Origin: Flaviramulus sp. BrNp1-15
GTDB taxonomy: Bacteria > Bacteroidota > Bacteroidia > Flavobacteriales > Flavobacteriaceae
Direction of reading: 5' to 3'
NCBI RefSeq assembly: GCF_022259695.1
Contig: NZ_CP092099.1
Location: 1-64,000, forward strand
Length of the DNA: 64,000 nucleotides
Both the position numbers and the translations under genes were made by a program. Positions 1 through 64,000 of the stretch are shown here, one piece after another. How positions within the stretch are numbered: position 1 is the stretch's first letter; each line of letters starts with the position of its first letter. Below the pieces are notes generated by a model. The model searched no databases and had not been told where the DNA came from. It saw nothing but the letters and a program-made list of their open reading frames with translations.

Positions 1-585
1 TTTTTAGCGACCATACAGGTTGATGCTATAGAACAAGCTATTCAAAATATTATAGACGGAAAATATAAAATATCTGAGCGTAGTTTACTTTCAATTGAAA
101 CTACTCCAGAAAATAGCGATATTACATCACTTAATTTTGCTTTAAACGAAGTTACTGTTAGTAGAAAAAATACCACTTCTATGATTACAGTAGAAACGTA
201 TTTAGATGGCGAATATTTAACATCATATTGGAGCGATGGTTTAATTGTTTCTACTCCAACAGGCTCTACAGGCTATTCTTTAAGTTGTGGTGGTCCTGTA
301 ATAACACCTGGAGCAAACAGTTTTGTTTTAACTCCAATTGCACCACACAATTTAAGCGCACGACCATTAGTTATACCAGATTCTACCGAAATTCAATTAA
401 AAGTTGATGGAAGAGAAGAACAACATTTAGTATCATTAGACTCAAGAATAGCTACTTTAGATAATGGTACATTGATAAAAATTAAAAAGGCAGATTTTAA
501 AATAAAAATGATTGACCTTTTTGGCGAAAGCTTTTTAGACACACTTAGAAAAAAATTACTTTGGGGGGAAGACAAGCGTAATTAA
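1..585 (+). CDS. nadK: NAD kinase, 3' part (5' end outside window)
   Basis: The reading frame is open from base 1, so the protein enters the window already in progress and 194 residues are visible. NAD kinase phosphorylates NAD to NADP in the cytoplasm. Family signatures seen are NEVTVSRK, the glycine-rich STPTGSTGYSLSCGGP segment that binds NAD, and the later PIAPHNLSARPLV strand. The catalytic GGDG motif would lie upstream, outside the window. An internal ATG at 181 is not the start, because the conserved NEVTVSRK segment precedes it. It heads the DUF6089-uppS-bamA cluster, an arrangement I recall from other Flavobacteriaceae. Confidence 0.95.
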   Translation, partial: FLATIQVDAIEQAIQNIIDGKYKISERSLLSIETTPENSDITSLNFALNEVTVSRKNTTSMITVETYLDGEYLTSYWSDGLIVSTPTGSTGYSLSCGGPVITPGANSFVLTPIAPHNLSARPLVIPDSTEIQLKVDGREEQHLVSLDSRIATLDNGTLIKIKKADFKIKMIDLFGESFLDTLRKKLLWGEDKRN

Positions 586-636
586 AACAATAATTCAAAA
601 GAAAATCTGTTTTACACTAATACTATTTGGTTCAGA

Positions 637-668
637 TTGTTATGGACTAATCTTATTTATTATATTTG
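637..668 (+). promoter_or_regulatory. Bacteroidota-type promoter upstream of the DUF6089 gene
   Basis: TTG at 637-639 and TATATTTG at 661-668, separated by 21 bp, fit the Flavobacterium sigma-A pattern TTG-N17-23-TAnnTTTG. The ATG of the next gene is 18 bp downstream. This is a pattern match only; no transcript start is known. Confidence 0.55.
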
Positions 669-685
669 CAAACTTTTGAATATTT

Positions 686-1372
686 ATGAGGCATTTAATC
701 ATATTAGCTTTAAGCATTTTAACTATCAACTTAAGCCACTCTCAAATTAATGAAATAGGTGTTTTTGCAGGCGGCAGTAATTTTATTGGAGATGTTGGAG
801 CAACAGATTATATCTCACCAAACCAATTAGCAATTGGTGGTATATATAAATGGAATAGAAGTAGAAGACATTCATATAGAGCGTCTTTAATTTTTAGTGA
901 GTTGGAAGGTATTGATGTTAATTCAGATGATCCTAGACGTATTCAAAGAGGTTATGAATTTTCCAGTAAAATAATTGAAGCATCATTGGGTATAGAATTT
1001 ACGTTTATGGATTTTAATCTTCATTCAGGAGAAAAAATAGGCACACCTTATTTGTATTCAGGAGTAAGTGCCACAAATCATGATAATCATTACTTTTTAA
1101 ATGGTACTCAAACTCAAGAAAACACATCTAGTTGGGCATATGGTATACCTATGGCAATTGGTTATAAATCAAATTTTCTAGGTAACTTTATATTTGGCAT
1201 TGAAATTGGAGCTCGATATACATTTTCTGATGAGCTTGATGGAAGTATTCCTAATGATCAATCCAAACAACAATTCCGTTTTGGAAATATAAATAACAAT
1301 GATTGGTATGTGTTTTCTGGTATTACATTAACTTATACCTTTGGAGAAAATCCATGTTATTGTGTAGATTAA
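686..1372 (+). CDS. DUF6089 family outer-membrane protein
   Basis: A 228-residue protein with a cleavable signal peptide (about residues 1-19, ending LSHSQ) followed by alternating aromatic and glycine-rich strands (GVFAGGSNFIGDVG, YTFSDELDG, FSGITLTYTFGENPC) typical of a small beta-barrel. It matches what I know of DUF6089, a Bacteroidota family usually found just upstream of uppS and bamA. Its function is unknown; the context suggests a role in, or dependence on, outer-membrane assembly. It ends one base before the uppS start codon, so the two are probably co-transcribed. Confidence 0.85.
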   Translation: MRHLIILALSILTINLSHSQINEIGVFAGGSNFIGDVGATDYISPNQLAIGGIYKWNRSRRHSYRASLIFSELEGIDVNSDDPRRIQRGYEFSSKIIEASLGIEFTFMDFNLHSGEKIGTPYLYSGVSATNHDNHYFLNGTQTQENTSSWAYGIPMAIGYKSNFLGNFIFGIEIGARYTFSDELDGSIPNDQSKQQFRFGNINNNDWYVFSGITLTYTFGENPCYCVD

Positions 1373-1373
1373 A

Positions 1374-2114
1374 ATGAATTTAAAAGACAACATACAAACT
1401 AAAACATTACCAAAACATATTGCCATTATTATGGATGGTAACGGTCGTTGGGCCAAACAAAAAGGTATGATGCGTGCTTTTGGTCACGAAAATGGTACAA
1501 AATCAGTAAGACAAACGGTTGAGGCTTGCGCCGAATTAGGTATTGAAAACTTAACACTTTATGCTTTCTCTACAGAAAACTGGAACCGACCAAAACTAGA
1601 AGTACAAACTTTAATGAAGCTTTTAGTGTCTTCATTAAAAAAAGAAATTTCAACACTTCAAGATAATAACATAAAGCTTTCTGCCATTGGATGTTTAGAA
1701 ACTTTACCTAAAAAAGTACATAAAGAACTTTTAGAAGTTATAGAAAACACCAAGCATAACAACAGAATGACTTTAACCCTTGCATTAAGCTATGGTTCTA
1801 GGGAGGAAATCATAAACACTGTTAAAGAAATTAGTATTAAAGTTAAAAATAATATAATTTCGCCCGAAAATATTGAAGAATCAATTATAAATGAGCATCT
1901 TTACACGCAAAATTTACCAGATGTAGATTTGCTTATTAGAACAAGTGGGGAGCAACGTATAAGTAATTTTTTGCTTTGGCAAATCGCTTATGCCGAATTA
2001 TATTTCACAGATATATTGTGGCCAGATTTTACCAAGCAACATTTGTATGAAGCTATTATTGAATATCAAAAAAGAGAACGACGATTTGGGAAAACAAGTG
2101 AACAACTTAGTTAA
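1374..2114 (+). CDS. uppS: Isoprenyl (undecaprenyl) diphosphate synthase
   Basis: A cis-prenyltransferase that extends farnesyl diphosphate with isopentenyl diphosphate to make the C55 lipid carrier for peptidoglycan and polysaccharide synthesis. Length (246 residues) is normal. Visible signatures are IIMDGNGRWAKQKG with catalytic Asp21, FSTENWNRP, the terminal LIRTSGEQRISNFLLWQ and AYAELYF, and RERRFG. The start codon sits one base after the previous stop. The 3' end overlaps the likely bamA start by 17 bases, which suggests translational coupling. Confidence 0.96.
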   Translation: MNLKDNIQTKTLPKHIAIIMDGNGRWAKQKGMMRAFGHENGTKSVRQTVEACAELGIENLTLYAFSTENWNRPKLEVQTLMKLLVSSLKKEISTLQDNNIKLSAIGCLETLPKKVHKELLEVIENTKHNNRMTLTLALSYGSREEIINTVKEISIKVKNNIISPENIEESIINEHLYTQNLPDVDLLIRTSGEQRISNFLLWQIAYAELYFTDILWPDFTKQHLYEAIIEYQKRERRFGKTSEQLS

Positions 2115-4725
2115 TACTTTACCTGTAATAACATATTTAAAGTACAGCATAACACTATTATTTTTTGTTGCAAGCATAAGCATTCAAGCACAAGACTTAC
2201 AATATAGCAACGGCAAAAAATACACCCTAGGAGACATCTCTGTTTCTGGAAATACTACATTTAGCGAGCAAACCATAGTAACCTATTCTGGTTTAAGAAA
2301 AGGAAAGGAAATGACTATTCCTGGAGAAGACATAGCCAATGCCATTAAAAAACTCTGGAACTCAAAATTATTCAGTGATATTGAAATCTACATTACTAAA
2401 ATAGAAGATGATGTTGCTTACTTAGAAATACGATTATCAGATTTACCGCAGCTTAACGAGTTAAAAATTAACGGTGTAAAAAAAGGCAAACAAGAAAGTA
2501 TTATAAAAGAATCTAAGCTTAATAAAGGTGTCAAAGTAACCGAAAACCTTATAACTACAACAAAAAACTTTCTTCAAAGGAAATACAAAAAAGAAGGTTT
2601 TGTTAATACTAAAGTCCATATAAATACCATAGAAGTTAAAGACTCTATTGATAAAGCTAGAGTAAATATGGTGCTTAATATTGATAAAGGAGAAAAAGTA
2701 AAAATTAAAGACATAGAGTTTACAGGTAATGATGTTTTAAGTGATAAAAGGCTTCGTAAAGCCATGAAAAGCACCAAACAGATTAATCGTCTACGAATTT
2801 TAAAACGTTCAAAATTTATTGACTCTGCTTATCAGGCAGATTTAGGTCACGTTATAGAAAAATACAAAGAAAACGGTTATAGAGATGCCCGTGTTATTTC
2901 TGATAGCGTCATTATTAATGATGATAAAACCATATCTCTTAAAATTGATGTAAACGAAGGTGAACTTTACACTTTTGGGGATATTACTTTTATTGGTAAT
3001 ACCGTTTACACAAACCAACAGTTAAGCAGACTTTTACGTATTAGAAAAGGTGATACTTATAATGGTGTTGAATTACAAAAACGTATTGCAGACAATAGTA
3101 AACCAGATGCTCAAGATATTACAAATTTATATCAAAATAATGGCTATTTATTTTCGAGTATAGAATCTGTTGAGGTTAGTGCAGATAACAATGTTATCGA
3201 TTTAGAAATAAGAATAACCGAAGGCAAACCAGCTTATTTTAATAGTGTTTCTGTTGTTGGAAACGACAAAACAAACGACCATGTGGTGTATAGAGAAATC
3301 CGTACACGCCCAGGACAATTATACAGTAAAGCAAATGTAGTACGTACCGTTCGTGAACTTGGTCAATTAGGCTTTTTTGATGCTCAAGAAATTTCTCCGA
3401 ATTTCATTAATCCAAACCCAAATGAAGGTACCATAGATATGGAGTACTCGGTTAAAGAAACTGGATCTAGCCAAATTGAACTACAAGGTGGTTATGGCGG
3501 TGGTGGTTTTATAGGTACACTAGGTTTGTCTTTTAATAATTTTTCAATAAAAGATATATTTAAAAAAGAAGCTTATAAACCAATACCTATGGGTGATGGA
3601 CAAAAACTGGCGCTTCGTTTACAAGCTAGTAGATTTTACCAAACCTATAGTTTTTCGTTTTCAGAACCTTGGTTAGGTGGTAAACGCCCTGTTCAGTTCT
3701 CTACATCATTATCACATACAAAACAGTTTTTATACAATCCTATAACAAGAAATGCTGATAAAAGCAGAAGTTTTAATATTACAGGAATTACATTTGGTTT
3801 AGCAAAAAGGCTGTCTGTTCCAGATGATTATTTTACACTATCACAAGCAATAAGTTTTCAACGTTACGATTTAAACAATTATAACACAGGCTTATTTACT
3901 TTTGGTGATGGATATTCAAACAACTTATCTTATACCATAGGTCTTAGTAGAAATAACACCAATATAGATCCTATTTATCCAACTGGTGGTTCCAATTTTT
4001 CTGTTACAGGTAAATTCTCATTGCCATATTCCTTATTTAACGGTGTAGATTATGAAGCGCTTAAGGCAGAAAGAGATGAAAATAGTAATATAGTAGCAGA
4101 TGTTAACAGTAATAACTTAGAAAGAACCAATGCTTCGAATAGAATTTCTGAAATTGACCAAGAACGTTATAGTTGGTTAGAATTTTATAAGGTAAAATTC
4201 TCTGGAGAGTGGTACACGCAATTAGCTAAAGATCTGGTTTTAAGACCTAAAATTGAGTTTGGCTTTTTAGGAGCTTATGACAATGATAGAGGAGCTATAC
4301 CTTTTGAACGTTTCTTCCTTGGTGGAGATGGTTTAGGTAATTTCTCACTAGATGGTAGAGAAATAATTCAGTTACGTGGATATCCTAATCAATCTCTAAC
4401 CCATTTAGATGAAACAACGGGTAGAGCATCTAATGATGGTTCAAGTATCTATAATAAATTTTCATTAGAACTACGTTACCCAATAACACTTAAAGCTTCA
4501 GCAAAAATTTATGCTTTAGGCTTTTTAGAAGGTGGTGTATCAGCTGAAAACTTTAGAGATTATAATCCATTCAACATCAATCGTTCTGCTGGTTTAGGTA
4601 TTCGTATTTTTATGCCTGCATTTGGTTTATTAGGTATCGACTTTGGTCATGGATTTGATGCCTTACCAGGCGAAACAGGTAAACATGGATGGGAAACACA
4701 CTTCATTATTGGTCAACAGTTTTAA
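2098..4725 (+). CDS. bamA: Outer-membrane protein assembly factor BamA
   Basis: BamA folds and inserts beta-barrel proteins into the outer membrane. The protein has a signal peptide ending IQAQ, then repeated POTRA domains (for example LGDISVSGNTTFSEQTI, LNELKINGVKKGK, KIKDIEFTGNDVLS, TFGDITFIGNTVY, YFNSVSVVGNDK) and a C-terminal barrel ending in Phe (HFIIGQQF). The frame is open back to an ATG at 1990, deep inside uppS, but residues before 2098 look like an out-of-frame shadow of uppS. I chose the GTG at 2098 because it places the hydrophobic signal peptide at the N-terminus (875 residues). An ATG at 2047 is the main alternative. Confidence 0.92.
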   Translation: MNNLVNTLPVITYLKYSITLLFFVASISIQAQDLQYSNGKKYTLGDISVSGNTTFSEQTIVTYSGLRKGKEMTIPGEDIANAIKKLWNSKLFSDIEIYITKIEDDVAYLEIRLSDLPQLNELKINGVKKGKQESIIKESKLNKGVKVTENLITTTKNFLQRKYKKEGFVNTKVHINTIEVKDSIDKARVNMVLNIDKGEKVKIKDIEFTGNDVLSDKRLRKAMKSTKQINRLRILKRSKFIDSAYQADLGHVIEKYKENGYRDARVISDSVIINDDKTISLKIDVNEGELYTFGDITFIGNTVYTNQQLSRLLRIRKGDTYNGVELQKRIADNSKPDAQDITNLYQNNGYLFSSIESVEVSADNNVIDLEIRITEGKPAYFNSVSVVGNDKTNDHVVYREIRTRPGQLYSKANVVRTVRELGQLGFFDAQEISPNFINPNPNEGTIDMEYSVKETGSSQIELQGGYGGGGFIGTLGLSFNNFSIKDIFKKEAYKPIPMGDGQKLALRLQASRFYQTYSFSFSEPWLGGKRPVQFSTSLSHTKQFLYNPITRNADKSRSFNITGITFGLAKRLSVPDDYFTLSQAISFQRYDLNNYNTGLFTFGDGYSNNLSYTIGLSRNNTNIDPIYPTGGSNFSVTGKFSLPYSLFNGVDYEALKAERDENSNIVADVNSNNLERTNASNRISEIDQERYSWLEFYKVKFSGEWYTQLAKDLVLRPKIEFGFLGAYDNDRGAIPFERFFLGGDGLGNFSLDGREIIQLRGYPNQSLTHLDETTGRASNDGSSIYNKFSLELRYPITLKASAKIYALGFLEGGVSAENFRDYNPFNINRSAGLGIRIFMPAFGLLGIDFGHGFDALPGETGKHGWETHFIIGQQF

Positions 4726-4898
4726 TGATTAAATTACTTTGGCACGATATTTTCTAATAACATTTTGATGATTTGCATGAGGATTAAAATTTTTAAGATT
4801 AAAATTCGTTAATTTTGAAGATACAATTCCAAAAAGGCAGAAAACAAATCATCTGTCATTTTAGAATTTACAATAGATGAATTATAAAATATAAACAG

Positions 4899-5894
4899 AT
4901 GAAAAATAACGTTCTTTTTTTACTGACATTAGTTTTTATGCTAAGCCTTTCAATACACGCACAACGTGGTGTAAGAATAGCTTATGTAGATACTGAATAT
5001 ATTTTAGAAAATGTTCCTGAATATCAAGAAGCAACAGCTCAATTAAATGACAAAGCTCAAAAATGGAAAAATGAAATTCAAGAAAAATTAGCTGTAATTG
5101 AACAAAAACGAAAAGATTTAAGCAACGAAAAAGCCCTTTTAACAAAGGAACTTATTGATGAGCGAGAAGAAGATATCAATTTTGAAGAACAGGAAATTTT
5201 AGATTATCAGCAAAAACGTTTTGGACCAAATGGTGATTTATTCATTCAACAAAAACAGTTAATGCAACCTGTGCAAGATCAAATTTTTGCAGCGGTTCAA
5301 GATTTAGCAGAAGGCAGAAAATACGATTTGGTTTTAGATAAATCTGAAACTAACATGCTTTACTCTAATAAAGCTTATGATATTAGCGAGCAAATATTAA
5401 GAAGCATTACTCGAGCATCAAAACGTTCACAGGCACAATCAAAATCTGAAAGAAAAGCTGCTGAAGATGAAGAATTAATTCCAGAAATTAATTACGAAAA
5501 AGAAGCCAGAGAAAAAGCTTTAGAAGAAAAGAAAGCTGAACGTGAAAGTGCTATTGAAAAAGCAAGACAAGAAAAATTGGCCGCTAGAGAAGCCAAAGTA
5601 AAAGCCGCTGAAGAAAGACGTCAAAAAATATTAGAAGAACGCGAAAAAGCAAAACAGTCTAAAATAGACGACAGAAACAAAACAGTTGAAACTGAGGAGA
5701 ATGAAGATGAAGCATCAAAAACAACAGAAGCAAAAGCAGATGGTGAAACAAAAACCAGAGCACAACTTATAGAAGAAAACAGACAAAAAAAATTAGCTGA
5801 TAGAGCAGCAAGAAAAAAAGCTCTTGAGGATAAAAAGAAAAAGATTTTAGAAGAACGCGAAAAAGCAAAAGATAGTACAAACACAAACAATTAA
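4899..5894 (+). CDS. OmpH/Skp-family periplasmic chaperone with long charged C-terminal tail
   Basis: Skp/OmpH proteins hold unfolded outer-membrane proteins in the periplasm. The signal peptide ends near SIHAQ. The Skp domain (about residues 25-165) starts with RIAYVDTEYILENVPEY, continues as a long coiled coil and ends with YDLVLDKSET. Residues from about 170 to 331 are an unusual Lys/Glu/Arg/Ala-rich extension in which the phrase KILEEREKAK occurs twice. The family is normally about 160-190 residues, as in the next gene. It follows bamA, which agrees with an assembly role. Confidence 0.88.
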   Translation: MKNNVLFLLTLVFMLSLSIHAQRGVRIAYVDTEYILENVPEYQEATAQLNDKAQKWKNEIQEKLAVIEQKRKDLSNEKALLTKELIDEREEDINFEEQEILDYQQKRFGPNGDLFIQQKQLMQPVQDQIFAAVQDLAEGRKYDLVLDKSETNMLYSNKAYDISEQILRSITRASKRSQAQSKSERKAAEDEELIPEINYEKEAREKALEEKKAERESAIEKARQEKLAAREAKVKAAEERRQKILEEREKAKQSKIDDRNKTVETEENEDEASKTTEAKADGETKTRAQLIEENRQKKLADRAARKKALEDKKKKILEEREKAKDSTNTNN

Positions 5895-5931
5895 TAATTT
5901 ATAATTTATAACACAATTAATACTATTTAAA

Positions 5932-6432
5932 ATGAAACAATTAAAAACACTTTTATTAGCAACTGCATTATGCATTGGAACAATAAGTTTTACACAAGCA
6001 CAAAGCAAAATTGCACATATAAATACCCAAGAATTAATTGCAGCAATGCCAGCAGCAAAAGCAGCACAAGCTGAAATTGAAACTTTAGGTAAAACGTATC
6101 AAACAGATATTCAAGCGTCTATTACAGAATACCAAAATACTGTAAAACAATACGAAGCTGAGGCTGCTACAAAAACTGATGAAGAAAACCAAAAAAGAGG
6201 TTTAGAGTTACAAGAAAAGCAACAACGTATTCAGCAATTTAGAGCAGATGCTCAAAAAGATTTAGCTCAAAAAGAAGCTGAATTATTTCAACCAATTCAA
6301 GAAGCAGCAATGAAAGCTATAAATGAAGTAGCTAAAGCTCAAGGTTACGACTATGTTTTAGACAGAGCCACTTTAATTGTAGCTGAAGGAAAAGATATTT
6401 TAGCTGATGTTAAAAAACAATTAGGCATCTAA
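5932..6432 (+). CDS. OmpH/Skp-family periplasmic chaperone
   Basis: A 166-residue Skp-like protein of standard length: signal peptide ending FTQAQ, the opening strand KIAHINTQELIAAMPAAKAA, a central Gln/Glu/Lys-rich coiled coil, and the closing strand GYDYVLDRATLIVAEG. It lies 37 bases after a longer paralogue, with which it was probably duplicated, and is followed by a clear terminator, so it closes the nadK-to-chaperone transcription block. The expected role is chaperoning outer-membrane proteins toward BamA. Confidence 0.92.
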   Translation: MKQLKTLLLATALCIGTISFTQAQSKIAHINTQELIAAMPAAKAAQAEIETLGKTYQTDIQASITEYQNTVKQYEAEAATKTDEENQKRGLELQEKQQRIQQFRADAQKDLAQKEAELFQPIQEAAMKAINEVAKAQGYDYVLDRATLIVAEGKDILADVKKQLGI

Positions 6433-6458
6433 TATTAGATTGCAAATAAAATATACTT

Positions 6459-6488
6459 AAAGCTGTCTTTTATAAGGCAGCTTTTTTA
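6459..6488 (+). terminator. Intrinsic terminator after the OmpH pair
   Basis: Arms AGCTGTCTT (6461-6469) and AAGGCAGCT (6474-6482), with one G-T pair, enclose a 4-base loop and run into a T tract. It is 29 bases after the stop codon. Confidence 0.85.
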
Positions 6489-6606
6489 TTTAGTGAAACT
6501 CAATTTTGAATTATTCAAAGTTAATAGTTGAACTAATTCCATTGAAAATCGGAAACTCGTTATATGAATGAATAAAATTATATACATTTATAAGAACTAA
6601 AATTAT

Positions 6607-7386
6607 ATGAGTAAACAACCTATTGGCATTTTTGATTCTGGTGTTGGCGGCACTTCTATTTGGAAAGAAATTCATACACTTTTACCAAACGAAAATACGT
6701 TGTATTTAGCCGATAGTGCCAATGCGCCTTATGGACCAAAAGGGAAAGATACTATTATAAATTTAAGCATTAAAAACACCGAATATTTGCTAAACAAAGG
6801 TTGTAAACTTATTGTTGTGGCTTGTAATACCGCAACAACTAATGCTATAGATTATCTTCGAGAACATTACAAAATTCCTTTTATAGGTATAGAGCCGGCT
6901 ATAAAACCTGCAGCATTACAAACTAAAACAAATGCTGTTGGCATATTGGCAACAAAAGGCACGTTGAGTAGTGCTTTATTTTCTAAAACCTCTTCATTGT
7001 TTGCGAGTAATATTAAAGTTGTTGAGCAACATGGTGATGGTATTGTAGAACTTATTGAAAGTGGAAAATTATATTCTGATGAAATGATTTCGCTCTTGAA
7101 ACTATACTTAAAGCCAATGATTGATGCCAATATTGACTACTTAGTTTTAGGTTGCACACATTACCCTTATTTAATGCCTTTACTAATAGATATATTGCCA
7201 AATAATGTAAAGATTATAGATTCTGGAGAAGCAGTTGCTAGACAAACCAAAACAATTTTAGAAAAACATAACTTACTAAACACAAGTTTTATAAAAACTA
7301 AAAATGAATTTTTTACTAATGGGAATCCTGATGTAATGAAATCACTTTTAGATGATAAATTTGATGTTGAATATTTAGATTTTTGA
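6607..7386 (+). CDS. murI: Glutamate racemase
   Basis: Interconverts L- and D-glutamate for peptidoglycan synthesis in the cytoplasm. The 259-residue length is typical. Motifs: IGIFDSGVGGTSIWKEI near the N-terminus with the acidic catalytic residue Asp10, VVACNTATTNA carrying the first catalytic cysteine, and VLGCTHYPYLMPLL carrying the second. It has its own leader after the upstream terminator and ends 38 bases from a convergent gene. Confidence 0.96.
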   Translation: MSKQPIGIFDSGVGGTSIWKEIHTLLPNENTLYLADSANAPYGPKGKDTIINLSIKNTEYLLNKGCKLIVVACNTATTNAIDYLREHYKIPFIGIEPAIKPAALQTKTNAVGILATKGTLSSALFSKTSSLFASNIKVVEQHGDGIVELIESGKLYSDEMISLLKLYLKPMIDANIDYLVLGCTHYPYLMPLLIDILPNNVKIIDSGEAVARQTKTILEKHNLLNTSFIKTKNEFFTNGNPDVMKSLLDDKFDVEYLDF

Positions 7387-7424
7387 TTGAAGTACTTCTC
7401 TGCGTTAGTGATTGAAGTGACAAA

Positions 7425-7940
7425 TCACTCTTTAAACCAACTCGAATATTTAATATAATTATTAGCAATTCTATCTATTTCGCCCGAAATAAGTTCTTCG
7501 CTAATATCTTTTACTTTTTTTGCAGGCACTCCTGCATAAATACTCCCCGATTCTACTCTTGTGTTTTTAGTAACCACAGCTCCTGCTGCAATAATGCTGT
7601 TGCTTTCTACCACACAATCGTCCATTATAATACTACCCATGCCTACCAAAACATTATCATGAATAGTACAACCGTGCACAATAGCATTGTGCCCAATGGA
7701 AACATTATTACCAATATTTGTAGGCGATTTTAAGTACGTGGCATGTATTACAGCCCCATCTTGCACATTTACTTTGTCACCCATTTTTATGTAATGTACA
7801 TCGCCGCGTATTACGGCATTAAACCAAACGCTGCATTGATTCCCCATAACCACATCGCCTACTATTGTTGCATTTTCGGCTATGTAACAATCATCTGGTA
7901 TTTCTGGTGATTTTCCGTTTACTGGTTTTATTATTGGCAT
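7425..7940 (-). CDS. Gamma-carbonic-anhydrase-like hexapeptide-repeat protein
   Basis: A 171-residue left-handed beta-helix protein made of hexapeptide repeats (for example ATIVGDVVMG, NIGNNVSIGHNAIVHG, NVLVGMGSIIMDD). The spaced histidines in VIHATY, SIGHNAIVHG and nearby fit the zinc-binding positions of the gamma-class carbonic anhydrase/PaaY/YrdA family. True carbonic anhydrase activity cannot be assumed; many family members have unknown substrates. It lies 6 bases downstream of a LytTR regulator gene and may be co-transcribed with it. Confidence 0.88.
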   Translation of the reverse strand: MPIIKPVNGKSPEIPDDCYIAENATIVGDVVMGNQCSVWFNAVIRGDVHYIKMGDKVNVQDGAVIHATYLKSPTNIGNNVSIGHNAIVHGCTIHDNVLVGMGSIIMDDCVVESNSIIAAGAVVTKNTRVESGSIYAGVPAKKVKDISEELISGEIDRIANNYIKYSSWFKE

Positions 7941-7946
7941 AAGTTT

Positions 7947-8681
7947 TTATTTAAAATAAGATAACAATTCAGATTTTTTTGAAGCAGAAACCATAACTTC
8001 TTTTCCATTGCTTAACATAACGCTTCCTCCTTTTCCTTTTACATATTTAACCACTTCGTTTACGTTAACTAAATAGGATTTATGAACACGCGCAAAACTT
8101 GAATATTTTAATGCTTCTTCAAAGTATTTTAAGGTTTTACTTACCAGCTTTTTTTTATTGTTGTTTAGATAGATTTCTGTGTAATTATCATCGGCTTTAC
8201 AATATAAAATATCTGATGTGTTCAATATTTCAAATCCATCTAATTGCGGAATGGTTATTTTACCATTTACATGGTTTGTTTTTGGCACAAGCACTTGGTC
8301 TTGCAGCGCTTCTTCTTTAGTTTTTATTTCGGTTACGTAATCTACAGCTTTAATAAGTTCGTCTATAGAAATGGGTTTCATTAAATAATAGCTTGCATGA
8401 GCATTTAAAGCATCAATAGCGTAATGATTGTATGCTGTTACAAAAATGGTTTCAAAATTTATATCACCCACTTTATCTAGCAAATCAAAAGCATTGCCAT
8501 AAGGCATTTCTACATCTAGAAATACTAGATCCAAATCGTTGTTTCTTATTAACACTAAAGCTTCTTCAACGTTTGCTGCCTCACCCAAAATTGAAACATT
8601 AGGACAGTATTTTTTGAGATAATTTTTTAGAATTTCTCTACTGGTTTCTTCGTCTTCGACTATGATTGCGGTTAGTTTCAT
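7947..8681 (-). CDS. LytTR-family response regulator
   Basis: A 244-residue two-domain regulator. The receiver domain (about 1-120) has the acidic pocket Glu9/Asp10 (IIVEDEE) and the phospho-acceptor Asp56 in DLVFLDVEMP. The LytTR DNA-binding domain (about 145-244) shows YCKADDNYTEIYL and FARVHKSYLVNVNEV. Its stop and start abut the histidine kinase gene immediately upstream in the transcript, which gives the partner. Targets are not known; the flanking gamma-carbonic-anhydrase-like gene is one candidate by position only. Confidence 0.95.
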   Translation of the reverse strand: MKLTAIIVEDEETSREILKNYLKKYCPNVSILGEAANVEEALVLIRNNDLDLVFLDVEMPYGNAFDLLDKVGDINFETIFVTAYNHYAIDALNAHASYYLMKPISIDELIKAVDYVTEIKTKEEALQDQVLVPKTNHVNGKITIPQLDGFEILNTSDILYCKADDNYTEIYLNNNKKKLVSKTLKYFEEALKYSSFARVHKSYLVNVNEVVKYVKGKGGSVMLSNGKEVMVSASKKSELLSYFK

Positions 8682-10856
8682 TTAATCTTTTTTAAGCGTT
8701 ACAACAACTTTGGTCCCTGTATCTTCTTCATCTTGAAAATCGTCAATAAACACATCTACTTTATCTTTATACATAGCGTTTAAAATAGATACGCGTTTTT
8801 TGATATTGCCCATACCTTTTGAGTTTTGCTTACGCTGGTTTTTAGTTTTTAAAGCTTTTGATTTTTCTCGTCCGATGCCATCATCTGTTATAATAATTTG
8901 TATTTCATCAGATTTTGTTTGAGAAATATTTATCTCTAAGCGACCTTTAGCTTTCTTATACCTCAACCCATGCCAAACGGCATTTTCTATATATGGTTGT
9001 AATAACATAGGTGGAATTACAAAATCTTCAACCTTTATATTGTCATCAATATTTATATTATAATCAAACTTATCTTGAAACCTAAAATGTTCTAGTTTGG
9101 TATATAATTGAAGTAATTCAATTTCTTTTTCTAACGGAATAAAATCTTCTTCGCTATTTTCTAAAACGGCGCGCATAAGCAGCGAAAAATCGGTTAAATA
9201 TTTGTTTGCTGTACGTTCATCGTTTGATGCTATAAAACTATTTACCGAGTTTAGCGCATTGAATATAAAATGCGGATTCATTTGACTTCTAAGACTTTTC
9301 AATGCTAATAAATTGTTTGCAAAACGTTGTTGTTTAATGTATTTAAACATTAAAAATGCCGTTACAAGAAGTAATAAAAGGCCGCCTATTAATGAGTAAA
9401 TAATAAGTTTTTGACGTTTAGATTGTTCTGTTGAAAGTTGATATTTACTTTCTGATAGCGCTCTATCACTCTCTAAACTTAAAATTCTGTTTTGCTTGCT
9501 TATTATGTCTTTACTAAACCTTGCTGCTTGACTTATTTCCTGTTCTTTTTTGATGTAAAGTTTATCAACCAACTCTACATAATCTTGATATGCAAGTAAA
9601 GCTTTGTTAAACTCACCTGCATCTCTATATACTTCAGACAATCTTCTGGTAGCATCTTTTTGAACAATTAAATCTGCTTTATCATCAGCTTCTGCAATAC
9701 TTTTTTGAAGGTAAGGAATAGCGTTACTAAAATCTCTTTGAGATGCATAAGCGTTACCTATTTTATAATTCTGCTTTTGAGAAGTTAAAGAACTTTCATT
9801 ATCGAAAATAGAATCTTTTAATTCACTAATTGTATTTAAAGCTTCTTTTCTTAATTCAATTTCGTTAGAAAAGTTATTATTTTCATTTTCAAAGTCTGCT
9901 ACCTTTATTTTTTCTTCTACCGCTCTTTTTTGGTTTTCGGTATTTGCCAATTTCATAGATTCATTAAAAAACCGTTTAGCATTTTGTGGTTCTCCTTTAG
10001 CATTATAAGCTTGGGCTATTTTAGAATTTAAATCGGTTGTTTTTGGAGTAATTAAATGCTTTTGCGCAACTTTTAATCCTTCTTCGTAATTATCAATTGA
10101 CAGTTGAAATGTTTTTGTTGAAAAATGTACATCACCTATACCTTCATATAACTCAATTAATTGCCAATTAGATAATTCGCTTTTATTAATACTGTTATAA
10201 ACTTCTAAGCTTTCTTGATAGTTTTTGTTTGCTCTGTAAGCTTTTGCAAGTTTTAGTTTAACAGCATTAGTATTAACATTCTGCAGGCTAATCCTGTAAT
10301 TTGAAACTGCTAAATCATATTGTTTCCAATACATGTAAACATCTCCTAAAACCTCATAAGCCTCACTATTTTGTTTTACAGATTTGCCTTCTGCAAGAGC
10401 ATCTCCAGCAAATTGAATACTAGTTTTAGCGTCTTTTTTTAGGTATGTTTCAGCAGAATCTATTAATGATTTAAAGGTTTCTGTTTTAGATCTTGAAGAC
10501 TTTTTTAATTTAGAATAAGTGTCTTCTTCTTCATTTGGCTGAACTTCGACTTTAATACGCTCATTACTTCTAATGATATAGTAAACCGTTTCAAAGTCTT
10601 TATGTCTTATGGTAAGCTCATCACCGTTTCTAGCTTCAATTCTAAAATCTCCAAAGAGATCTGTTGTAGTGTATGCGCCTCCGTTAACTTCAATATTTAC
10701 ATTAGGAATAGGTTCTTGTGTATCACTTTCAATAACAGAACCTCGAACTGTAAATGTAGGTCCTTGATTTGAAAGCCTGCTGTTGTCTTGAGCAAATAAT
10801 AAATTGGTATTTGCCCAAATACATAAAACCCAAATATATTTTATAACGCTTTGCAT
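8682..10856 (-). CDS. TPR-containing LytS-type sensor histidine kinase with a carboxypeptidase-regulatory-like N-domain
   Basis: A 724-residue membrane sensor: signal peptide (ending LLFAQ), a beta-sandwich domain resembling CarboxypepD_reg (about residues 33-105, FTVRGSVIESDTQEPIPNV), a long tetratricopeptide array (about 130-450), a coiled coil, one membrane helix around 487-507, and a cytoplasmic LytS-like kinase. The phospho-acceptor box is LRSQMNPHFIFNALNSVN and the ATPase part has VIPPMLLQPYIENAVWHGLR and DDGIGREKSKALK. It directly precedes its LytTR regulator. The N-domain is of the kind commonly fused to TonB-dependent receptors and is uncommon in kinases. Confidence 0.93.
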   Translation of the reverse strand: MQSVIKYIWVLCIWANTNLLFAQDNSRLSNQGPTFTVRGSVIESDTQEPIPNVNIEVNGGAYTTTDLFGDFRIEARNGDELTIRHKDFETVYYIIRSNERIKVEVQPNEEEDTYSKLKKSSRSKTETFKSLIDSAETYLKKDAKTSIQFAGDALAEGKSVKQNSEAYEVLGDVYMYWKQYDLAVSNYRISLQNVNTNAVKLKLAKAYRANKNYQESLEVYNSINKSELSNWQLIELYEGIGDVHFSTKTFQLSIDNYEEGLKVAQKHLITPKTTDLNSKIAQAYNAKGEPQNAKRFFNESMKLANTENQKRAVEEKIKVADFENENNNFSNEIELRKEALNTISELKDSIFDNESSLTSQKQNYKIGNAYASQRDFSNAIPYLQKSIAEADDKADLIVQKDATRRLSEVYRDAGEFNKALLAYQDYVELVDKLYIKKEQEISQAARFSKDIISKQNRILSLESDRALSESKYQLSTEQSKRQKLIIYSLIGGLLLLLVTAFLMFKYIKQQRFANNLLALKSLRSQMNPHFIFNALNSVNSFIASNDERTANKYLTDFSLLMRAVLENSEEDFIPLEKEIELLQLYTKLEHFRFQDKFDYNINIDDNIKVEDFVIPPMLLQPYIENAVWHGLRYKKAKGRLEINISQTKSDEIQIIITDDGIGREKSKALKTKNQRKQNSKGMGNIKKRVSILNAMYKDKVDVFIDDFQDEEDTGTKVVVTLKKD

Positions 10857-11066
10857 ATATTACTTTACAATAGCTAAACTTACGCACTTTACTTGGTATA
10901 ATAAAATGATGATTTTACAAATTACACCCTTTTTTATACTGAAAAGACATACTTACGCATCTAAAGGCTGATTTCACTCAACCAAAAGATGACTTAACTC
11001 ATTCTACTTTTTTTAAGAATTATGTTCCACATAGTTTTATGGTGTTAATCAAAAAACAAAAAAAAC

Positions 11067-12224
11067 ATGAAAACATCTATTAAAACAATCTTACTGTGTT
11101 GCACACTAATCACTTTCATATCGTGTAATGCAAAAACAAAAAAGCAAAAAGTAGCTTATAATGAATCTGAGATAATTCATCCAGAACCTAACAAACAGTT
11201 TATTAAAGTTGCATTATTATTAGATACTAGTAATAGCATGGACGGACTTATAGACCAAGCTAAAGCACAACTTTGGGATATTGTAAACGAATTATCATAC
11301 GCCAAATGTGGCAACAGCAAACCCAATTTACAGATTGCCTTATATGAATATGGTAATGATAGATTAAATGGCGATGAAGGCTTTATTAGACAAGTTCTAG
11401 CCTTTAGTGACGACTTAGATGAAATCTCAAAAGAGTTATTCTCACTAACTACAAATGGTGGTGAGGAATATTGCGGACAGGTTATACAAACCTCGTTAAA
11501 TCAATTAAATTGGGGTAAAAACCCTGATGATTTAAAACTTGTTTTCATAGCAGGTAATGAACCCTTTACTCAAGGAAAAGTGGATTATAAAGATGTTGCT
11601 ACTAATGCTAATGAAAAAGACATAACTATCAACACCATTTTTTGTGGTGATTATAATCAAGGTATTTCAACGTATTGGAAAGATGGCGCTCAATTAACCA
11701 ATGGCGATTATATGGCCATTAATCAAAACCGTAAAACGGTACATATTGTTTCACCCTATGATGATGACATTTTAATTCTAAATCAAAAACTAAATAAAAC
11801 CTACGTAATTTATGGCTCAAAAGGAAGAGAGAAATTAGCTTTACAAGCAGAACAAGACAATAATGCAAACTCTTACAGTAAAGCAAATGCTGTTAAAAGA
11901 ACGGTGAGTAAAAGTTCTCATTTATATAAAAATGAAACGTGGGATTTAGTAGATGCTTTAGAATTAGAAGAAGTAGATGTTGAAGACTTAAAAGGTGATG
12001 TTTTGCCAACCGAACTAAAAGGAAAAACTAAAGCAGAAATTAAAGCTTATGTTTCTAAAAAAAGTGAAGAGCGTGAAGCAATTCAAGAACAAATTAAAGT
12101 ATTAAATGAGAAACGAAAAGATTATGTTTTAAAACATCAAAAAGAAACCACCAATGATTTAGAAAACGCCATGACCAAAGCAATTAAAGAACAGGCAAAA
12201 AAGAAGAAATATACTTGGGAATAA
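11067..12224 (+). CDS. Lipoprotein with von Willebrand factor A domain
   Basis: A 385-residue protein with a type II signal peptide and lipobox FISC (Cys20), so it is likely lipid-anchored. The vWA domain (about residues 45-235) carries the metal-binding DTSNSMDGL motif and the TTNGGEEYCG loop. The last ~100 residues are charged and probably helical (LKGKTKAEIKAYVSKKSEER). vWA domains bind proteins in a metal-dependent way; the partner is unknown. It is monocistronic and shares a two-way terminator with the convergent PorP/SprF gene. Confidence 0.85.
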   Translation: MKTSIKTILLCCTLITFISCNAKTKKQKVAYNESEIIHPEPNKQFIKVALLLDTSNSMDGLIDQAKAQLWDIVNELSYAKCGNSKPNLQIALYEYGNDRLNGDEGFIRQVLAFSDDLDEISKELFSLTTNGGEEYCGQVIQTSLNQLNWGKNPDDLKLVFIAGNEPFTQGKVDYKDVATNANEKDITINTIFCGDYNQGISTYWKDGAQLTNGDYMAINQNRKTVHIVSPYDDDILILNQKLNKTYVIYGSKGREKLALQAEQDNNANSYSKANAVKRTVSKSSHLYKNETWDLVDALELEEVDVEDLKGDVLPTELKGKTKAEIKAYVSKKSEEREAIQEQIKVLNEKRKDYVLKHQKETTNDLENAMTKAIKEQAKKKKYTWE

Positions 12225-12225
12225 T

Positions 12226-12262
12226 AAAAAAAAGAGGCTCGTTAAACGAGCCTCTTTTTTTA
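12226..12262. terminator. Bidirectional intrinsic terminator
   Basis: Arms GAGGCTCG (12234-12241) and CGAGCCTC (12247-12254) are flanked by an A run on one side and a T run on the other, so the hairpin can stop transcripts from both the vWA gene and the convergent PorP/SprF gene. Confidence 0.9.
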
Positions 12263-12264
12263 TA

Positions 12265-13272
12265 CTAGTTAACTGCCGGACATTCACATTTAAAACGCTC
12301 TCGTTTACAATTAAAGTTATACCCTAATGTTAGTTGATGAAATCCACCATTCGTAAATACAACAGAGTTTGTTTGATAGGTGTAATTGTAAGCAAACATA
12401 AAATTATTATAATTTATTCCTAAAATAGGTGATAGTTGTTGTAGTTTTTGACTATTAATTGTTGAACCTTCTATATATTCAGCTCCATCAAAACTATTTC
12501 TATATGATAAACCTCCCCAAACTTTCCCAAAGTCCATTTTTTTATAAACTTTGGCATTTATGTCAATTGAGGCTTCTTGTGTAGCATCTCTATATTGAAA
12601 CATCAGAGAAGGCTCATAGCTCCAAGTGCTACCAAACTTACTAAACACATTTCCTATAGAAAACAAATAACGTCTTAAATTATCTGTTTTAATTGTACCA
12701 ATATCAGTGTTTAACGCATTATTTTTAAGAACATTTTTTATAGTCCCATGTGCGTAAAAATTAAGATAATGATAAGAAAACCCAAAATCTATATTAAAGT
12801 TGGTTTCATTTTGTACAATACCATCAATTGCTGGGTCTGGACCATCAAACAAAAATGTGGTTTCATCTAATTGATATTGAATAAAACCAGCACTTAAGCC
12901 AAAAGAAAGCATATTTAAATCTAATTCACTTCTGGAAAATAAAAGGTGATGAGCATAAGTGAAGTATGCGCCTTTTTGTGAGTGATAACCGTTTTCATCA
13001 GCAAACATAATACCTCCAATAGCTGATGGTGTATCGCCTAATCTACCGTTTAAACTTAGGGTTAATAACTTAGGCGCATCCTCTTGCCCAAACCATTGTT
13101 GTCTAGCAGTTAATCTAACCTTAGAACAGTTAGCAATACCAGCCATAGATGGGTGAATTAAATAATAATTATCGGTAAGATAATCGGTATAAATTGGCAA
13201 ACCTTCTTGCGAAGTTGCTATATGGGTAAATAGCGATGCAATAGCTATTATTATGATGTTTTTTAATTTCAT
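12265..13272 (-). CDS. PorP/SprF-family type IX secretion membrane protein
   Basis: A 335-residue outer-membrane barrel with signal peptide ending THIATSQ and the family opening LPIYTDYLTDNYYLIHPSMAG and RLTARQQWFGQEDAPKL. PorP/SprF proteins anchor or help export surface proteins that use the type IX system. The C-terminus is cysteine-rich (CKRERFKCECP), unlike the second PorP/SprF protein at 50426. It stands alone here, without an adjacent adhesin or OmpA gene, so its client cannot be deduced. The start is the ATG before a clear signal peptide. Confidence 0.88.
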   Translation of the reverse strand: MKLKNIIIIAIASLFTHIATSQEGLPIYTDYLTDNYYLIHPSMAGIANCSKVRLTARQQWFGQEDAPKLLTLSLNGRLGDTPSAIGGIMFADENGYHSQKGAYFTYAHHLLFSRSELDLNMLSFGLSAGFIQYQLDETTFLFDGPDPAIDGIVQNETNFNIDFGFSYHYLNFYAHGTIKNVLKNNALNTDIGTIKTDNLRRYLFSIGNVFSKFGSTWSYEPSLMFQYRDATQEASIDINAKVYKKMDFGKVWGGLSYRNSFDGAEYIEGSTINSQKLQQLSPILGINYNNFMFAYNYTYQTNSVVFTNGGFHQLTLGYNFNCKRERFKCECPAVN

Positions 13273-13387
13273 AAACTTTTTACCAAGTAGGTTTAGTCTA
13301 ATACAACGTCTCGATTCTTAAAAAATTACACTAGAAAGACAATGTACGCCTTTAGCTTAAAAGCCCAATTAAAATGGGCAACAAAAC

Positions 13388-13395
13388 TCAAATAT
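13388..13395 (-). promoter_or_regulatory. Candidate -7 box for the PorP/SprF gene
   Basis: On the minus strand the sequence is TATATTTG, matching TAnnTTTG, about 115 bases upstream of the start codon. A GCCCA/TGGGC hairpin (13363-13379) would lie in the leader. No good TTG at -33 was found. Confidence 0.35.
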
Positions 13396-13420
13396 ATGGA
13401 TAAGTAAAGTTTTCTTTTAG

Positions 13421-13428
13421 TATTTTTG
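13421..13428 (+). promoter_or_regulatory. Candidate -7 box for the Nfu gene
   Basis: TATTTTTG matches TAnnTTTG and lies 16 bases before the start codon of the Nfu-type gene. The -33 element is not clear. Confidence 0.4.
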
Positions 13429-13444
13429 CAAAAAATTAGTTGAA

Positions 13445-14347
13445 ATGAACACTTTCAAGGTTTCCGTGCAAGAAACGTCAAATAATGCTATTGTAAAATT
13501 CGAGGTTAATCAATTTATAACTCAACATCAAAGCTTTGAGTTTAACAATATTGATGAAGCAAAACCATCGCCATTAGCGCAACAATTATTCTATTTACCA
13601 TTTGTAAAAAAGGTATATATATCTGGTAATTTTGTAGCTGTTGAGCGTTATAATATTGTTGAATGGAACGATGTACAAGATGAAGTAGCAGAACAAATAG
13701 AAGCTTACTTAAATAACGGTGGTATTGTAGTTGAAGAAGCTTCAGCTCCCAAAAAAGTACCCGTTACGGTTTATGCTGAAAGCACTCCAAATCCAGCGGT
13801 AATGAAGTTTGTTGCCAATAAAAAAATAGTAACAACACTTTTTGAGTTTACATCAATTGATGATGCAAAACTTTCGCCATTAGCCACAGAATTATTTCAT
13901 TTCCCTTTTGTGAAAAGTATTTTTATTGACGAAAATTATGTATCAATAACAAAATACGATATTGCTGAATGGCAAGACATTACACTTGAGCTTCGTGAGT
14001 TTATTAGAAGTTACATTGAAAATGGTAAAGAAGTGGTTTCACCTAATGCTGCTGCGACACTTCAAAAATCTACTGAGCAATTAGACAACCAATTTGAGAA
14101 TTTAGATGACACCTCAAAAGAAATTGTAAATATTCTTGAAGAATATGTGAAACCGGCAGTAGCTAGTGATGGTGGTAATATTCAGTTTATTTCATATAAC
14201 GAAGAAACTAAAAATGTAAGCGTACTGCTTCAAGGTGCTTGTAGCGGTTGTCCTTCTTCAACTTATACGCTTAAAAGTGGAATAGAAAATATGCTTAAAC
14301 AAATGCTTCCTGGTAAGGTAGAAATGGTAGAAGCTATAAATGGATAA
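13445..14347 (+). CDS. NifU/Nfu-type Fe-S cluster scaffold with duplicated N-terminal domain
   Basis: A 300-residue cytoplasmic protein. The C-terminal NifU domain (about 220-300) has the cluster-binding pair Cys266/Cys269 in QGACSGCPSST. Upstream are two successive Nfu_N-type domains of about 90 residues: residues 4-95 and 105-195, both containing a SPLA-LF-PFVK core. Only the second keeps the family hallmark AESTPNPAVMKF; the first reads QETSNNAIVKF. Nfu proteins carry 4Fe-4S clusters to apo-enzymes. The usual arrangement has one N-domain. Confidence 0.93.
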   Translation: MNTFKVSVQETSNNAIVKFEVNQFITQHQSFEFNNIDEAKPSPLAQQLFYLPFVKKVYISGNFVAVERYNIVEWNDVQDEVAEQIEAYLNNGGIVVEEASAPKKVPVTVYAESTPNPAVMKFVANKKIVTTLFEFTSIDDAKLSPLATELFHFPFVKSIFIDENYVSITKYDIAEWQDITLELREFIRSYIENGKEVVSPNAAATLQKSTEQLDNQFENLDDTSKEIVNILEEYVKPAVASDGGNIQFISYNEETKNVSVLLQGACSGCPSSTYTLKSGIENMLKQMLPGKVEMVEAING

Positions 14348-14443
14348 ATTTATATACTGTGACTTTTTTGTATCTTTTGTTTCTAAAAGATTGTAAACAA
14401 AAGTGAAAAATCAAATAATTCATTAATTTTTAAAAAAAACATT

Positions 14444-14644
14444 ATGGCAGTATTAAAAGTAATCGAAGTCTTATCTAACTCAGATAAAAGTTGGGAAGAT
14501 GCTACAAAAAAAGCAGTAAAACAAGCTTCTAAAAGCGTAAAAAACATACGTTCTGTATACGTTCAAGATCAAAGTGCAATTGTAAAAGACGATGAAGTAA
14601 CAGAATTTAGAGTAAACTTAAAACTTACTTTTGAAGTAAAATAA
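14444..14644 (+). CDS. Dodecin family protein
   Basis: A 66-residue protein that matches dodecin, a small flavin-binding protein forming hollow dodecamers thought to store or buffer flavin. The sequence shows KVIEVLSNSDKSWEDATKKA, the conserved helix AVKQASKSVKNIRSVYV and the strand EFRVNLKLTFEVK. It has its own leader and a strong terminator, so it is probably monocistronic. Confidence 0.92.
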   Translation: MAVLKVIEVLSNSDKSWEDATKKAVKQASKSVKNIRSVYVQDQSAIVKDDEVTEFRVNLKLTFEVK

Positions 14645-14663
14645 GTTTGTTTTAAAATTTATA

Positions 14664-14695
14664 AAAAAGCGTTCAGTAATTGAACGCTTTTTTTA
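14664..14695 (+). terminator. Intrinsic terminator after the dodecin gene
   Basis: Arms AAAAAGCGTTCA (14664-14675) and TGAACGCTTTTT (14681-14692) around a 5-base loop, running into T residues. Confidence 0.92.
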
Positions 14696-14709
14696 TGCCT
14701 AAATTTCGC

Positions 14710-14717
14710 TAACTTTG
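14710..14717 (+). promoter_or_regulatory. Candidate -7 box for the DUF255 gene
   Basis: TAACTTTG matches TAnnTTTG and sits 4 bases before the ATG at 14722, so the transcript would be nearly leaderless. The nearest TTG is 27 bp upstream, which is too far for the usual -33 spacing. Confidence 0.35.
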
Positions 14718-14721
14718 GTTT

Positions 14722-16827
14722 ATGAAGCATCTACAACTATTTGTGCTTATCATTTTAATTATAAGCTGTAAAGGTCAGAACTCAAAACTCATGGAACATA
14801 AATATACCAACGCCTTAATCAATGAGACTAGTCCTTATTTACTTCAGCATGCCCATAACCCAGTAAACTGGAATGCTTGGAATGAAAAAACTTTAGAAAC
14901 GGCTAAGTCTGAAGACAAATTAATGCTTATTAGTGTTGGTTATGCCGCTTGCCATTGGTGTCATGTTATGGAACACGAAAGTTTTGAAGATAGTTTGGTA
15001 GCTCAAGTCATGAATAAAAATTTCGTCAATATAAAAATTGATAGAGAAGAACGCCCAGATATAGACCAAGTTTATATGAGTGCTGTACAACTCATGACTG
15101 GTCATGGTGGATGGCCTTTAAATGTAGTAGCTTTGCCAGATGGCAGACCTGTTTGGGGAGGAACCTATTTTAAAAAAGAACAGTGGATGAGTGTTTTAGA
15201 GCAAATCTCGACACTCTATTCTGAAAAACCAGAAAAACTCCATGAATATGCCGACAAATTAGAACAAGGCATTAAAGCTTTAGACGTTGTAGAACTTAAT
15301 ACAGATGAACCTGTTTTTGAAGAAGAATTTGTTGAAAATGCTGTAGAAAATTGGTCCAAACAATTTGATAACAATTTTGGAGGCATGAATCGTGCTCCAA
15401 AATTTATGATGCCAAACAACTACCATTTTTTATTACGTTATGCTTACCAAACCAACAATAAAGAATTACAAGACTATGTAAACTTAACACTTACTAAGAT
15501 GGCTTATGGTGGTGTTTTCGATCAAATTGGTGGTGGCTTTTCAAGATATTCTGTAGATGCTAAGTGGCATGTTCCGCACTTTGAAAAAATGCTTTATGAC
15601 AATGGGCAATTAGCAAGTTTATATGCTGATGCTTATCTGATTACAAAAAACGAATTATACAAAAATGTGGTTACCGAAACATTAGAATATATACAACGAG
15701 AAATGACTACCAAAAATGGTGCGTTTTACTCATCACTTGATGCAGATAGCAACACACCTGAAGGCAAACTTGAAGAAGGCGCATTTTATGTTTGGACAAA
15801 AGAGGAACTCAAAACTATTTTAAAAGAAGATTTTGATCTTTTTTCTGATTACTACAATGTTAATAGTTTTGGCTTTTGGGAGCATGATAATTACGTACTA
15901 ATCAGAAACAAAAGTGATAAAGAATTCTTCGAGAAAAACAATATCAGTCAAAAAGAATTTGAGGAACGCATAAGTATCTGGAAAAGTAAACTTTTTGAAG
16001 CCCGTAACACAAGAGAAAAACCAAGATTAGATGATAAAACCTTAACCTCCTGGAATGCCATTATGCTTAAAGGCTATGTTGATGCTTATCGAGTGTTTGG
16101 TGATGATAGTTATCTCGCTTCCGCGGAAAAAAATGCTAACTTCATTTTAAATAATCAATTAAAAGAAGATGGTGGTTTGTATCATAACTACAAAAATGGT
16201 GTAAGTACAATTAATGGCTATTTAGAAGATTACGCTAATACTATTGATGCCTTTATAGCCCTTTACGAAAACTCATTAGATGAAAAATGGTTAACCTCAG
16301 CAAGAGATTTATCAAATTACACACTTGATCATTTTTATGATGATACAAGTAAAATGTTCTTTTTTACTTCTAATGATGATGACGCTTTAGTTTCCAGAAG
16401 TATTGAATATCGTGACAATGTAATTCCTGCCAGTAATTCTATTATGGCAAAAAATCTATTTAAATTATCCCATTATTTTGATAATGAGCATTTCTCTAAA
16501 ACAGCCATGACAATGCTTAACAACGTAAAACCAGAAATGCAAGAGTATCCATCTGGTTACTCCAATTGGTTCGATTTAATGTTAAACTATACAAACCCTT
16601 ACTACGAAGTCGCCATTGTTGGAAAAGAGGCAAAACAAAAAATTTCAGATTTAAATAAAAATTATATTCCTAATAAACTAATTGTTGGAAGCACATCAGA
16701 AAACAACTTACCTTTATTAGAAAACAGATACAATCCCAATGAAACATTCATATATGTTTGTGTAAACAAAGCATGTAAGCTTCCCGTTTCAGAAGTTAGT
16801 CAAGCATTAAAACTATTAAAAGAATGA
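14722..16827 (+). CDS. DUF255/YyaL-type thioredoxin-fold lipoprotein
   Basis: A 701-residue protein of the family also known as YyaL or SPATA20. It has a short signal peptide with lipobox IISC (Cys16), a thioredoxin-like domain (about 30-190) with the CHWC motif (Cys77, Cys80), and a C-terminal alpha/alpha toroid-like domain resembling six-hairpin glycosidases ([40 protein letters not shown]). The biochemical role is unknown. Many family members are described as cytoplasmic; the lipobox here argues for an exported, lipid-anchored form. The next gene overlaps its stop by 4 bases. Confidence 0.88.
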
Positions 16828-17177
16828 ATTTATTAACTACAATTTTAATTGCTTTAGTTGCTATTGAACATATCTATTTTTTAATTTTAGAAATGTTTTT
16901 TTGGACTAAACCAAAAGGAATAAAAGCATTTGGTTTAAAATCTAAGCAATTTGCTGAAGACACCAAAGTGCTCGCCGCAAATCAAGGTCTTTATAATGGG
17001 TTTTTAGCTGCTGGTCTTATTTTTTCAATCATAGAAAAAGATATTAGACTCTCAATATTTTTTCTTTTGTGTGTTATTATTGCAGGTATTTACGGCGCTT
17101 ATTCTACAAAGCAAATAAAACTTTTTTATATTCAATCTGTTCCTGCAGTTCTAGCCTTAATAAGTTGTTTTTTATAA
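16824..17177 (+). CDS. DUF1304 membrane protein
   Basis: A 117-residue protein with four predicted membrane helices: residues 1-25, about 55-73, 76-95 and 98-117. It matches DUF1304 in length and in the opening [18 protein letters not shown] and the [16 protein letters not shown] segment. The function is unknown. Its start overlaps the preceding DUF255 stop (ATGA), so translation is probably coupled. Confidence 0.85.
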
Positions 17178-17230
17178 AAACTTAACTGTTTTTTTACTTA
17201 AACAAACTACCAAAAAATCAAGAATAGCTT

Positions 17231-17238
17231 TAATTTTG
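17231..17238 (+). promoter_or_regulatory. Candidate -7 box for the mscS gene
   Basis: TAATTTTG fits TAnnTTTG, 29 bases before the start codon. The upstream -33 region lacks a clear TTG. Confidence 0.4.
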
Positions 17239-17267
17239 CAATTCAAATTAAAAACATACACTTATTT

Positions 17268-18083
17268 ATGAATTTAGAAAATATTGATACTGAAAAATGG
17301 CTTCAGTTAGGTTTAGATTATGGTTTAAAAATTCTTGGAGCTATCCTAATCTGGATTATTGGCTCTTGGGTTATTAAAAAATTACTAAAAACTTCAAAAA
17401 AATTAATGTCTAAAAGAGATTATGATGAAAGCTTGCAAAAGTTTTTATTAAATCTATTGGGTTGGGTATTAAAAATTGTATTAATAGTTGTTGTTTTAGG
17501 CACTGTTGGTGTAGAAACCACATCTTTTGCTGCTATATTAGCTGCTGCTGGTTTAGCAATTGGTTTAGCCTTACAAGGATCTCTTGGTAATTTTGCCGGT
17601 GGTGTTCTAATCATGATTTTTAAGCCCTTTAAAATTGGAGATTTAATTGAGGCTCAAGGCGAAATTGGTGTTGTAAAAGAAATTGAAATATTTACAACTA
17701 AACTTACTGGTTTATCTAACAGAGAAATAATTATTCCTAATGGATCTTTATCTAACGGAAACATTATTAATTATACTACAGAAGGTACACGACGAGTAGA
17801 CTTAGTTTTTGGTGTTGGTTACGATTCTGATATAAAAAAGACAAAAGACGTTTTAATGAATGTTTTAACCTCTCATCCTAAAGTTTTAAAAGAACCTGCT
17901 CCAACTGTAAATGTTATGGAATTAGCAGATAGCTCTATAAATTTTGCTGTAAGACCTTGGAGTACTGCCGACGATTATTGGGCAGTTTATTTTGGAATTA
18001 CTGAAGATGTTAAAGAAGCTCTTGATGCTGCAGGTATTGAAATTCCTTATCCACATCAAGTAGAAATTCAGAAAAAAAGCTAA
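17268..18083 (+). CDS. mscS: Small-conductance mechanosensitive channel, MscS family
   Basis: A 271-residue inner-membrane channel that releases solutes on hypo-osmotic shock. Three membrane helices are visible at about 18-38, 62-82 and 88-118. The pore helix region GLAIGLALQGSLGNFAGGVL is followed by the conserved beta domain FKPFKIGDLIEAQGEIGVV and IIIPNGSLSNGNIINYT. Length is close to that of E. coli MscS. The stop codon overlaps the convergent tsaB stop, and the transcript probably ends at a hairpin located inside tsaB. Confidence 0.93.
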   Translation: MNLENIDTEKWLQLGLDYGLKILGAILIWIIGSWVIKKLLKTSKKLMSKRDYDESLQKFLLNLLGWVLKIVLIVVVLGTVGVETTSFAAILAAAGLAIGLALQGSLGNFAGGVLIMIFKPFKIGDLIEAQGEIGVVKEIEIFTTKLTGLSNREIIIPNGSLSNGNIINYTTEGTRRVDLVFGVGYDSDIKKTKDVLMNVLTSHPKVLKEPAPTVNVMELADSSINFAVRPWSTADDYWAVYFGITEDVKEALDAAGIEIPYPHQVEIQKKS

Positions 18084-18751
18084 GATTTAGATTTTAAAGC
18101 CACAAAATCTTTTAAATAATAAGGCTCAAAATAAGCGACATCTTCGGTGTCGCTTTTTTTATATTTGTTGTATGCTAAAAGACTCATCTCGTTTGAAGAA
18201 GGTAACTTACCTTCTATAAAAATAGCATTTGTATGATTGATGAGCGTTTTAGTTTTCTCAACACCATTACCTATAAAATAAACTTTTCCCTTTTCTAAAT
18301 ATTCTGCAAAAGCGTTTTCATCTAAAACTTGGGCTTGTGTTTCTCTTATCTGCGTATAATCTGAATTATAAATAGCAGAATACACTTCCATACGTCTAGC
18401 ATCTAACATAGCTATAATAACACCACCATCAGTTTTAACTTGATGTGCTAAAACATCTAAAGTAGGAATAGAAATCAAAGGCTTATTTAAAGCAAAACAA
18501 AGTCCTTTTGCTGCAGAAACTCCAATACGCAAACCGGTATAAGATCCTGGACCTTTACTCACCGCTATTGCATCTAAATCACTTGAATTTATATGAGCTT
18601 CTTTTAAAACAGCATCAATATAAACATGTAATCTTTCTGCGTGCGAATAGCTTTTATCGTTATCTTCTTTTAACGAAATTGTTTTACCATCCTTTGAAAC
18701 CGATACTGAACAATTGGTAGTTGCGGTTTCTATATTAAGTATATAAGCCAA
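18080..18751 (-). CDS. tsaB: tRNA threonylcarbamoyladenosine biosynthesis protein TsaB
   Basis: TsaB partners TsaD (and TsaE) in making t6A37 on ANN-decoding tRNAs. The 223-residue ASKHA-fold protein shows LNIETATTNCSVSVSKDG, SYSHAERLH and VSKGPGSYTGLRIGVSAAKG. It ends the export operon, 1 base after the TolC-like gene, but its function is unrelated to export. Codons in its 3' part (KKSDTEDVA) double as a terminator hairpin for the opposite strand. Confidence 0.94.
   Translation of the reverse strand: MAYILNIETATTNCSVSVSKDGKTISLKEDNDKSYSHAERLHVYIDAVLKEAHINSSDLDAIAVSKGPGSYTGLRIGVSAAKGLCFALNKPLISIPTLDVLAHQVKTDGGVIIAMLDARRMEVYSAIYNSDYTQIRETQAQVLDENAFAEYLEKGKVYFIGNGVEKTKTLINHTNAIFIEGKLPSSNEMSLLAYNKYKKSDTEDVAYFEPYYLKDFVALKSKS
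18133..18160 (+). terminator. Intrinsic terminator for mscS, inside tsaB
   Basis: Arms AAGCGACA (18133-18140) and TGTCGCTT (18148-18155) enclose TCTTCGG, and the hairpin runs into seven T residues on the plus strand. It begins 49 bases after the mscS stop and lies wholly in the coding region of the convergent gene. Confidence 0.85.
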
Positions 18752-18752
18752 A

Positions 18753-20072
18753 TTAATTAGTTAAAGATTTTCCCATGTAAAAATCTAAAACTTTTGTCTT
18801 AAAAACAAAATCATATTTAGCATTTATTAAGGAAGATTCTGCATTTATTAATTGTACCCTTGCTTGTTCCAAATCAAAAGCAGTCATTGTACCAATATCA
18901 AATCGCTCTTTAGAGTTATTAAATGCTAACTCTTGTGATGCTAACGATTTTTTTGCTGCTTCATAAGCTTTAAAAGCCGCTTGTGCATCTGTAAATGCAC
19001 GCTGTATATTCGATTCTAAATTTAACTTAGCTTGTTCTAAATTCAATTTACTATTTTCTTCCTGAATCTTTGATTTTGCTACGGCTGTTTTATTTTGAAA
19101 TCTTGAAAAGATGGGAATATTGAGGTTTAATCCAAAACGATGCCCTTTTTGCTGATTAAACTGATTAAAAAATGATTCCTCAGTGTCTGTTAAATTGGTA
19201 AAAAACACATTTGTTCCTATTCCATAGCTACCAGTAATAGTAGGATAAAATCCACTTTTAGAAATTTCTGTATTTAAAACAGCACTTTCAATATTTTTTT
19301 CTGCAACTTTAATTTCATTTCTGTTTTGCATAGCAAAACTTAAAATAGGACTTATGTTATTGTATAAGAGTTCAGCTGAGGGTGTATCAATATCAATAAT
19401 TTCTACATTAAAACCATTGTAAGGCACTTGCAATAATTGTGATATGGTAAGCAATGCTAAATTATAATTGTTTTCTGCTAAAGTAACTTGTTGAGCATCT
19501 CTACTTAAAGTTGCTTCAGCATCATAAATATTAACCTTTGGTTGTGCTCCTGCATCAACTAAACCTTTTACTTGATCTAGTTGTTTTTTACTAAATTCAT
19601 ATTGTGCATTAGCCGTTTCTAAGTTTTCTTTATTAAACAATACATTTAAATAGGCATTAACTACATTTAAAGAAATATCGTCTTTAATTCTTTGTAATTC
19701 AAGCTGATTTGTTTCTAACCTCAATTGGGATTGTTTATATAAATTTGTTAACCTAAATCCGTCAAAAATAGTTTGGTTTACTCCAATACCGACACTTGTA
19801 CTATTATCGGTTCTATCAACAAATTGTCCGGGAAATAACTCTCTATTACCTAATGATAAATTGTGAGATGCGGTTGCGCCAACTGAGGGTAAAAAAGCCC
19901 CTTTTGAAGCAATAATATCTTGCTCATTATTAAGTAATGTGTTTTCACCTTGCTTAATTGTGATATTATTTTCTAGAGCATGGTTAACACACTCTTGCAA
20001 TGTCCATATTTTTTGTTGACCAAAAGAAGATACCGCAACTAAAAGCAAACATATTATTAAGTTTTTTTTCAT
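18753..20072 (-). CDS. TolC-family outer-membrane efflux protein
   Basis: The outer-membrane channel of a tripartite export system. From the chosen ATG at 20072 the protein is 439 residues, with signal peptide LLLVAVSSFGQ and two OEP repeats (for example WTLQECVNHALENNITIKQ, SVGIGVNQTIFDGFRLTN and RFGLNLNIPIFSRFQNK). The frame is open 26 codons further upstream to 20150, but that part overlaps the adaptor gene and lacks signal-peptide character. It follows the adaptor by 16 bases. Confidence 0.94.
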   Translation of the reverse strand: MKKNLIICLLLVAVSSFGQQKIWTLQECVNHALENNITIKQGENTLLNNEQDIIASKGAFLPSVGATASHNLSLGNRELFPGQFVDRTDNSTSVGIGVNQTIFDGFRLTNLYKQSQLRLETNQLELQRIKDDISLNVVNAYLNVLFNKENLETANAQYEFSKKQLDQVKGLVDAGAQPKVNIYDAEATLSRDAQQVTLAENNYNLALLTISQLLQVPYNGFNVEIIDIDTPSAELLYNNISPILSFAMQNRNEIKVAEKNIESAVLNTEISKSGFYPTITGSYGIGTNVFFTNLTDTEESFFNQFNQQKGHRFGLNLNIPIFSRFQNKTAVAKSKIQEENSKLNLEQAKLNLESNIQRAFTDAQAAFKAYEAAKKSLASQELAFNNSKERFDIGTMTAFDLEQARVQLINAESSLINAKYDFVFKTKVLDFYMGKSLTN

Positions 20073-20088
20073 AAGTGGTGTTTTAAAA

Positions 20089-21207
20089 TTAATCATTTTC
20101 TTCTTCATCTTTTTCTTCCGACACTTTATTCCAAACCTTAATTTTATCACCTTCTTTTACTCCTTCTGTAATTTCAATATTTATTCCATCAGACAGTCCT
20201 AATTCTACATTTTTCTTTTCATATTTCCCATCCTCTAATTTAATCTCAACAAAAGGTTTTTCAGTAATTCTATTATATTGAAGCAGTGCTTCTTTAATAG
20301 CTAAAACACTGTCTTTACTTTCTATTTCAATCTCTGCATTAGCACTATAACCTGCTCTAATATTAGTAATGGAATCTATTTTTACATTCGCTTTAATTGT
20401 AAATTGAACAGCTCCATTTTCTTCTTGCCCCTTTGGTGCTACAAATGTTAATTTAGCTGGAAATTCTTTTTCTCCTATAGCTCCTAGAATAACTTTAATA
20501 TCTTTACCTTCTTGAATTTTACCTACTTCAGCCTCATCTACTTTTCCTTCAAAAATCATTAAACTCATATCTGCAATAGTAGCAATAGTAGTTCCTGCGT
20601 TAAAGTTGTTACTTTGAATAACCTGATCGCCTTCACGAACTGGGATTTCTAAAATAGTTCCAGAGATTTGTGCAATTATGTTTGTGTTTGCAGAACTTCC
20701 TCCTGAAATAGAACCACGTTTTATAATTTGATAATCGTTTTGCGCTTGATTTAGCGTTTCTCTAGCTTGATTATATGAAAGCTCACTATTTTCAAAATCT
20801 TGGATTGAAATTACACCTTTATCAAAAAGTTTTTTATTTCTATCGTAAAGCACCTTGGCATTATCAAAAGATAGTTTTGCTGAAGATATTCTACTGCTTG
20901 CGCTTACTAAGCTCTGTTCGTTAGGCACTACTCTAATCTTTGCAATTAAATCACCTTTTCTAACCAAATCACCTTCTTCTACTAGTATTTTATCAACTAT
21001 TCCAGAGATTTGAGGTTTTAACTCAATCTCCTCCTCTGGATTTAATTTACCTGTAGCTACAGCTTTTGTATTAATAGATGTATAAAAAGGCTCTTCAACT
21101 TTAAAGTCTTCGATCTCTTTTGAATTTGCATCTTTAAAGTACTTTAATACGAATACTAAAAGTATTAAAACAACTATACCTAAAATAATTTTTACTGTTT
21201 TATTCAT
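20089..21207 (-). CDS. MacA-like periplasmic adaptor (membrane fusion protein)
   Basis: Links the inner-membrane ABC permeases to the TolC-like channel. The 372-residue protein has an N-terminal membrane anchor (about 7-23), a lipoyl-like half motif (IDKILVEEGDLVRKGDLIAKI, around 72-91), a coiled-coil hairpin (about 100-160), the second lipoyl half (GTILEIPVREGDQVIQ), and barrel and membrane-proximal domains. The C-terminus is very acidic. It lies 17 bases after the second permease gene. Confidence 0.93.
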   Translation of the reverse strand: MNKTVKIILGIVVLILLVFVLKYFKDANSKEIEDFKVEEPFYTSINTKAVATGKLNPEEEIELKPQISGIVDKILVEEGDLVRKGDLIAKIRVVPNEQSLVSASSRISSAKLSFDNAKVLYDRNKKLFDKGVISIQDFENSELSYNQARETLNQAQNDYQIIKRGSISGGSSANTNIIAQISGTILEIPVREGDQVIQSNNFNAGTTIATIADMSLMIFEGKVDEAEVGKIQEGKDIKVILGAIGEKEFPAKLTFVAPKGQEENGAVQFTIKANVKIDSITNIRAGYSANAEIEIESKDSVLAIKEALLQYNRITEKPFVEIKLEDGKYEKKNVELGLSDGINIEITEGVKEGDKIKVWNKVSEEKDEEEND

Positions 21208-21224
21208 TTCTATTTTTTGATTGT

Positions 21225-22466
21225 TTATTCTTCTCTTAATGCTTCAATAGGTTTAACACTTGTTGCTTTAAATGCCGGTATTAAACCAATTAATGTGCCT
21301 AATGCTACTAAAATTAATAAGGCAATAAATACTACAAGTAAAGACACTGATGAATTAACTAATGTAGCATCATCGCCTTGACCATAAGCAGAATCTAATG
21401 CTATTAAAATCCAGCCTCCGGTTATTATACCAAAAATACCTGCAACTAAAGTTAAAAACACAGCTTCTACTACAATTTGTCTTTTAATTTCAAAAGGTGT
21501 AGCACCTAATGCTCGTCGCACACCTATTTCTTTAGTACGTTCTTTTACTGTAATTAGTAATATATTGCCAATGGCAAAAATGCCTGCGATTAATGTAGCA
21601 ATTCCAACAAACCATGTTAAAAATTGCATACCAGTTAAAAAGCCTGTTATTTTTTTAAAATCGGCACCTAAATTATAACTACCAAGTGCTCGATTATCAT
21701 CTGGGTGAATTTTATTTAAATTCTTTAATAATAATTTAGCATCTTCTTCAATTTGTTTAATGTTATATTCTGGCTTTCCGGTTATCATCATCCATCCAAT
21801 TCTATCGCCTTGATTATATACTTGTTGAAATGTGTCAAAAGGAATGTGAATATCTGACTGTGGACCTCCAAAATTACTGACTTCAAAAACACCTATAACT
21901 GTAAAATTAAGACTGTTTATTTTAATAAGCCTACCTATTGGCTCAACATCTTTTTTAAATATTTGCTTATATATGTCTTCTGAAATAACAGCTACTTTAC
22001 GCTTACTATCAATATCATTTTGATTTATAAAACGACCTTTTAATAAATCTTTTTTCTGAACCACATCCAGCAATGGTAAATCTCCAGCTACATTAAACGT
22101 TCCTGATAATTCACCATTAACCACAAAACCAGAACTTTGATTTCTAGGAACTACAAACTCTATACCTTCTACTGCAGATTCTATTTTTCTGGTATCAGTT
22201 AATTTAAGTGTTACTGCTTTTCCTTCTTGAAAGCCCTTAAATGGCTTGCTGGTATTTTGCCCCCAAATAAAAACACTATTAGTAGCAAAATCTCCAAAAG
22301 CCCTGTTAAAAGAGTTTTCCATACCTCTAGCTGCACCTAACAACCCTATTAGAAGTAATATTCCCCACCAAACACCTATCATTGTAATAATAGTACGTAG
22401 CTTGTTTTTGGTTATACTTTCGTAAACCTCTTGCCATGTATCTCTATCGAATAAAAATCTAAACAT
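21225..22466 (-). CDS. MacB-type ABC transporter permease (second copy)
   Basis: A 413-residue permease with the MacB layout: an N-terminal helix (about 20-42), a periplasmic MacB_PCD domain (to about 270), and three C-terminal FtsX helices. The cytoplasmic loop has the conserved phrase VKERTKEIGVRRALGATP and the tail has SVKPIEALREE. It is a paralogue of the next upstream gene and probably forms a heterodimer with it, using the separate ATPase. Substrate unknown. Confidence 0.93.
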   Translation of the reverse strand: MFRFLFDRDTWQEVYESITKNKLRTIITMIGVWWGILLLIGLLGAARGMENSFNRAFGDFATNSVFIWGQNTSKPFKGFQEGKAVTLKLTDTRKIESAVEGIEFVVPRNQSSGFVVNGELSGTFNVAGDLPLLDVVQKKDLLKGRFINQNDIDSKRKVAVISEDIYKQIFKKDVEPIGRLIKINSLNFTVIGVFEVSNFGGPQSDIHIPFDTFQQVYNQGDRIGWMMITGKPEYNIKQIEEDAKLLLKNLNKIHPDDNRALGSYNLGADFKKITGFLTGMQFLTWFVGIATLIAGIFAIGNILLITVKERTKEIGVRRALGATPFEIKRQIVVEAVFLTLVAGIFGIITGGWILIALDSAYGQGDDATLVNSSVSLLVVFIALLILVALGTLIGLIPAFKATSVKPIEALREE

Positions 22467-22468
22467 AA

Positions 22469-23698
22469 TTAATCGTTTCTTAAGGCTACTATAGGTTTAA
22501 TTTTAGATGCTTTTTTTGCAGGTAAATATCCTGCCAATGCACCAGCTGCAACTAATATAATTGTGGCTACAACCACTATTGATGTACTTACACCTGGGTC
22601 TTTTATAAAATAATCTACTAGAACTGGTTCTGCCCATTTTAATATACCAACACCAATTAACAAGCCTAAATATCCAGCTATAGCTGTAATAACAATAGAT
22701 TCAATTAAAATGATAGAAACAATAGACTTTGGTGCGGCACCTAAGGCTTTACGAATACCTATTTCTTTAGTTCGTTCCTTTACAATAAATATCATAATGT
22801 TACTAATACCCACAATACCAGCAATAAGAGTTCCTAGACCAATAATAAAAATTATAACACTTAAAACAGTGGTAAATTGATTTACTCCTTTTGTTTGTTG
22901 TGCCATATTAAAAACTCTTATAGCTCTTTGATCGCTTGGAGCAACGTCAAATTTTTTCTTAAGGTCTTTTTCTAAATCAAAACCAAAAGCTATGGCTTGG
23001 TTTAATTTGAGTTTGGGATTATAGGTGAGATTTATTTGATCGATATAATCGTTATTGCCGTAAATTTGTTGTGCTGTAGAAATTGGCATATACATTAAGC
23101 GTTCTTCATTATCGCCTCCATCATCGGTGAAAGTACCAACAACTTTATATTGCACGCCACTTAAATTTATATACTTACCAATAGCTGTTGTTTTTTTAAA
23201 TAAGTCTTCTTCAACCAATCTTCCTATAACAACTACTTTCGTGTTGTTTTTTAAGTCGTTTTGATTAATATATCGTCCTTCTTTTATTTTTGTTTTTTCA
23301 AGATATTGGTGGTCTGGGTGAACAGCTCTTAAACTATAACTGTTTTTTTCGCCTCTAAAAGATGCATTAACGTTTCTGTACAATCTTGCAGTTATATATT
23401 GTACTTTATCATCAAATTCGTCTTTTATAAAATCAATATCTTCATTTTTTAATTGAATACGTCTTCCTGCCTGTAATCCTTTATGAGCTTTTGTTGTTCT
23501 ACCCACACGTACAAACACTCCGTTATTAGCATCATCAACAAAAGCATCTTTAAATGTGTTTTCAAGACCATTGGCAATACCAATAAGTATGGTGAAAAGC
23601 ATTATGGCAAATGCCACAGTAAAACCAGAAAGTATGGATCTGGTTCTGTTTTTATTCATACTTTGTATTATTTCACGCCAAGTATCTAAATCAAACAT
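22469..23698 (-). CDS. MacB-type ABC transporter permease (first copy)
   Basis: A 409-residue MacB/FtsX permease: first helix at about 20-45 (ILSGFTVAFAIMLFTILIGI), a periplasmic domain, and C-terminal helices with the loop VKERTKEIGIRKALGAAP and tail KIKPIVALRND. It overlaps the ATPase gene by 8 bases and precedes the other permease by 2 bases, so expression is tightly linked. Unlike E. coli MacB, the ATPase is encoded separately. Confidence 0.93.
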   Translation of the reverse strand: MFDLDTWREIIQSMNKNRTRSILSGFTVAFAIMLFTILIGIANGLENTFKDAFVDDANNGVFVRVGRTTKAHKGLQAGRRIQLKNEDIDFIKDEFDDKVQYITARLYRNVNASFRGEKNSYSLRAVHPDHQYLEKTKIKEGRYINQNDLKNNTKVVVIGRLVEEDLFKKTTAIGKYINLSGVQYKVVGTFTDDGGDNEERLMYMPISTAQQIYGNNDYIDQINLTYNPKLKLNQAIAFGFDLEKDLKKKFDVAPSDQRAIRVFNMAQQTKGVNQFTTVLSVIIFIIGLGTLIAGIVGISNIMIFIVKERTKEIGIRKALGAAPKSIVSIILIESIVITAIAGYLGLLIGVGILKWAEPVLVDYFIKDPGVSTSIVVVATIILVAAGALAGYLPAKKASKIKPIVALRND

Positions 23699-24392
23699 AT
23701 TGTTCTGCTCTTACTTGATTTACTTTTTTGTCTTCCATAATAACTCCATCTCGAAGTCTTACAATACGTTTACACATATTAGCAATATCTTCCTCGTGAG
23801 TTACCATCAAAATAGTTTTTCCTTCATCATTCAATTGCTGAATGAATGCCATAATTTCGTAAGATGTAGTTGTATCTAATGCTCCCGTTGGTTCATCAGC
23901 TAAGAGTAATTTGGGGTTTGCAGCTAAAGCTCTGGCAATAGCAACACGTTGGTTTTGACCACCAGAAAGTTCTTTTGGTAAGTGATGCGCCCAATCTGCT
24001 AATCCTACCTTTTCAAGGTGGAAAAGTGCTTTTTCCTGTCGCTCTTTACGCTTCATGCCTTGATAATATAAAGGTAAAGCTACATTTTCAAGAGCATTTT
24101 TATAATTTATCAGATTAAAGGATTGAAAAATAAATCCTAAAAATTTATTTCTGTAAACCGCTGCTTTTTTTTCTGTAAGATCTTTAATAGGTAAACCATC
24201 TAATATATATTCTCCTGAATCTGCTTCATCTAACATACCTATAATGTTTAATAACGTGGATTTTCCAGAACCCGAAGATCCCATGATAGCAACCATTTCG
24301 CCTTCTTCAACATTAAGGTCAATTCCTTTTAAAACATGTAAACTGGAGTCTCCTATAGGATAGGATTTGTGTAGTTGATTTATCTTTAGCAT
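23691..24392 (-). CDS. MacB/LolD-type ABC transporter ATP-binding protein
   Basis: A 233-residue ATPase with Walker A GSSGSGKSTLLN, signature LSGGQNQRVAIARAL, Walker B LLLADEPTGALD and the switch histidine in VTHEED. It is the first gene of the operon ATPase, permease, permease, adaptor, TolC, tsaB, all on the minus strand with gaps of less than 20 bases. The complex may export a peptide, lipid or toxic compound; the sequence does not say which. Confidence 0.95.
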   Translation of the reverse strand: MLKINQLHKSYPIGDSSLHVLKGIDLNVEEGEMVAIMGSSGSGKSTLLNIIGMLDEADSGEYILDGLPIKDLTEKKAAVYRNKFLGFIFQSFNLINYKNALENVALPLYYQGMKRKERQEKALFHLEKVGLADWAHHLPKELSGGQNQRVAIARALAANPKLLLADEPTGALDTTTSYEIMAFIQQLNDEGKTILMVTHEEDIANMCKRIVRLRDGVIMEDKKVNQVRAEQYV

Positions 24393-24482
24393 TACTTTGA
24401 TTGATTAGTGAAACTACAAGAGCTTTACAATTAGACTTACAACGTAAAGAAATGTTACAAAAAACGATAAAAAAAAATTTTG

Positions 24483-24701
24483 TTACTTTTTTAACGTATT
24501 GTACTTTCTATATATAAAATAGCCAAGACCAGCAACAAGAATGTATGGTATTGCCATTAAATATACAATACCATCATTTATTCCTTCTGCAGCAGTTTGT
24601 CCTTCTTCACTTTCTAAAACAGCACGACACATAGCACATTGTGCATTAGTCTCTAAAAAAAAGAGAACAGTAAATAGAAAAATGATGATTTTATTTTTCA
24701 T
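24483..24701 (-). CDS. Small single-span membrane protein with N-terminal CxxC, oxidase-cluster associated
   Basis: A 72-residue protein: signal peptide (ending ETNAQ), then immediately CAMC (Cys22 and Cys25) and a short polar stretch, then a membrane helix (about 45-65) and a basic tail. After cleavage the CxxC would be at the mature N-terminus in the periplasm. I recognise it as a conserved Bacteroidota hypothetical found near SCO and DUF420, but know of no assigned function. A role in copper or thiol handling for oxidase assembly is an inference from position and the CxxC. Confidence 0.8.
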   Translation of the reverse strand: MKNKIIIFLFTVLFFLETNAQCAMCRAVLESEEGQTAAEGINDGIVYLMAIPYILVAGLGYFIYRKYNTLKK

Positions 24702-24709
24702 ATTAAAAG

Positions 24710-24732
24710 ATTCTTAGGCTTAGGCTAAGAAT
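24710..24732 (-). promoter_or_regulatory. Leader hairpin just upstream of the small CxxC protein gene
   Basis: A perfect 8-bp stem (ATTCTTAG at 24710-24717 with CTAAGAAT at 24725-24732) and a 7-base loop end 8 bases before the start codon. On the minus-strand RNA it is followed by only four U residues, so it may be a weak terminator, a processing site or a translation control element. Confidence 0.4.
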
Positions 24733-24743
24733 AACAATTAAAT

Positions 24744-25277
24744 TTAAACATAATAGGGTGATATCATGATATAAACAATTACACCAGTTACCGCAACATA
24801 AAGCCATAACGGAAATGTAATTTTAGCTATTTTTTTATGCTTTGATATATTATTAGTTATAGCTCTTACATATGTTATTAATACAAATGGAATAACTACA
24901 ATTGACAATAAAATATGGGTTAATAATATAAAATAGTACATGTACTTAACAAACCCTTCTCCTCCAAACTTAGTAGAATCGCTTGTCATATGATACAAAA
25001 CGTACATTACCAAAAACAATACAGATAATACAATGGCAAACTTCATGAGCTTTTCATGAGCTTTTCTATTTCCTTTTTTAATTTGAATAACAGCCAAAAT
25101 TAAAACCAATGCAGTTATTGCATTTATTGAAGCATAAATAGGTGGCAAAAAAATAGGAAGGTCAACATCTAACTTAACTCCAAATAAAATTGCAACCACA
25201 ACGGGTATAGCAATTGATAATACTACTATTAATTTATTGTATTTTTTATCGTCTAAAATTTGTTCTGATTTACTCAT
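24744..25277 (-). CDS. DUF420 membrane protein, cytochrome oxidase cluster
   Basis: A 177-residue protein with five membrane helices (about 17-37, 48-63, 80-97, 113-140, 154-174). It matches DUF420 (CtaM-like family), which in other bacteria lies with oxidase genes; CtaM of Gram-positives is needed for haem-copper oxidase function. Histidines near helix ends (YHMTSD, LLTHILL) could bind a metal or haem, but this is inference. It overlaps the SCO gene by 8 bases. Confidence 0.88.
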   Translation of the reverse strand: MSKSEQILDDKKYNKLIVVLSIAIPVVVAILFGVKLDVDLPIFLPPIYASINAITALVLILAVIQIKKGNRKAHEKLMKFAIVLSVLFLVMYVLYHMTSDSTKFGGEGFVKYMYYFILLTHILLSIVVIPFVLITYVRAITNNISKHKKIAKITFPLWLYVAVTGVIVYIMISPYYV

Positions 25278-26013
25278 TAAGCAATTTTTTAATATCTTCT
25301 TTTAATGCGCTTATTTCTTCTGGTGTTCCATCTTCATCAACTTTTTCTGCTTCTGAAACGATTCCTCTGTAATATATAATAGGATTTCCAAAATCATCTT
25401 TTCTAGAACGTATGAATCCATTCTTATCAACTAAAGCGAAATTACCTGAATGTTCAAAACCACCTGCAACATCATCTTCTTCGGCGGTATATAAATTAAA
25501 ACCTTCATTTGATAATTTATAAATAGTGGCTTTATCTCCTGTCATTAAATGCCAGTTAGGATTAGTAACACCATATTGTTCTGCATATGCTTTAAGAATT
25601 TCTGGTGTGTCATAATCTGGATTTATGGTAAAAGATGCCACTCCAAAATTCTCAAAATCTTTAAATGTATTTTGAATTTGAATAAGGTTTGCATTCATTC
25701 GCGGGCAAATAGTTGGGCATGTTGTAAAAAAGAATTCTATAACATACACCTTACCTTCATAATCTTTATTGGTTATGGTTTTTCTATCTTGGTTTGTAAA
25801 CGAAAATGCAGGCACCTTTTTAGGCTCTCCATTAATTTCAATAAAAGCTAAATCTGATTTCTTATTTTTTTTATCGTCTGCAAAATCGCTTCTGCTTTCA
25901 TTTCTTATAACATCATCGTTAGATATTCTATCTACAATTTTAGGAATAAAAATGATTCCAAAAACAAGAACAATAAATGCTATACCTATATATGAATAAT
26001 TAGTTTTCTTCAT
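25270..26013 (-). CDS. SCO1/SenC-family copper chaperone
   Basis: SCO proteins deliver copper to the CuA site of oxidase subunit II. The 247-residue protein has an N-terminal membrane anchor (about 8-25) and a periplasmic thioredoxin-like domain with the copper-binding CPTIC motif in FFFTTCPTICPRMN and the conserved distal histidine in EHSGNFALVDKNG. It overlaps both neighbours, a DUF420 gene (8 bases) and a cysteine-free SCO-like gene (14 bases), so the three are co-translated. Confidence 0.95.
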   Translation of the reverse strand: MKKTNYSYIGIAFIVLVFGIIFIPKIVDRISNDDVIRNESRSDFADDKKNKKSDLAFIEINGEPKKVPAFSFTNQDRKTITNKDYEGKVYVIEFFFTTCPTICPRMNANLIQIQNTFKDFENFGVASFTINPDYDTPEILKAYAEQYGVTNPNWHLMTGDKATIYKLSNEGFNLYTAEEDDVAGGFEHSGNFALVDKNGFIRSRKDDFGNPIIYYRGIVSEAEKVDEDGTPEEISALKEDIKKLLNE

Positions 26014-26722
26014 CTTGATTATTTAAATCGTTAGCTCTTCTAGTATCAGAATTAAACTCTCCCTTTCGTTTTTGCCTGTATTCTGTAAATAAAATTCGTA
26101 GGTCATCACTCATTTTATTTTTTATTTCAGATACTTCAATACAATCGTAAGCTTCTAAACCTATTTTTGGTTTGTTTTTTTCAATGTCCTTATCTGTTCT
26201 ATCATCTATACGTCCACGCTGATTTAAGTCTTTATCTACTACAAACACATAATTTGTTGATAAATCTTCTTTTAAGTTTGTTTTACTTTTTAAACTATAA
26301 AACACACGTTGTATATCTTTTGGTTCACCAAACACAAAATGCCAAAACCTTAAATCTTCGTAAGAACTTATTTCTGTTTTAAGTTTTTCAGTTTCAGATT
26401 CTGTTCCTATTGGCATTAAAACTACAATTTGAAAACGTTTAAACCCTTTAAATTTATCATAGACTAATTCTTTTAAATTAGAAGCTGCAATAGTGTTTTC
26501 AATTGGATTGTTACCTAAAAAACCTAATACTGTAATGTGATCTTTTAAAATGATCTTATCATCTGTATTAGAAGTGAACTTATCTAAATCTATAACCGAT
26601 TCATTAACAATATCAAGTGGTGTATAATTATGGGTTGCCGGATATAAAAACAATAAAAATGTAACAGGAAGAAAGAATAAAATTCCTAAAACTACATATC
26701 TACTTACTTTTTTATAATTCAT
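26000..26722 (-). CDS. Membrane-anchored SCO-like protein lacking copper ligands
   Basis: A 240-residue protein with an N-terminal helix (about 9-28) and a domain whose layout resembles the neighbouring SCO protein: a strand ITVLGFLGNN where SCO has the CPTIC strand, a helix, the strand FQIVVLMPIGTESE, then YVFVVDKDLNQRGRIDD matching the SCO strand FALVDKNGFIRSR. The cysteines and distal histidine are absent. I know it only as a conserved hypothetical of this locus. A structural or regulatory partner of SCO is a reasonable guess. Confidence 0.8.
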   Translation of the reverse strand: MNYKKVSRYVVLGILFFLPVTFLLFLYPATHNYTPLDIVNESVIDLDKFTSNTDDKIILKDHITVLGFLGNNPIENTIAASNLKELVYDKFKGFKRFQIVVLMPIGTESETEKLKTEISSYEDLRFWHFVFGEPKDIQRVFYSLKSKTNLKEDLSTNYVFVVDKDLNQRGRIDDRTDKDIEKNKPKIGLEAYDCIEVSEIKNKMSDDLRILFTEYRQKRKGEFNSDTRRANDLNNQDEEN

Positions 26723-26764
26723 AAAATTATGGCGCTTTTATTGTGAAATAACCATAGTGCAAAA

Positions 26765-26794
26765 ATAAAAAAAGGCGGTTTAAAAACCGCCTTT
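26765..26794 (-). terminator. Intrinsic terminator after oxidase subunit IV
   Basis: Arms AAAGGCGGTTT (26771-26781) and AAACCGCCTTT (26784-26794). On the minus strand the hairpin runs into a T-rich tract. It separates the cyoE-to-subunit IV genes from the SCO-DUF420 group, which may be reached by read-through or have its own promoter. Confidence 0.82.
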
Positions 26795-26822
26795 ATAACT
26801 CTTATTTAACTAAATAAATTAG

Positions 26823-27203
26823 TTAAAAATCTCTTTTTATAAATCCTGAAGAATAAACACTTTCTATATATCCTCCTTCTTGTAATAAAATGAATATTAA
26901 ATATAGAATTAAGAAGATAGCAGTCCAAACCACCATACGTCTTAATGCTTTAACTTCATCTCTCATGTGCATAAAATCCCAAGTAATGTAATAAGCTTTT
27001 ACAATAGTTAAGATTATGAAAATCCAGTTTAAAATTTTCATGCCTAAAAAATTAGCCATTAAAGATTCTGGTTTATATATACCTAATACAACTTCAATCG
27101 CTGTTACTATAGTTAAGAAAATTAAAACTCCCCAAATTTTTTGAGTGTTTGATTTAAATTTAATTAAACCTCTAAATATTTCTAATTTATGTGCGTCTGC
27201 CAT
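26823..27203 (-). CDS. Cytochrome c oxidase subunit IV-like protein
   Basis: A 126-residue protein with three membrane helices (about 21-42, 53-72, 84-105), matching the prokaryotic cytochrome c oxidase subunit IV family (COX4_pro). The segment ILTIVKAYYITWDFMHMRDE is typical. It follows the subunit III gene by 18 bases and is the last gene before a terminator. Confidence 0.9.
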   Translation of the reverse strand: MADAHKLEIFRGLIKFKSNTQKIWGVLIFLTIVTAIEVVLGIYKPESLMANFLGMKILNWIFIILTIVKAYYITWDFMHMRDEVKALRRMVVWTAIFLILYLIFILLQEGGYIESVYSSGFIKRDF

Positions 27204-27221
27204 TTTTTGTTATTATAAAAA

Positions 27222-28202
27222 TTAAACTAGGTAGAAGAATGTAAATACAAATACCCAAACTAAATCTACAAAGTGCCAGTATAAACCAACTTTTTCAACC
27301 ATTTCGTAGTTTTTGCGTCTTTCGTAAGTTCCTAAAATCACATTAAAGAAAATGATAATATTTATAACTACTCCAGAAAATACGTGAAACCCGTGGAAAC
27401 CTGTTATAAAGAAAAAGAAATCTGCAAACAAAGGAGAACCATATTCATTAACATGTAAGTTAGCACCTTCTACAACCGCTTTTCCATTTTCTTTTATTTG
27501 TCTTAGAGATTCTGCTCTAGACAAAACTGTTTTTTGACCCTCTTCATTTAAAATTTGGGTTCTAACTAAAACATTTTCATGAGATTCTAAACCGTGTATA
27601 ACCTCATCAACAGTATATGTTGGAAGTGTTCCTTCGCTTACAAACCATAAACCGTTTTTACGCTCATGCGCAGTTCTGTCTTTTTCGCCTGCTGTAACAA
27701 AATCTCTTAAAGCTACTCTATGTCCATCCGTATCAACAAATTGTAAAATGTTTCCACCTTTTGTTTGAATAGCACCATAATCACCTTTTATAAATGTTGC
27801 CCACTCCCAAGCTTGAGAACCAACGAATATTAAACCACCTATAATGGTTAAAAACATGTAAAGTGTAACTTTAGCTTTATTTAAATGATGACCTGCATCA
27901 ACCGCAAGTACCATAGTTACAGACGACATAATAAGTATAAACGTCATAAAAGCCACATAAATCATTGGTAGCTCTTGACCGTGTAAAAACGGTACGTGTG
28001 TAAATACCTCATCGGCAATTGGCCATGAATCTATAAACTTAAATCTTGAAAATCCGTAGGCTGCTAAAAACCCAGAAAATGTTAAAGCATCTGAAACGAT
28101 GAAAAACCACATCATCATTTTACCGTAACTTGCTTTTAGTGGTTGGTTACCACCTCCCCAAGTTTTTCCTTCTGTTCCAGTGTTTACAACTGTAGTACTC
28201 AT
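27222..28202 (-). CDS. Cytochrome c oxidase subunit III, long form with internal insertion
   Basis: The 326-residue protein has subunit III helices before and after an unusual hydrophilic insertion of about 100 residues (about 130-235). N-terminal helices include MMMWFFIVSDALTFSGF; the C-terminal half has FFFFITGFHGFHVFSGVVIN and VGLYWHFVDLVWVFVFTFFY. Subunit III supports the proton-pumping core. A shorter homologue is encoded immediately upstream in the transcript, so the oxidase probably has two subunit III-like chains. Confidence 0.92.
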   Translation of the reverse strand: MSTTVVNTGTEGKTWGGGNQPLKASYGKMMMWFFIVSDALTFSGFLAAYGFSRFKFIDSWPIADEVFTHVPFLHGQELPMIYVAFMTFILIMSSVTMVLAVDAGHHLNKAKVTLYMFLTIIGGLIFVGSQAWEWATFIKGDYGAIQTKGGNILQFVDTDGHRVALRDFVTAGEKDRTAHERKNGLWFVSEGTLPTYTVDEVIHGLESHENVLVRTQILNEEGQKTVLSRAESLRQIKENGKAVVEGANLHVNEYGSPLFADFFFFITGFHGFHVFSGVVINIIIFFNVILGTYERRKNYEMVEKVGLYWHFVDLVWVFVFTFFYLV

Positions 28203-28339
28203 ATATAATGGTTGTTATTTAAAAGTGGGACAAAAATAATCAAATTATTTATCTAATGAAATATCAAACCCTAAATTATAGGGACTTTAAAAAAAAGTGT
28301 GTTTTGATGTTTGATAAGCTCTTATAAATTCTACAAAAA

Positions 28340-28921
28340 TCATCTTACAAAATATAAAAACAAAAAGAGATATACCCACAGTATATCAATAAAGTGCCAG
28401 AAAGTTGCCGCCAGTTCGAAACCAAGCATTTTAGTGGCATTATATTTTTGTTTAAAATGATTATAAATTACGACCAATAAACAAATTAACCCAACAACTA
28501 CGTGCAAAATATGCACAACAGCTATTAAATAAATGTAAGACATGGTTACATTACTAGTTGGACCCGTAAAATTATAGCCTAAATCTATGATTTGTTGAAA
28601 GCCTGAAAATTGATTTAAAATAAAAACAACGCCTAAAATAAGTGTTATGAATAACCAAAGTGATGTTGCTTTATTATTTCCTTTTTTTAATGCTTGTTTT
28701 GCTAAAATAAATGATACACTACTTAATACAATAACTACTGTACTTATTATAAAAGCATTTGGTAATACAAAATCTTTTAACCAATCTGGCCTGGAGCTAC
28801 TTACCACAAAAGCACTTGTCCATCCTGCAAACGACATAATAAGTGAAATAATGCCAAACCAAAGCATCATCTTTTTTGCTCTACTATTTTTTTCTTCTTG
28901 AGTACCTTGAGTTAAATCCAT
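28340..28921 (-). CDS. Cytochrome c oxidase subunit III-like protein, short form
   Basis: A 193-residue five-helix membrane protein with the subunit III hallmarks VVHILHVVVGLICLLVV and LAATFWHFIDILWVYLF. It lies 2 bases after the haem O synthase gene. It lacks the large insertion of the downstream paralogue. Paired subunit III genes are, as I recall, usual in Bacteroidota. Confidence 0.92.
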   Translation of the reverse strand: MDLTQGTQEEKNSRAKKMMLWFGIISLIMSFAGWTSAFVVSSSRPDWLKDFVLPNAFIISTVVIVLSSVSFILAKQALKKGNNKATSLWLFITLILGVVFILNQFSGFQQIIDLGYNFTGPTSNVTMSYIYLIAVVHILHVVVGLICLLVVIYNHFKQKYNATKMLGFELAATFWHFIDILWVYLFLFLYFVR

Positions 28922-28923
28922 GG

Positions 28924-29817
28924 TTATCTTAAAAATTTATCTATAACGTAAACAATTTGTACTAATGTAATATACGATACACTTACCAGCATTAATTGTC
29001 TAGCTGCTTTTTCAGTCATTAATTTAAATAATCGTATGGCATAATACAACATCCACAAACCTAAAGCAAAAACAATTATCGCAGCAATTATTGACAATTC
29101 CAATCGTCCTGTAAACCCAAAAACAGGAATAATAGACACCAGCATCGTCCAAATAGAGTACATTATGGTTTGTACTGCAGTTCCTTTATCTTGTTTTCCT
29201 GTTGGTAACATAAAAAATCCTGCTTTTTCATAATCGTTAAATAAAAACCAACCAATAGCCCAAAAGTGAGGAAATTGCCAAAAAAATTGTAACGCAAATA
29301 AAGTTCCTGGTTCAATACCAAAATTGTCTGTTGCTGCTACCCAACCTAACATAAATGGGATTGCTCCTGGAATAGCACCCACAAAAACAGCCAATGGTGT
29401 TTTTGTTTTTAATGGTGTGTAAACGCACGCATATAAAAAGATAGAAATAGCACCAAACATAGCTGTTTGCTTGTTAATGGTGTACAATATTATTATACCT
29501 AATAATGTAAAAACAGAAGCTATTATAAAAGCAGTTGTAACAGACATTCGTCCTGAAGGAACAGGCCTATTTTTGGTACGACTCATTAATGCATCTAAGT
29601 CTTTTTCTATAATTTGATTAAAAGCATTGGAAGCTCCTACCATAAAATATCCGCCAAAAGCCAGTAAGATTAACGTTTTAAAATCAACGGTGTCTACACC
29701 TAATAAATAACCAGCAATAGAAGAAAACACAACACTTAATGCTAATCGCATTTTGGTGATTTCTTTAAAATCTGAAATTACAGAAGGAGTTGTTAATGAA
29801 GATTTTGAGTTACTCAA
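28924..29817 (-). CDS. cyoE: Haem O synthase (protohaem IX farnesyltransferase)
   Basis: Adds a farnesyl group to haem B, the first step to the haem A used by the aa3 oxidase in this window. The 297-residue polytopic protein has the prenyl-diphosphate binding motif NAFNQIIEKDLDALMSRT followed by KNRPVPSGRM, and FFWQFPHFWAIGWFL. It is the first gene of the oxidase subunit III/IV operon and has a good promoter match upstream. The name ctaB is equally used. Confidence 0.95.
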   Translation of the reverse strand: MSNSKSSLTTPSVISDFKEITKMRLALSVVFSSIAGYLLGVDTVDFKTLILLAFGGYFMVGASNAFNQIIEKDLDALMSRTKNRPVPSGRMSVTTAFIIASVFTLLGIIILYTINKQTAMFGAISIFLYACVYTPLKTKTPLAVFVGAIPGAIPFMLGWVAATDNFGIEPGTLFALQFFWQFPHFWAIGWFLFNDYEKAGFFMLPTGKQDKGTAVQTIMYSIWTMLVSIIPVFGFTGRLELSIIAAIIVFALGLWMLYYAIRLFKLMTEKAARQLMLVSVSYITLVQIVYVIDKFLR

Positions 29818-29854
29818 TATATTGTTTTCTTAATCGCTTTTAATAATGCGAGTG

Positions 29855-29885
29855 CAAAGATACACCATAAAACCATTTTGAGCAA
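29855..29885 (-). promoter_or_regulatory. Promoter of the cyoE/oxidase operon
   Basis: On the minus strand TTG (29885-29883) and TATCTTTG (29862-29855) are separated by 20 bp and fit TTG-N17-23-TAnnTTTG. The start codon of cyoE is 37 bases downstream. Confidence 0.6.
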
Positions 29886-29935
29886 TGCTATCTGTATTTT
29901 TAATATCTTTATAAATGTTTTAATATTAGATACTT

Positions 29936-30802
29936 ATGAAGACATTAAAATGTTTAACTTTTATTTTCTTTATTTCAATAACATTTTCTAATTATGCACA
30001 ACGAAATTTTGATGATGTTATTATTGAAACCGTAAAACTTTCAGATAACGTTTATATGTTAGTCGGAAGTGGCGGTAATATTGGTGTTTCTACTGGTAAT
30101 GATGGTGTTTTAGTTATCGACAATCAATTTGCTCCTTTAACTCCTAAAATTCTAGAAGCTATTAAATTATTAAGCGACAAACCGGTTAAAATTGTAATGA
30201 ACACTCATCACCATGGCGACCATACAGGCGGTAATGAAAACTTTGGAAAACTTGGCTCTACCATAATAGCGCATGATAATGTAAAAAAGCGCCTTGAAGC
30301 TGAAAGACCAAAAATTGCTTTACCTGTTATTACATTTAATGACAAATTACATGTAACCATAAACGGTGAAGATGTTGCTGTTTTTCATGTTGAAAATGCG
30401 CATACAGATGGTGATGCTCTATTATACTTTACAGAAAGCAATGTGCTACATACCGGCGACACTTATTTTAATGGAGGATATCCTTATATTGATTTAAATT
30501 CTGGTGGAAGTGTTGACGGTTATATTAATGCCATAAAATCTGGATTAATGGTTATTGATGATGACACTAAAATAATTCCCGGGCACGGAAAAATATCTAA
30601 CAAAACAGAATATAAATCGTATTTAAAAATGTTAGAAACCTTAAAAACTATTGTTCTAACCGAAATCGAAAATGGTAAAACTGAAGAAGAAGTTGCCAAT
30701 AACGAAAGTATCACAAAAAAACTTGATGACTTAGGTTACGGAAAAGGCTTTATTAACGGCGAAAGAATACGACGTATTTATTATAATAGCTTGAAAAAGT
30801 AA
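29936..30802 (+). CDS. Exported metallo-beta-lactamase-fold hydrolase
   Basis: A 288-residue protein with signal peptide (ending SNYAQ) and an intact metal site: HHHGDH at residues 91-96, the later ENAHTDGDALLYF histidine, HTGDTYFNGGYP with the bridging Asp, and IIPGHGKIS. The fold covers beta-lactamases, lactonases, glyoxalases and others; nothing visible fixes the substrate, and resistance should not be assumed. It is monocistronic and convergent with the RemB-like gene. Confidence 0.9.
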   Translation: MKTLKCLTFIFFISITFSNYAQRNFDDVIIETVKLSDNVYMLVGSGGNIGVSTGNDGVLVIDNQFAPLTPKILEAIKLLSDKPVKIVMNTHHHGDHTGGNENFGKLGSTIIAHDNVKKRLEAERPKIALPVITFNDKLHVTINGEDVAVFHVENAHTDGDALLYFTESNVLHTGDTYFNGGYPYIDLNSGGSVDGYINAIKSGLMVIDDDTKIIPGHGKISNKTEYKSYLKMLETLKTIVLTEIENGKTEEEVANNESITKKLDDLGYGKGFINGERIRRIYYNSLKK

Positions 30803-30808
30803 TGAAAC

Positions 30809-30831
30809 ACTGAAACAAGTTCAGTATGACA
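30809..30831 (-). repeat. REP-like hairpin element, CTGAA/TTCAG type
   Basis: Read on the minus strand it begins TGTCATACTGAAC and closes with a CTGAA/TTCAG stem. It lies 6 bases after the hydrolase stop. The same type recurs at 47262-47287 and 48410-48427. Confidence 0.7.
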
Positions 30832-30858
30832 AAAAAGATCCCGATATTCATCGGGATT
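30831..30858 (-). terminator. Intrinsic terminator after the RemB-like gene
   Basis: Arms ATCCCGAT (30838-30845) and ATCGGGAT (30850-30857) around ATTC. On the minus strand it is followed by six T residues. It abuts the REP-like element. Confidence 0.8.
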
Positions 30859-30910
30859 AATTCAACTAACTATTTTGAATACGCTTTTAGCTTTTCTAAA
30901 TAGAGTTTCA

Positions 30911-33010
30911 TTAAAAATCAAAATACCAATTAAATAAATCGGTTCTTAAACCAAAATTAAACCAAACCGTATTAGTTTTAAATGTTGTTGTAGTTGTTGC
31001 GTCTGGGTTAAAATTTCTAACTGTAATATCTGTGAACAACTTTAAGTTAGAAGCTGGATTTATCAAATAACCTGCTTGTAAATTACCATTAAAAACTTTT
31101 GTTTTTATACCTTGACCAACTTCAACACCTGTATCAAAAGGTCTGTCGTTGTAGTTTCTGTAGACGTCTGCACCGTAACTAAAATTATCGGTTCCATCGT
31201 TAAAATCCAATCCACGTGTACCAAAAATTAATTTTGCATCAGCAAACCAACGTTTATAACGATAACGCCCAATTAAAATAGCTTCACTAAGATTAGCGCC
31301 CCATAAATGCGCCATAGATTGATTATTGTGCCCATAATTTGTTGCTATGGTATTATGCGAATACGTATATGGGCGAATTCTGTTGTATTCAAACTGAAGC
31401 AATAAATTATCAACCTTAAAAGCATTGAAATATTTTACTCCCAATTGATAACCAAACTTGTTTTTCCAACTTTTATTACCGCCTTTTATATCATTTAAAG
31501 AAAATTCATCTAAAACAAATTGACTATACACATTCACATTATCGCTCCATTTGTATTTTGCTGAAGCCCCTAAAATTGCATTTCCAGCATCTTGTCCTGT
31601 TTCAAATTCAATAGCTCGATAAAAAATAATTGGATTTAAATAGTTAACATCAAATCCACGGTCGTTAGCGTTCGTCCAAATTACAGATTCAAACAATCCT
31701 AAATTAAATCGTTTTGATACATTCCAACTTAAATAATGGTTTGCCATATATTTGGTTAAAAACGCTCCGTCTTCTGTAACTTCTGGACGCACATCTTTTA
31801 ACCACAACCAAGTATTTGTATATTTTATTTTCCAAAATTTTGTGTTCAATTTTAAAAAGGGATGCGGACTCGCCACATCACTTAAAAGCAATGAACGATA
31901 ACCGTCTCCTATAAAGTTTTTTCCATGACCAAACTGAATATTAATAAATTTAGCTGGTGCAAAAGATAAGTATGCCTCTGCAACTGGATAGTCATAAGAA
32001 TCTGATTTAAATCGTTTTGCTATGCCACGACCCGGAATAATTGCTGGATCTGGACCAAAGGCTTTTAAAGTTTCGGAGTACTCATTTACGTATTGAGCAA
32101 AACGACCTTGGCTTTCAAAAACTGAAGCATAAAAATTTAATTTTTTTCCTAATCCTCCTTGAACCAAAAACCCTCTGGTATTGTTGTAAGTGGAGTTAAA
32201 ATCGGCATCAGTATCTTTCCCAACTTGTAAATCAAAAATAGGATCTATAGTAAACCAATAATCTTTACTCTGCAATTCTACCAAATGCTCATTCCATAAT
32301 TTTCTTCCTGCCCAAGTATCGGTTTCTCTTTTTAATTTTTCTTTTTCAGCATTAAAATCATAGAATTTTGAGACTTCCTCATAAACAAATGGTTTTGAAG
32401 CCGTATGACTATTAGTTCCAATAAGATTCATATTTCTATCAAATCTCGAATAATCACTATGTGTAAATTGAATGTTTAACTGACTATTATAAGCCTTGTT
32501 TTCAAATACTGTTAAACTAGAATTTACACTATCAAATTCGCTTTTTGCTGCTTCTTCAAGCTTAGAGATTCCGTTTGTTTTTTGACTTTCCTTAGTTTCA
32601 ACATTTTGATCAACTAGTGGGATTTTAATATTTATTGAATACTGCTTGAAAGTTTTTCTACCATTATAAGTGGCTGGTTTTATTTTAGGAAAGGTTGAAA
32701 ATACTCTTTTAGCCTCATCCTTTAACTCACTATATATTGCATCAGAATAAATAACTTTAAAATAACCTGTAGTATCTACCTCAAAAAGTACAGCAACTTC
32801 TCCTTTATAATTTTCTTTTATTACTTGCTCTGGCACCTTGAAATTATCATAAATGTGTCCGAACACATTCTTATCAAAACAATTTTGCACAGCATTAATA
32901 TCAATATTTTCACAATTAGGAAAAACAGGTGGTTTTTCAGTTAAAAATCTATCTTGTGAATACGTATTAAATTGAACTAAAAGTAGAAGTAGAACAATGA
33001 ATTGCTTCAT
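30911..33010 (-). CDS. Probable RemB-like outer-membrane protein with N-terminal TonB-C-like domain
   Basis: A 699-residue exported protein (signal peptide ending FNTYSQ). Residues about 25-130 resemble a TonB C-terminal domain, with FPNCENIDINAVQNC and GEVAVLFEVDTTGYFKV. The remaining ~450 C-terminal residues are a beta-barrel of the capsule-assembly Wzi type (FGHGKNFIGDGYRSLLLSD, WLKDVRPEVTEDG, HYLSWNVSKRFNLGLFES). Proteins of this layout are annotated as gliding motility protein RemB in flavobacteria; that naming is from memory. It follows two TonB genes whose C-domains share its cysteine-pair motif. Confidence 0.75.
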   Translation of the reverse strand: MKQFIVLLLLLVQFNTYSQDRFLTEKPPVFPNCENIDINAVQNCFDKNVFGHIYDNFKVPEQVIKENYKGEVAVLFEVDTTGYFKVIYSDAIYSELKDEAKRVFSTFPKIKPATYNGRKTFKQYSINIKIPLVDQNVETKESQKTNGISKLEEAAKSEFDSVNSSLTVFENKAYNSQLNIQFTHSDYSRFDRNMNLIGTNSHTASKPFVYEEVSKFYDFNAEKEKLKRETDTWAGRKLWNEHLVELQSKDYWFTIDPIFDLQVGKDTDADFNSTYNNTRGFLVQGGLGKKLNFYASVFESQGRFAQYVNEYSETLKAFGPDPAIIPGRGIAKRFKSDSYDYPVAEAYLSFAPAKFINIQFGHGKNFIGDGYRSLLLSDVASPHPFLKLNTKFWKIKYTNTWLWLKDVRPEVTEDGAFLTKYMANHYLSWNVSKRFNLGLFESVIWTNANDRGFDVNYLNPIIFYRAIEFETGQDAGNAILGASAKYKWSDNVNVYSQFVLDEFSLNDIKGGNKSWKNKFGYQLGVKYFNAFKVDNLLLQFEYNRIRPYTYSHNTIATNYGHNNQSMAHLWGANLSEAILIGRYRYKRWFADAKLIFGTRGLDFNDGTDNFSYGADVYRNYNDRPFDTGVEVGQGIKTKVFNGNLQAGYLINPASNLKLFTDITVRNFNPDATTTTTFKTNTVWFNFGLRTDLFNWYFDF

Positions 33011-33070
33011 TTTTTTATTAAGAATTATTTTAAGAGTGAAAGATACTATATTTTTAATAATACCTCATTA

Positions 33071-33104
33071 AAAAACCGCTATCATTATAATGATAACGGT
33101 TTTA
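33071..33104 (-). terminator. Intrinsic terminator after the first TonB gene
   Basis: Arms AAAACCG (33072-33078) and CGGTTTT (33097-33103) enclose a second inverted pair, TATCAT/ATGATA, and the hairpin runs into T residues on the minus strand. Confidence 0.82.
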
Positions 33105-33127
33105 AAAATTAATATTGTAAGACTTGT

Positions 33128-33916
33128 TTATTGTACTTGAAAAATGATAGGTAAGTTATAAATAACCCCAACATTTTTATCGCGTTGTTTACCTGGTGTC
33201 ATTTCCGGGATAAAATTAATAACTCTAACCGCTTCTTTATCTAATTTAGGATGAGGCGATCGTGTTTTAATATTGGTTACATGCCCTGTTTTATCTATGG
33301 TAAATTCTACATCAATTTTTTGCTTACCTGTTAAACCATAATCTACAGCGATATCACTACCATTGAACTTTCGTTGAACAAGTTTGGTGATTTTTTCAGA
33401 CATACACTTTTTTCTTTCATTGTTGTTTTTTGCCTTTTCACAACCTGGATAAATTGGTGCGTTTTGTATTGCAAAAAAAGGAACATTCTCAGGCTCTACT
33501 GGTTTTTCTGGTAAATCAGGAATAGCATCTGGGTCAAGAACTGGGTTCTTTATTATTGGTTTAACTGGTGTATCAATAACTGGATTCAAATCAGTCTCAT
33601 TAGAAACCTGTTTATAGCTATCAGGTTGTTTACTCTTCTTTTGTACGACAGGCTCAATTAATTCAGGTACTTCTGTTATAACAATTGGAATATCTATATA
33701 AGTAGGTTCTTCCAATGGAGGTAAGTCGCCATATTCATGAATAGTAGTTTCAAACTTCATTTCAAGCAAACCAAAGGTTGCCAGTAAACAAACAATCAAC
33801 CCTATTTGAAAGTAAAAGGTTGAGTTTTTTTGTAAATTTGCATCATGCTTTTGTGATTTTTTCACGATTTCCCCATTTTGCCGAATGGGTTCGTGAGTTT
33901 TCTTAAGATTACTCAT
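33128..33916 (-). CDS. TonB-family energy transducer
   Basis: A 262-residue protein with one N-terminal membrane helix (about 32-48), a proline-rich periplasmic spacer (about 60-150), and a TonB C-terminal domain (about 185-262) with IDVEFTIDKTGHVTNIKTRS, PKLDKEAVRVI and PGKQRDKNVGVIYNLPIIFQ. TonB couples the proton gradient to outer-membrane receptors. The C-domain is preceded by YPGCEKAKNNNERKKCMSEK with two cysteines. It is a tandem paralogue of the next upstream gene. Confidence 0.93.
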   Translation of the reverse strand: MSNLKKTHEPIRQNGEIVKKSQKHDANLQKNSTFYFQIGLIVCLLATFGLLEMKFETTIHEYGDLPPLEEPTYIDIPIVITEVPELIEPVVQKKSKQPDSYKQVSNETDLNPVIDTPVKPIIKNPVLDPDAIPDLPEKPVEPENVPFFAIQNAPIYPGCEKAKNNNERKKCMSEKITKLVQRKFNGSDIAVDYGLTGKQKIDVEFTIDKTGHVTNIKTRSPHPKLDKEAVRVINFIPEMTPGKQRDKNVGVIYNLPIIFQVQ

Positions 33917-33970
33917 AATTATTATAGTTAAAATGTTAATATTATGATAAAGTCACAATAAGCATACCAA

Positions 33971-34007
33971 AAAAAGAAATCCCGTTACAAAACTGTAACG
34001 GGATTTT
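33971..34007 (-). terminator. Intrinsic terminator after the second TonB gene
   Basis: Arms CCCGTTACA (33981-33989) and TGTAACGGG (33994-34002), extended by AAAT/ATTT pairs, with a T-rich tract on the minus strand. The two TonB genes therefore end in separate terminators. Confidence 0.88.
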
Positions 34008-34030
34008 ATATTATTTAAACTTAACTAAGT

Positions 34031-34750
34031 TTAATCTTGAACTTGGAAAATTATAGGTAAAGAATATGGAACGTTTACCGGTTTACCACGTTGTTTCCCT
34101 GGCTTCATTTTTGGCAATAAACCAATAACTCTAGCAGCTTCTTTTTCTAAACCTGGGTGTGGTGCTCTAGCACGAATACCTGTTATATTTCCTGTTTTAT
34201 CGATTTTAAATATCACATTAATACGTTGTCTACCAGATAATCCTAAATCACTGGCTAAATCTGTATTAAATTTTTTATTCACAAATTGTGATATTTTTTT
34301 AGACATACAGTCTCTTTTTGCAGCATTGTTTCCGCTTTCACATCCTGGAAAAACTGGAACGTTTTCAATTACTGAGAAAGGTACATCAATATCTTCTTCT
34401 ACTTCTTCTACTTCTACCTCTTCAACTTCAACAATTTCTGTTTCTTGATCAACTTCTGTAGACTCAATAACTGTTTCTTCTACTTCTTCTTCATCCTCAA
34501 CAATTTCTATCACTTCTGGCGCAGCAGGTGGTGGTGGAGGTGGTGGAGGTGTTTGAATTTGTTCTGTGATTGGAATTTCTTCTTCTAATTCTTCATCAAG
34601 ATTTAATTGCCCGATATCAATATCAGATTTGTCATAAGTTTTGTAATTGATAGCATAGTTTGTTAAAAATAACATTAATGCTAGACCAATAGCGAAGTAT
34701 AGTGAGCTGTTACGCCCTACATTTGCTTTAGGATTTTTTTTAGGTTCCAT
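34031..34750 (-). CDS. TonB-family energy transducer with polyproline and acidic spacer
   Basis: A 239-residue TonB protein: one membrane helix (about 16-33), an octaproline stretch near residues 70-77, a strongly acidic Val/Glu spacer (about 80-125), and the TonB C-domain with INVIFKIDKTGNITGIRARA, PGLEKEAARVIG and PGKQRGKPVNVPYSLPIIFQ. The entry to the C-domain is FPGCESGNNAAKRDCMSKKI, matching the paralogue at 33128. The spacer chemistry differs sharply between the two, which may separate their partner sets. Confidence 0.94.
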   Translation of the reverse strand: MEPKKNPKANVGRNSSLYFAIGLALMLFLTNYAINYKTYDKSDIDIGQLNLDEELEEEIPITEQIQTPPPPPPPPAAPEVIEIVEDEEEVEETVIESTEVDQETEIVEVEEVEVEEVEEDIDVPFSVIENVPVFPGCESGNNAAKRDCMSKKISQFVNKKFNTDLASDLGLSGRQRINVIFKIDKTGNITGIRARAPHPGLEKEAARVIGLLPKMKPGKQRGKPVNVPYSLPIIFQVQD

Positions 34751-34809
34751 AATTTATTCGTTTATCAAGATTGCTAAAATAACTATTTATTTATCAAAAA
34801 AGCAAGTGA

Positions 34810-35187
34810 TTAAGATTTTTTAACGTGTAATCTGTTTTTAAACCACAATGCTAATGATGTCAATAACGCCCCAAGGGTATTTGCCACAACATCGTAAATA
34901 TCTAAGGCTCTTGAAACTGTCATTGTATCTTGTAATACCTCAATAATTATACCAAATAATACAGAGAGTATAATTGCAAAATAAATAGCTCGTTTTTTTT
35001 TAAATTTAAAAGAATTTACAAAGGCACTAAACCACAAAAATACTAACAAGGCGTAGGCAAAAAAATGAAATAATTTATCGCCAAATGAAACACCTATGTT
35101 AGGCAAATCATTAATAGTAATTAAACTAACAGTAGCTAAAGCTATTGAATATATTAACGTGATTATTAGTGCAAATTTTTTAAGCAC
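34810..35187 (-). CDS. VanZ-family membrane protein
   Basis: A 125-residue protein with four membrane helices and the VanZ-like phrases [17 protein letters not shown] and [21 protein letters not shown]. The family name comes from a teicoplanin-resistance accessory gene, but small chromosomal homologues like this have no proven role. It overlaps gcvH by 8 bases, an association I recall as common in Flavobacteriaceae. Confidence 0.88.
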
Positions 35188-35560
35188 CTATAAGTGTTTT
35201 ATAATCATCGGCAGACATTAAGCCATCTACTTGTGAGAGGTCTGAACACTTAACTTTTATCATCCAACCATCTCCGTAAGGATCTGTATTTACTTTTTCT
35301 GGCTCATCTTCAAGCGATTCATTAAACTCAATAATTTCACCAGATAATGGTAAAAATAAATCTGATACTGTTTTAACAGCTTCAACCGTTCCAAAAATTT
35401 CTTCGGCTTCTAATGTTTCATCTAATGTTTCAACCTCAACATAAACAATATCTCCTAACTCACCTTGTGCAAAATCTGTAATACCTATGGTTGCCACATC
35501 TTCTTCTATCTTAACCCACTCGTGATCTTTGGTATATTTTAAATCTGATGGAATATTCAT
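35180..35560 (-). CDS. gcvH: Glycine cleavage system H protein
   Basis: The lipoyl carrier that shuttles the aminomethyl group in glycine cleavage. The 126-residue protein has the family opening [20 protein letters not shown] and the lipoylation site Lys63 in [19 protein letters not shown], and a normal C-terminus. No other glycine cleavage genes are nearby. It lies downstream of sprA, with a REP-like element in the gap. Confidence 0.96.
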
Positions 35561-35643
35561 ATTCTTAATTTAATATTTATTTATTCAGCAAATGTATTTA
35601 TTCAAAGTTTAAATTCAAACCCTTAACTAATAATTGTTTTTAA

Positions 35644-35669
35644 GACCTTTCGACTGCGCTCAAGGTGAC
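35644..35669 (-). repeat. REP-like element, TTGAGCGCAGTCGAA type
   Basis: The plus-strand core is CTTTCGACTGCGCTCAAGG followed by TGAC. On the minus strand it reads TCA, CCTTGA, a GCGCAG loop and a TC-GA-AAGG return arm with a two-base bulge. An identical core occurs at 48336-48362. Confidence 0.75.
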
Positions 35670-35705
35670 TTTAGATAAGGTATTGGCTTTTGTCTTGTAT
35701 TTAGA

Positions 35706-38700
35706 TTAGTTTCCAAAATTATACCTTAAAGTAAGACCAGACCTTATCGTTGTTTGAGGGAAAGCTGTAGAAATTGCATATTCTGAAAACGTATAATCAA
35801 AATAAAATATACCTGTTAGGTTTTTACTAAAAGCATAATCTGCTGAATATTTTAAGCCCCAAATTGTTTGACCAGAGGTAATTTGATTGTTCTCTAAATC
35901 TAAATATCTAATAATGGTTTTATTATCCCTTACAGATATATCAGCCTTCATATTTAAATCGCTCACAATACGTTTTTGAGGCCCTGCGAGTTTTGAGCGA
36001 ATACGTAAATCTTTAATTCTGTAACCTAACCCTATTATATATTCATTTCCTAAAACTTCGGTTAATAAGTTATTATCGAAACTTAATGATAGTAATCTAT
36101 CTTTTCTAATTTCAGCTAGAATTTTAACCGAATTTTTCATTTCAAAGTCTAACCTTACTAACGGACTAAACATTTCTGACAAATTGATATTGCTAAATAA
36201 ACGTCCGTTTTTATAATTACCAGATTGGTCTAAAGCTTCTTGCGGCTGGCTAGCATAGGGAGTTTCTGGAATTGGTTGTTCATTAACGCTTTCGTCTGTA
36301 TTGAGATTTAAATTCGTTGTAAATTGATTAATTGTGTAAGTAGAGCGATACCCATGTGTTAATGAAAAACGTTTGAAACGCTTTTTAAACCAATTGAATT
36401 TCATGAAGCCGGTGTACTTTAAATCCCAGTTTGGTATTGGTACATCTCTAAACGCACTCGTTCTAATTTTATTAGCATCTTGCCCAGAGTAAGCTGCTAA
36501 AAACGCTGGCAATAACACCTTTTGATTGTTTTTACCAAAGCCTAGTGGATAACCTTCTGCATCTCTAGCAAAAGTTGTATTACCATAGAAATCTTCAGCT
36601 AGTCTATTAGCAATTTTTAATCGGTTATCTCTAAAATCGTTAAAAGCCTCACTAATATTTTCATCACTTTTACTAAATGCTGTTTTTATTAAAATGGTTG
36701 ATATATTAAAGTTTCCAAAAGTATTTGGTGTTAACGAGTTGTAAATCCCATTTTCTACTCTGTAATTCTCAGTATAATTTTCGTAATAGGCTCTGTTACC
36801 AACAATATCTATTTTTAAGTCTTTTACAGGCTCTAAACTTGCAGATATATCTAATTGTTTTGTGTTAGTGGTTGAAAACTGCTGATTGAATTCTGGAAAT
36901 AAAGTTAACCAACCTCTTCTTGCCGCTAAATATCTAATATCACTCTGGCTACCAAATGTAAAACCAGTAGTTGGTTTTAATGTTCCAATAAATCCAGGCG
37001 TTTGCGTATAACCAGGTAAAAACGTTCCGCTATTTTCAGAATAATTAACTTGAATTCTTTTAATAGTGGTTAAAATATCTACACCTGCATTTAGTAATTT
37101 AGTAACCGATTGGTTTTTAGCTTTTGGTACTGTTCTTTTCTTTTGTTCTGGTCCTGGAGGCCCTCCTCTAGACGTTGTTCTACTTCTAACCGTTCTAATA
37201 GGTTTTTTTACTAAACCAATATATTTATACAAACGATTCATATCTAACGACGCGTTAATATTATGAACGTTTGAATTCTGAATAGAATTTCCTAAATCGT
37301 AAGTTTGTCCGTCTAACTCTAAATTTCCATACAAATCTGAACCTTTTTGCCATAAAAAACTACCTGTATATTGGTACGTAGCATCTATAAAACTAAAGGT
37401 TGGAATTTTATTTATTGGTAATTGATAAGTAACTCCTAAATTTTGACTTTGTCTGTTAGGATCTCCAACATCTAACAACCCATCCCAAACATCAAGTTCA
37501 CTATCTTGCTCTCCTGCTATTAAATCGTTGTCTTTAAAATAGTTTCTAACAATGTTATTATTTGCTGCAGTGAAATTGAATTGTAACGATTTTGTTAGAT
37601 TGTAATTAAGTCCATATTGAAAATCGAAAGTATAATTTCTTCTAAATAATTCTTCTATAGCTATATTATTTCCTGTTAAGTCTATTTCTCTAAACTTTTG
37701 TCTATTGAATTGTCGATTAACATCTGTGTTAACCGTAAAGCTTGTTGGTAGTAAATTGAAATTAAAATCTTTTAATAATTTCCAATATTTCCCTGTAAAA
37801 AGTGAATCGTTTTTCTTGAATGGCTCAACAGTAACTTGATTGAAATTATGTGCATAATTAGCGCCAACACGAAGTGTTTTGTTTACTGAGTTTTCAATTT
37901 CAAAATCTCTATGTTGTACTTTGTTATAAGAATAGTTTAAGGTAACGTTTTCAACATCGTAAAAGCGTGGTGTTTTATCTGTTGTTCTTGTTTTTCTAAC
38001 ACCTATAAAATTGATGCTTTGGCGTTTTGTGTAATCTTCAGACTGTTGTTTTATTTTTTCCCTTTCTGCATTATCATTGGCTGCATCTAATCTAGAATCT
38101 AAAGTTAAATCCTTATAAAATTGATCGTATTTTGGTGTAATAAGTTCTTCACTTTGCCCATAATTAAATGGCACCTGAATACCCCATTTTTTTGGTAATA
38201 GCTGCCCTACATTTACATTAGTAACTACATCGTACTGCTTAACATCTTCTAAACTACGCTGACTTGGACCTTGCTCTAAAGAACCAAACCCCGTTGTACT
38301 TTGTCTTCCGGTTGCGCTAATATTTGCAAAGTCTGCAATATTTGTATCCATACTTACTACGGCTGCCCAACCACCTTCGTTATCCATGTCAGATAAGCGC
38401 AATTCGTTAAACCAAAGTTCTGCACAAACATCATTACTAGACCTATTTTTAACCCCAACCATAAGTGTTCTTATATCACCAAAATTTGGGTTACCTTTTA
38501 TACCCACACGATGTTGACCTATTACATATCCTCCAAATGGATTAGTTGCTAATGAAATATTACCATCAATTACATCATAAAATGTTGGGTTTTCATTACT
38601 CAATGTCATATCTGAAATACCTTGAGCTTTAATTTTACCCAAAACATCTATCGGCAAGTTAATTTCATTCTCTATTGGCCATAATCCTTGTCTGCTTGTA

Positions 38701-41700
38701 GAGGTAGAAATAACTAAAGGAATTTCAATTTGATAGTAGTTTTCCGTAAGGTCATTACCCATTCTAATAAATCCTACTAAGTCATTATCTGTAATATTTC
38801 CTGTTCCAGATTCGCCGTCTTCTGCATGCATAAACATTCTAATACGTTTATATTGGCGCATATCTACATTAATATTTTTGTAAACGGCTCTGGAATCTTC
38901 AGTTTCTAAATCACACACTTTTACAACCAATGACTGTTCATTTTGTCGAACTACCGTATTGTTGTTAAATAGTTGCTCGGGTTCAATACCTGGAGGTCTA
39001 TCATAACTTCCCTCATTTTCTAATGTTCCAATAACACCAACTGAAAAATCGGTTCCATCATCATCTGGATCATCTTTATCAAACTCTAAAGTTTGTGTAT
39101 AACGTCTCCAATCACTTCTCACCAAATCTAAAGTACCAAAACGAAATACTGTAGGCTGTGTAAACTCTTTAAGATAAACTCTAGTAAAGCGAATAGATCT
39201 TAAATCTGTAATACCACCAACTGGTGTAGCTAAACTACCTTGAACTGGAATTCTAAATTGATACCATCTTACATTTACATTTTCCCCATTAGGTAAAGCA
39301 CGAGGTCTGTCTTTAAAATCTCTTAAGTAATCTTTTAGAGGGTTACTGTTGGGAATATTATCAAAATCTGCCTGTGATGTTGGTAAATTTTGCCTGGTAA
39401 TATCTAATTCATATTCATAATAACTATCAATCGTGTTCATGGTATTATCACGATTAATATCTTCTACATCGGGTTGTGTATTAGCACCTCGGTCTGTATT
39501 TGAAAAGGTATCAGGAGTATTGCCTTCTACACCATTGTATTTTTTATAGCGCTCAAAAATGTCTCCTTCTGCATTTAAAAAATAAGCATAGTTATCATTT
39601 GCTGGGTCTTCACCAAATCCAGCTCCAAAAACTGCAACTTCTTCTGCATCGTCATAACCATCATAACCAACATCTTGTCTGCTTCGTTCTTCTCCTGCAC
39701 TATCAAAAGCATAAATTAAGGATTGATTTTGAGGCACTACTGTTCCCCAAACCGTTTGTTGTAGCATACCAACATCACCATCTTTTGGTAATCCGTTTTC
39801 ATACAATTTTTTACCATCTTTAATAATATCTTCTGAAATATTACCTAGGTTAAATACTAGCTTTCCACCTGGGTTTGATGGGTTTTCCTGAAAAGGATCT
39901 TGCAGCCAAAACTCAATATATTCTACATTTTGCTGTTCAAAATCTGTAGATGTTAATTGACGTGTAATACCTGCCCATGCATTTTGAGGATTATCTATTG
40001 TACCATCAGCAGCAGTAGGCTCAAAATTATAGGGTCCTCGTTCTTGCGGATAATACGCTAAATCTAGAGTGAATAACACTGAATTTTGTCCCTGTACTAA
40101 ATCTCTATCTGGGAAAAGCTCATTAATAAACACACGACTGGTGTATAATCCAGAAACATCATCATCTGAAATACCTCCCGGACGCTGGCTACTATAAAAA
40201 ATAGGATCGATACTATACCAGTTTAATAAAGCTCTATCATATCCATTTTGAATACCATTATCATCTTCTGGTCCTTCGGTATAACTTCTACCTAAATCTA
40301 ATGGTCTACTGGATAAATACCATGATTGTTGAGATTTTAAATCGATGCCATTTTGTGAACCTTCAAAATCATCAACATACGAAGTAGCTTCACCATTAAA
40401 ATTTGTTCCCTTTGGAGCGCCAGGTGCTAAATAAGCAAACTCGCCTCTAAGTGATAAATTAGATTCTACATCGGTATCAATATTTGGTAACTTATTTGCT
40501 AATCGCGTTAAAAAAGGAACTTTGGTAGCATAATTTCCATTAACACCAAAAATAGTGTTATTAATAGGTTCTGTGCCATAGTTTGCTTTTTGCGTAATTG
40601 GACGTTCGTTTAGATTTAACAATGTTCCACCTAAAACAAAGTTTTCATTAAACTTATGCTCTATATTTAAACCAGTAAAACGTCTGGTTTGTTGACCGAA
40701 AACCGCATTATTTTCAGTAGAAACTTCTATTGGTGTGTTTGATGCTTTTAAAGCTTCATCTAAAATTTGAACACGCCCTAAATTATAGTTTACTGTATAA
40801 TCAATGCCTTCAACTAAAACACGACCACCCGCTGTTACTCTCACCGAGCCTCTTGGCACATTAAAAGAGCCTATAGGAATACCGTCGCCGCCTGTAGATT
40901 TATAGCGCCCTTTTAATTTGAATTTATTTTTTTCTACTTCCTCTAAAGCAGCGGTTTTAGTTTCTTTATAAAGAATATCATAAACATACTTTTCATGATT
41001 TGGGTTTGTATAACTATCAGCTTGATAATCTGCTTCGTTGTTATTTGGATTACCATCATCATCTAAAACATCAAATAAATAACGCCCAAAAGGTTCCGCT
41101 TTTGTAAAAACAATTTTACCATTTTGAGGCAAGACCGTAATGCCTGGAACAAAATCAAAAAAACCATCTCCATTGCTCTGAGGGTCATTATTAAAGTTCA
41201 ATTTATCTAAATTGAATAACCTAAGTAAAGTTGTTTCCCTTATATCTCTATCATCATTAGTATCTAAAGGTGTATGATTATTAAAGGGAGGAAATGTTGT
41301 ACCTTCAACAGGTGTTATAAAGTTTAATGGTGATGCTTCATTATAAAAAATGTTAAGAGTGAAATCATCCTGACTTAAGTTATATGCTCCTGTATCGTAG
41401 ATGTTTTTCATCATTAAATCCCAAATGGGTTGCGTAACATTTGTGATACTACTTTTTAACATTTTTAATACCAAAGTGGTATTTACAACATTTGTAACAT
41501 CACCATCTGCATTTCTGTCTACATCTGTTGCATCAATACCATCATTTGCAAATTCACCTACCTGATAAACTTGTCCCCCCAATGTGTATTGAAAGGCAAC
41601 AGCCAAAACCTCATCATTATTTAATCGCTGATTTAAAGAAATATAACCTAGTTCGGGATTTAAAGTATATTCTTGTCCATTAGTTAGTTTTCTAGCATTT

Positions 41701-42992
41701 TCCAGTTTTGCATAATCAAAACCTTCTTGTGTACTAGCTACTTCAATTCCAGATTGCACAGTTGCAATATCTCTTATATTGGCATTAAGTTGTGATGTTG
41801 GTCCTGTTACATCAATATCATTTGGATTAAAAGCATTGTTTTCATTATCAGGAAAAGCTCCAGGAGCTGCAAATACATTAACCGCAGAACCTACTTTATC
41901 ACTTTCACCTAAATCTTGAAGTGCTACAATATTTCTAACATTTTCGGTTCGGTTGCTTCGGTTGGTCATCCAAACTTCTATTCTGGTAATTTGTAACCCT
42001 TTGTTATTTATAAAAGGATAATTCTCCAGAGAAGCATCATAAGTATCTCTAAAATATTGTGCTAAAAAGAAATGCCTGTTTTCATCATAATCTCTTATAA
42101 ATAATTCAAACTCTTCAACAGTTCCACCACCTTGAGCCACTACTGTATTAGATTGTGATTTTTGTTCAGAAAACACACCTGTTACTGTTGTTTTTCCAAA
42201 CTGTAATTGTGCTTTTACACCAAACAAACTTTGTGCACCCGTAATTAACGAACTGTTTAAAGGCATGCTAACATTACCTACTTCTATTTTTTGAATGATA
42301 TCATCCTCTGTTGGAGTATATTCTAGCTTTATAAGCTGTTGAAAATCAAAGGTAGATTGTGTATCGTAATTTGCAGTTACTTGCAACCTTGTTCCTACTT
42401 TACCTAATAAACTTAAACTGATTCGTTGATCGAAATCGAAAGTAAAATTACTACGGTTTCTTGGTGAAAATGATGGGTTATCCTGCTTAGAAAAAAGCAC
42501 ACCTAAATCCATTTCTACAGAACCGGTTGGTGTTACTTCAATTGTGTTACTTCCAAAAATAGTTTCGAAAAAATCTGATTTTACATAAAATTCTGGTAAT
42601 AGATTTTTTTGTGCATCATCAGCTCCATCTTTCTTACCATCGTAAGCATCAATTTTTTCTTTATAATAACTTCTACGATTTTCTTTAGCAACTAAATCGA
42701 AATACTCTGCAGGAGTTAAAATAACGGGATACTTAATATTATAATTCCCTATTTTTTCAGTGTAAATATAACGATTCGTTAAAGGGTCGTAAGTGTATTT
42801 AGACTCTACACTATTAGGGTTTGGTGTTTTTATTTTGCCTAAACTAAATCCTGTTGAAACCGAATCTTGAACGGGCTGTTGAGACCATGCTAAAGCTGAA
42901 AAAAACAAGAAGAAAACGAAAAATACTTTTCGACTGCGTTCAGCGTAACAAGTTAGGTTAGGTTTATAGAAAATTAGTTTAGTTCTATTCAA
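35706..42992 (-). CDS. sprA: Type IX secretion outer-membrane translocon SprA
   Basis: SprA is the giant 36-strand barrel through which type IX cargo crosses the outer membrane; its Porphyromonas counterpart is Sov. At 2428 residues it is close to F. johnsoniae SprA. Recognisable segments include YTYDPLTNRYIYTEKIGNYN, a central LWFNELRLSDMDNEGGWAAV, and many barrel repeats ending in the C-terminal strand LTLRYNFGN. The signal peptide core is VFFVFFLFFSALAWSQ. The residues before it (15-22, CYAERSRK) are encoded by a REP-like element at 42926-42949. No better start exists downstream. It lies 6 bases after ruvA. Confidence 0.96.
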   Translation of the reverse strand: MNRTKLIFYKPNLTCYAERSRKVFFVFFLFFSALAWSQQPVQDSVSTGFSLGKIKTPNPNSVESKYTYDPLTNRYIYTEKIGNYNIKYPVILTPAEYFDLVAKENRRSYYKEKIDAYDGKKDGADDAQKNLLPEFYVKSDFFETIFGSNTIEVTPTGSVEMDLGVLFSKQDNPSFSPRNRSNFTFDFDQRISLSLLGKVGTRLQVTANYDTQSTFDFQQLIKLEYTPTEDDIIQKIEVGNVSMPLNSSLITGAQSLFGVKAQLQFGKTTVTGVFSEQKSQSNTVVAQGGGTVEEFELFIRDYDENRHFFLAQYFRDTYDASLENYPFINNKGLQITRIEVWMTNRSNRTENVRNIVALQDLGESDKVGSAVNVFAAPGAFPDNENNAFNPNDIDVTGPTSQLNANIRDIATVQSGIEVASTQEGFDYAKLENARKLTNGQEYTLNPELGYISLNQRLNNDEVLAVAFQYTLGGQVYQVGEFANDGIDATDVDRNADGDVTNVVNTTLVLKMLKSSITNVTQPIWDLMMKNIYDTGAYNLSQDDFTLNIFYNEASPLNFITPVEGTTFPPFNNHTPLDTNDDRDIRETTLLRLFNLDKLNFNNDPQSNGDGFFDFVPGITVLPQNGKIVFTKAEPFGRYLFDVLDDDGNPNNNEADYQADSYTNPNHEKYVYDILYKETKTAALEEVEKNKFKLKGRYKSTGGDGIPIGSFNVPRGSVRVTAGGRVLVEGIDYTVNYNLGRVQILDEALKASNTPIEVSTENNAVFGQQTRRFTGLNIEHKFNENFVLGGTLLNLNERPITQKANYGTEPINNTIFGVNGNYATKVPFLTRLANKLPNIDTDVESNLSLRGEFAYLAPGAPKGTNFNGEATSYVDDFEGSQNGIDLKSQQSWYLSSRPLDLGRSYTEGPEDDNGIQNGYDRALLNWYSIDPIFYSSQRPGGISDDDVSGLYTSRVFINELFPDRDLVQGQNSVLFTLDLAYYPQERGPYNFEPTAADGTIDNPQNAWAGITRQLTSTDFEQQNVEYIEFWLQDPFQENPSNPGGKLVFNLGNISEDIIKDGKKLYENGLPKDGDVGMLQQTVWGTVVPQNQSLIYAFDSAGEERSRQDVGYDGYDDAEEVAVFGAGFGEDPANDNYAYFLNAEGDIFERYKKYNGVEGNTPDTFSNTDRGANTQPDVEDINRDNTMNTIDSYYEYELDITRQNLPTSQADFDNIPNSNPLKDYLRDFKDRPRALPNGENVNVRWYQFRIPVQGSLATPVGGITDLRSIRFTRVYLKEFTQPTVFRFGTLDLVRSDWRRYTQTLEFDKDDPDDDGTDFSVGVIGTLENEGSYDRPPGIEPEQLFNNNTVVRQNEQSLVVKVCDLETEDSRAVYKNINVDMRQYKRIRMFMHAEDGESGTGNITDNDLVGFIRMGNDLTENYYQIEIPLVISTSTSRQGLWPIENEINLPIDVLGKIKAQGISDMTLSNENPTFYDVIDGNISLATNPFGGYVIGQHRVGIKGNPNFGDIRTLMVGVKNRSSNDVCAELWFNELRLSDMDNEGGWAAVVSMDTNIADFANISATGRQSTTGFGSLEQGPSQRSLEDVKQYDVVTNVNVGQLLPKKWGIQVPFNYGQSEELITPKYDQFYKDLTLDSRLDAANDNAEREKIKQQSEDYTKRQSINFIGVRKTRTTDKTPRFYDVENVTLNYSYNKVQHRDFEIENSVNKTLRVGANYAHNFNQVTVEPFKKNDSLFTGKYWKLLKDFNFNLLPTSFTVNTDVNRQFNRQKFREIDLTGNNIAIEELFRRNYTFDFQYGLNYNLTKSLQFNFTAANNNIVRNYFKDNDLIAGEQDSELDVWDGLLDVGDPNRQSQNLGVTYQLPINKIPTFSFIDATYQYTGSFLWQKGSDLYGNLELDGQTYDLGNSIQNSNVHNINASLDMNRLYKYIGLVKKPIRTVRSRTTSRGGPPGPEQKKRTVPKAKNQSVTKLLNAGVDILTTIKRIQVNYSENSGTFLPGYTQTPGFIGTLKPTTGFTFGSQSDIRYLAARRGWLTLFPEFNQQFSTTNTKQLDISASLEPVKDLKIDIVGNRAYYENYTENYRVENGIYNSLTPNTFGNFNISTILIKTAFSKSDENISEAFNDFRDNRLKIANRLAEDFYGNTTFARDAEGYPLGFGKNNQKVLLPAFLAAYSGQDANKIRTSAFRDVPIPNWDLKYTGFMKFNWFKKRFKRFSLTHGYRSTYTINQFTTNLNLNTDESVNEQPIPETPYASQPQEALDQSGNYKNGRLFSNINLSEMFSPLVRLDFEMKNSVKILAEIRKDRLLSLSFDNNLLTEVLGNEYIIGLGYRIKDLRIRSKLAGPQKRIVSDLNMKADISVRDNKTIIRYLDLENNQITSGQTIWGLKYSADYAFSKNLTGIFYFDYTFSEYAISTAFPQTTIRSGLTLRYNFGN
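42926..42949 (-). repeat. REP-like element inside the sprA 5' coding region
   Basis: The plus-strand core TTTCGACTGCGTTCAGCG followed by TAAC differs at a few bases from the copies at 35644 and 48336. It encodes residues 15-22 of the SprA precursor. Confidence 0.7.
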
Positions 42993-42998
42993 AATATA

Positions 42999-43580
42999 TT
43001 ATAAATTTTTGAGGGCTTGCTTTATAATAGTTTCAACATTGGCATCTGGATGAGCTATCATAATTTTATCCACAACGCGTTCAGCCTGTTTTTTGGCAAA
43101 ACCAAGCACTTCTAAAGCAGATAACGCTTCATCTTTGTTGGTATTGTCTTGAGAAACCGAAACTTCATCAATATCGTAAATCTTTAATATTTTATCTTTT
43201 AAATCTATAATAACACGTTGTGCTGTTTTTGCACCGATACCTTTTATAGATTGAATTAAAGCTACATCATTTCCAGCTATACCTTCTCGTACTTGTTTAG
43301 GTGTTAATGACGATAGCATAGTTCTTGCTGTACTCGCTCCAATGCCACTTACAGATATTAATAATCTAAAAATCTCGCGTTCTGCAAGTGATGAAAACCC
43401 ATATAATGTATGAGAATCTTCTTTCACCTGAAGATGTGTATAGAGTTTTAATTGTTCGTTATCTGGAATTTGAGAATAGGTATGTAATGAAATATTTAGC
43501 ATATAACCCACCCCATTACAATCAATAACAACATGGGTTGGGTTTTTTTCAGTTAGCTTTCCTTGAATATGTGTTATCAT
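42999..43580 (-). CDS. ruvA: Holliday junction branch migration protein RuvA
   Basis: RuvA binds the four-way junction and positions the RuvB motor. The 193-residue protein has the OB domain (MITHIQGKLTEKNPTHVVID), the tandem helix-hairpin-helix region with SVSGIGASTARTML and SIKGIGAKTAQRVIIDLKD, and the RuvB-binding C-terminal three-helix domain. It immediately precedes sprA in the transcript. RuvB is encoded 4 kb away on the same strand, and no ruvC is seen. Confidence 0.96.
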   Translation of the reverse strand: MITHIQGKLTEKNPTHVVIDCNGVGYMLNISLHTYSQIPDNEQLKLYTHLQVKEDSHTLYGFSSLAEREIFRLLISVSGIGASTARTMLSSLTPKQVREGIAGNDVALIQSIKGIGAKTAQRVIIDLKDKILKIYDIDEVSVSQDNTNKDEALSALEVLGFAKKQAERVVDKIMIAHPDANVETIIKQALKNL

Positions 43581-43601
43581 GAATTGTTATTCGTTAACCA
43601 C

Positions 43602-43609
43602 CAAATGTA
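43602..43609 (-). promoter_or_regulatory. Candidate -7 box for ruvA-sprA
   Basis: Minus-strand TACATTTG matches TAnnTTTG, 21 bases before the ruvA start codon. The -33 element is unclear. Confidence 0.4.
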
Positions 43610-43634
43610 ATAAAATTATTTGCATTAGATTTAC

Positions 43635-45929
43635 TTACTCTCCCGGATGTTCTAATTCCCATTTCTCCTTGTACTGTGCATCAATTACAGCTATTGCAGT
43701 CATGTTTACAATTTCATCTACACTTGCTCCTAATTGAAGAATATGAACAGGTTTACGCATACCCATCATGATTGGCCCAATGGAATCTGCTTCGTTTAAT
43801 TGTTTTAGCAATTTATAAGTAATATTTGCTGAATCTAGATTAGGGAAAATAAGCGCATTTACTTTTTTACCAACTAATTTTGAAAACGGAAACTTTTCAC
43901 GGAGCATTTCATCATTTAAAGCAAAATCGGTTTGCAATTCTCCATCAACAATCATTTCTGGATGTCTGCGATGTAAAATTGATACTGCTTCTCTAACCTT
44001 TGATGCTCTACTATTAGGTGACGACCCAAAATTAGAATAAGATACCATAGCCAAAACCGGATTTAGCCCAAACATCTTAACAACTCTGGAAGTCATTTGA
44101 GTAATTTTTGCTAGTGCTTTTGCATCTGGATCTATATTTATTGAAGTATCACTTAAAAAAAGTGGACCTCTTTTAGTCATCATTAAATTGGTTGTTGCCA
44201 CACGACTTATACCTGGCATCATCCCAATTAGCTCTAACATAGGTTTTACCACCGTTGGGTAGTTTCTAGAATAGCCGGAAATTAAACCATCTGCATCACC
44301 TGTATTAACCATCATAGCAGCAAAATAATTACGTTCTCGCATTAAGCGTTGTGCAGAATAATAGGTTACACCTCTACGTTTACGTTGCTCCCAATATACC
44401 TTTGCATATTTATTTTTACGTTCGTTTTCTTCTTCTGTTTTAGGATCAATTATAGGAATATCTGCATCAAACTCAATTTCTTTCATTAAAGATTCTATGG
44501 TTTCTTTTCTTCCTAAAAGAATAGGATGTGCAATTCCTTCTTCATATACTATTTGAGCCGCTTTTAAAACATCTAATTGGTCTGCCTCGGCAAAAACAAT
44601 TCTTCTAGGATTTAACTTAGCTCTGTTTAACAACAATCTAACTAACTTATTATCTGAACCTAAACGTTCTAACAACGAGTCTGTATATTTTTCCCAATCT
44701 TTAATAGGTTGTTTTGCTACACCACTTTCTATTGCTGCTTTAGCTACTGCTGGTGGTACTTCGGCAATTAAACGCGGATCGAAAGGTTTTGGGATTATAT
44801 AATCTTTTCCGAAGGTTAATCTAGTTTCACCATAAGCAATATTTACCTGCTCTGGCACTGGCTCTTTAGCTAATTTTGCTAAAGCTTTTACCGCAGCCAT
44901 TTTCATAGCTTCGTTTATTTTTGTAGCGCGTACATCTAAAGCACCTCTAAAAATAAACGGAAATCCTAACACGTTATTCACTTGGTTTGGATGGTCGCTT
45001 CTACCAGTTGCCATAATAATATCTTTTCGCGTAGCAATTGCGATATCATATTTTATTTCAGGATTAGGATTAGCCATAGCAAAAACAATTGGGTTTTTAG
45101 CCATAGCCAAAAGCATATCTGGAGTTACAATATCTGCCATAGAGAGCCCAATAAACACATCGGCATCTTTCATCGCTTCATCTAATGTATTTATTTTTCT
45201 ATCGGTTGCAAATTCTGCTTTTTCAGGTGTTAGACTTTCACGGTCTTTTCGTATTACACCTTTACTATCCAACATGACCATGTTTTCTAGTCTAGCTCCA
45301 CAAGCCTGATATAATCGTGAACATGAAATAGCTGCAGCACCTGCTCCACTTATAACTATTTTTACGTCTTCAAGTTTCTTTTTAGCAAGTTCTACTGCAT
45401 TTAACAAGGCTGCTGCCGAAATAATAGCAGTACCATGTTGGTCATCATGCATTACTGGAATATCTAACTCTTCTTTAAGTCTTCTTTCAATCTCAAAAGC
45501 TTCAGGTGCTTTTATATCTTCCAGATTTATTCCTCCAAAAGTTGGTGCTATATTTTTAACGGTTTGAATAAACTCATCAATATTTTCAGTATCAACTTCA
45601 ATATCAAAAACATCAATATCAGCAAATATTTTAAAAAGTAATCCTTTACCTTCCATAACTGGTTTTGAGGCTTCCGGACCAATATTTCCTAGACCTAAAA
45701 CAGCTGTTCCATTAGAAATTACAGCTACTAAATTTCCTTTAGCTGTATATTTATAAACATGCTCTTTATTTTTCTCAATTTCTAAACAAGGAGCTGCAAC
45801 ACCCGGAGAATAAGCTAAAGACAAATCTCTTTGACTAGCATATTTTTTAGTTGGAACTACTTTAATTTTGCCAGGAGTTGGTTTTGCGTGATAAATAAGG
45901 GCTTCTCTACGTTTACTTTCTTCGCTCAT
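43635..45929 (-). CDS. maeB: NADP-dependent malic enzyme with phosphotransacetylase-like domain
   Basis: Oxidatively decarboxylates malate to pyruvate. The 764-residue protein has an N-terminal malic enzyme part (about 1-420) with [33 protein letters not shown] and the dinucleotide site [12 protein letters not shown], and a C-terminal phosphotransacetylase-like part (about 430-764) with [16 protein letters not shown]. In MaeB proteins the second part is generally regulatory, binding acetyl-CoA, rather than catalytic. It appears to be transcribed alone. Confidence 0.95.
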
Positions 45930-46328
45930 AAAAATGGTTAATTAAGTAAACAAAGATAATAATCATATCAAGGAAACTACTATTCTTTTAGAAAATTGAT
46001 GTTTCTTTTTAAGCTTGAAAATTTTGAATGTTTTACTTATAAATGAAATTTCAAAATTGACTAATTACATTGCATTATTCTTACACAAATCAGTATTATT
46101 AAATTATTACAATGTAAATTTAATGTTAATTAATTGTAAATTTAATGTAAATATTACTATATTAGCTATAAACAATAGAGTTATGAATTTGCCCGATTAC
46201 ATAAAAAACTTAAAAAAACGATTGTATTATAGGTTTTAGGTTTTATCCATTAAGCTAAAATTATATGGCTTAAAATATAAGCGTGTATTTGAAATACCAT
46301 ATGAGTAAAGCTATTAAAAGGGAATCTA
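45930..46328. other. 399-base AT-rich gap between maeB and queG
   Basis: It holds a -7 match for maeB on the minus strand (TATCTTTG, 45958-45951), a 14-base direct repeat TGTAAATTTAATGT at 46113-46126 and 46135-46148, and a short plus-strand frame at 46183-46308 interrupted by one TAG. No terminator or structured RNA was recognised. Confidence 0.6.
46183..46308 (+). pseudogene. Possible small gene or gene remnant with one in-frame TAG
   Basis: From ATG at 46183 the frame gives 18 residues (MNLPDYIKNLKKRLYYRF), a TAG at 46237-46239, then 22 more sense codons (including LKLYGLKYKRVFEIPYE) before TAA. Both halves are basic and protein-like. It could be a decayed gene, a genuine short peptide, or chance in AT-rich DNA. 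Confidence 0.2.
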
Positions 46329-47252
46329 CTATTTTTTTAAAAAATCTATATTTCGTTTTAAACCTGAGTACTTAGTACGCTTTACTGCGGAATTTTTAAA
46401 CACTTTCTTAAAAGTATCTTCTGTTATTTCTTCCCAATCTTTTTTACTCATAGATAGTAATTCTGGGTGCGGATTAAATAAAGGTTCTTTGTGTGATTTT
46501 GAAAACCGATTCCAAGGACAAACATCTTGACACACATCGCAACCAAACATCCAATCATCAAATTTACCTTTAAATTCTGATGGGATATTTTCTTTTAATT
46601 CTATGGTAAAATACGAAATACATTTACTGCCATCAACCACGTAAGGTTCAGTAATTGCTTCTGTTGGGCAAGCATCAATACAAGCTGTACAAGTTCCGCA
46701 ATGGTCTGTAACTGGTGAGTCATAATCTAGTTCTAAATCGATTATTAATTCTGCAATAAAATAGAATGACCCTACTTGTTGGGTTAATAAATTGCTGTGT
46801 TTACCAATCCAACCTAAACCCGATTTAGCTGCCCAAGCTTTATCTAAAACTGGAGCAGAATCTACAAAAGCACGTCCGTGAACTTCACCTATTTCTTCCT
46901 GAATGAAATTTAAAAGTGATTTGAGTTTATCTTTAATTACAAAGTGATAATCGATACCATATGCATATTTAGATAGCTTATAAGAATCTTTATTTTGAAC
47001 ATCCGTCGGAAAATAATTCAATAGTAATGAAACAACACTTTTGGAGTTTTCAACCAATTTAGTTGGATCTAAACGTTTATCAAAATGGTTTTCCATATAA
47101 CGCATTTCTCCATGCATATTATTGTTTAACCACTTTTCCAAACGAGGTGCTTCTTCTTCTAAAAATTGAGCTTTACTAATACCACAAGACAAAAAACCGA
47201 GGCGTTTTGCTTCGGTTTTTATGAGTTTTGTATGTTTGGTTTTTGAGTTCAT
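46329..47252 (-). CDS. queG: Epoxyqueuosine reductase
   Basis: Performs the last step of queuosine synthesis in tRNA, reducing epoxyqueuosine with a cobalamin and two 4Fe-4S clusters. The 307-residue protein has the two ferredoxin-type motifs [12 protein letters not shown] and [11 protein letters not shown], the QueG phrases [10 protein letters not shown]-like start ([17 protein letters not shown]), [13 protein letters not shown] and [12 protein letters not shown]. It has no C-terminal HEAT-repeat extension, which is the short form. It lies 42 bases after ruvB. Confidence 0.94.
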
Positions 47253-47261
47253 TATTAATGA

Positions 47262-47287
47262 GATTCTGAAACACGTTCAGAATGACA
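47262..47287 (-). repeat. REP-like hairpin element between ruvB and queG
   Basis: The plus-strand core is GATTCTGAAACACGTTCAG followed by AATGACA. The TTCTGAA/TTCAGAA arms pair. It occupies most of the 42-base gap between the genes. Confidence 0.72.
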
Positions 47288-47294
47288 AATAGTG

Positions 47295-48317
47295 TCAAAA
47301 CAAACCGCCTTGAGTTGGTCCTTTTATTTTACCTAAATGCTTGTAGGCTTGCTCTGTAACTTCTCGTCCGCGCGGTGTTCGCATAATAAAACCTTGCTGA
47401 ATTAAAAAAGGTTCATAAACTTCTTCTATAGTTTCTGGACTTTCACTAACAGCTGTTGCAATAGTAGAAATACCTACTGGACCACCTTTAAACTTATCTA
47501 TAATGGTTGATAGAATTTTGTTATCCATTTCATCCAGCCCATGAGCGTCAACATTTAATGCCTCTAAACTATATTTAGCGATTTTTATATCGATAGAACC
47601 ATTACCTTTTATTTGTGCAAAATCGCGAACACGACGTAATAAAGCATTTGCTATTCTGGGTGTACCACGACTACGTCCAGCAATTTCTATAGCTGCTTCC
47701 ATAGAAATTGGCACATTTAAAATATCTGCACTTCGTTGGACGATAGTGGTAAGTAAATCGGTTTTATAATATTGCAATCTACTTTGAATACCAAAACGTG
47801 CACGCATAGGTGCTGTTAACAGCCCCGAGCGTGTTGTAGCCCCAACTAAAGTAAATGGATTTAAATTGATTTGAACGGTTCTCGCATTTGGCCCCGTTTC
47901 AATCATAATATCGATTTTGTAATCTTCCATTGCTGAGTATAAATACTCTTCTACTATGGGACTTAATCTATGAATTTCATCAATAAATAAAACATCACGT
48001 TCTTCTAAATTAGTAAGTAAACCTGCTAAATCTCCGGGTTTATCTAATACTGGACCCGAGGTTACTTTTATACCAACGCTTAGTTCGTTAGCAAGAATGT
48101 GTGCTAAAGTCGTTTTTCCTAAACCTGGAGGACCATGGAACAAAGTATGATCTAAAGCTTCGGTACGTAAATTGGCCGCTTGAACAAAGATTTGAAGATT
48201 TTCTAATACTTGATCCTGACCCGTAAAATCATCAAATGCTAAGGGTCTCAATTTTTTTTCTACATCTAATTCTTCTGGTGAAAAATTTTCGCTTGTTGGA
48301 TCTAGGTTTTCGTTCAT
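47295..48317 (-). CDS. ruvB: Holliday junction branch migration helicase RuvB
   Basis: The hexameric AAA+ motor that drives branch migration with RuvA. The 340-residue protein has Walker [19 protein letters not shown], Walker [12 protein letters not shown], sensor [18 protein letters not shown] and the arginine-bearing C-terminal winged-helix domain ([18 protein letters not shown]). It is followed by a REP-like element and queG, and preceded by a cluster of three REP-like elements. Confidence 0.97.
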
Positions 48318-48335
48318 TTAGAAAATATATTCATA

Positions 48336-48362
48336 GACCTTTCGACTGCGCTCAAGGTGACA
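48336..48362 (-). repeat. REP-like element, TTGAGCGCAGTCGAA type (stack member 1)
   Basis: The plus-strand core is CTTTCGACTGCGCTCAAGG then TGACA, identical in its core to 35644-35669. It begins 18 bases upstream of the ruvB start codon. Confidence 0.75.
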
Positions 48363-48377
48363 AATTGGTTCAAAGTA

Positions 48378-48402
48378 GATTTCCGCCTTTGCGGAAATGA
48401 CA
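48378..48402 (-). repeat. REP-like element, CCGC/GCGG type (stack member 2)
   Basis: The plus-strand core TTTCCGCCTTTGCGGAAA is followed by TGACA. The arms TTTCCGC and GCGGAAA are perfect. Confidence 0.75.
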
Positions 48403-48409
48403 AAAAGAT

Positions 48410-48427
48410 ACTGAAACAAGTTCAGTA
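48410..48427 (-). repeat. REP-like element, CTGAA/TTCAG type, truncated (stack member 3)
   Basis: The plus-strand sequence ACTGAAACAAGTTCAGTA matches 30809-30831 but the TGACA foot is lost. Confidence 0.65.
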
Positions 48428-48440
48428 CAAGCAAATATAA

Positions 48441-48472
48441 ACAAAAAGCCTTTCCAAAACGGAAAGGCTTTA
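48441..48472 (-). terminator. Intrinsic terminator after the OmpA/PorP/adhesin genes
   Basis: Arms AAGCCTTTCC (48446-48455) and GGAAAGGCTT (48461-48470). On the minus strand the hairpin leads into a T-rich tract. Confidence 0.88.
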
Positions 48473-48518
48473 CCAAATAATTTGGCTAAAAATTATTGTT
48501 GATAATTTAAAATTTTAA

Positions 48519-50405
48519 CTAATTTAAAATTGTGAATTCACAACGTCTGTTAACATCATACTCATCATCATCGCAAATACCTTCTTTTACACATTCGTTA
48601 AGTGGCTGCATTTCTCCATAACCTATACTCTTCAATCGGCTTCTATCTATACCTTGGCTTACTAAATATTCTAAAGTTGAGGCTGCACGACGTTTAGATA
48701 AATCTAAGTTATATTGGTCTGGACCACGAGCATCTGTATGTGCAGAAACTTCCACCTCCATTGATGGATATTTCTTCATTAAATCTACTAATACTTGTAA
48801 AGTCACTGCTGCATCTTCACGAATGTTAGACTTATCAAAATCGAAATAAATTTCGTCTAGTTCAACTTTAGATTCGCCTTCTTCATCTTTTTTAACACGT
48901 GCTTCAGCATCTGCAAAAGACTCTAAACTTAAATAAATATCGTGTTGCACCTTACCCTTACTATCTGTTGAAAACTCAACATCCTGTGGAATATATGCTT
49001 TACGTGTTCCTCGTACTTTATATTTTTTATTGGGTTCTATTTTGAAAATGTAATACGCATCATCTCCAACAAGTGTATCTTGAATTACAGTATCAGACTC
49101 ATCAAACAGTGTTACTAAAGCTCCTGTAAGTAATTCTTTGCTGTTCAAGTCTTGTACAATACCTTCAACTTGATATTTTGTTAAAGGATTCTCTTCTCTG
49201 GCAAAACCAAATAATCTATCATAACCTGTACGGTTTGATGACACATACCCTTTGTTATTTTTCTCTCTAACAACATACGCAAAGTCATCTAAATTACTAT
49301 TTATTGAGCTTCCTAAGTTAACAGGTTTATCAAAAGTATCATTTACTAAATTACTTCTAAATACATCTAAACCGCCATAACCTTGATGACCAATTGATGA
49401 AAAATACAGCACATTAAACTCACTTATAAAAGGAAATTGTTCTCTGTGTTTTGTATTAATTGTTGGACCCAAGTTTTCTGGTTCGCCATAAGTTCCATCA
49501 TCATTAATGGCAACTTTGTAAATATCGAAGCTTCCTAAAGTTCCAGGCATATCACTTGCAAAATAAAGTGTTTTTCCGTCTTTACTTAATGCTGGATGCT
49601 CTGTACTATAACTGTTAGATGTAAATGGTAATGCGGTAACGTTTGTCCAAACACCATCTACTAATTCTGCTTTATAGATTTTAATGTGTGCAATACGCTC
49701 TTCGTCTGTTTTTTTACGAGTGGTATTGGTTCTATTAAAATACATGGTTTTACCATCATTAGTAAATACAGCATTACTTTCGTGAGAATCTGTATTAATG
49801 GCATCAGAGAAAGGTTGAACATCCTCTAATGTGTTATCATCTTTTAAAGTTGCACTATACAAATCTAAATATGGTAACTCGTTCCATGAATACGATGGGT
49901 TTTCGGTATTTCTTGCTGATGCAAAAGCTATTTTGTTATCACCATAAAACGTTAAACCAAAATCGCTAGTAGAACCTTCATTTACGATTTGTTCTAAATT
50001 AAACACATGAGGTGTAGTTTTCTCTAAAGATTCAATAAAAGCATTCGTGTTTACAGGTTTGTTGTAATATCTACTTAAATGCTTATCGGCTTCTTTATAG
50101 TTTTTAACACCTTTTAAAGCTTGTGCATATCTAAAATGATATTCAATATCTATAGAATCACCGTACTCTACAAATAACTCTCTGTAGGTTTTAATTGCTT
50201 TTTGAAGACTTGTGTTGTAATAATAACTATCTGCTAAATTTTGAAGTACTTCTTGATTTCTATCTTTAGTTTCATATAATTCGGCAGCTTCATTATAAGC
50301 TCTCATTTCAAAAAGCTTATTGGCTCGTTTTGTATTTCCTTTTTGTGCTAATGCTATTCCACTAACTAATAAAAGGCTTGCAAGTATGTATATATTTTTT
50401 TTCAT
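48519..50405 (-). CDS. PorE-like OmpA-family protein (TPR, beta-propeller, CRD, OmpA_C)
   Basis: A 628-residue exported protein from the ATG at 50405, which opens the signal peptide MKKNIYILASLLLVSGIALA; an ATG three codons upstream is also possible. Domains in order: TPR helices (about 25-130), a PD40/WD40-like propeller (about 145-405, FTNDGKTMYFNRTN, LSKDGKTLYFASDMPG), a carboxypeptidase-regulatory-like domain (about 415-500), and an OmpA peptidoglycan-binding domain with IYFDFDKSNIREDA and SAHTDARG. This is the domain order of PorE of Porphyromonas. It likely tethers the neighbouring PorP/SprF protein to the wall. Confidence 0.92.
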   Translation of the reverse strand: MKKNIYILASLLLVSGIALAQKGNTKRANKLFEMRAYNEAAELYETKDRNQEVLQNLADSYYYNTSLQKAIKTYRELFVEYGDSIDIEYHFRYAQALKGVKNYKEADKHLSRYYNKPVNTNAFIESLEKTTPHVFNLEQIVNEGSTSDFGLTFYGDNKIAFASARNTENPSYSWNELPYLDLYSATLKDDNTLEDVQPFSDAINTDSHESNAVFTNDGKTMYFNRTNTTRKKTDEERIAHIKIYKAELVDGVWTNVTALPFTSNSYSTEHPALSKDGKTLYFASDMPGTLGSFDIYKVAINDDGTYGEPENLGPTINTKHREQFPFISEFNVLYFSSIGHQGYGGLDVFRSNLVNDTFDKPVNLGSSINSNLDDFAYVVREKNNKGYVSSNRTGYDRLFGFAREENPLTKYQVEGIVQDLNSKELLTGALVTLFDESDTVIQDTLVGDDAYYIFKIEPNKKYKVRGTRKAYIPQDVEFSTDSKGKVQHDIYLSLESFADAEARVKKDEEGESKVELDEIYFDFDKSNIREDAAVTLQVLVDLMKKYPSMEVEVSAHTDARGPDQYNLDLSKRRAASTLEYLVSQGIDRSRLKSIGYGEMQPLNECVKEGICDDDEYDVNRRCEFTILN

Positions 50406-50425
50406 GTTTTCCAATTATTAATGTT

Positions 50426-51376
50426 TTAGAAGAATCTTGGTGAACGATCGTATCCGCCTCTAAATCCGAATAAATCGACATCAAACAAAATAAATATTTC
50501 ATGAGATCCTGAATTGAAATCTCCCAGATTGTTAGTTGTATAATCGTAGGCATAACCTACACGAAGTTCTGGTGTAATTCTAAAGTTTATTAAAGCACTC
50601 ATAGCATCATCTAATCTGTACCCTAAACCAGCCTCTAATTTCTCATTTATTAATACACTAGCTGTAATATCTAAAGCCATTGGTGCTCCCTTAACAGCTT
50701 TACCCATAAATGCAGGTTTTAATTTAAGATTCTGATTAATATCAAAAACATAACCACCTGTAAAGAAATAGTGAACGTTTTGAACACCTGTTGCCTTTAT
50801 ACCATTTTCATTTTCTAAATGTTTTGTAGACAACATATTTGGTGCCGATAAACCTAAATAATAATTATTAGAGAAAAAGAAAGCTCCAATACCTAAATTA
50901 GGAAATGCTCTACTAATGTTTTCATTGAAAGCAACATCTTCATTTGGCGATTGTAATACAAAACCATCAAAATTAGTGTCAAAAAGTGTGACACCTGCTT
51001 TTAAACCGAATGATATTTTACTTTCAATTCCTACAGGTAATACATAGGCAAAATCCGCATAGATATTGTTTTCTTCAACAACATCACCAATATTATCGTT
51101 TGTAAAAGAGATTCCCATCTCTATTTTATCATTTATTGGTGTGTGAGCAAAAAAGCTTCCTGTTTTTGGTGCACCTTCTATACCTACCCATTGGGTTCTG
51201 TAAAGTCCTCCTAAGTTTAGTATCCCTTCTTCTGCGGTTGCATAAGCTGGATTAATTACACTCATGTTATACATGTATTGTGTAAATTGAGGGTCTTGTT
51301 GTGCTGAACTTTGTAATGACAAGAACGTCAAACTTAACAAAGCAGCTATTTTATGATATATATTTAAATGTTTCAT
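50426..51376 (-). CDS. PorP/SprF-family type IX secretion membrane protein
   Basis: A 316-residue barrel with signal peptide ending LQSSAQ and the family start QQDPQFTQYMYNMSVINPAY, GLYRTQWVGIEGAPKTGSF and FFAHTPIND. Such proteins work with adhesins that carry the type B sorting domain; SprF is needed for SprB secretion in F. johnsoniae. It lies between a type B adhesin gene (28 bases upstream) and an OmpA/PorE-like gene (20 bases downstream), so the three very likely form one operon and one surface complex. Confidence 0.93.
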   Translation of the reverse strand: MKHLNIYHKIAALLSLTFLSLQSSAQQDPQFTQYMYNMSVINPAYATAEEGILNLGGLYRTQWVGIEGAPKTGSFFAHTPINDKIEMGISFTNDNIGDVVEENNIYADFAYVLPVGIESKISFGLKAGVTLFDTNFDGFVLQSPNEDVAFNENISRAFPNLGIGAFFFSNNYYLGLSAPNMLSTKHLENENGIKATGVQNVHYFFTGGYVFDINQNLKLKPAFMGKAVKGAPMALDITASVLINEKLEAGLGYRLDDAMSALINFRITPELRVGYAYDYTTNNLGDFNSGSHEIFILFDVDLFGFRGGYDRSPRFF

Positions 51377-51404
51377 TGTTTCTAAATTTTGCTTTATCTA
51401 TAAA

Positions 51405-54400
51405 TTATCTGCTTAAGTATAAGCGTCCTTGTTCTGGTTGATTTTCACCATCGTTAAAATTGAAGATGTAGAAATATACACCTACTGGTAAATCGCCTTT
51501 TGACAATGTTCTAGATTGATTAGATGTACCATCAAATCTTGGTGTATTAGCATTTCCTTTATAAACTATATTTCCATATCTGTTATAAATTTCTATTTCA
51601 AAATTTGGATATAAAATCGCTAGGTTATCAACATCATATGTGTCGTTTGTTCCATCTCCATTAGGTGAGAAACCATCTGGTAACCTTAGTTTACCACAAG
51701 CTGTTAAATCTGGAGTAACTGCTAAACGCACACTGCTCTCACAACCTGTTGTTATATCTACCAATGCAGCATAATATGTTGTAATAGTTAAACTAGTACC
51801 ACTTGAAATTGTTGAACCTCCGGTAGCCGCATCGTACCATACTATATTGTAAGATGTTGAATCGAAACTGATATTCGATGTTAACTCTGCTATTGTAGGT
51901 CCATCATTGATACAGTATTCTTCATTGGCATCATCTAATGCTGGGATAGGTGAATCGTGAATAATTACATCTATTTGAACAGAAGTTGAAGATTCACAAC
52001 CTGTACCATTTGTTTGAGTAGCATAATAATCTTCACTATCTACTAAAGCTTCTGTGCCTGCTAACGGTAACGTTAAAGCAGCATCTTCGTACCAATTAAT
52101 TGTTCCTGATGAGCTAATTGTACTGTCTAAATCTGAAACAACTGGATTATCAATTAAACAGAATTCTGGATTATTATCTGTAACCACAGGTGTTGGTGTG
52201 TCATCAACCGTAACAGTGATTTCTGCAAAATCATCTGGTGAACACGGTGAAACCGCAGTTACTGTATAAATGTAAACATTTGCTGGATCTACTGCTGGAT
52301 CAAAAACTCCTGTTCCACTATTCAATGCTGGAGACCATGTTCCTCCACTTTGAGCAGCTGTTCCTAATAAATCAAATAAATCAATTGGATCATCATTTAC
52401 ACATAAAGCAGCTGAATTATCTGTTCCTGCATTTGGAGCAAGGGTTACAGAAACATCAATACTACTTGATGCTGTACCGCAAGCATTTGTTAAAGTATAT
52501 AAATATGTAGTTGGTGCATCAACTAAAGGATCAAAAACTCCTGTCCCACTTGTTAATGCTGGAGACCATGTCCCACCAGTATCTGGAGTTCCTCCTAATT
52601 GAGTAAACAAGTCTATTGTACCATCATTACTACATAAATCTAGAGGTGTTCCATCTGTTCCTGCATCTAAAGGCTCATTGATGGTAACTGTTATCGTTTG
52701 GCTATCATCTATACAAGGTGACGAAGCAGTTACTGTATATGTAAAATTATATGTTCCTGCAGCGACTCCTGTTGCATCAAAAATGTTTCCTGTTAAAGCT
52801 CCAACGCCATCATCATTATTCCATGTTCCACCTGCATCTTGAGTTCCATCTAAACCAGTGAATAAATCAACATTATTATCATCATTACACACAGCTATTG
52901 GTGTTGTATTTGGGGCTCCTGCAATAGGAGAAATGTAAATTGTAACTACTACTGCTGTTCTTACTGAAGATTCACACCCAGTAGTTGCATCTGTTTGAGT
53001 AGCAAAATAATCTTCACCATCTACTAAAGCATCAGAGCTAGATAAAGGTGACCCTCCTGTTGCATCAGCGTACCATTGAATAGTTGCTCCTGTGGCAACT
53101 AAATCTGCTACTGTAGCACTATCGCAAAACTCTTGTGGAGTTGATGCTGTTGGTACTGAAATGTCATTTATAACAATGCTAACTGTAACATCAACATCAT
53201 CACAACTCCCTATAGCATCAACATCATAAGTAAAATTATAAGTGCCTTGTGCTAAACCATCAAGTGTTACTGTGTTTCCAGATAATGCGGCGGAAGCATC
53301 ATCATCGTTCCAAGTTCCTGTTTGATCTTCTCCTTCTAATAAATCAAATAAATCGTAGGTTTGACCTGTAGTTATTTCTGAAATGCAAAACTCTACTGGT
53401 GTATTTGCTGTTCCAGATTCCGGAGCATCTTCAACCGTAATTGTTACTGTACTGCTATTTGTACAACTATTTGCATCTGTAATACTATAAGTAAAACTAT
53501 ATGAACCAATTGTTAATAGTGTTAAATCAACATCGCTACCAGACAAAGCTCCTGTTGTATCATCATCTGTCCAAGTTCCTCCAACATCTTCTCCTGTTAA
53601 TTGACCGAATAAATCTAAAGGTGAGTTTGCCACTAAGTCGTTTTCACAAAATGTAGCTGGTGCTGGTGTACCTGTATTTGGTAACGGATTTATAGTTATA
53701 CTAACTGTTACATCTACATCATCACAACTTCCTATTGCTGTTACATCGTAAGTGAAATTATATGTTGCTGGAGCTAGTCCTGATAAATCAACTAAATTTC
53801 CAGTTAACACTCCTGAAGCATCATCATCATTCCAAGTTCCTGTTTGGTCTTCTCCTTCTAATAAAGTGAATAAATCAAAACTTGCCGACCCTTCTCCTTC
53901 ACAAAACGCTACTGGAGCATTTGCTGTTCCAGATTCTGGAGCATCTTCAACCGTAATTGTTACTGTACTGCTATTTGTACAACTGTTTGCATCTGTAATA
54001 CTATAAGTAAAACTATATGAACCTATTGCTAATAGTGTTAGATCAACATCACTACCTGACAAAGCTCCTGTTGCATCATCATCTGTCCAAGTTCCTCCGG
54101 CATCTTCTCCTGTTAATTGACCGAATAAATCTAAAGGTGAATTTGCAACTAAGTCGTTTTCACAAAATGTAGCTGGTGCTGGTGTACCTGTATTTGGTAA
54201 CGGGTTTATAGTTATACTAACTGTTACATCTACATCATCACAACTTCCAATTGCTGTTACATCGTAAGTGAAATTATATGTTGCTGGAGCTAGTCCTGAT
54301 AAATCAACTATATTTCCAGTTAACACTCCTGAAGAATCATCATCATTCCAAGTTCCTGTTTGGTCTTCTCCTTCTAATAAAGTGAATAAATCAAAACTTG

Positions 54401-56093
54401 CCGACCCTTCTCCTTCACAAAACGCTACCGGAGCATTTACCGTTCCAGATTCTGGAGCAGGTTCAACTGTTATAGTAATTGACTCTGTATCAGAACAGGT
54501 ACCATTATCTATTGTATAATTATATGTATATGGGCTTCCGGCTACGGTAAGCGTAGTAATATTTAAAGAGTTTGAAATAGTTACATCATTTGAATCTGTC
54601 CAAGTTCCACTGTTGTTATCTTGAGAACCATCTAACGCATCAAATAAATTAAAAGGAGAGTTAGCTGCTAATTCATTCTCACAAAATGTTTGGTTTATCG
54701 CAACTCCTGCATCAGGATCTGGTAAAACTATAACCTGTACTGTTGTAGATTCCTCAGGACAAGGGTTAGGCGATAAATTTTGAGTATACGTGAAATTATA
54801 TGTATTAGGTGTTAAACCTGTTAAATCAATTGGAAAAGTCACTACAGGATCAGAACTTGTAGTTCCTTGTGTCCATTGTCCATCAGGATCGTAGTTTTCT
54901 ATGAGTGTAAATAAATCAAAAGAAGCTGGTAAACCAGACTCACAAAATGATGCTGGATTATTTGCTGATGGCGTACCAGATGTAAGTGTTTCATAAACTG
55001 TAATACTTACATTTGAAGTACTATCTGGACAAACACCAGAACTGGATACTGTGTAAGTAAACACATAAGTTCCAGCAGTGGTCAAAGATGATATGTTAAC
55101 TGTTCCTAAATCACCATTAGAAGTAGTTAAAGGTCCAGACCAAGTTCCTCCAGTATCTGGAGTTCCTCCTAATTCATCAAATAAGTTAAAATCTGAAGCT
55201 GGTAAACTATCATTACAATACTCTAAAACTGCAGAATCTCCTGCGTCAACAGGAGTATCAATTACAACATTAACAGGCACTGCGTTACTTACACAGAAGA
55301 CATCATTTATTTGTATATAATATGTATTTCCATCTACAAGTGGAGTTGCTAAAGGTAAGGCCGGTGGAATTGGATCTCCAGAACCATTTATATTTGCATA
55401 CCAACTGTAATTAGTTGCTGTAGTTCCTGGATCTAAATCAGCAATTGTAGGATTAGTATCGGAACAAAATTCTTGAGGATTAGCAGGTGTAGGGTCTGCT
55501 GGCGCATTGAATACCCCTACTTGCCCGATTTCTATTTGACTTTCACAACTACCATTATCTATAAATACTATAAAATAATTAGATGCACCATTTGGAATAG
55601 CTGTTGCTGGGGTTAACTGAGTAGTTAAATTTATATCAGAATAAACTTCAACAGAACCTCCCGAAGGTACGCTTGGTTGTAAAACATCATCAATATATGT
55701 TTGAATTGTAGCATTTTCATTACTACAATATATTTGATCTAAGTTTTCGCCACTAGCACCAACTTGAAAAGTTACAATAATTGATGCTCTTGGTGTTGGA
55801 CAATTAGCAGAATTATTATCTAGATAATATGTTCCCTCTAATACTAACTGGGCATCATTAAATAGATTGCCACCAGACGAGGCATCATACCAAACAATAC
55901 CATCGCCACCATCTAATGCATAATCTGCACTTAAATCGGCAAAGGTATAACCAGATGCATCGCAAATTGGCATTGGTGGAGGACTAGGATTTAATGTAGG
56001 ACATTGAGCATTTACTGAAAATGTCGTCCATAGAAACACCATAATTAAGGGCACAAAAGTTTTTGCATACCCTAAAAGGGATTTTGTTTTCAT
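51405..56093 (-). CDS. Large Ig-like repeat surface protein with gliding-motility-type (type B) sorting domain
   Basis: From the ATG at 56093, which opens a signal peptide (ending TFSVNAQ), the protein has 1562 residues; the frame is open 33 codons further but without signal character. Most of it is tandem Ig-like domains of about 85 residues (FCEGEGSASFDLFTLLEGED, ATYNFTYDV, SITINPLPNTGTP), low in Lys and rich in Thr, Asp and Gly. The last ~95 residues are the gliding-motility-associated C-terminal domain (LPDGFSPNGDGTNDTYDV, FEIEIYNRYGNIVYKG, PVGVYFYIFNF). It should be secreted by the type IX system and anchored through the PorP/SprF gene downstream. Confidence 0.93.
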   Translation of the reverse strand: MKTKSLLGYAKTFVPLIMVFLWTTFSVNAQCPTLNPSPPPMPICDASGYTFADLSADYALDGGDGIVWYDASSGGNLFNDAQLVLEGTYYLDNNSANCPTPRASIIVTFQVGASGENLDQIYCSNENATIQTYIDDVLQPSVPSGGSVEVYSDINLTTQLTPATAIPNGASNYFIVFIDNGSCESQIEIGQVGVFNAPADPTPANPQEFCSDTNPTIADLDPGTTATNYSWYANINGSGDPIPPALPLATPLVDGNTYYIQINDVFCVSNAVPVNVVIDTPVDAGDSAVLEYCNDSLPASDFNLFDELGGTPDTGGTWSGPLTTSNGDLGTVNISSLTTAGTYVFTYTVSSSGVCPDSTSNVSITVYETLTSGTPSANNPASFCESGLPASFDLFTLIENYDPDGQWTQGTTSSDPVVTFPIDLTGLTPNTYNFTYTQNLSPNPCPEESTTVQVIVLPDPDAGVAINQTFCENELAANSPFNLFDALDGSQDNNSGTWTDSNDVTISNSLNITTLTVAGSPYTYNYTIDNGTCSDTESITITVEPAPESGTVNAPVAFCEGEGSASFDLFTLLEGEDQTGTWNDDDSSGVLTGNIVDLSGLAPATYNFTYDVTAIGSCDDVDVTVSITINPLPNTGTPAPATFCENDLVANSPLDLFGQLTGEDAGGTWTDDDATGALSGSDVDLTLLAIGSYSFTYSITDANSCTNSSTVTITVEDAPESGTANAPVAFCEGEGSASFDLFTLLEGEDQTGTWNDDDASGVLTGNLVDLSGLAPATYNFTYDVTAIGSCDDVDVTVSITINPLPNTGTPAPATFCENDLVANSPLDLFGQLTGEDVGGTWTDDDTTGALSGSDVDLTLLTIGSYSFTYSITDANSCTNSSTVTITVEDAPESGTANTPVEFCISEITTGQTYDLFDLLEGEDQTGTWNDDDASAALSGNTVTLDGLAQGTYNFTYDVDAIGSCDDVDVTVSIVINDISVPTASTPQEFCDSATVADLVATGATIQWYADATGGSPLSSSDALVDGEDYFATQTDATTGCESSVRTAVVVTIYISPIAGAPNTTPIAVCNDDNNVDLFTGLDGTQDAGGTWNNDDGVGALTGNIFDATGVAAGTYNFTYTVTASSPCIDDSQTITVTINEPLDAGTDGTPLDLCSNDGTIDLFTQLGGTPDTGGTWSPALTSGTGVFDPLVDAPTTYLYTLTNACGTASSSIDVSVTLAPNAGTDNSAALCVNDDPIDLFDLLGTAAQSGGTWSPALNSGTGVFDPAVDPANVYIYTVTAVSPCSPDDFAEITVTVDDTPTPVVTDNNPEFCLIDNPVVSDLDSTISSSGTINWYEDAALTLPLAGTEALVDSEDYYATQTNGTGCESSTSVQIDVIIHDSPIPALDDANEEYCINDGPTIAELTSNISFDSTSYNIVWYDAATGGSTISSGTSLTITTYYAALVDITTGCESSVRLAVTPDLTACGKLRLPDGFSPNGDGTNDTYDVDNLAILYPNFEIEIYNRYGNIVYKGNANTPRFDGTSNQSRTLSKGDLPVGVYFYIFNFNDGENQPEQGRLYLSR
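53423..54454. repeat. Tandem duplication of a 516-bp unit in the adhesin gene
   Basis: 53423-53938 and 53939-54454 are near-identical, each coding for 172 residues, or two Ig-like domains. Only scattered differences are seen (for example EDAGGTW versus EDVGGTW). Similarity ends sharply at about 54454 and fades below about 53403. Confidence 0.92.
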
Positions 56094-56270
56094 AGGTTTG
56101 GTTAATTTAGAATTGTTAATAGCATCTATTTGTAATAAAATATTTATATATTTTGCCAAATATCTTACTTTCAAATCATTTATGATTCGCAATTTAACTG
56201 ATTTTTTTGTATTTCATCGAATTTTTTTACATTTTTTTACATTTTATCGAAAAAAATGGTTTTTAAACAG

Positions 56271-56297
56271 AAAAATCCGTCTAAAAAAGACGGATTC
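56271..56297 (-). terminator. Intrinsic terminator after ctaD
   Basis: Arms AATCCGTCT (56274-56282) and AGACGGATT (56288-56296) around an A-rich loop, with T residues following on the minus strand. It ends the act-cox transcription block. Confidence 0.88.
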
Positions 56298-56327
56298 TTA
56301 AATATGTAAGAGATATATTGTTAATTC

Positions 56328-58121
56328 TTAATGCTGCAGTTCTTCTTCACCATCTTTTAATGGCACATTTTGTGGTACGAAATCTACATCATGACCTGGT
56401 TTACTATAATCATAAGCCCAACGGTGAACATGTGGAATTTCTCCTGGCCAGTTTCCATGCATATGCTCTACTGGTGCTGTCCATTCTAAAGTTGTAGATT
56501 TCCATGGGTTTTGAGTTGCTTTCTTTCCGTAGAAAATACTAACAAAGAAATTATATAAATAAATGATTTGTACAACACCACCAACTAAAGCAAATATAGT
56601 TATGATAACGTTTACATTTGCTAAATCGTCAAATAACGGAAAGTTACTATTTGTATAATAACGACGTGGTAAACCTGCCATACCAATAAAATGCATTGGG
56701 AAGAATACTCCATAAGCACAAACCGCAGTAATCCAGAAATGGATATAACCTAAATTTTTGTTAAGCATTCTACCAAACATTCTTGGATACCAATGATAAA
56801 TACCAGCAAACATTCCATATAATGCAGATATACCCATTACTAAGTGGAAGTGAGCTACAACAAAATATGTATCGTGAACATTAATATCTAAGGCACTATC
56901 ACCTAAAATAATTCCTGTTAAACCACCCGTTATAAATGTTGATACAAAACCTATTGAGAATAACATAGCTGGATTCATCTGTAAATTTCCTTTCCAGAGC
57001 GTAGTTATCCAGTTAAAAGCTTTTACTGCTGAAGGTATCGCAATTAATAACGTTGTAAATGTAAATACAGACCCTAAGAATGGATTCATTCCTGAAATAA
57101 ACATATGGTGACCCCATACGATTGTAGATAGAAAAGCAATTGCTAAAATTGAGGCAATCATAGCTCGATATCCAAAGATAGGTTTACGAGAGTTAGATGC
57201 CATAATTTCAGAAACTAATCCCATTGCAGGTAATATTACAATATAAACTTCTGGGTGACCTAAAAACCAAAATAAGTGTTCAAATAAAACTGGTGAACCT
57301 CCTTGGTAATGTAATACTTCACCTTGAATAAATATATCTGATAAGAAGAATGATGTTCCAAAGCTTCTATCCATTATCAATAATAACGCTGCAGATAATA
57401 ATACTGGGAAAGAAATAACCCCAATTACAGCCGTAATAAAAAATGCCCAAATTGTTAATGGAAGTCTTGTCATAGACATTCCTTTTGTTCTTAAATTAAT
57501 TACCGTAACGATATAATTAAGTGAACCCAATAAAGAAGATGCTATAAAAATGGCCATAGATACTAACCATAATGTCATACCCATACCTGAACCTCCTTGA
57601 GCTAATGGTAAAGCACTTAATGGTGGATAAATTGTCCATCCTGCCGCTGCTGGTCCTGCTTCAACAAATAATGATAATACCATGATTACACTTGATAAGA
57701 AGAATAACCAATACGATACCATATTTAAAAACCCTGAAGCCATATCGCGTGCTCCAATTTGCAACGGAATTAATAAGTTACTAAATGTTCCACTTAATCC
57801 AGCTGTTAATACAAAGAATACCATAATGGTACCGTGTATAGTTACCAATGCTAAATAAATATCTGCATCCATAACACCATCTGGAGCCCATTTTCCTAGA
57901 AATGCTTCAAACAATACATTTGGTTGCTCTGGCCATGCGATTTGCATACGGAACATCATAGACATGAAAACCCCAATAACTCCCATAATAGTACCTGTAA
58001 TTAAGTACTGTTTAGCAATCATTTTGTGATCTTGACTAAATATATATTTAGTTACAAACGTTTCTTTATGATGATGTCCGTGGTCGTCTTCGTGAGCGTG
58101 GTTATCTGCGTGTGCTGACAT
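56328..58121 (-). CDS. ctaD: Cytochrome c oxidase subunit I (aa3 type)
   Basis: The catalytic subunit holding haem a, haem a3 and CuB. The 597-residue, 12-helix protein has the haem-copper ligands in TIHGTIMVFF, FWFLGHPEVYIVILPAMG (with the cross-linked Tyr and the A1-type Glu), IVWGHHMFISGMNP and HDTYFVVAHFHLVMG. The first 18 residues contain seven histidines (AHADNHAHEDDHGHHH), an unusual N-terminal tail. It follows subunit II by 27 bases and is the last gene of the alternative complex III cluster. Confidence 0.97.
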   Translation of the reverse strand: MSAHADNHAHEDDHGHHHKETFVTKYIFSQDHKMIAKQYLITGTIMGVIGVFMSMMFRMQIAWPEQPNVLFEAFLGKWAPDGVMDADIYLALVTIHGTIMVFFVLTAGLSGTFSNLLIPLQIGARDMASGFLNMVSYWLFFLSSVIMVLSLFVEAGPAAAGWTIYPPLSALPLAQGGSGMGMTLWLVSMAIFIASSLLGSLNYIVTVINLRTKGMSMTRLPLTIWAFFITAVIGVISFPVLLSAALLLIMDRSFGTSFFLSDIFIQGEVLHYQGGSPVLFEHLFWFLGHPEVYIVILPAMGLVSEIMASNSRKPIFGYRAMIASILAIAFLSTIVWGHHMFISGMNPFLGSVFTFTTLLIAIPSAVKAFNWITTLWKGNLQMNPAMLFSIGFVSTFITGGLTGIILGDSALDINVHDTYFVVAHFHLVMGISALYGMFAGIYHWYPRMFGRMLNKNLGYIHFWITAVCAYGVFFPMHFIGMAGLPRRYYTNSNFPLFDDLANVNVIITIFALVGGVVQIIYLYNFFVSIFYGKKATQNPWKSTTLEWTAPVEHMHGNWPGEIPHVHRWAYDYSKPGHDVDFVPQNVPLKDGEEELQH

Positions 58122-58148
58122 AATCTTATATCGTTTTTCTTTTTTAAA

Positions 58149-59216
58149 TTAGTTAATTAGAGAGTTTTTGAATTCTTTTTGCTCTTTCATCCAAGCATCG
58201 TATTCATCTTGAGTTTCAACTACAATTTTCATTTGCATATTGTAATGAGACTTTCCACATATTTTATTACAAAGTAATAAATAGTCAAACTCGTAACGTT
58301 CTAAAGCATCTTCGCCTTTAGCAACTAAAGCCTTACTATTTTCAACTCTAATTTTATTAATATTTTGAACTTTTTCAATCATTTGCGGAGTTTGACGCAT
58401 ATCAGCAGTAGTTACTGTTGGCGTGAAACCGAACTGAGTAATCATACCTGGTACACAGTTCATTTGCGCTCTAAAGTGAGGCATATATGCGGAATGCAAA
58501 ACATCTTGTGAACGCATTTTAAATAACACTGGTCTACCAACCGGTAAATGTAATTCTGTAGTAATTACATCATCCTGTGCATTTGGGTCTGCTTCATCAA
58601 GACCTAGGATATTTGCTCGATCAATATCTATTAATCTAACATTTGCTTTTCCTAGAGTATTATCTGCTCCACCATATCTGGCTTTCCAGTTAAATTGTTG
58701 CGCGTATAATTCTACTACTAATGGATCATCACTTTCATCAACACCCATAATGTTAATCCAGGTGCTTAATCCGTAAATAATTAAACCCGCTAATACTATT
58801 ACAGGAATAATTGTCCAGATTGCCTCTAATTTGTTATTATCTGCAAAGAACAAAGCTTTTTTACCTTTTTCACCTTTATACTTAAAAGCAAAATAGTGTA
58901 ATAAAAACTGTGTAATAGTTTGTACTATGAAGATAATTACCATTGAGATAATCATCAAGTTATCAATAGTAGGTCCGTGCTCTGAAGCAGAATTAGACAT
59001 TAATGGTAAATCGCCCCATTTTACAAAACTTACAATAGTAATAATATAAATGAAAGCTAAAAAGCCCATCATTAAATACCCATTAATTGTATTGTCTTTA
59101 TCTGTAGCAACTCCTGTATTTTCACTTTTAGCCTGAGCTAAATCGAAAATCTTTACCATTTGCCAAATGGCAATTAAAATAAATACTAAAACTATAATTG
59201 TTAATAAAGCAGTCAT
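58149..59216 (-). CDS. coxB: Cytochrome c oxidase subunit II
   Basis: Accepts electrons at the binuclear CuA site. The 355-residue protein has an intact CuA motif, CNKICGKSHYNM, and the upstream ligand in HSAYMPHFRAQ. There are four predicted membrane helices (about 3-22, 46-66, 85-110, 130-155) rather than the usual two; the first two are an extra N-terminal pair. No cytochrome c domain is fused, so electrons should come directly from the neighbouring complex or a soluble carrier. Confidence 0.95.
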   Translation of the reverse strand: MTALLTIIVLVFILIAIWQMVKIFDLAQAKSENTGVATDKDNTINGYLMMGFLAFIYIITIVSFVKWGDLPLMSNSASEHGPTIDNLMIISMVIIFIVQTITQFLLHYFAFKYKGEKGKKALFFADNNKLEAIWTIIPVIVLAGLIIYGLSTWINIMGVDESDDPLVVELYAQQFNWKARYGGADNTLGKANVRLIDIDRANILGLDEADPNAQDDVITTELHLPVGRPVLFKMRSQDVLHSAYMPHFRAQMNCVPGMITQFGFTPTVTTADMRQTPQMIEKVQNINKIRVENSKALVAKGEDALERYEFDYLLLCNKICGKSHYNMQMKIVVETQDEYDAWMKEQKEFKNSLIN

Positions 59217-59246
59217 TGGTGTCGTTCGTCTTTATTTATTTCTTAA

Positions 59247-60611
59247 TTAATAATGAAATTCTTCGCTTTCCTTTTTAAAAGGATATCTTTTAACTAGTAA
59301 TGGAGCTTTTGTTAAAGCTGTAAATACTATAAATATGAATAAACCTGCAAAAAGTAATATTGAACTAATTTCTGGTATTCCAATAAACCATCTATCTCCT
59401 ACAGTTGCTGGCATAATCATATTGAATATATCAATGTAATGTCCAAATAATATTACTAAACCTGTCATTACAACAAACCAAGGAATACGCTTATAATCAG
59501 CATTCATTAACATTAATATTGGGAAAACAAAGTTTAATACAACCATTCCTATAAATGGTAATTGGTAATCTTGAAAACGTGATACAAAATAGGTTACCTC
59601 TTCTGGAATATTTGAGTACCAAATTAACATAAATTGAGAGAACCATAAGTAAGTCCAGAAAATACTGAAAGCAAACATATACTTAGCAACGTCGTGTAAA
59701 TGATTTTCATTAACAAACTCTAAATATCCTCTTGACTTTAAGTATATAGTTAATAATGCTAAAACAGTTATACCACTAACAAACATACTTGCAAAAACAT
59801 ACCAGCCAAATAATGTTGAGAACCAGTGAGGATCTACACTCATAATCCAATCCCAAGACATCATAGATTCTGTATAGATAAAGAATACTAAGAATCCTGC
59901 AGACCAACGGAATAATTTTTTAAAGTTTTTATTGTCTCCCGCTTCATCTTGAGCAGTAGAATATTTTCTTGAGATATAACGATAAAAGCTCCAACCAGCA
60001 ATAAAAATTAAACCTCTTATAACAAACCAAGGTAAGTTTAAAAATCCTGATTTACCTTTTATTAATTTATCATGTTCTACTACTTCTGGATCCATCCAAA
60101 TAAATAGATTATAATGACCTATTGTTCCAGAAGCTACGGCAATACCTAAAACTATTAAAGCTCCAGGTAACACATATGAAGTCATACCTTCCATAACTCT
60201 GAATAATACTGGAGACCATCCTGCTTGTGATGCGATTTGAATCGCATAAAAAGCTAAAATCCCTAAAGCAATCATCATAAAGAAAAAAGCTGCTACATAT
60301 AAAGCTGCCCAAGGGCGGTTTGCTATTTGGTGTTGTACATGTTCTACATGTTTTTTGTGTTCATCAACTTCAGCGTGAGCTTCCTCTGCATGACCTTCAC
60401 CATGAGAATCTGTAGCATGAGCATCATGAGATGGAGCTGCATGTTCTGCTTCTTCACCATGACCACCACCATGATGTGCTTCTTCTGCCAGTAAGGTTTC
60501 AACCTCTTCAAAAGATTTATGAGATGTCATAAAACCATATCCAACACCTAATACTCCTAAAACCATTAGAATGATTGAAAATGTCTTTAATTTATTTGAA
60601 AATGTATACAT
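59247..60611 (-). CDS. actF: Alternative complex III subunit ActF, with His-rich loop
   Basis: ActF is one of the two large membrane subunits of the quinol:electron-acceptor oxidoreductase. The 454-residue protein has about ten helices and typical segments WFVIRGLIFIAGWSFYRYIS and MSWDWIMSVDPHWFSTLFGW. Between helix 1 (about 11-28) and helix 2 (about 100-125) is a loop with 13 histidines in residues 46-94. It precedes coxB by 30 bases, consistent with a supercomplex of alternative complex III and aa3 oxidase. Confidence 0.94.
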   Translation of the reverse strand: MYTFSNKLKTFSIILMVLGVLGVGYGFMTSHKSFEEVETLLAEEAHHGGGHGEEAEHAAPSHDAHATDSHGEGHAEEAHAEVDEHKKHVEHVQHQIANRPWAALYVAAFFFMMIALGILAFYAIQIASQAGWSPVLFRVMEGMTSYVLPGALIVLGIAVASGTIGHYNLFIWMDPEVVEHDKLIKGKSGFLNLPWFVIRGLIFIAGWSFYRYISRKYSTAQDEAGDNKNFKKLFRWSAGFLVFFIYTESMMSWDWIMSVDPHWFSTLFGWYVFASMFVSGITVLALLTIYLKSRGYLEFVNENHLHDVAKYMFAFSIFWTYLWFSQFMLIWYSNIPEEVTYFVSRFQDYQLPFIGMVVLNFVFPILMLMNADYKRIPWFVVMTGLVILFGHYIDIFNMIMPATVGDRWFIGIPEISSILLFAGLFIFIVFTALTKAPLLVKRYPFKKESEEFHY

Positions 60612-60633
60612 ATCTATAATAATCTTATCAATC

Positions 60634-61185
60634 TTACTTTTCTAAATCTGCTTTTAATTTTAATACATACGATACTACTTGCCAACGCTCTTCTTCATTC
60701 AATTGGTTTGCATAAGAACCCATTGCATTCTTACCGTAGTATATTGTATGATAAATACTGCCTTCATTTATTGCTCTACCTGCATCATCATAACTTGGAA
60801 TACCTAATATTTTTTCACGTTTTACTAAGTTACCTTGTCCATCTCCTTTATTACCATGGCAAATACCACAATAAATATCATATAACTCTTTACCTCTAGC
60901 TAAATCTACTTGAGTAGAATCTAAAGGACTTGTTAATGTAGCCTTTGCTAAATCGTATCCTGCTGTAGAATTTTCAATATCAAAAGGCACATAACCCCTT
61001 GGTATAGAACCTTGAGCAGGTATTTGTGCTTCAATTCCATTTGGGAAAGCAGCTTCTCCATAAGTTTCATAACCAACAGGTTCATACATGTTTGGCATGA
61101 ATTGATAATTTGGAGCAGTATCTTTTTTACATGATACAGCTACTAAAACGACTGCTATTGCTAATATTTTAATTAAGCTTTTCAT
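60634..61185 (-). CDS. actE: Alternative complex III monohaem cytochrome c subunit ActE
   Basis: A 183-residue lipoprotein (lipobox VAVSC, Cys19) with one haem c site, CGICHG, and a distal methionine candidate in GKNAMGSYANQLNEEERW. ActE carries electrons from the multihaem subunit ActA toward the oxidase. The gene lies 22 bases upstream of actF and 8 bases after actD. Confidence 0.95.
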   Translation of the reverse strand: MKSLIKILAIAVVLVAVSCKKDTAPNYQFMPNMYEPVGYETYGEAAFPNGIEAQIPAQGSIPRGYVPFDIENSTAGYDLAKATLTSPLDSTQVDLARGKELYDIYCGICHGNKGDGQGNLVKREKILGIPSYDDAGRAINEGSIYHTIYYGKNAMGSYANQLNEEERWQVVSYVLKLKADLEK

Positions 61186-61193
61186 ACTATTTA

Positions 61194-61724
61194 TTAATGG
61201 GCTTTATCAACTAAATTAATTTCAACTGCTCCAGTTTCTGCTAATAAGCTTTCTAGTTCTTTTTCATTTCCATGAACGGCTATTTCCATTAAAAAATGGT
61301 CATCAGTTGTTCTTGGGTCTGGATTTTCGGCTTTTTTAAATGGCCACATTCTACTACGTAAGTAAAATGTGATTACCATTAAGTGAGCAGCAAAAAACAC
61401 GGTTAACTCAAACATAATTGGAACAAAGGCTGGCATGTTTTCTATATAACTAAAGCTTGGTTTACCTCCAATATTTTGAGGCCAATCTTCAATCATTATA
61501 AAATTCATCATCAATATGGCTACTGTTAATCCAACTAACCCGTACATAAATGCTGTTATAGCAATACGTGTTGGTGCTAACCCCATAGCTTTGTCTAATC
61601 CGTGAACCGGGAACGGTGTATATATTTCTTCTATGTGATGCTTTTCTGCCTTAACTTTTTTAACAGCCGACATTAATACATCATCATCAGTATAAATAGC
61701 GTGAATAACTTTTGAAGCTTCCAT
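61194..61724 (-). CDS. actD: Alternative complex III subunit ActD (DUF3341)
   Basis: A 176-residue membrane protein with two helices (about 57-78 and 99-122) separated by a short loop, and the DUF3341 signatures EEIYTPFPVHGLDKAMGL and FSYIENMPAFVPIMFELTVF. It is a structural subunit of alternative complex III. The position between actC and actE is the canonical order. Confidence 0.95.
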   Translation of the reverse strand: MEASKVIHAIYTDDDVLMSAVKKVKAEKHHIEEIYTPFPVHGLDKAMGLAPTRIAITAFMYGLVGLTVAILMMNFIMIEDWPQNIGGKPSFSYIENMPAFVPIMFELTVFFAAHLMVITFYLRSRMWPFKKAENPDPRTTDDHFLMEIAVHGNEKELESLLAETGAVEINLVDKAH

Positions 61725-61733
61725 TGACTATAT

Positions 61734-63470
61734 TTAGTTTATTAATTTTTTAGCTTGTCCAGACCAATCATCACGCTCTGCTCTTCCTGGGAAAGATCCT
61801 GTGATACTGTCTAACAAATCATATTCTTTTTTGGTCATCTTACTAACTTGAAGGAATGTGTAAATACCTATACTATTAAGTACTTGTTCCATTTTAGGTC
61901 CGATACCACTTACTTTCTTTAAATCATCAGCAGTTTGTGTAGCGGCATCAAAAGTACCTATGCTTCCTAGTAAGCTACTAACTTTATCTGAATTATCTTC
62001 AACAGAAGTTTCTTTAACTTCAATTACAGGTTTAGTTACTGTTTTACCAGATGTTCTTTCATCTGCTCCTGTTCCAACTAAACTATTTCCTGCTTCTCTT
62101 ATTTTTTTGTAACGCTCTCCAGAAGATTTTAAAATAGTTTTAACCTCAGCTTGTGCAATTACTGGGAATGTTCTTGAGTATAATAAGAATAATACAAAGA
62201 AGAATCCAATTGTTCCAATAAAAATCCCAATATCTACAAATGTTGGAGAGAACATAGTCCATGAAGATGGTAAGTAATCTCTGTGAAGCGATGTAACGAT
62301 AATTACAAAACGCTCAAACCACATTCCTATATTTACCACAATCGAGATAAAGAAAGAGAACATAATACTTGTTCTTAATTTTTTGAACCACATAAACTGT
62401 GGAGAGAATACGTTACAAGTCATCATCGCCCAATATGCCCACCAGTAAGGACCAGTTGCTCTGTTTAAGAATGCATATTGTTCGTATTCAACACCCGAAT
62501 ACCATGCAATAAATAGCTCTGTAATATATGCCACACCAACAATAGAACCTGTAATCATGATTACAATATTCATTAACTCGATGTGTTGTACTGTAATATA
62601 ATCTTCTAGGTTACACACTTTTCTCATAATAATAAGAAGTGTATTTACCATTGCAAATCCTGAGAATACCGCACCAGCAACGAAGTATGGTGGAAATATT
62701 GTTGTATGCCAACCTGGAATTACCGATGTTGCGAAGTCAAACGATACAATAGTATGTACAGAAAGTACTAATGGTGTTGCTAAACCAGCAAGTACCAAAG
62801 ATACCTCTTCAAAACGCTGCCAATCTTTAGCACGACCAGACCATCCAAAACTTAATAAAGAATATATTTTCTTTTGAAAAGGTTTTATAGCTCTATCTCT
62901 AAGCATTGCAAAATCTGGTAATAAACCTGTCCACCAGAATACTAATGACACAGATAAATATGTTGAAATTGCAAATACATCCCAAAGTAATGGTGAGTTA
63001 AAGTTAACCCATAATGAACCAAACTGATTTGGAATTGGTAATACCCAATATCCTAACCATGGTCGACCCATGTGTATAATTGGAAATAAACCTGCTTGAA
63101 CAACAGAGAAAATTGTCATTGCTTCTGCAGAACGGTTTATTGCCATTCTCCATTTTTGACGGAATAATAAAAGTACTGCAGAAATAAGTGTTCCTGCGTG
63201 ACCAATACCAACCCACCAAACGAAGTTAGTAATATCCCAAGCCCAACCTACGGTTTTATTTAAACCCCAAGTTCCAATTCCTGTAGATATTGTGTAAATA
63301 ATACATCCAATTCCCCATAGAAAAGCAGCAAGTGAAATACCAAAAACTATCCACCACTGTTTATTTGCTTTTCCCTCTACAGGTTTTGCTACATCCACAG
63401 TAACATCGTGGTATGATTTCTCGCCTGTAACTAAAGGTCTTCTAATAGGTGCTTCGTAATGAGACGCCAT
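61734..63470 (-). CDS. actC: Alternative complex III subunit ActC (NrfD-like) with fused helix-hairpin-helix tail
   Basis: The NrfD/PsrC-like quinol-binding membrane subunit. Residues to about 470 hold some ten helices, with WVGIGHAGTLISAVLLLFRQ, GRPWLGYWVLPIPNQFGSLW and VLSVHTIVSFDFATSVIPGW. After a linker rich in Ser, Val and acidic residues, the last ~68 residues are a soluble module (DDLKKVSGIGPKMEQVLNSI, then PGRAERDDWSGQAKKLI). The expected ActC length is roughly 450-480 residues; this one has 578. The extra domain appears genuine because the frame is uninterrupted. Confidence 0.95.
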   Translation of the reverse strand: MASHYEAPIRRPLVTGEKSYHDVTVDVAKPVEGKANKQWWIVFGISLAAFLWGIGCIIYTISTGIGTWGLNKTVGWAWDITNFVWWVGIGHAGTLISAVLLLFRQKWRMAINRSAEAMTIFSVVQAGLFPIIHMGRPWLGYWVLPIPNQFGSLWVNFNSPLLWDVFAISTYLSVSLVFWWTGLLPDFAMLRDRAIKPFQKKIYSLLSFGWSGRAKDWQRFEEVSLVLAGLATPLVLSVHTIVSFDFATSVIPGWHTTIFPPYFVAGAVFSGFAMVNTLLIIMRKVCNLEDYITVQHIELMNIVIMITGSIVGVAYITELFIAWYSGVEYEQYAFLNRATGPYWWAYWAMMTCNVFSPQFMWFKKLRTSIMFSFFISIVVNIGMWFERFVIIVTSLHRDYLPSSWTMFSPTFVDIGIFIGTIGFFFVLFLLYSRTFPVIAQAEVKTILKSSGERYKKIREAGNSLVGTGADERTSGKTVTKPVIEVKETSVEDNSDKVSSLLGSIGTFDAATQTADDLKKVSGIGPKMEQVLNSIGIYTFLQVSKMTKKEYDLLDSITGSFPGRAERDDWSGQAKKLIN

Positions 63471-63498
63471 AATTATATAATTGATTCTTTAATTAGAT

Positions 63499-64000
63499 TT
63501 ATGCTTCAGTTGTATTTCTCACTTTTGTTTGATACTGCACATTAGGCTTAGTACCAACACTTTCTAATAAGTGATACATACGGTTATCTTCTTTAAGTTT
63601 TGCAACTTTACTTTCTTTGTCATTGATATCTCCAAATATCATTGCCCCACTACTACAAGCTGCAGAACAAGCTGTTTGGAATTCACCATCCTTAATTTTA
63701 CGTCCATCACGTTTTGCATCAAGAATTGTTTTCTGTGTCATTTGAATACACATAGAACATTTTTCCATTACACCACGAGAACGAACAGTAACATCTGGAT
63801 TTAATACCATACGTCCTAAATCATCATTCATATGATAATCGAACTCGTCATTTTCAGAATATAAGAACCAGTTAAAACGACGTACTTTATAAGGACAGTT
63901 ATTTGCACAGTAACGAGTACCTACACAACGGTTATAAGCCATATGGTTTTGACCTTGACGACCATGTGATGTTGCTGCCACAGGACAAACAGTTTCACAA
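63499..64000 (-). CDS. actB: Alternative complex III subunit ActB, C-terminal Fe-S part (5' end outside window)
   Basis: The frame is open to the window edge, so the N-terminal molybdopterin-oxidoreductase-like domain is missing. Visible are the ferredoxin-type cysteine groups CETVCPVAATSHG, CVGTRYCANNCPYKVRRFNW, CSMCIQM and CSAACSSGAMIFGD, which hold the Fe-S clusters that carry electrons from quinol. An internal GTG near 63981 is not the start. It is followed by actC after 28 bases. Confidence 0.94.
   Translation of the reverse strand, partial: CETVCPVAATSHGRQGQNHMAYNRCVGTRYCANNCPYKVRRFNWFLYSENDEFDYHMNDDLGRMVLNPDVTVRSRGVMEKCSMCIQMTQKTILDAKRDGRKIKDGEFQTACSAACSSGAMIFGDINDKESKVAKLKEDNRMYHLLESVGTKPNVQYQTKVRNTTEA

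Follow-up and report, generated by a model that had tools for sequence, protein, structure and literature searches.

The Rickettsia palindromic elements RPE-4, RPE-6 and RPE-1 are short palindromes which lie in frame in many genes, and RPE-1 copies at N-termini are reported as expressed in the part of PMC3733652 used here. The same part of that source presents the GTAG/CGTC REPs as short and mostly intergenic, with a minority of intragenic copies, some of them N-terminal, and describes REPs at about the same site in recB of two Xanthomonas species; among the intragenic REPs in this part, none is named as a signal-peptide case (PMC3733652). In-frame REP insertions are known; the new aspects of the case described here are the setting in a signal peptide and the recurrence at the same site. 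In a literature search of partial coverage, no title dealt with a signal-peptide REP or with the sprA start. Compared with the Rickettsia elements as far as that source describes them, the sprA case belongs to Flavobacteriaceae, has a gain of seven residues, affects the n-region of a signal peptide and recurs at the same site across genera.

The repeat is located in sprA of Flaviramulus sp. BrNp1-15, whose genome of 3.58 Mb is a single contig; a 64-kb stretch of it, called the window, was analysed (Table 1). SprA forms the channel of the type IX secretion system. The sprA product was recognised by Pfam as SprA_N (598 bits) and matched the SprA of known structure 6h3i over the full length with 2715 bits. 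Extended signal peptides of autotransporters have a long n-region ahead of an ordinary hydrophobic core. The SprA n-region is likewise long before the core, but part of its length stems from a mobile repeat.

Table 1 Features of the sprA region of Flaviramulus sp. BrNp1-15, in window coordinates
Feature	Position	Strand	Remark
sprA	35706..42992	(-)	SprA_N family, 2428 aa; 6h3i match aligned from residue 24
ruvA	42999..43580	(-)	directly upstream of sprA; stop-to-TTG gap 6 nt
REP-like element	42926..42952	(-)	sprA-sense strand TGTTACGCTGAACGCAGTCGAAAAG
SprA codons 15-22 (CYAERSRK)	42927..42950	(-)	sprA frame, counted from TTG
TTG, putative sprA start codon	42990..42992	(-)	conserved in relatives
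SprA signal-peptide n-region	42927..42992	(-)	22 residues; median 14 without clear repeat copy
SprA hydrophobic core VFFVFFLFFSALAW	42885..42926	(-)	translation of sprA frame
Intergenic repeat copy	35647..35669	(-)	just downstream of sprA
Intergenic repeat copy	48339..48362	(-)	

The explanation that we consider likely starts with a copy of a dispersed REP-like repeat, which would have inserted into sprA with a net gain of 21 nt and preservation of the frame. The repeat would be translated within a long n-region whose first codon is a conserved UUG close behind the stop of ruvA. Apart from positive charge adjoining the hydrophobic core, few demands are placed on an n-region, which is cleaved off together with the signal peptide; for this reason the insertion would be tolerated. 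In most of the simple alleles described below, the acidic residue of the encoded CHAERSRS would then have changed to Lys, Arg or Gln, the repeat-derived residues would now supply charge at the n/h boundary, and across the family there would have been several gains and/or losses of the insertion. As a mobile non-coding repeat becoming part of a protein, with filled and empty sites in sister species, the locus represents a replicated natural experiment. What the affected segment requires is simple and known, namely positive charge ahead of the core, and SprA has a central part in both gliding and secretion of these bacteria.

The dispersed repeat family

The first-pass annotation had placed a REP-like element at 42926-42949 inside the sprA frame, coding for residues 15-22. 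This placement was confirmed, and the element belongs to a dispersed repeat family. The core TGARCGNAGTCGAA was present in 14 exact copies in the genome, its reversed control in none. The core TTCGACTNCGYTCA was found at 31 places, 14 exact and 17 with one mismatch, the reversed pattern at four. Within the window, the 25-mer at 42928-42952 had no second match with up to three mismatches, and shuffled sequences gave 0. A chance match was ruled out by the shuffle and reversed-pattern controls. The core was present in 56 of 64 genomes searched, strain BrNp1-15 included, with up to 108 copies per genome. Thirty of the 31 places were examined as loci, and 24 overlapped no ORF of at least 70 aa. Carrier genomes that were checked retain the repeat family, with the exception of G178 (L199, N-terminus same as L073), which has 0 intact cores. 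Next to the intergenic copy at 48339..48362, another palindromic repeat type, GATTTCCGCCTTTGCGGAAATGACA, adjoins at about 48380-48405 of the window.

The repeat folds into a 5-bp outer stem with an interior loop; the second stem position is variable. Among the 26 copies outside four Pfam-supported genes, 16 form all five outer pairs and 23 at least four. Many genome copies and 6 of the 10 simple sprA alleles have a TGTC end, with TGTA and TGTT variants counted as diverged; TGTCA is read in L171, L063, L150, L066 and L147, and TGTT in the sprA copy of BrNp1-15. This copy had been described as diverged at a few bases, in keeping with an older copy, and it does deviate from the consensus used at 5 of 24 positions and forms 3 of 5 outer pairs, although the stem arms vary between copies anyway.

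The repeat resembles the CGTC/TGTC REPs, as characterised in the part of PMC3733652 used, in the TGTC-type end of many copies, the small size and the mostly intergenic location, but it lacks the loop of 4-5 nt and the 8-9 bp stem whose first two positions are A-T pairs (PMC3733652). Since the end motif fits this group and stem and loop do not, the repeat was not filed there. Dispersed short palindromes, some of them in inverted pairs, are also a likeness to RAYT / TnpA-REP systems as covered by the portion of PMC6006769 used; the inverted pairs occur in relatives and are about 40 nt apart. A REP mobilised by a RAYT and flanking its cognate transposase was rejected: the sole Y1-transposase-like gene found in the genome (L184, at about 1871253) is a borderline match to Y1_Tnp, with 21.7 bits in the genome search and 23.6 bits for the protein at a cut-off of 23, and no repeat core lies at its locus with up to three mismatches. 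Its product has a YIHYNP motif and SYIH at the position where HUH is usual; the table of the RAYT paper, in the part used, gives NH[LIV]H or the like (PMC6006769).

Putative start codon and probable translation through the repeat

The ruvA stop was located in 140 of 146 distinct sequences. In 129 of the 140, BrNp1-15 included, a TTG in the sprA frame follows within 12 nt; three of the other 11 have only an ATG, and eight have no start codon within this distance by the rule used. A looser count, the first TTG within 26 codons, was positive for 143 of the 146 sequences. Later leucine codons in the same N-terminal stretches are TTG in 121 of 856 cases (14%). In 149 of 162 rows, 3-7 nt lie between ruvA and the TTG, and an L-N-x-T-N start motif occurs often (N 83, T 97, N 100 of 143); spacing and motif suggest that translation of sprA may be coupled to that of ruvA. 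From the TTG, the frame is open across the repeat up to the hydrophobic core. Between the start TTG and the core, sprA of BrNp1-15 contains no ATG, GTG or TTG, and the next TTG lies inside the core. The claim that no in-frame start separates element and core was thus correct; that the start itself is a TTG had not been stated. From these sequence comparisons we infer that sprA starts at the conserved TTG beside ruvA, and the repeat is probably translated as part of the SprA signal peptide. A conserved UUG start behind ruvA matters for the correct annotation of SprA.

A translation start past the repeat at a non-standard codon, with the repeat left untranslated, was considered very improbable. 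In the Flavobacterium SprA of known structure, just about five residues precede the core, and Flavobacterium sequences show an ATG just ahead of it; sprA of BrNp1-15 is without ATG at this point. Such a non-ATG start after the element, which the first-pass annotation had itself brought up, is disfavoured by the in-frame TTG that 129 of 140 sequences, or 143 of 146 by the looser count, have close to the end of ruvA, and by the frame that is open to the core.

The insertion in relatives and its history

Repeats in n-regions were called with a 14-nt core, up to four mismatches and 300 shuffles. Among the same-family genomes are some with a SprA N-terminus identical to that of named Flavobacteriaceae. 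Left out of the scoring were L037, L052, L053, L060, L125, L174, L180 and L200 as well as L129, L133 and L139, for which the rule found no core. A recognisable copy was present in 14 of 142 scored n-regions, each with P <=0.007 in 300 shuffles. The n-regions of these carriers comprise 21-46 residues, against a median of 14 (range 8-52) for the 128 others. The latter 128 lack a clear copy, so residues conserved independently of the repeat were ruled out. Ten of the 14 carriers, among them BrNp1-15, have the core at a distance of exactly 50 nt from the TTG; this is the simple form, and in L171 the core at this offset is perfect. The four longer carriers are L064 (Wocania) and L034, L178 and L183 of genus g20, the latter three with a second repeat apparently nested in the first, as judged by eye. 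Six of ten scored genomes of genus g20 pass the repeat score; L177 is uncertain, and L174 and L180 stand outside the count (12 in total). Long n-regions with no significant score shown are found in L172, L173 (P 0.12) and L175 (P 0.16) of this genus; the rule placed the core of L172 too early. By the same rule the n-regions of L183 and L173 have 46 and 37 residues, and both have apparently lengthened through nested insertions.

L141, the nearest relative with 92% over the query, has no repeat, and neither have L142 and L144. Compared with L141, the net gain in the alignment is seven residues, or 21 nt, in frame, and the first ~14 SprA residues align with relatives without the repeat. This alignment shows a net insertion into sprA that adds 21 nt, keeps the frame and lies between about codons 14 and 15. 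An insertion had been proposed before, with residues 10-22 as the segment to be sought in relatives: its absence from L141 agrees, but the gain is limited to seven residues, and the insertion is not private, as copies at this offset also occur in other genera. Equally, the n-region was rightly called unusually long, with 22 residues versus a median of 14, but the repeat accounts for its length only in part; without the repeat it already has ~14 residues.

A SprA tree was calculated from 73 rows with the signal peptide excluded. Seventeen rows were labelled as carriers; for three of these, L172, L173 and L175, the label is based on length and eye and not on score. With these labels the tree has 8 label changes, at least 7 of them forced by well-supported branches. 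One clade of carriers, with the 17 labelled rows held together, was rejected by the AU test (p-AU 3.8e-5); hence the insertion was gained and/or lost repeatedly, and this rejection does not by itself separate loss from gain. The 14 scored carriers alone, with nine unsure names set aside, gave 8 changes (65 rows), and removal of the six g20 carriers as well gave 5 (59 rows). For the 14 scored carriers a single gain needs 18 losses and a history of gains only needs 9 gains; without genus g20 the numbers are 15 and 6. The tree splits genus g20 into separate places; it may be in error for this genus, or sprA may have been exchanged. The base-identical placement in the simple cases suggests common descent, exchange or a preferred target.

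One ancestral insertion, kept by some lineages and deleted by many, is a serious possibility that falls somewhat short of even chances, and it is compatible with the explanation preferred above. Offset and length are identical in 10 of 10 simple cases, as a single old event would leave them, and the repeat-less Mariniflexile-type sequences L157 and L166 have junction bases that by eye may be a deletion scar. Against it stand, besides the rejected carrier clade, the 15-20 losses required versus 6-9 gains (gains only) by the labelling used, and the longer insert of L064 (n-region of 29 residues), whose sister L153 is without insert, as is the rest of their five-row clade. We lean towards several gains with some losses. 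A further-reaching proposal sees in the sprA n-region a site where this repeat family has landed repeatedly at one nucleotide position, and in the encoded peptide a segment repeatedly recruited and charge-tuned as n-region of the signal peptide of the type IX translocon. It concerns about five lineages of Flavobacteriaceae, namely the Mariniflexile group, Wocania, Gaetbulibacter, the Flavivirga-type g20 and Flaviramulus sp. BrNp1-15, and is rather doubtful.

Charge, hairpin and other in-frame repeats

In the sprA sense frame the repeat consensus reads CHAERSRS and is basic. The glutamate has been replaced in eight of ten simple alleles, by Lys in six and by Arg and Gln in one each; it is kept in BrNp1-15 and in the perfect copy of L171. 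In the BrNp1-15 copy, CYAERSRK, the last Ser is now Lys. The octapeptide charges of the ten simple alleles sum to +21, versus +11.06 in simulations of random mutation that matched the number of differences (P 0.0046, related rows treated as independent). Four alleles from separate clades also gave a charge excess (P 0.012), and for the BrNp1-15 copy alone the charge is unexceptional (P 0.38). Because alleles are related, these P values are indications only. In 20 genomes the core with TAAGCG, the Lys type, was found at 27 places versus 960 for the intact TGARCG, with sprA copies in both counts.

A neutral decoration, where any in-frame insert is tolerated and the charge pattern is chance, is possible but judged the less probable outcome. 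It would agree with the repeats in loops of three other proteins of BrNp1-15, in which no charge role is apparent, with the long n-regions at the site that lack a significant match (L173 and L175) and with the missing excess in the BrNp1-15 copy alone. The exchange of Glu for Lys, Arg or Gln in eight of ten simple alleles and the charge excess, in the sum and in the four clades, argue against it. The initial alternative of a tolerated or exapted insertion can be narrowed to this extent: an in-frame insertion absent from the closest relative stands, and for exaptation over mere tolerance the charge gives moderate support. We infer that the repeat-derived residues supply charge at the n/h boundary.

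A role of the repeat as an mRNA or DNA element, with a hairpin early in the coding region and incidental residues, is improbable. REPs elsewhere are thought to act in RNA, according to the part of PMC3733652 used. In the sprA copies outer pairing is reduced and not gone, with four of five pairs in eight of the ten simple copies, and L066, L147 and L160 form alternative hairpins (-4.4, -7.7 and -8.5 kcal/mol) that are as strong as, or stronger than, the folds of most free copies. But these stronger folds are unlike each other, the BrNp1-15 copy has 3 of 5 pairs, and the full five-pair stem is present in none of the ten sprA copies versus 16 of the 26 copies outside Pfam-supported genes (Mann-Whitney P 0.002, related rows). 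On this pattern of pairing a nucleic-acid role of the sprA repeat is disfavoured.

Repeats were also found in frame in three other coding sequences of the genome. In a GT2 glycosyltransferase (L019, ~833566) the segment RPLDCAQG resembles the repeat and occupies a loop that varies in length. In an alpha-2-macroglobulin-type protein (L007, ~951292) the repeat is read in another frame (RLSAVE) within a variable loop, and G287 has a similar segment; as this loop is no longer than in several relatives, an insertion there is unproven. Adenine deaminase (L008, own genome, ~2576644; L210) carries an in-frame repeat with seven extra residues between two domains, which is absent from 11 of 12 relatives; G287 has a repeat at the same site with eight extra residues. 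Orthologues without the repeat thus mark sprA and adenine deaminase as putative hosts of in-frame intragenic palindromic elements in this genome.
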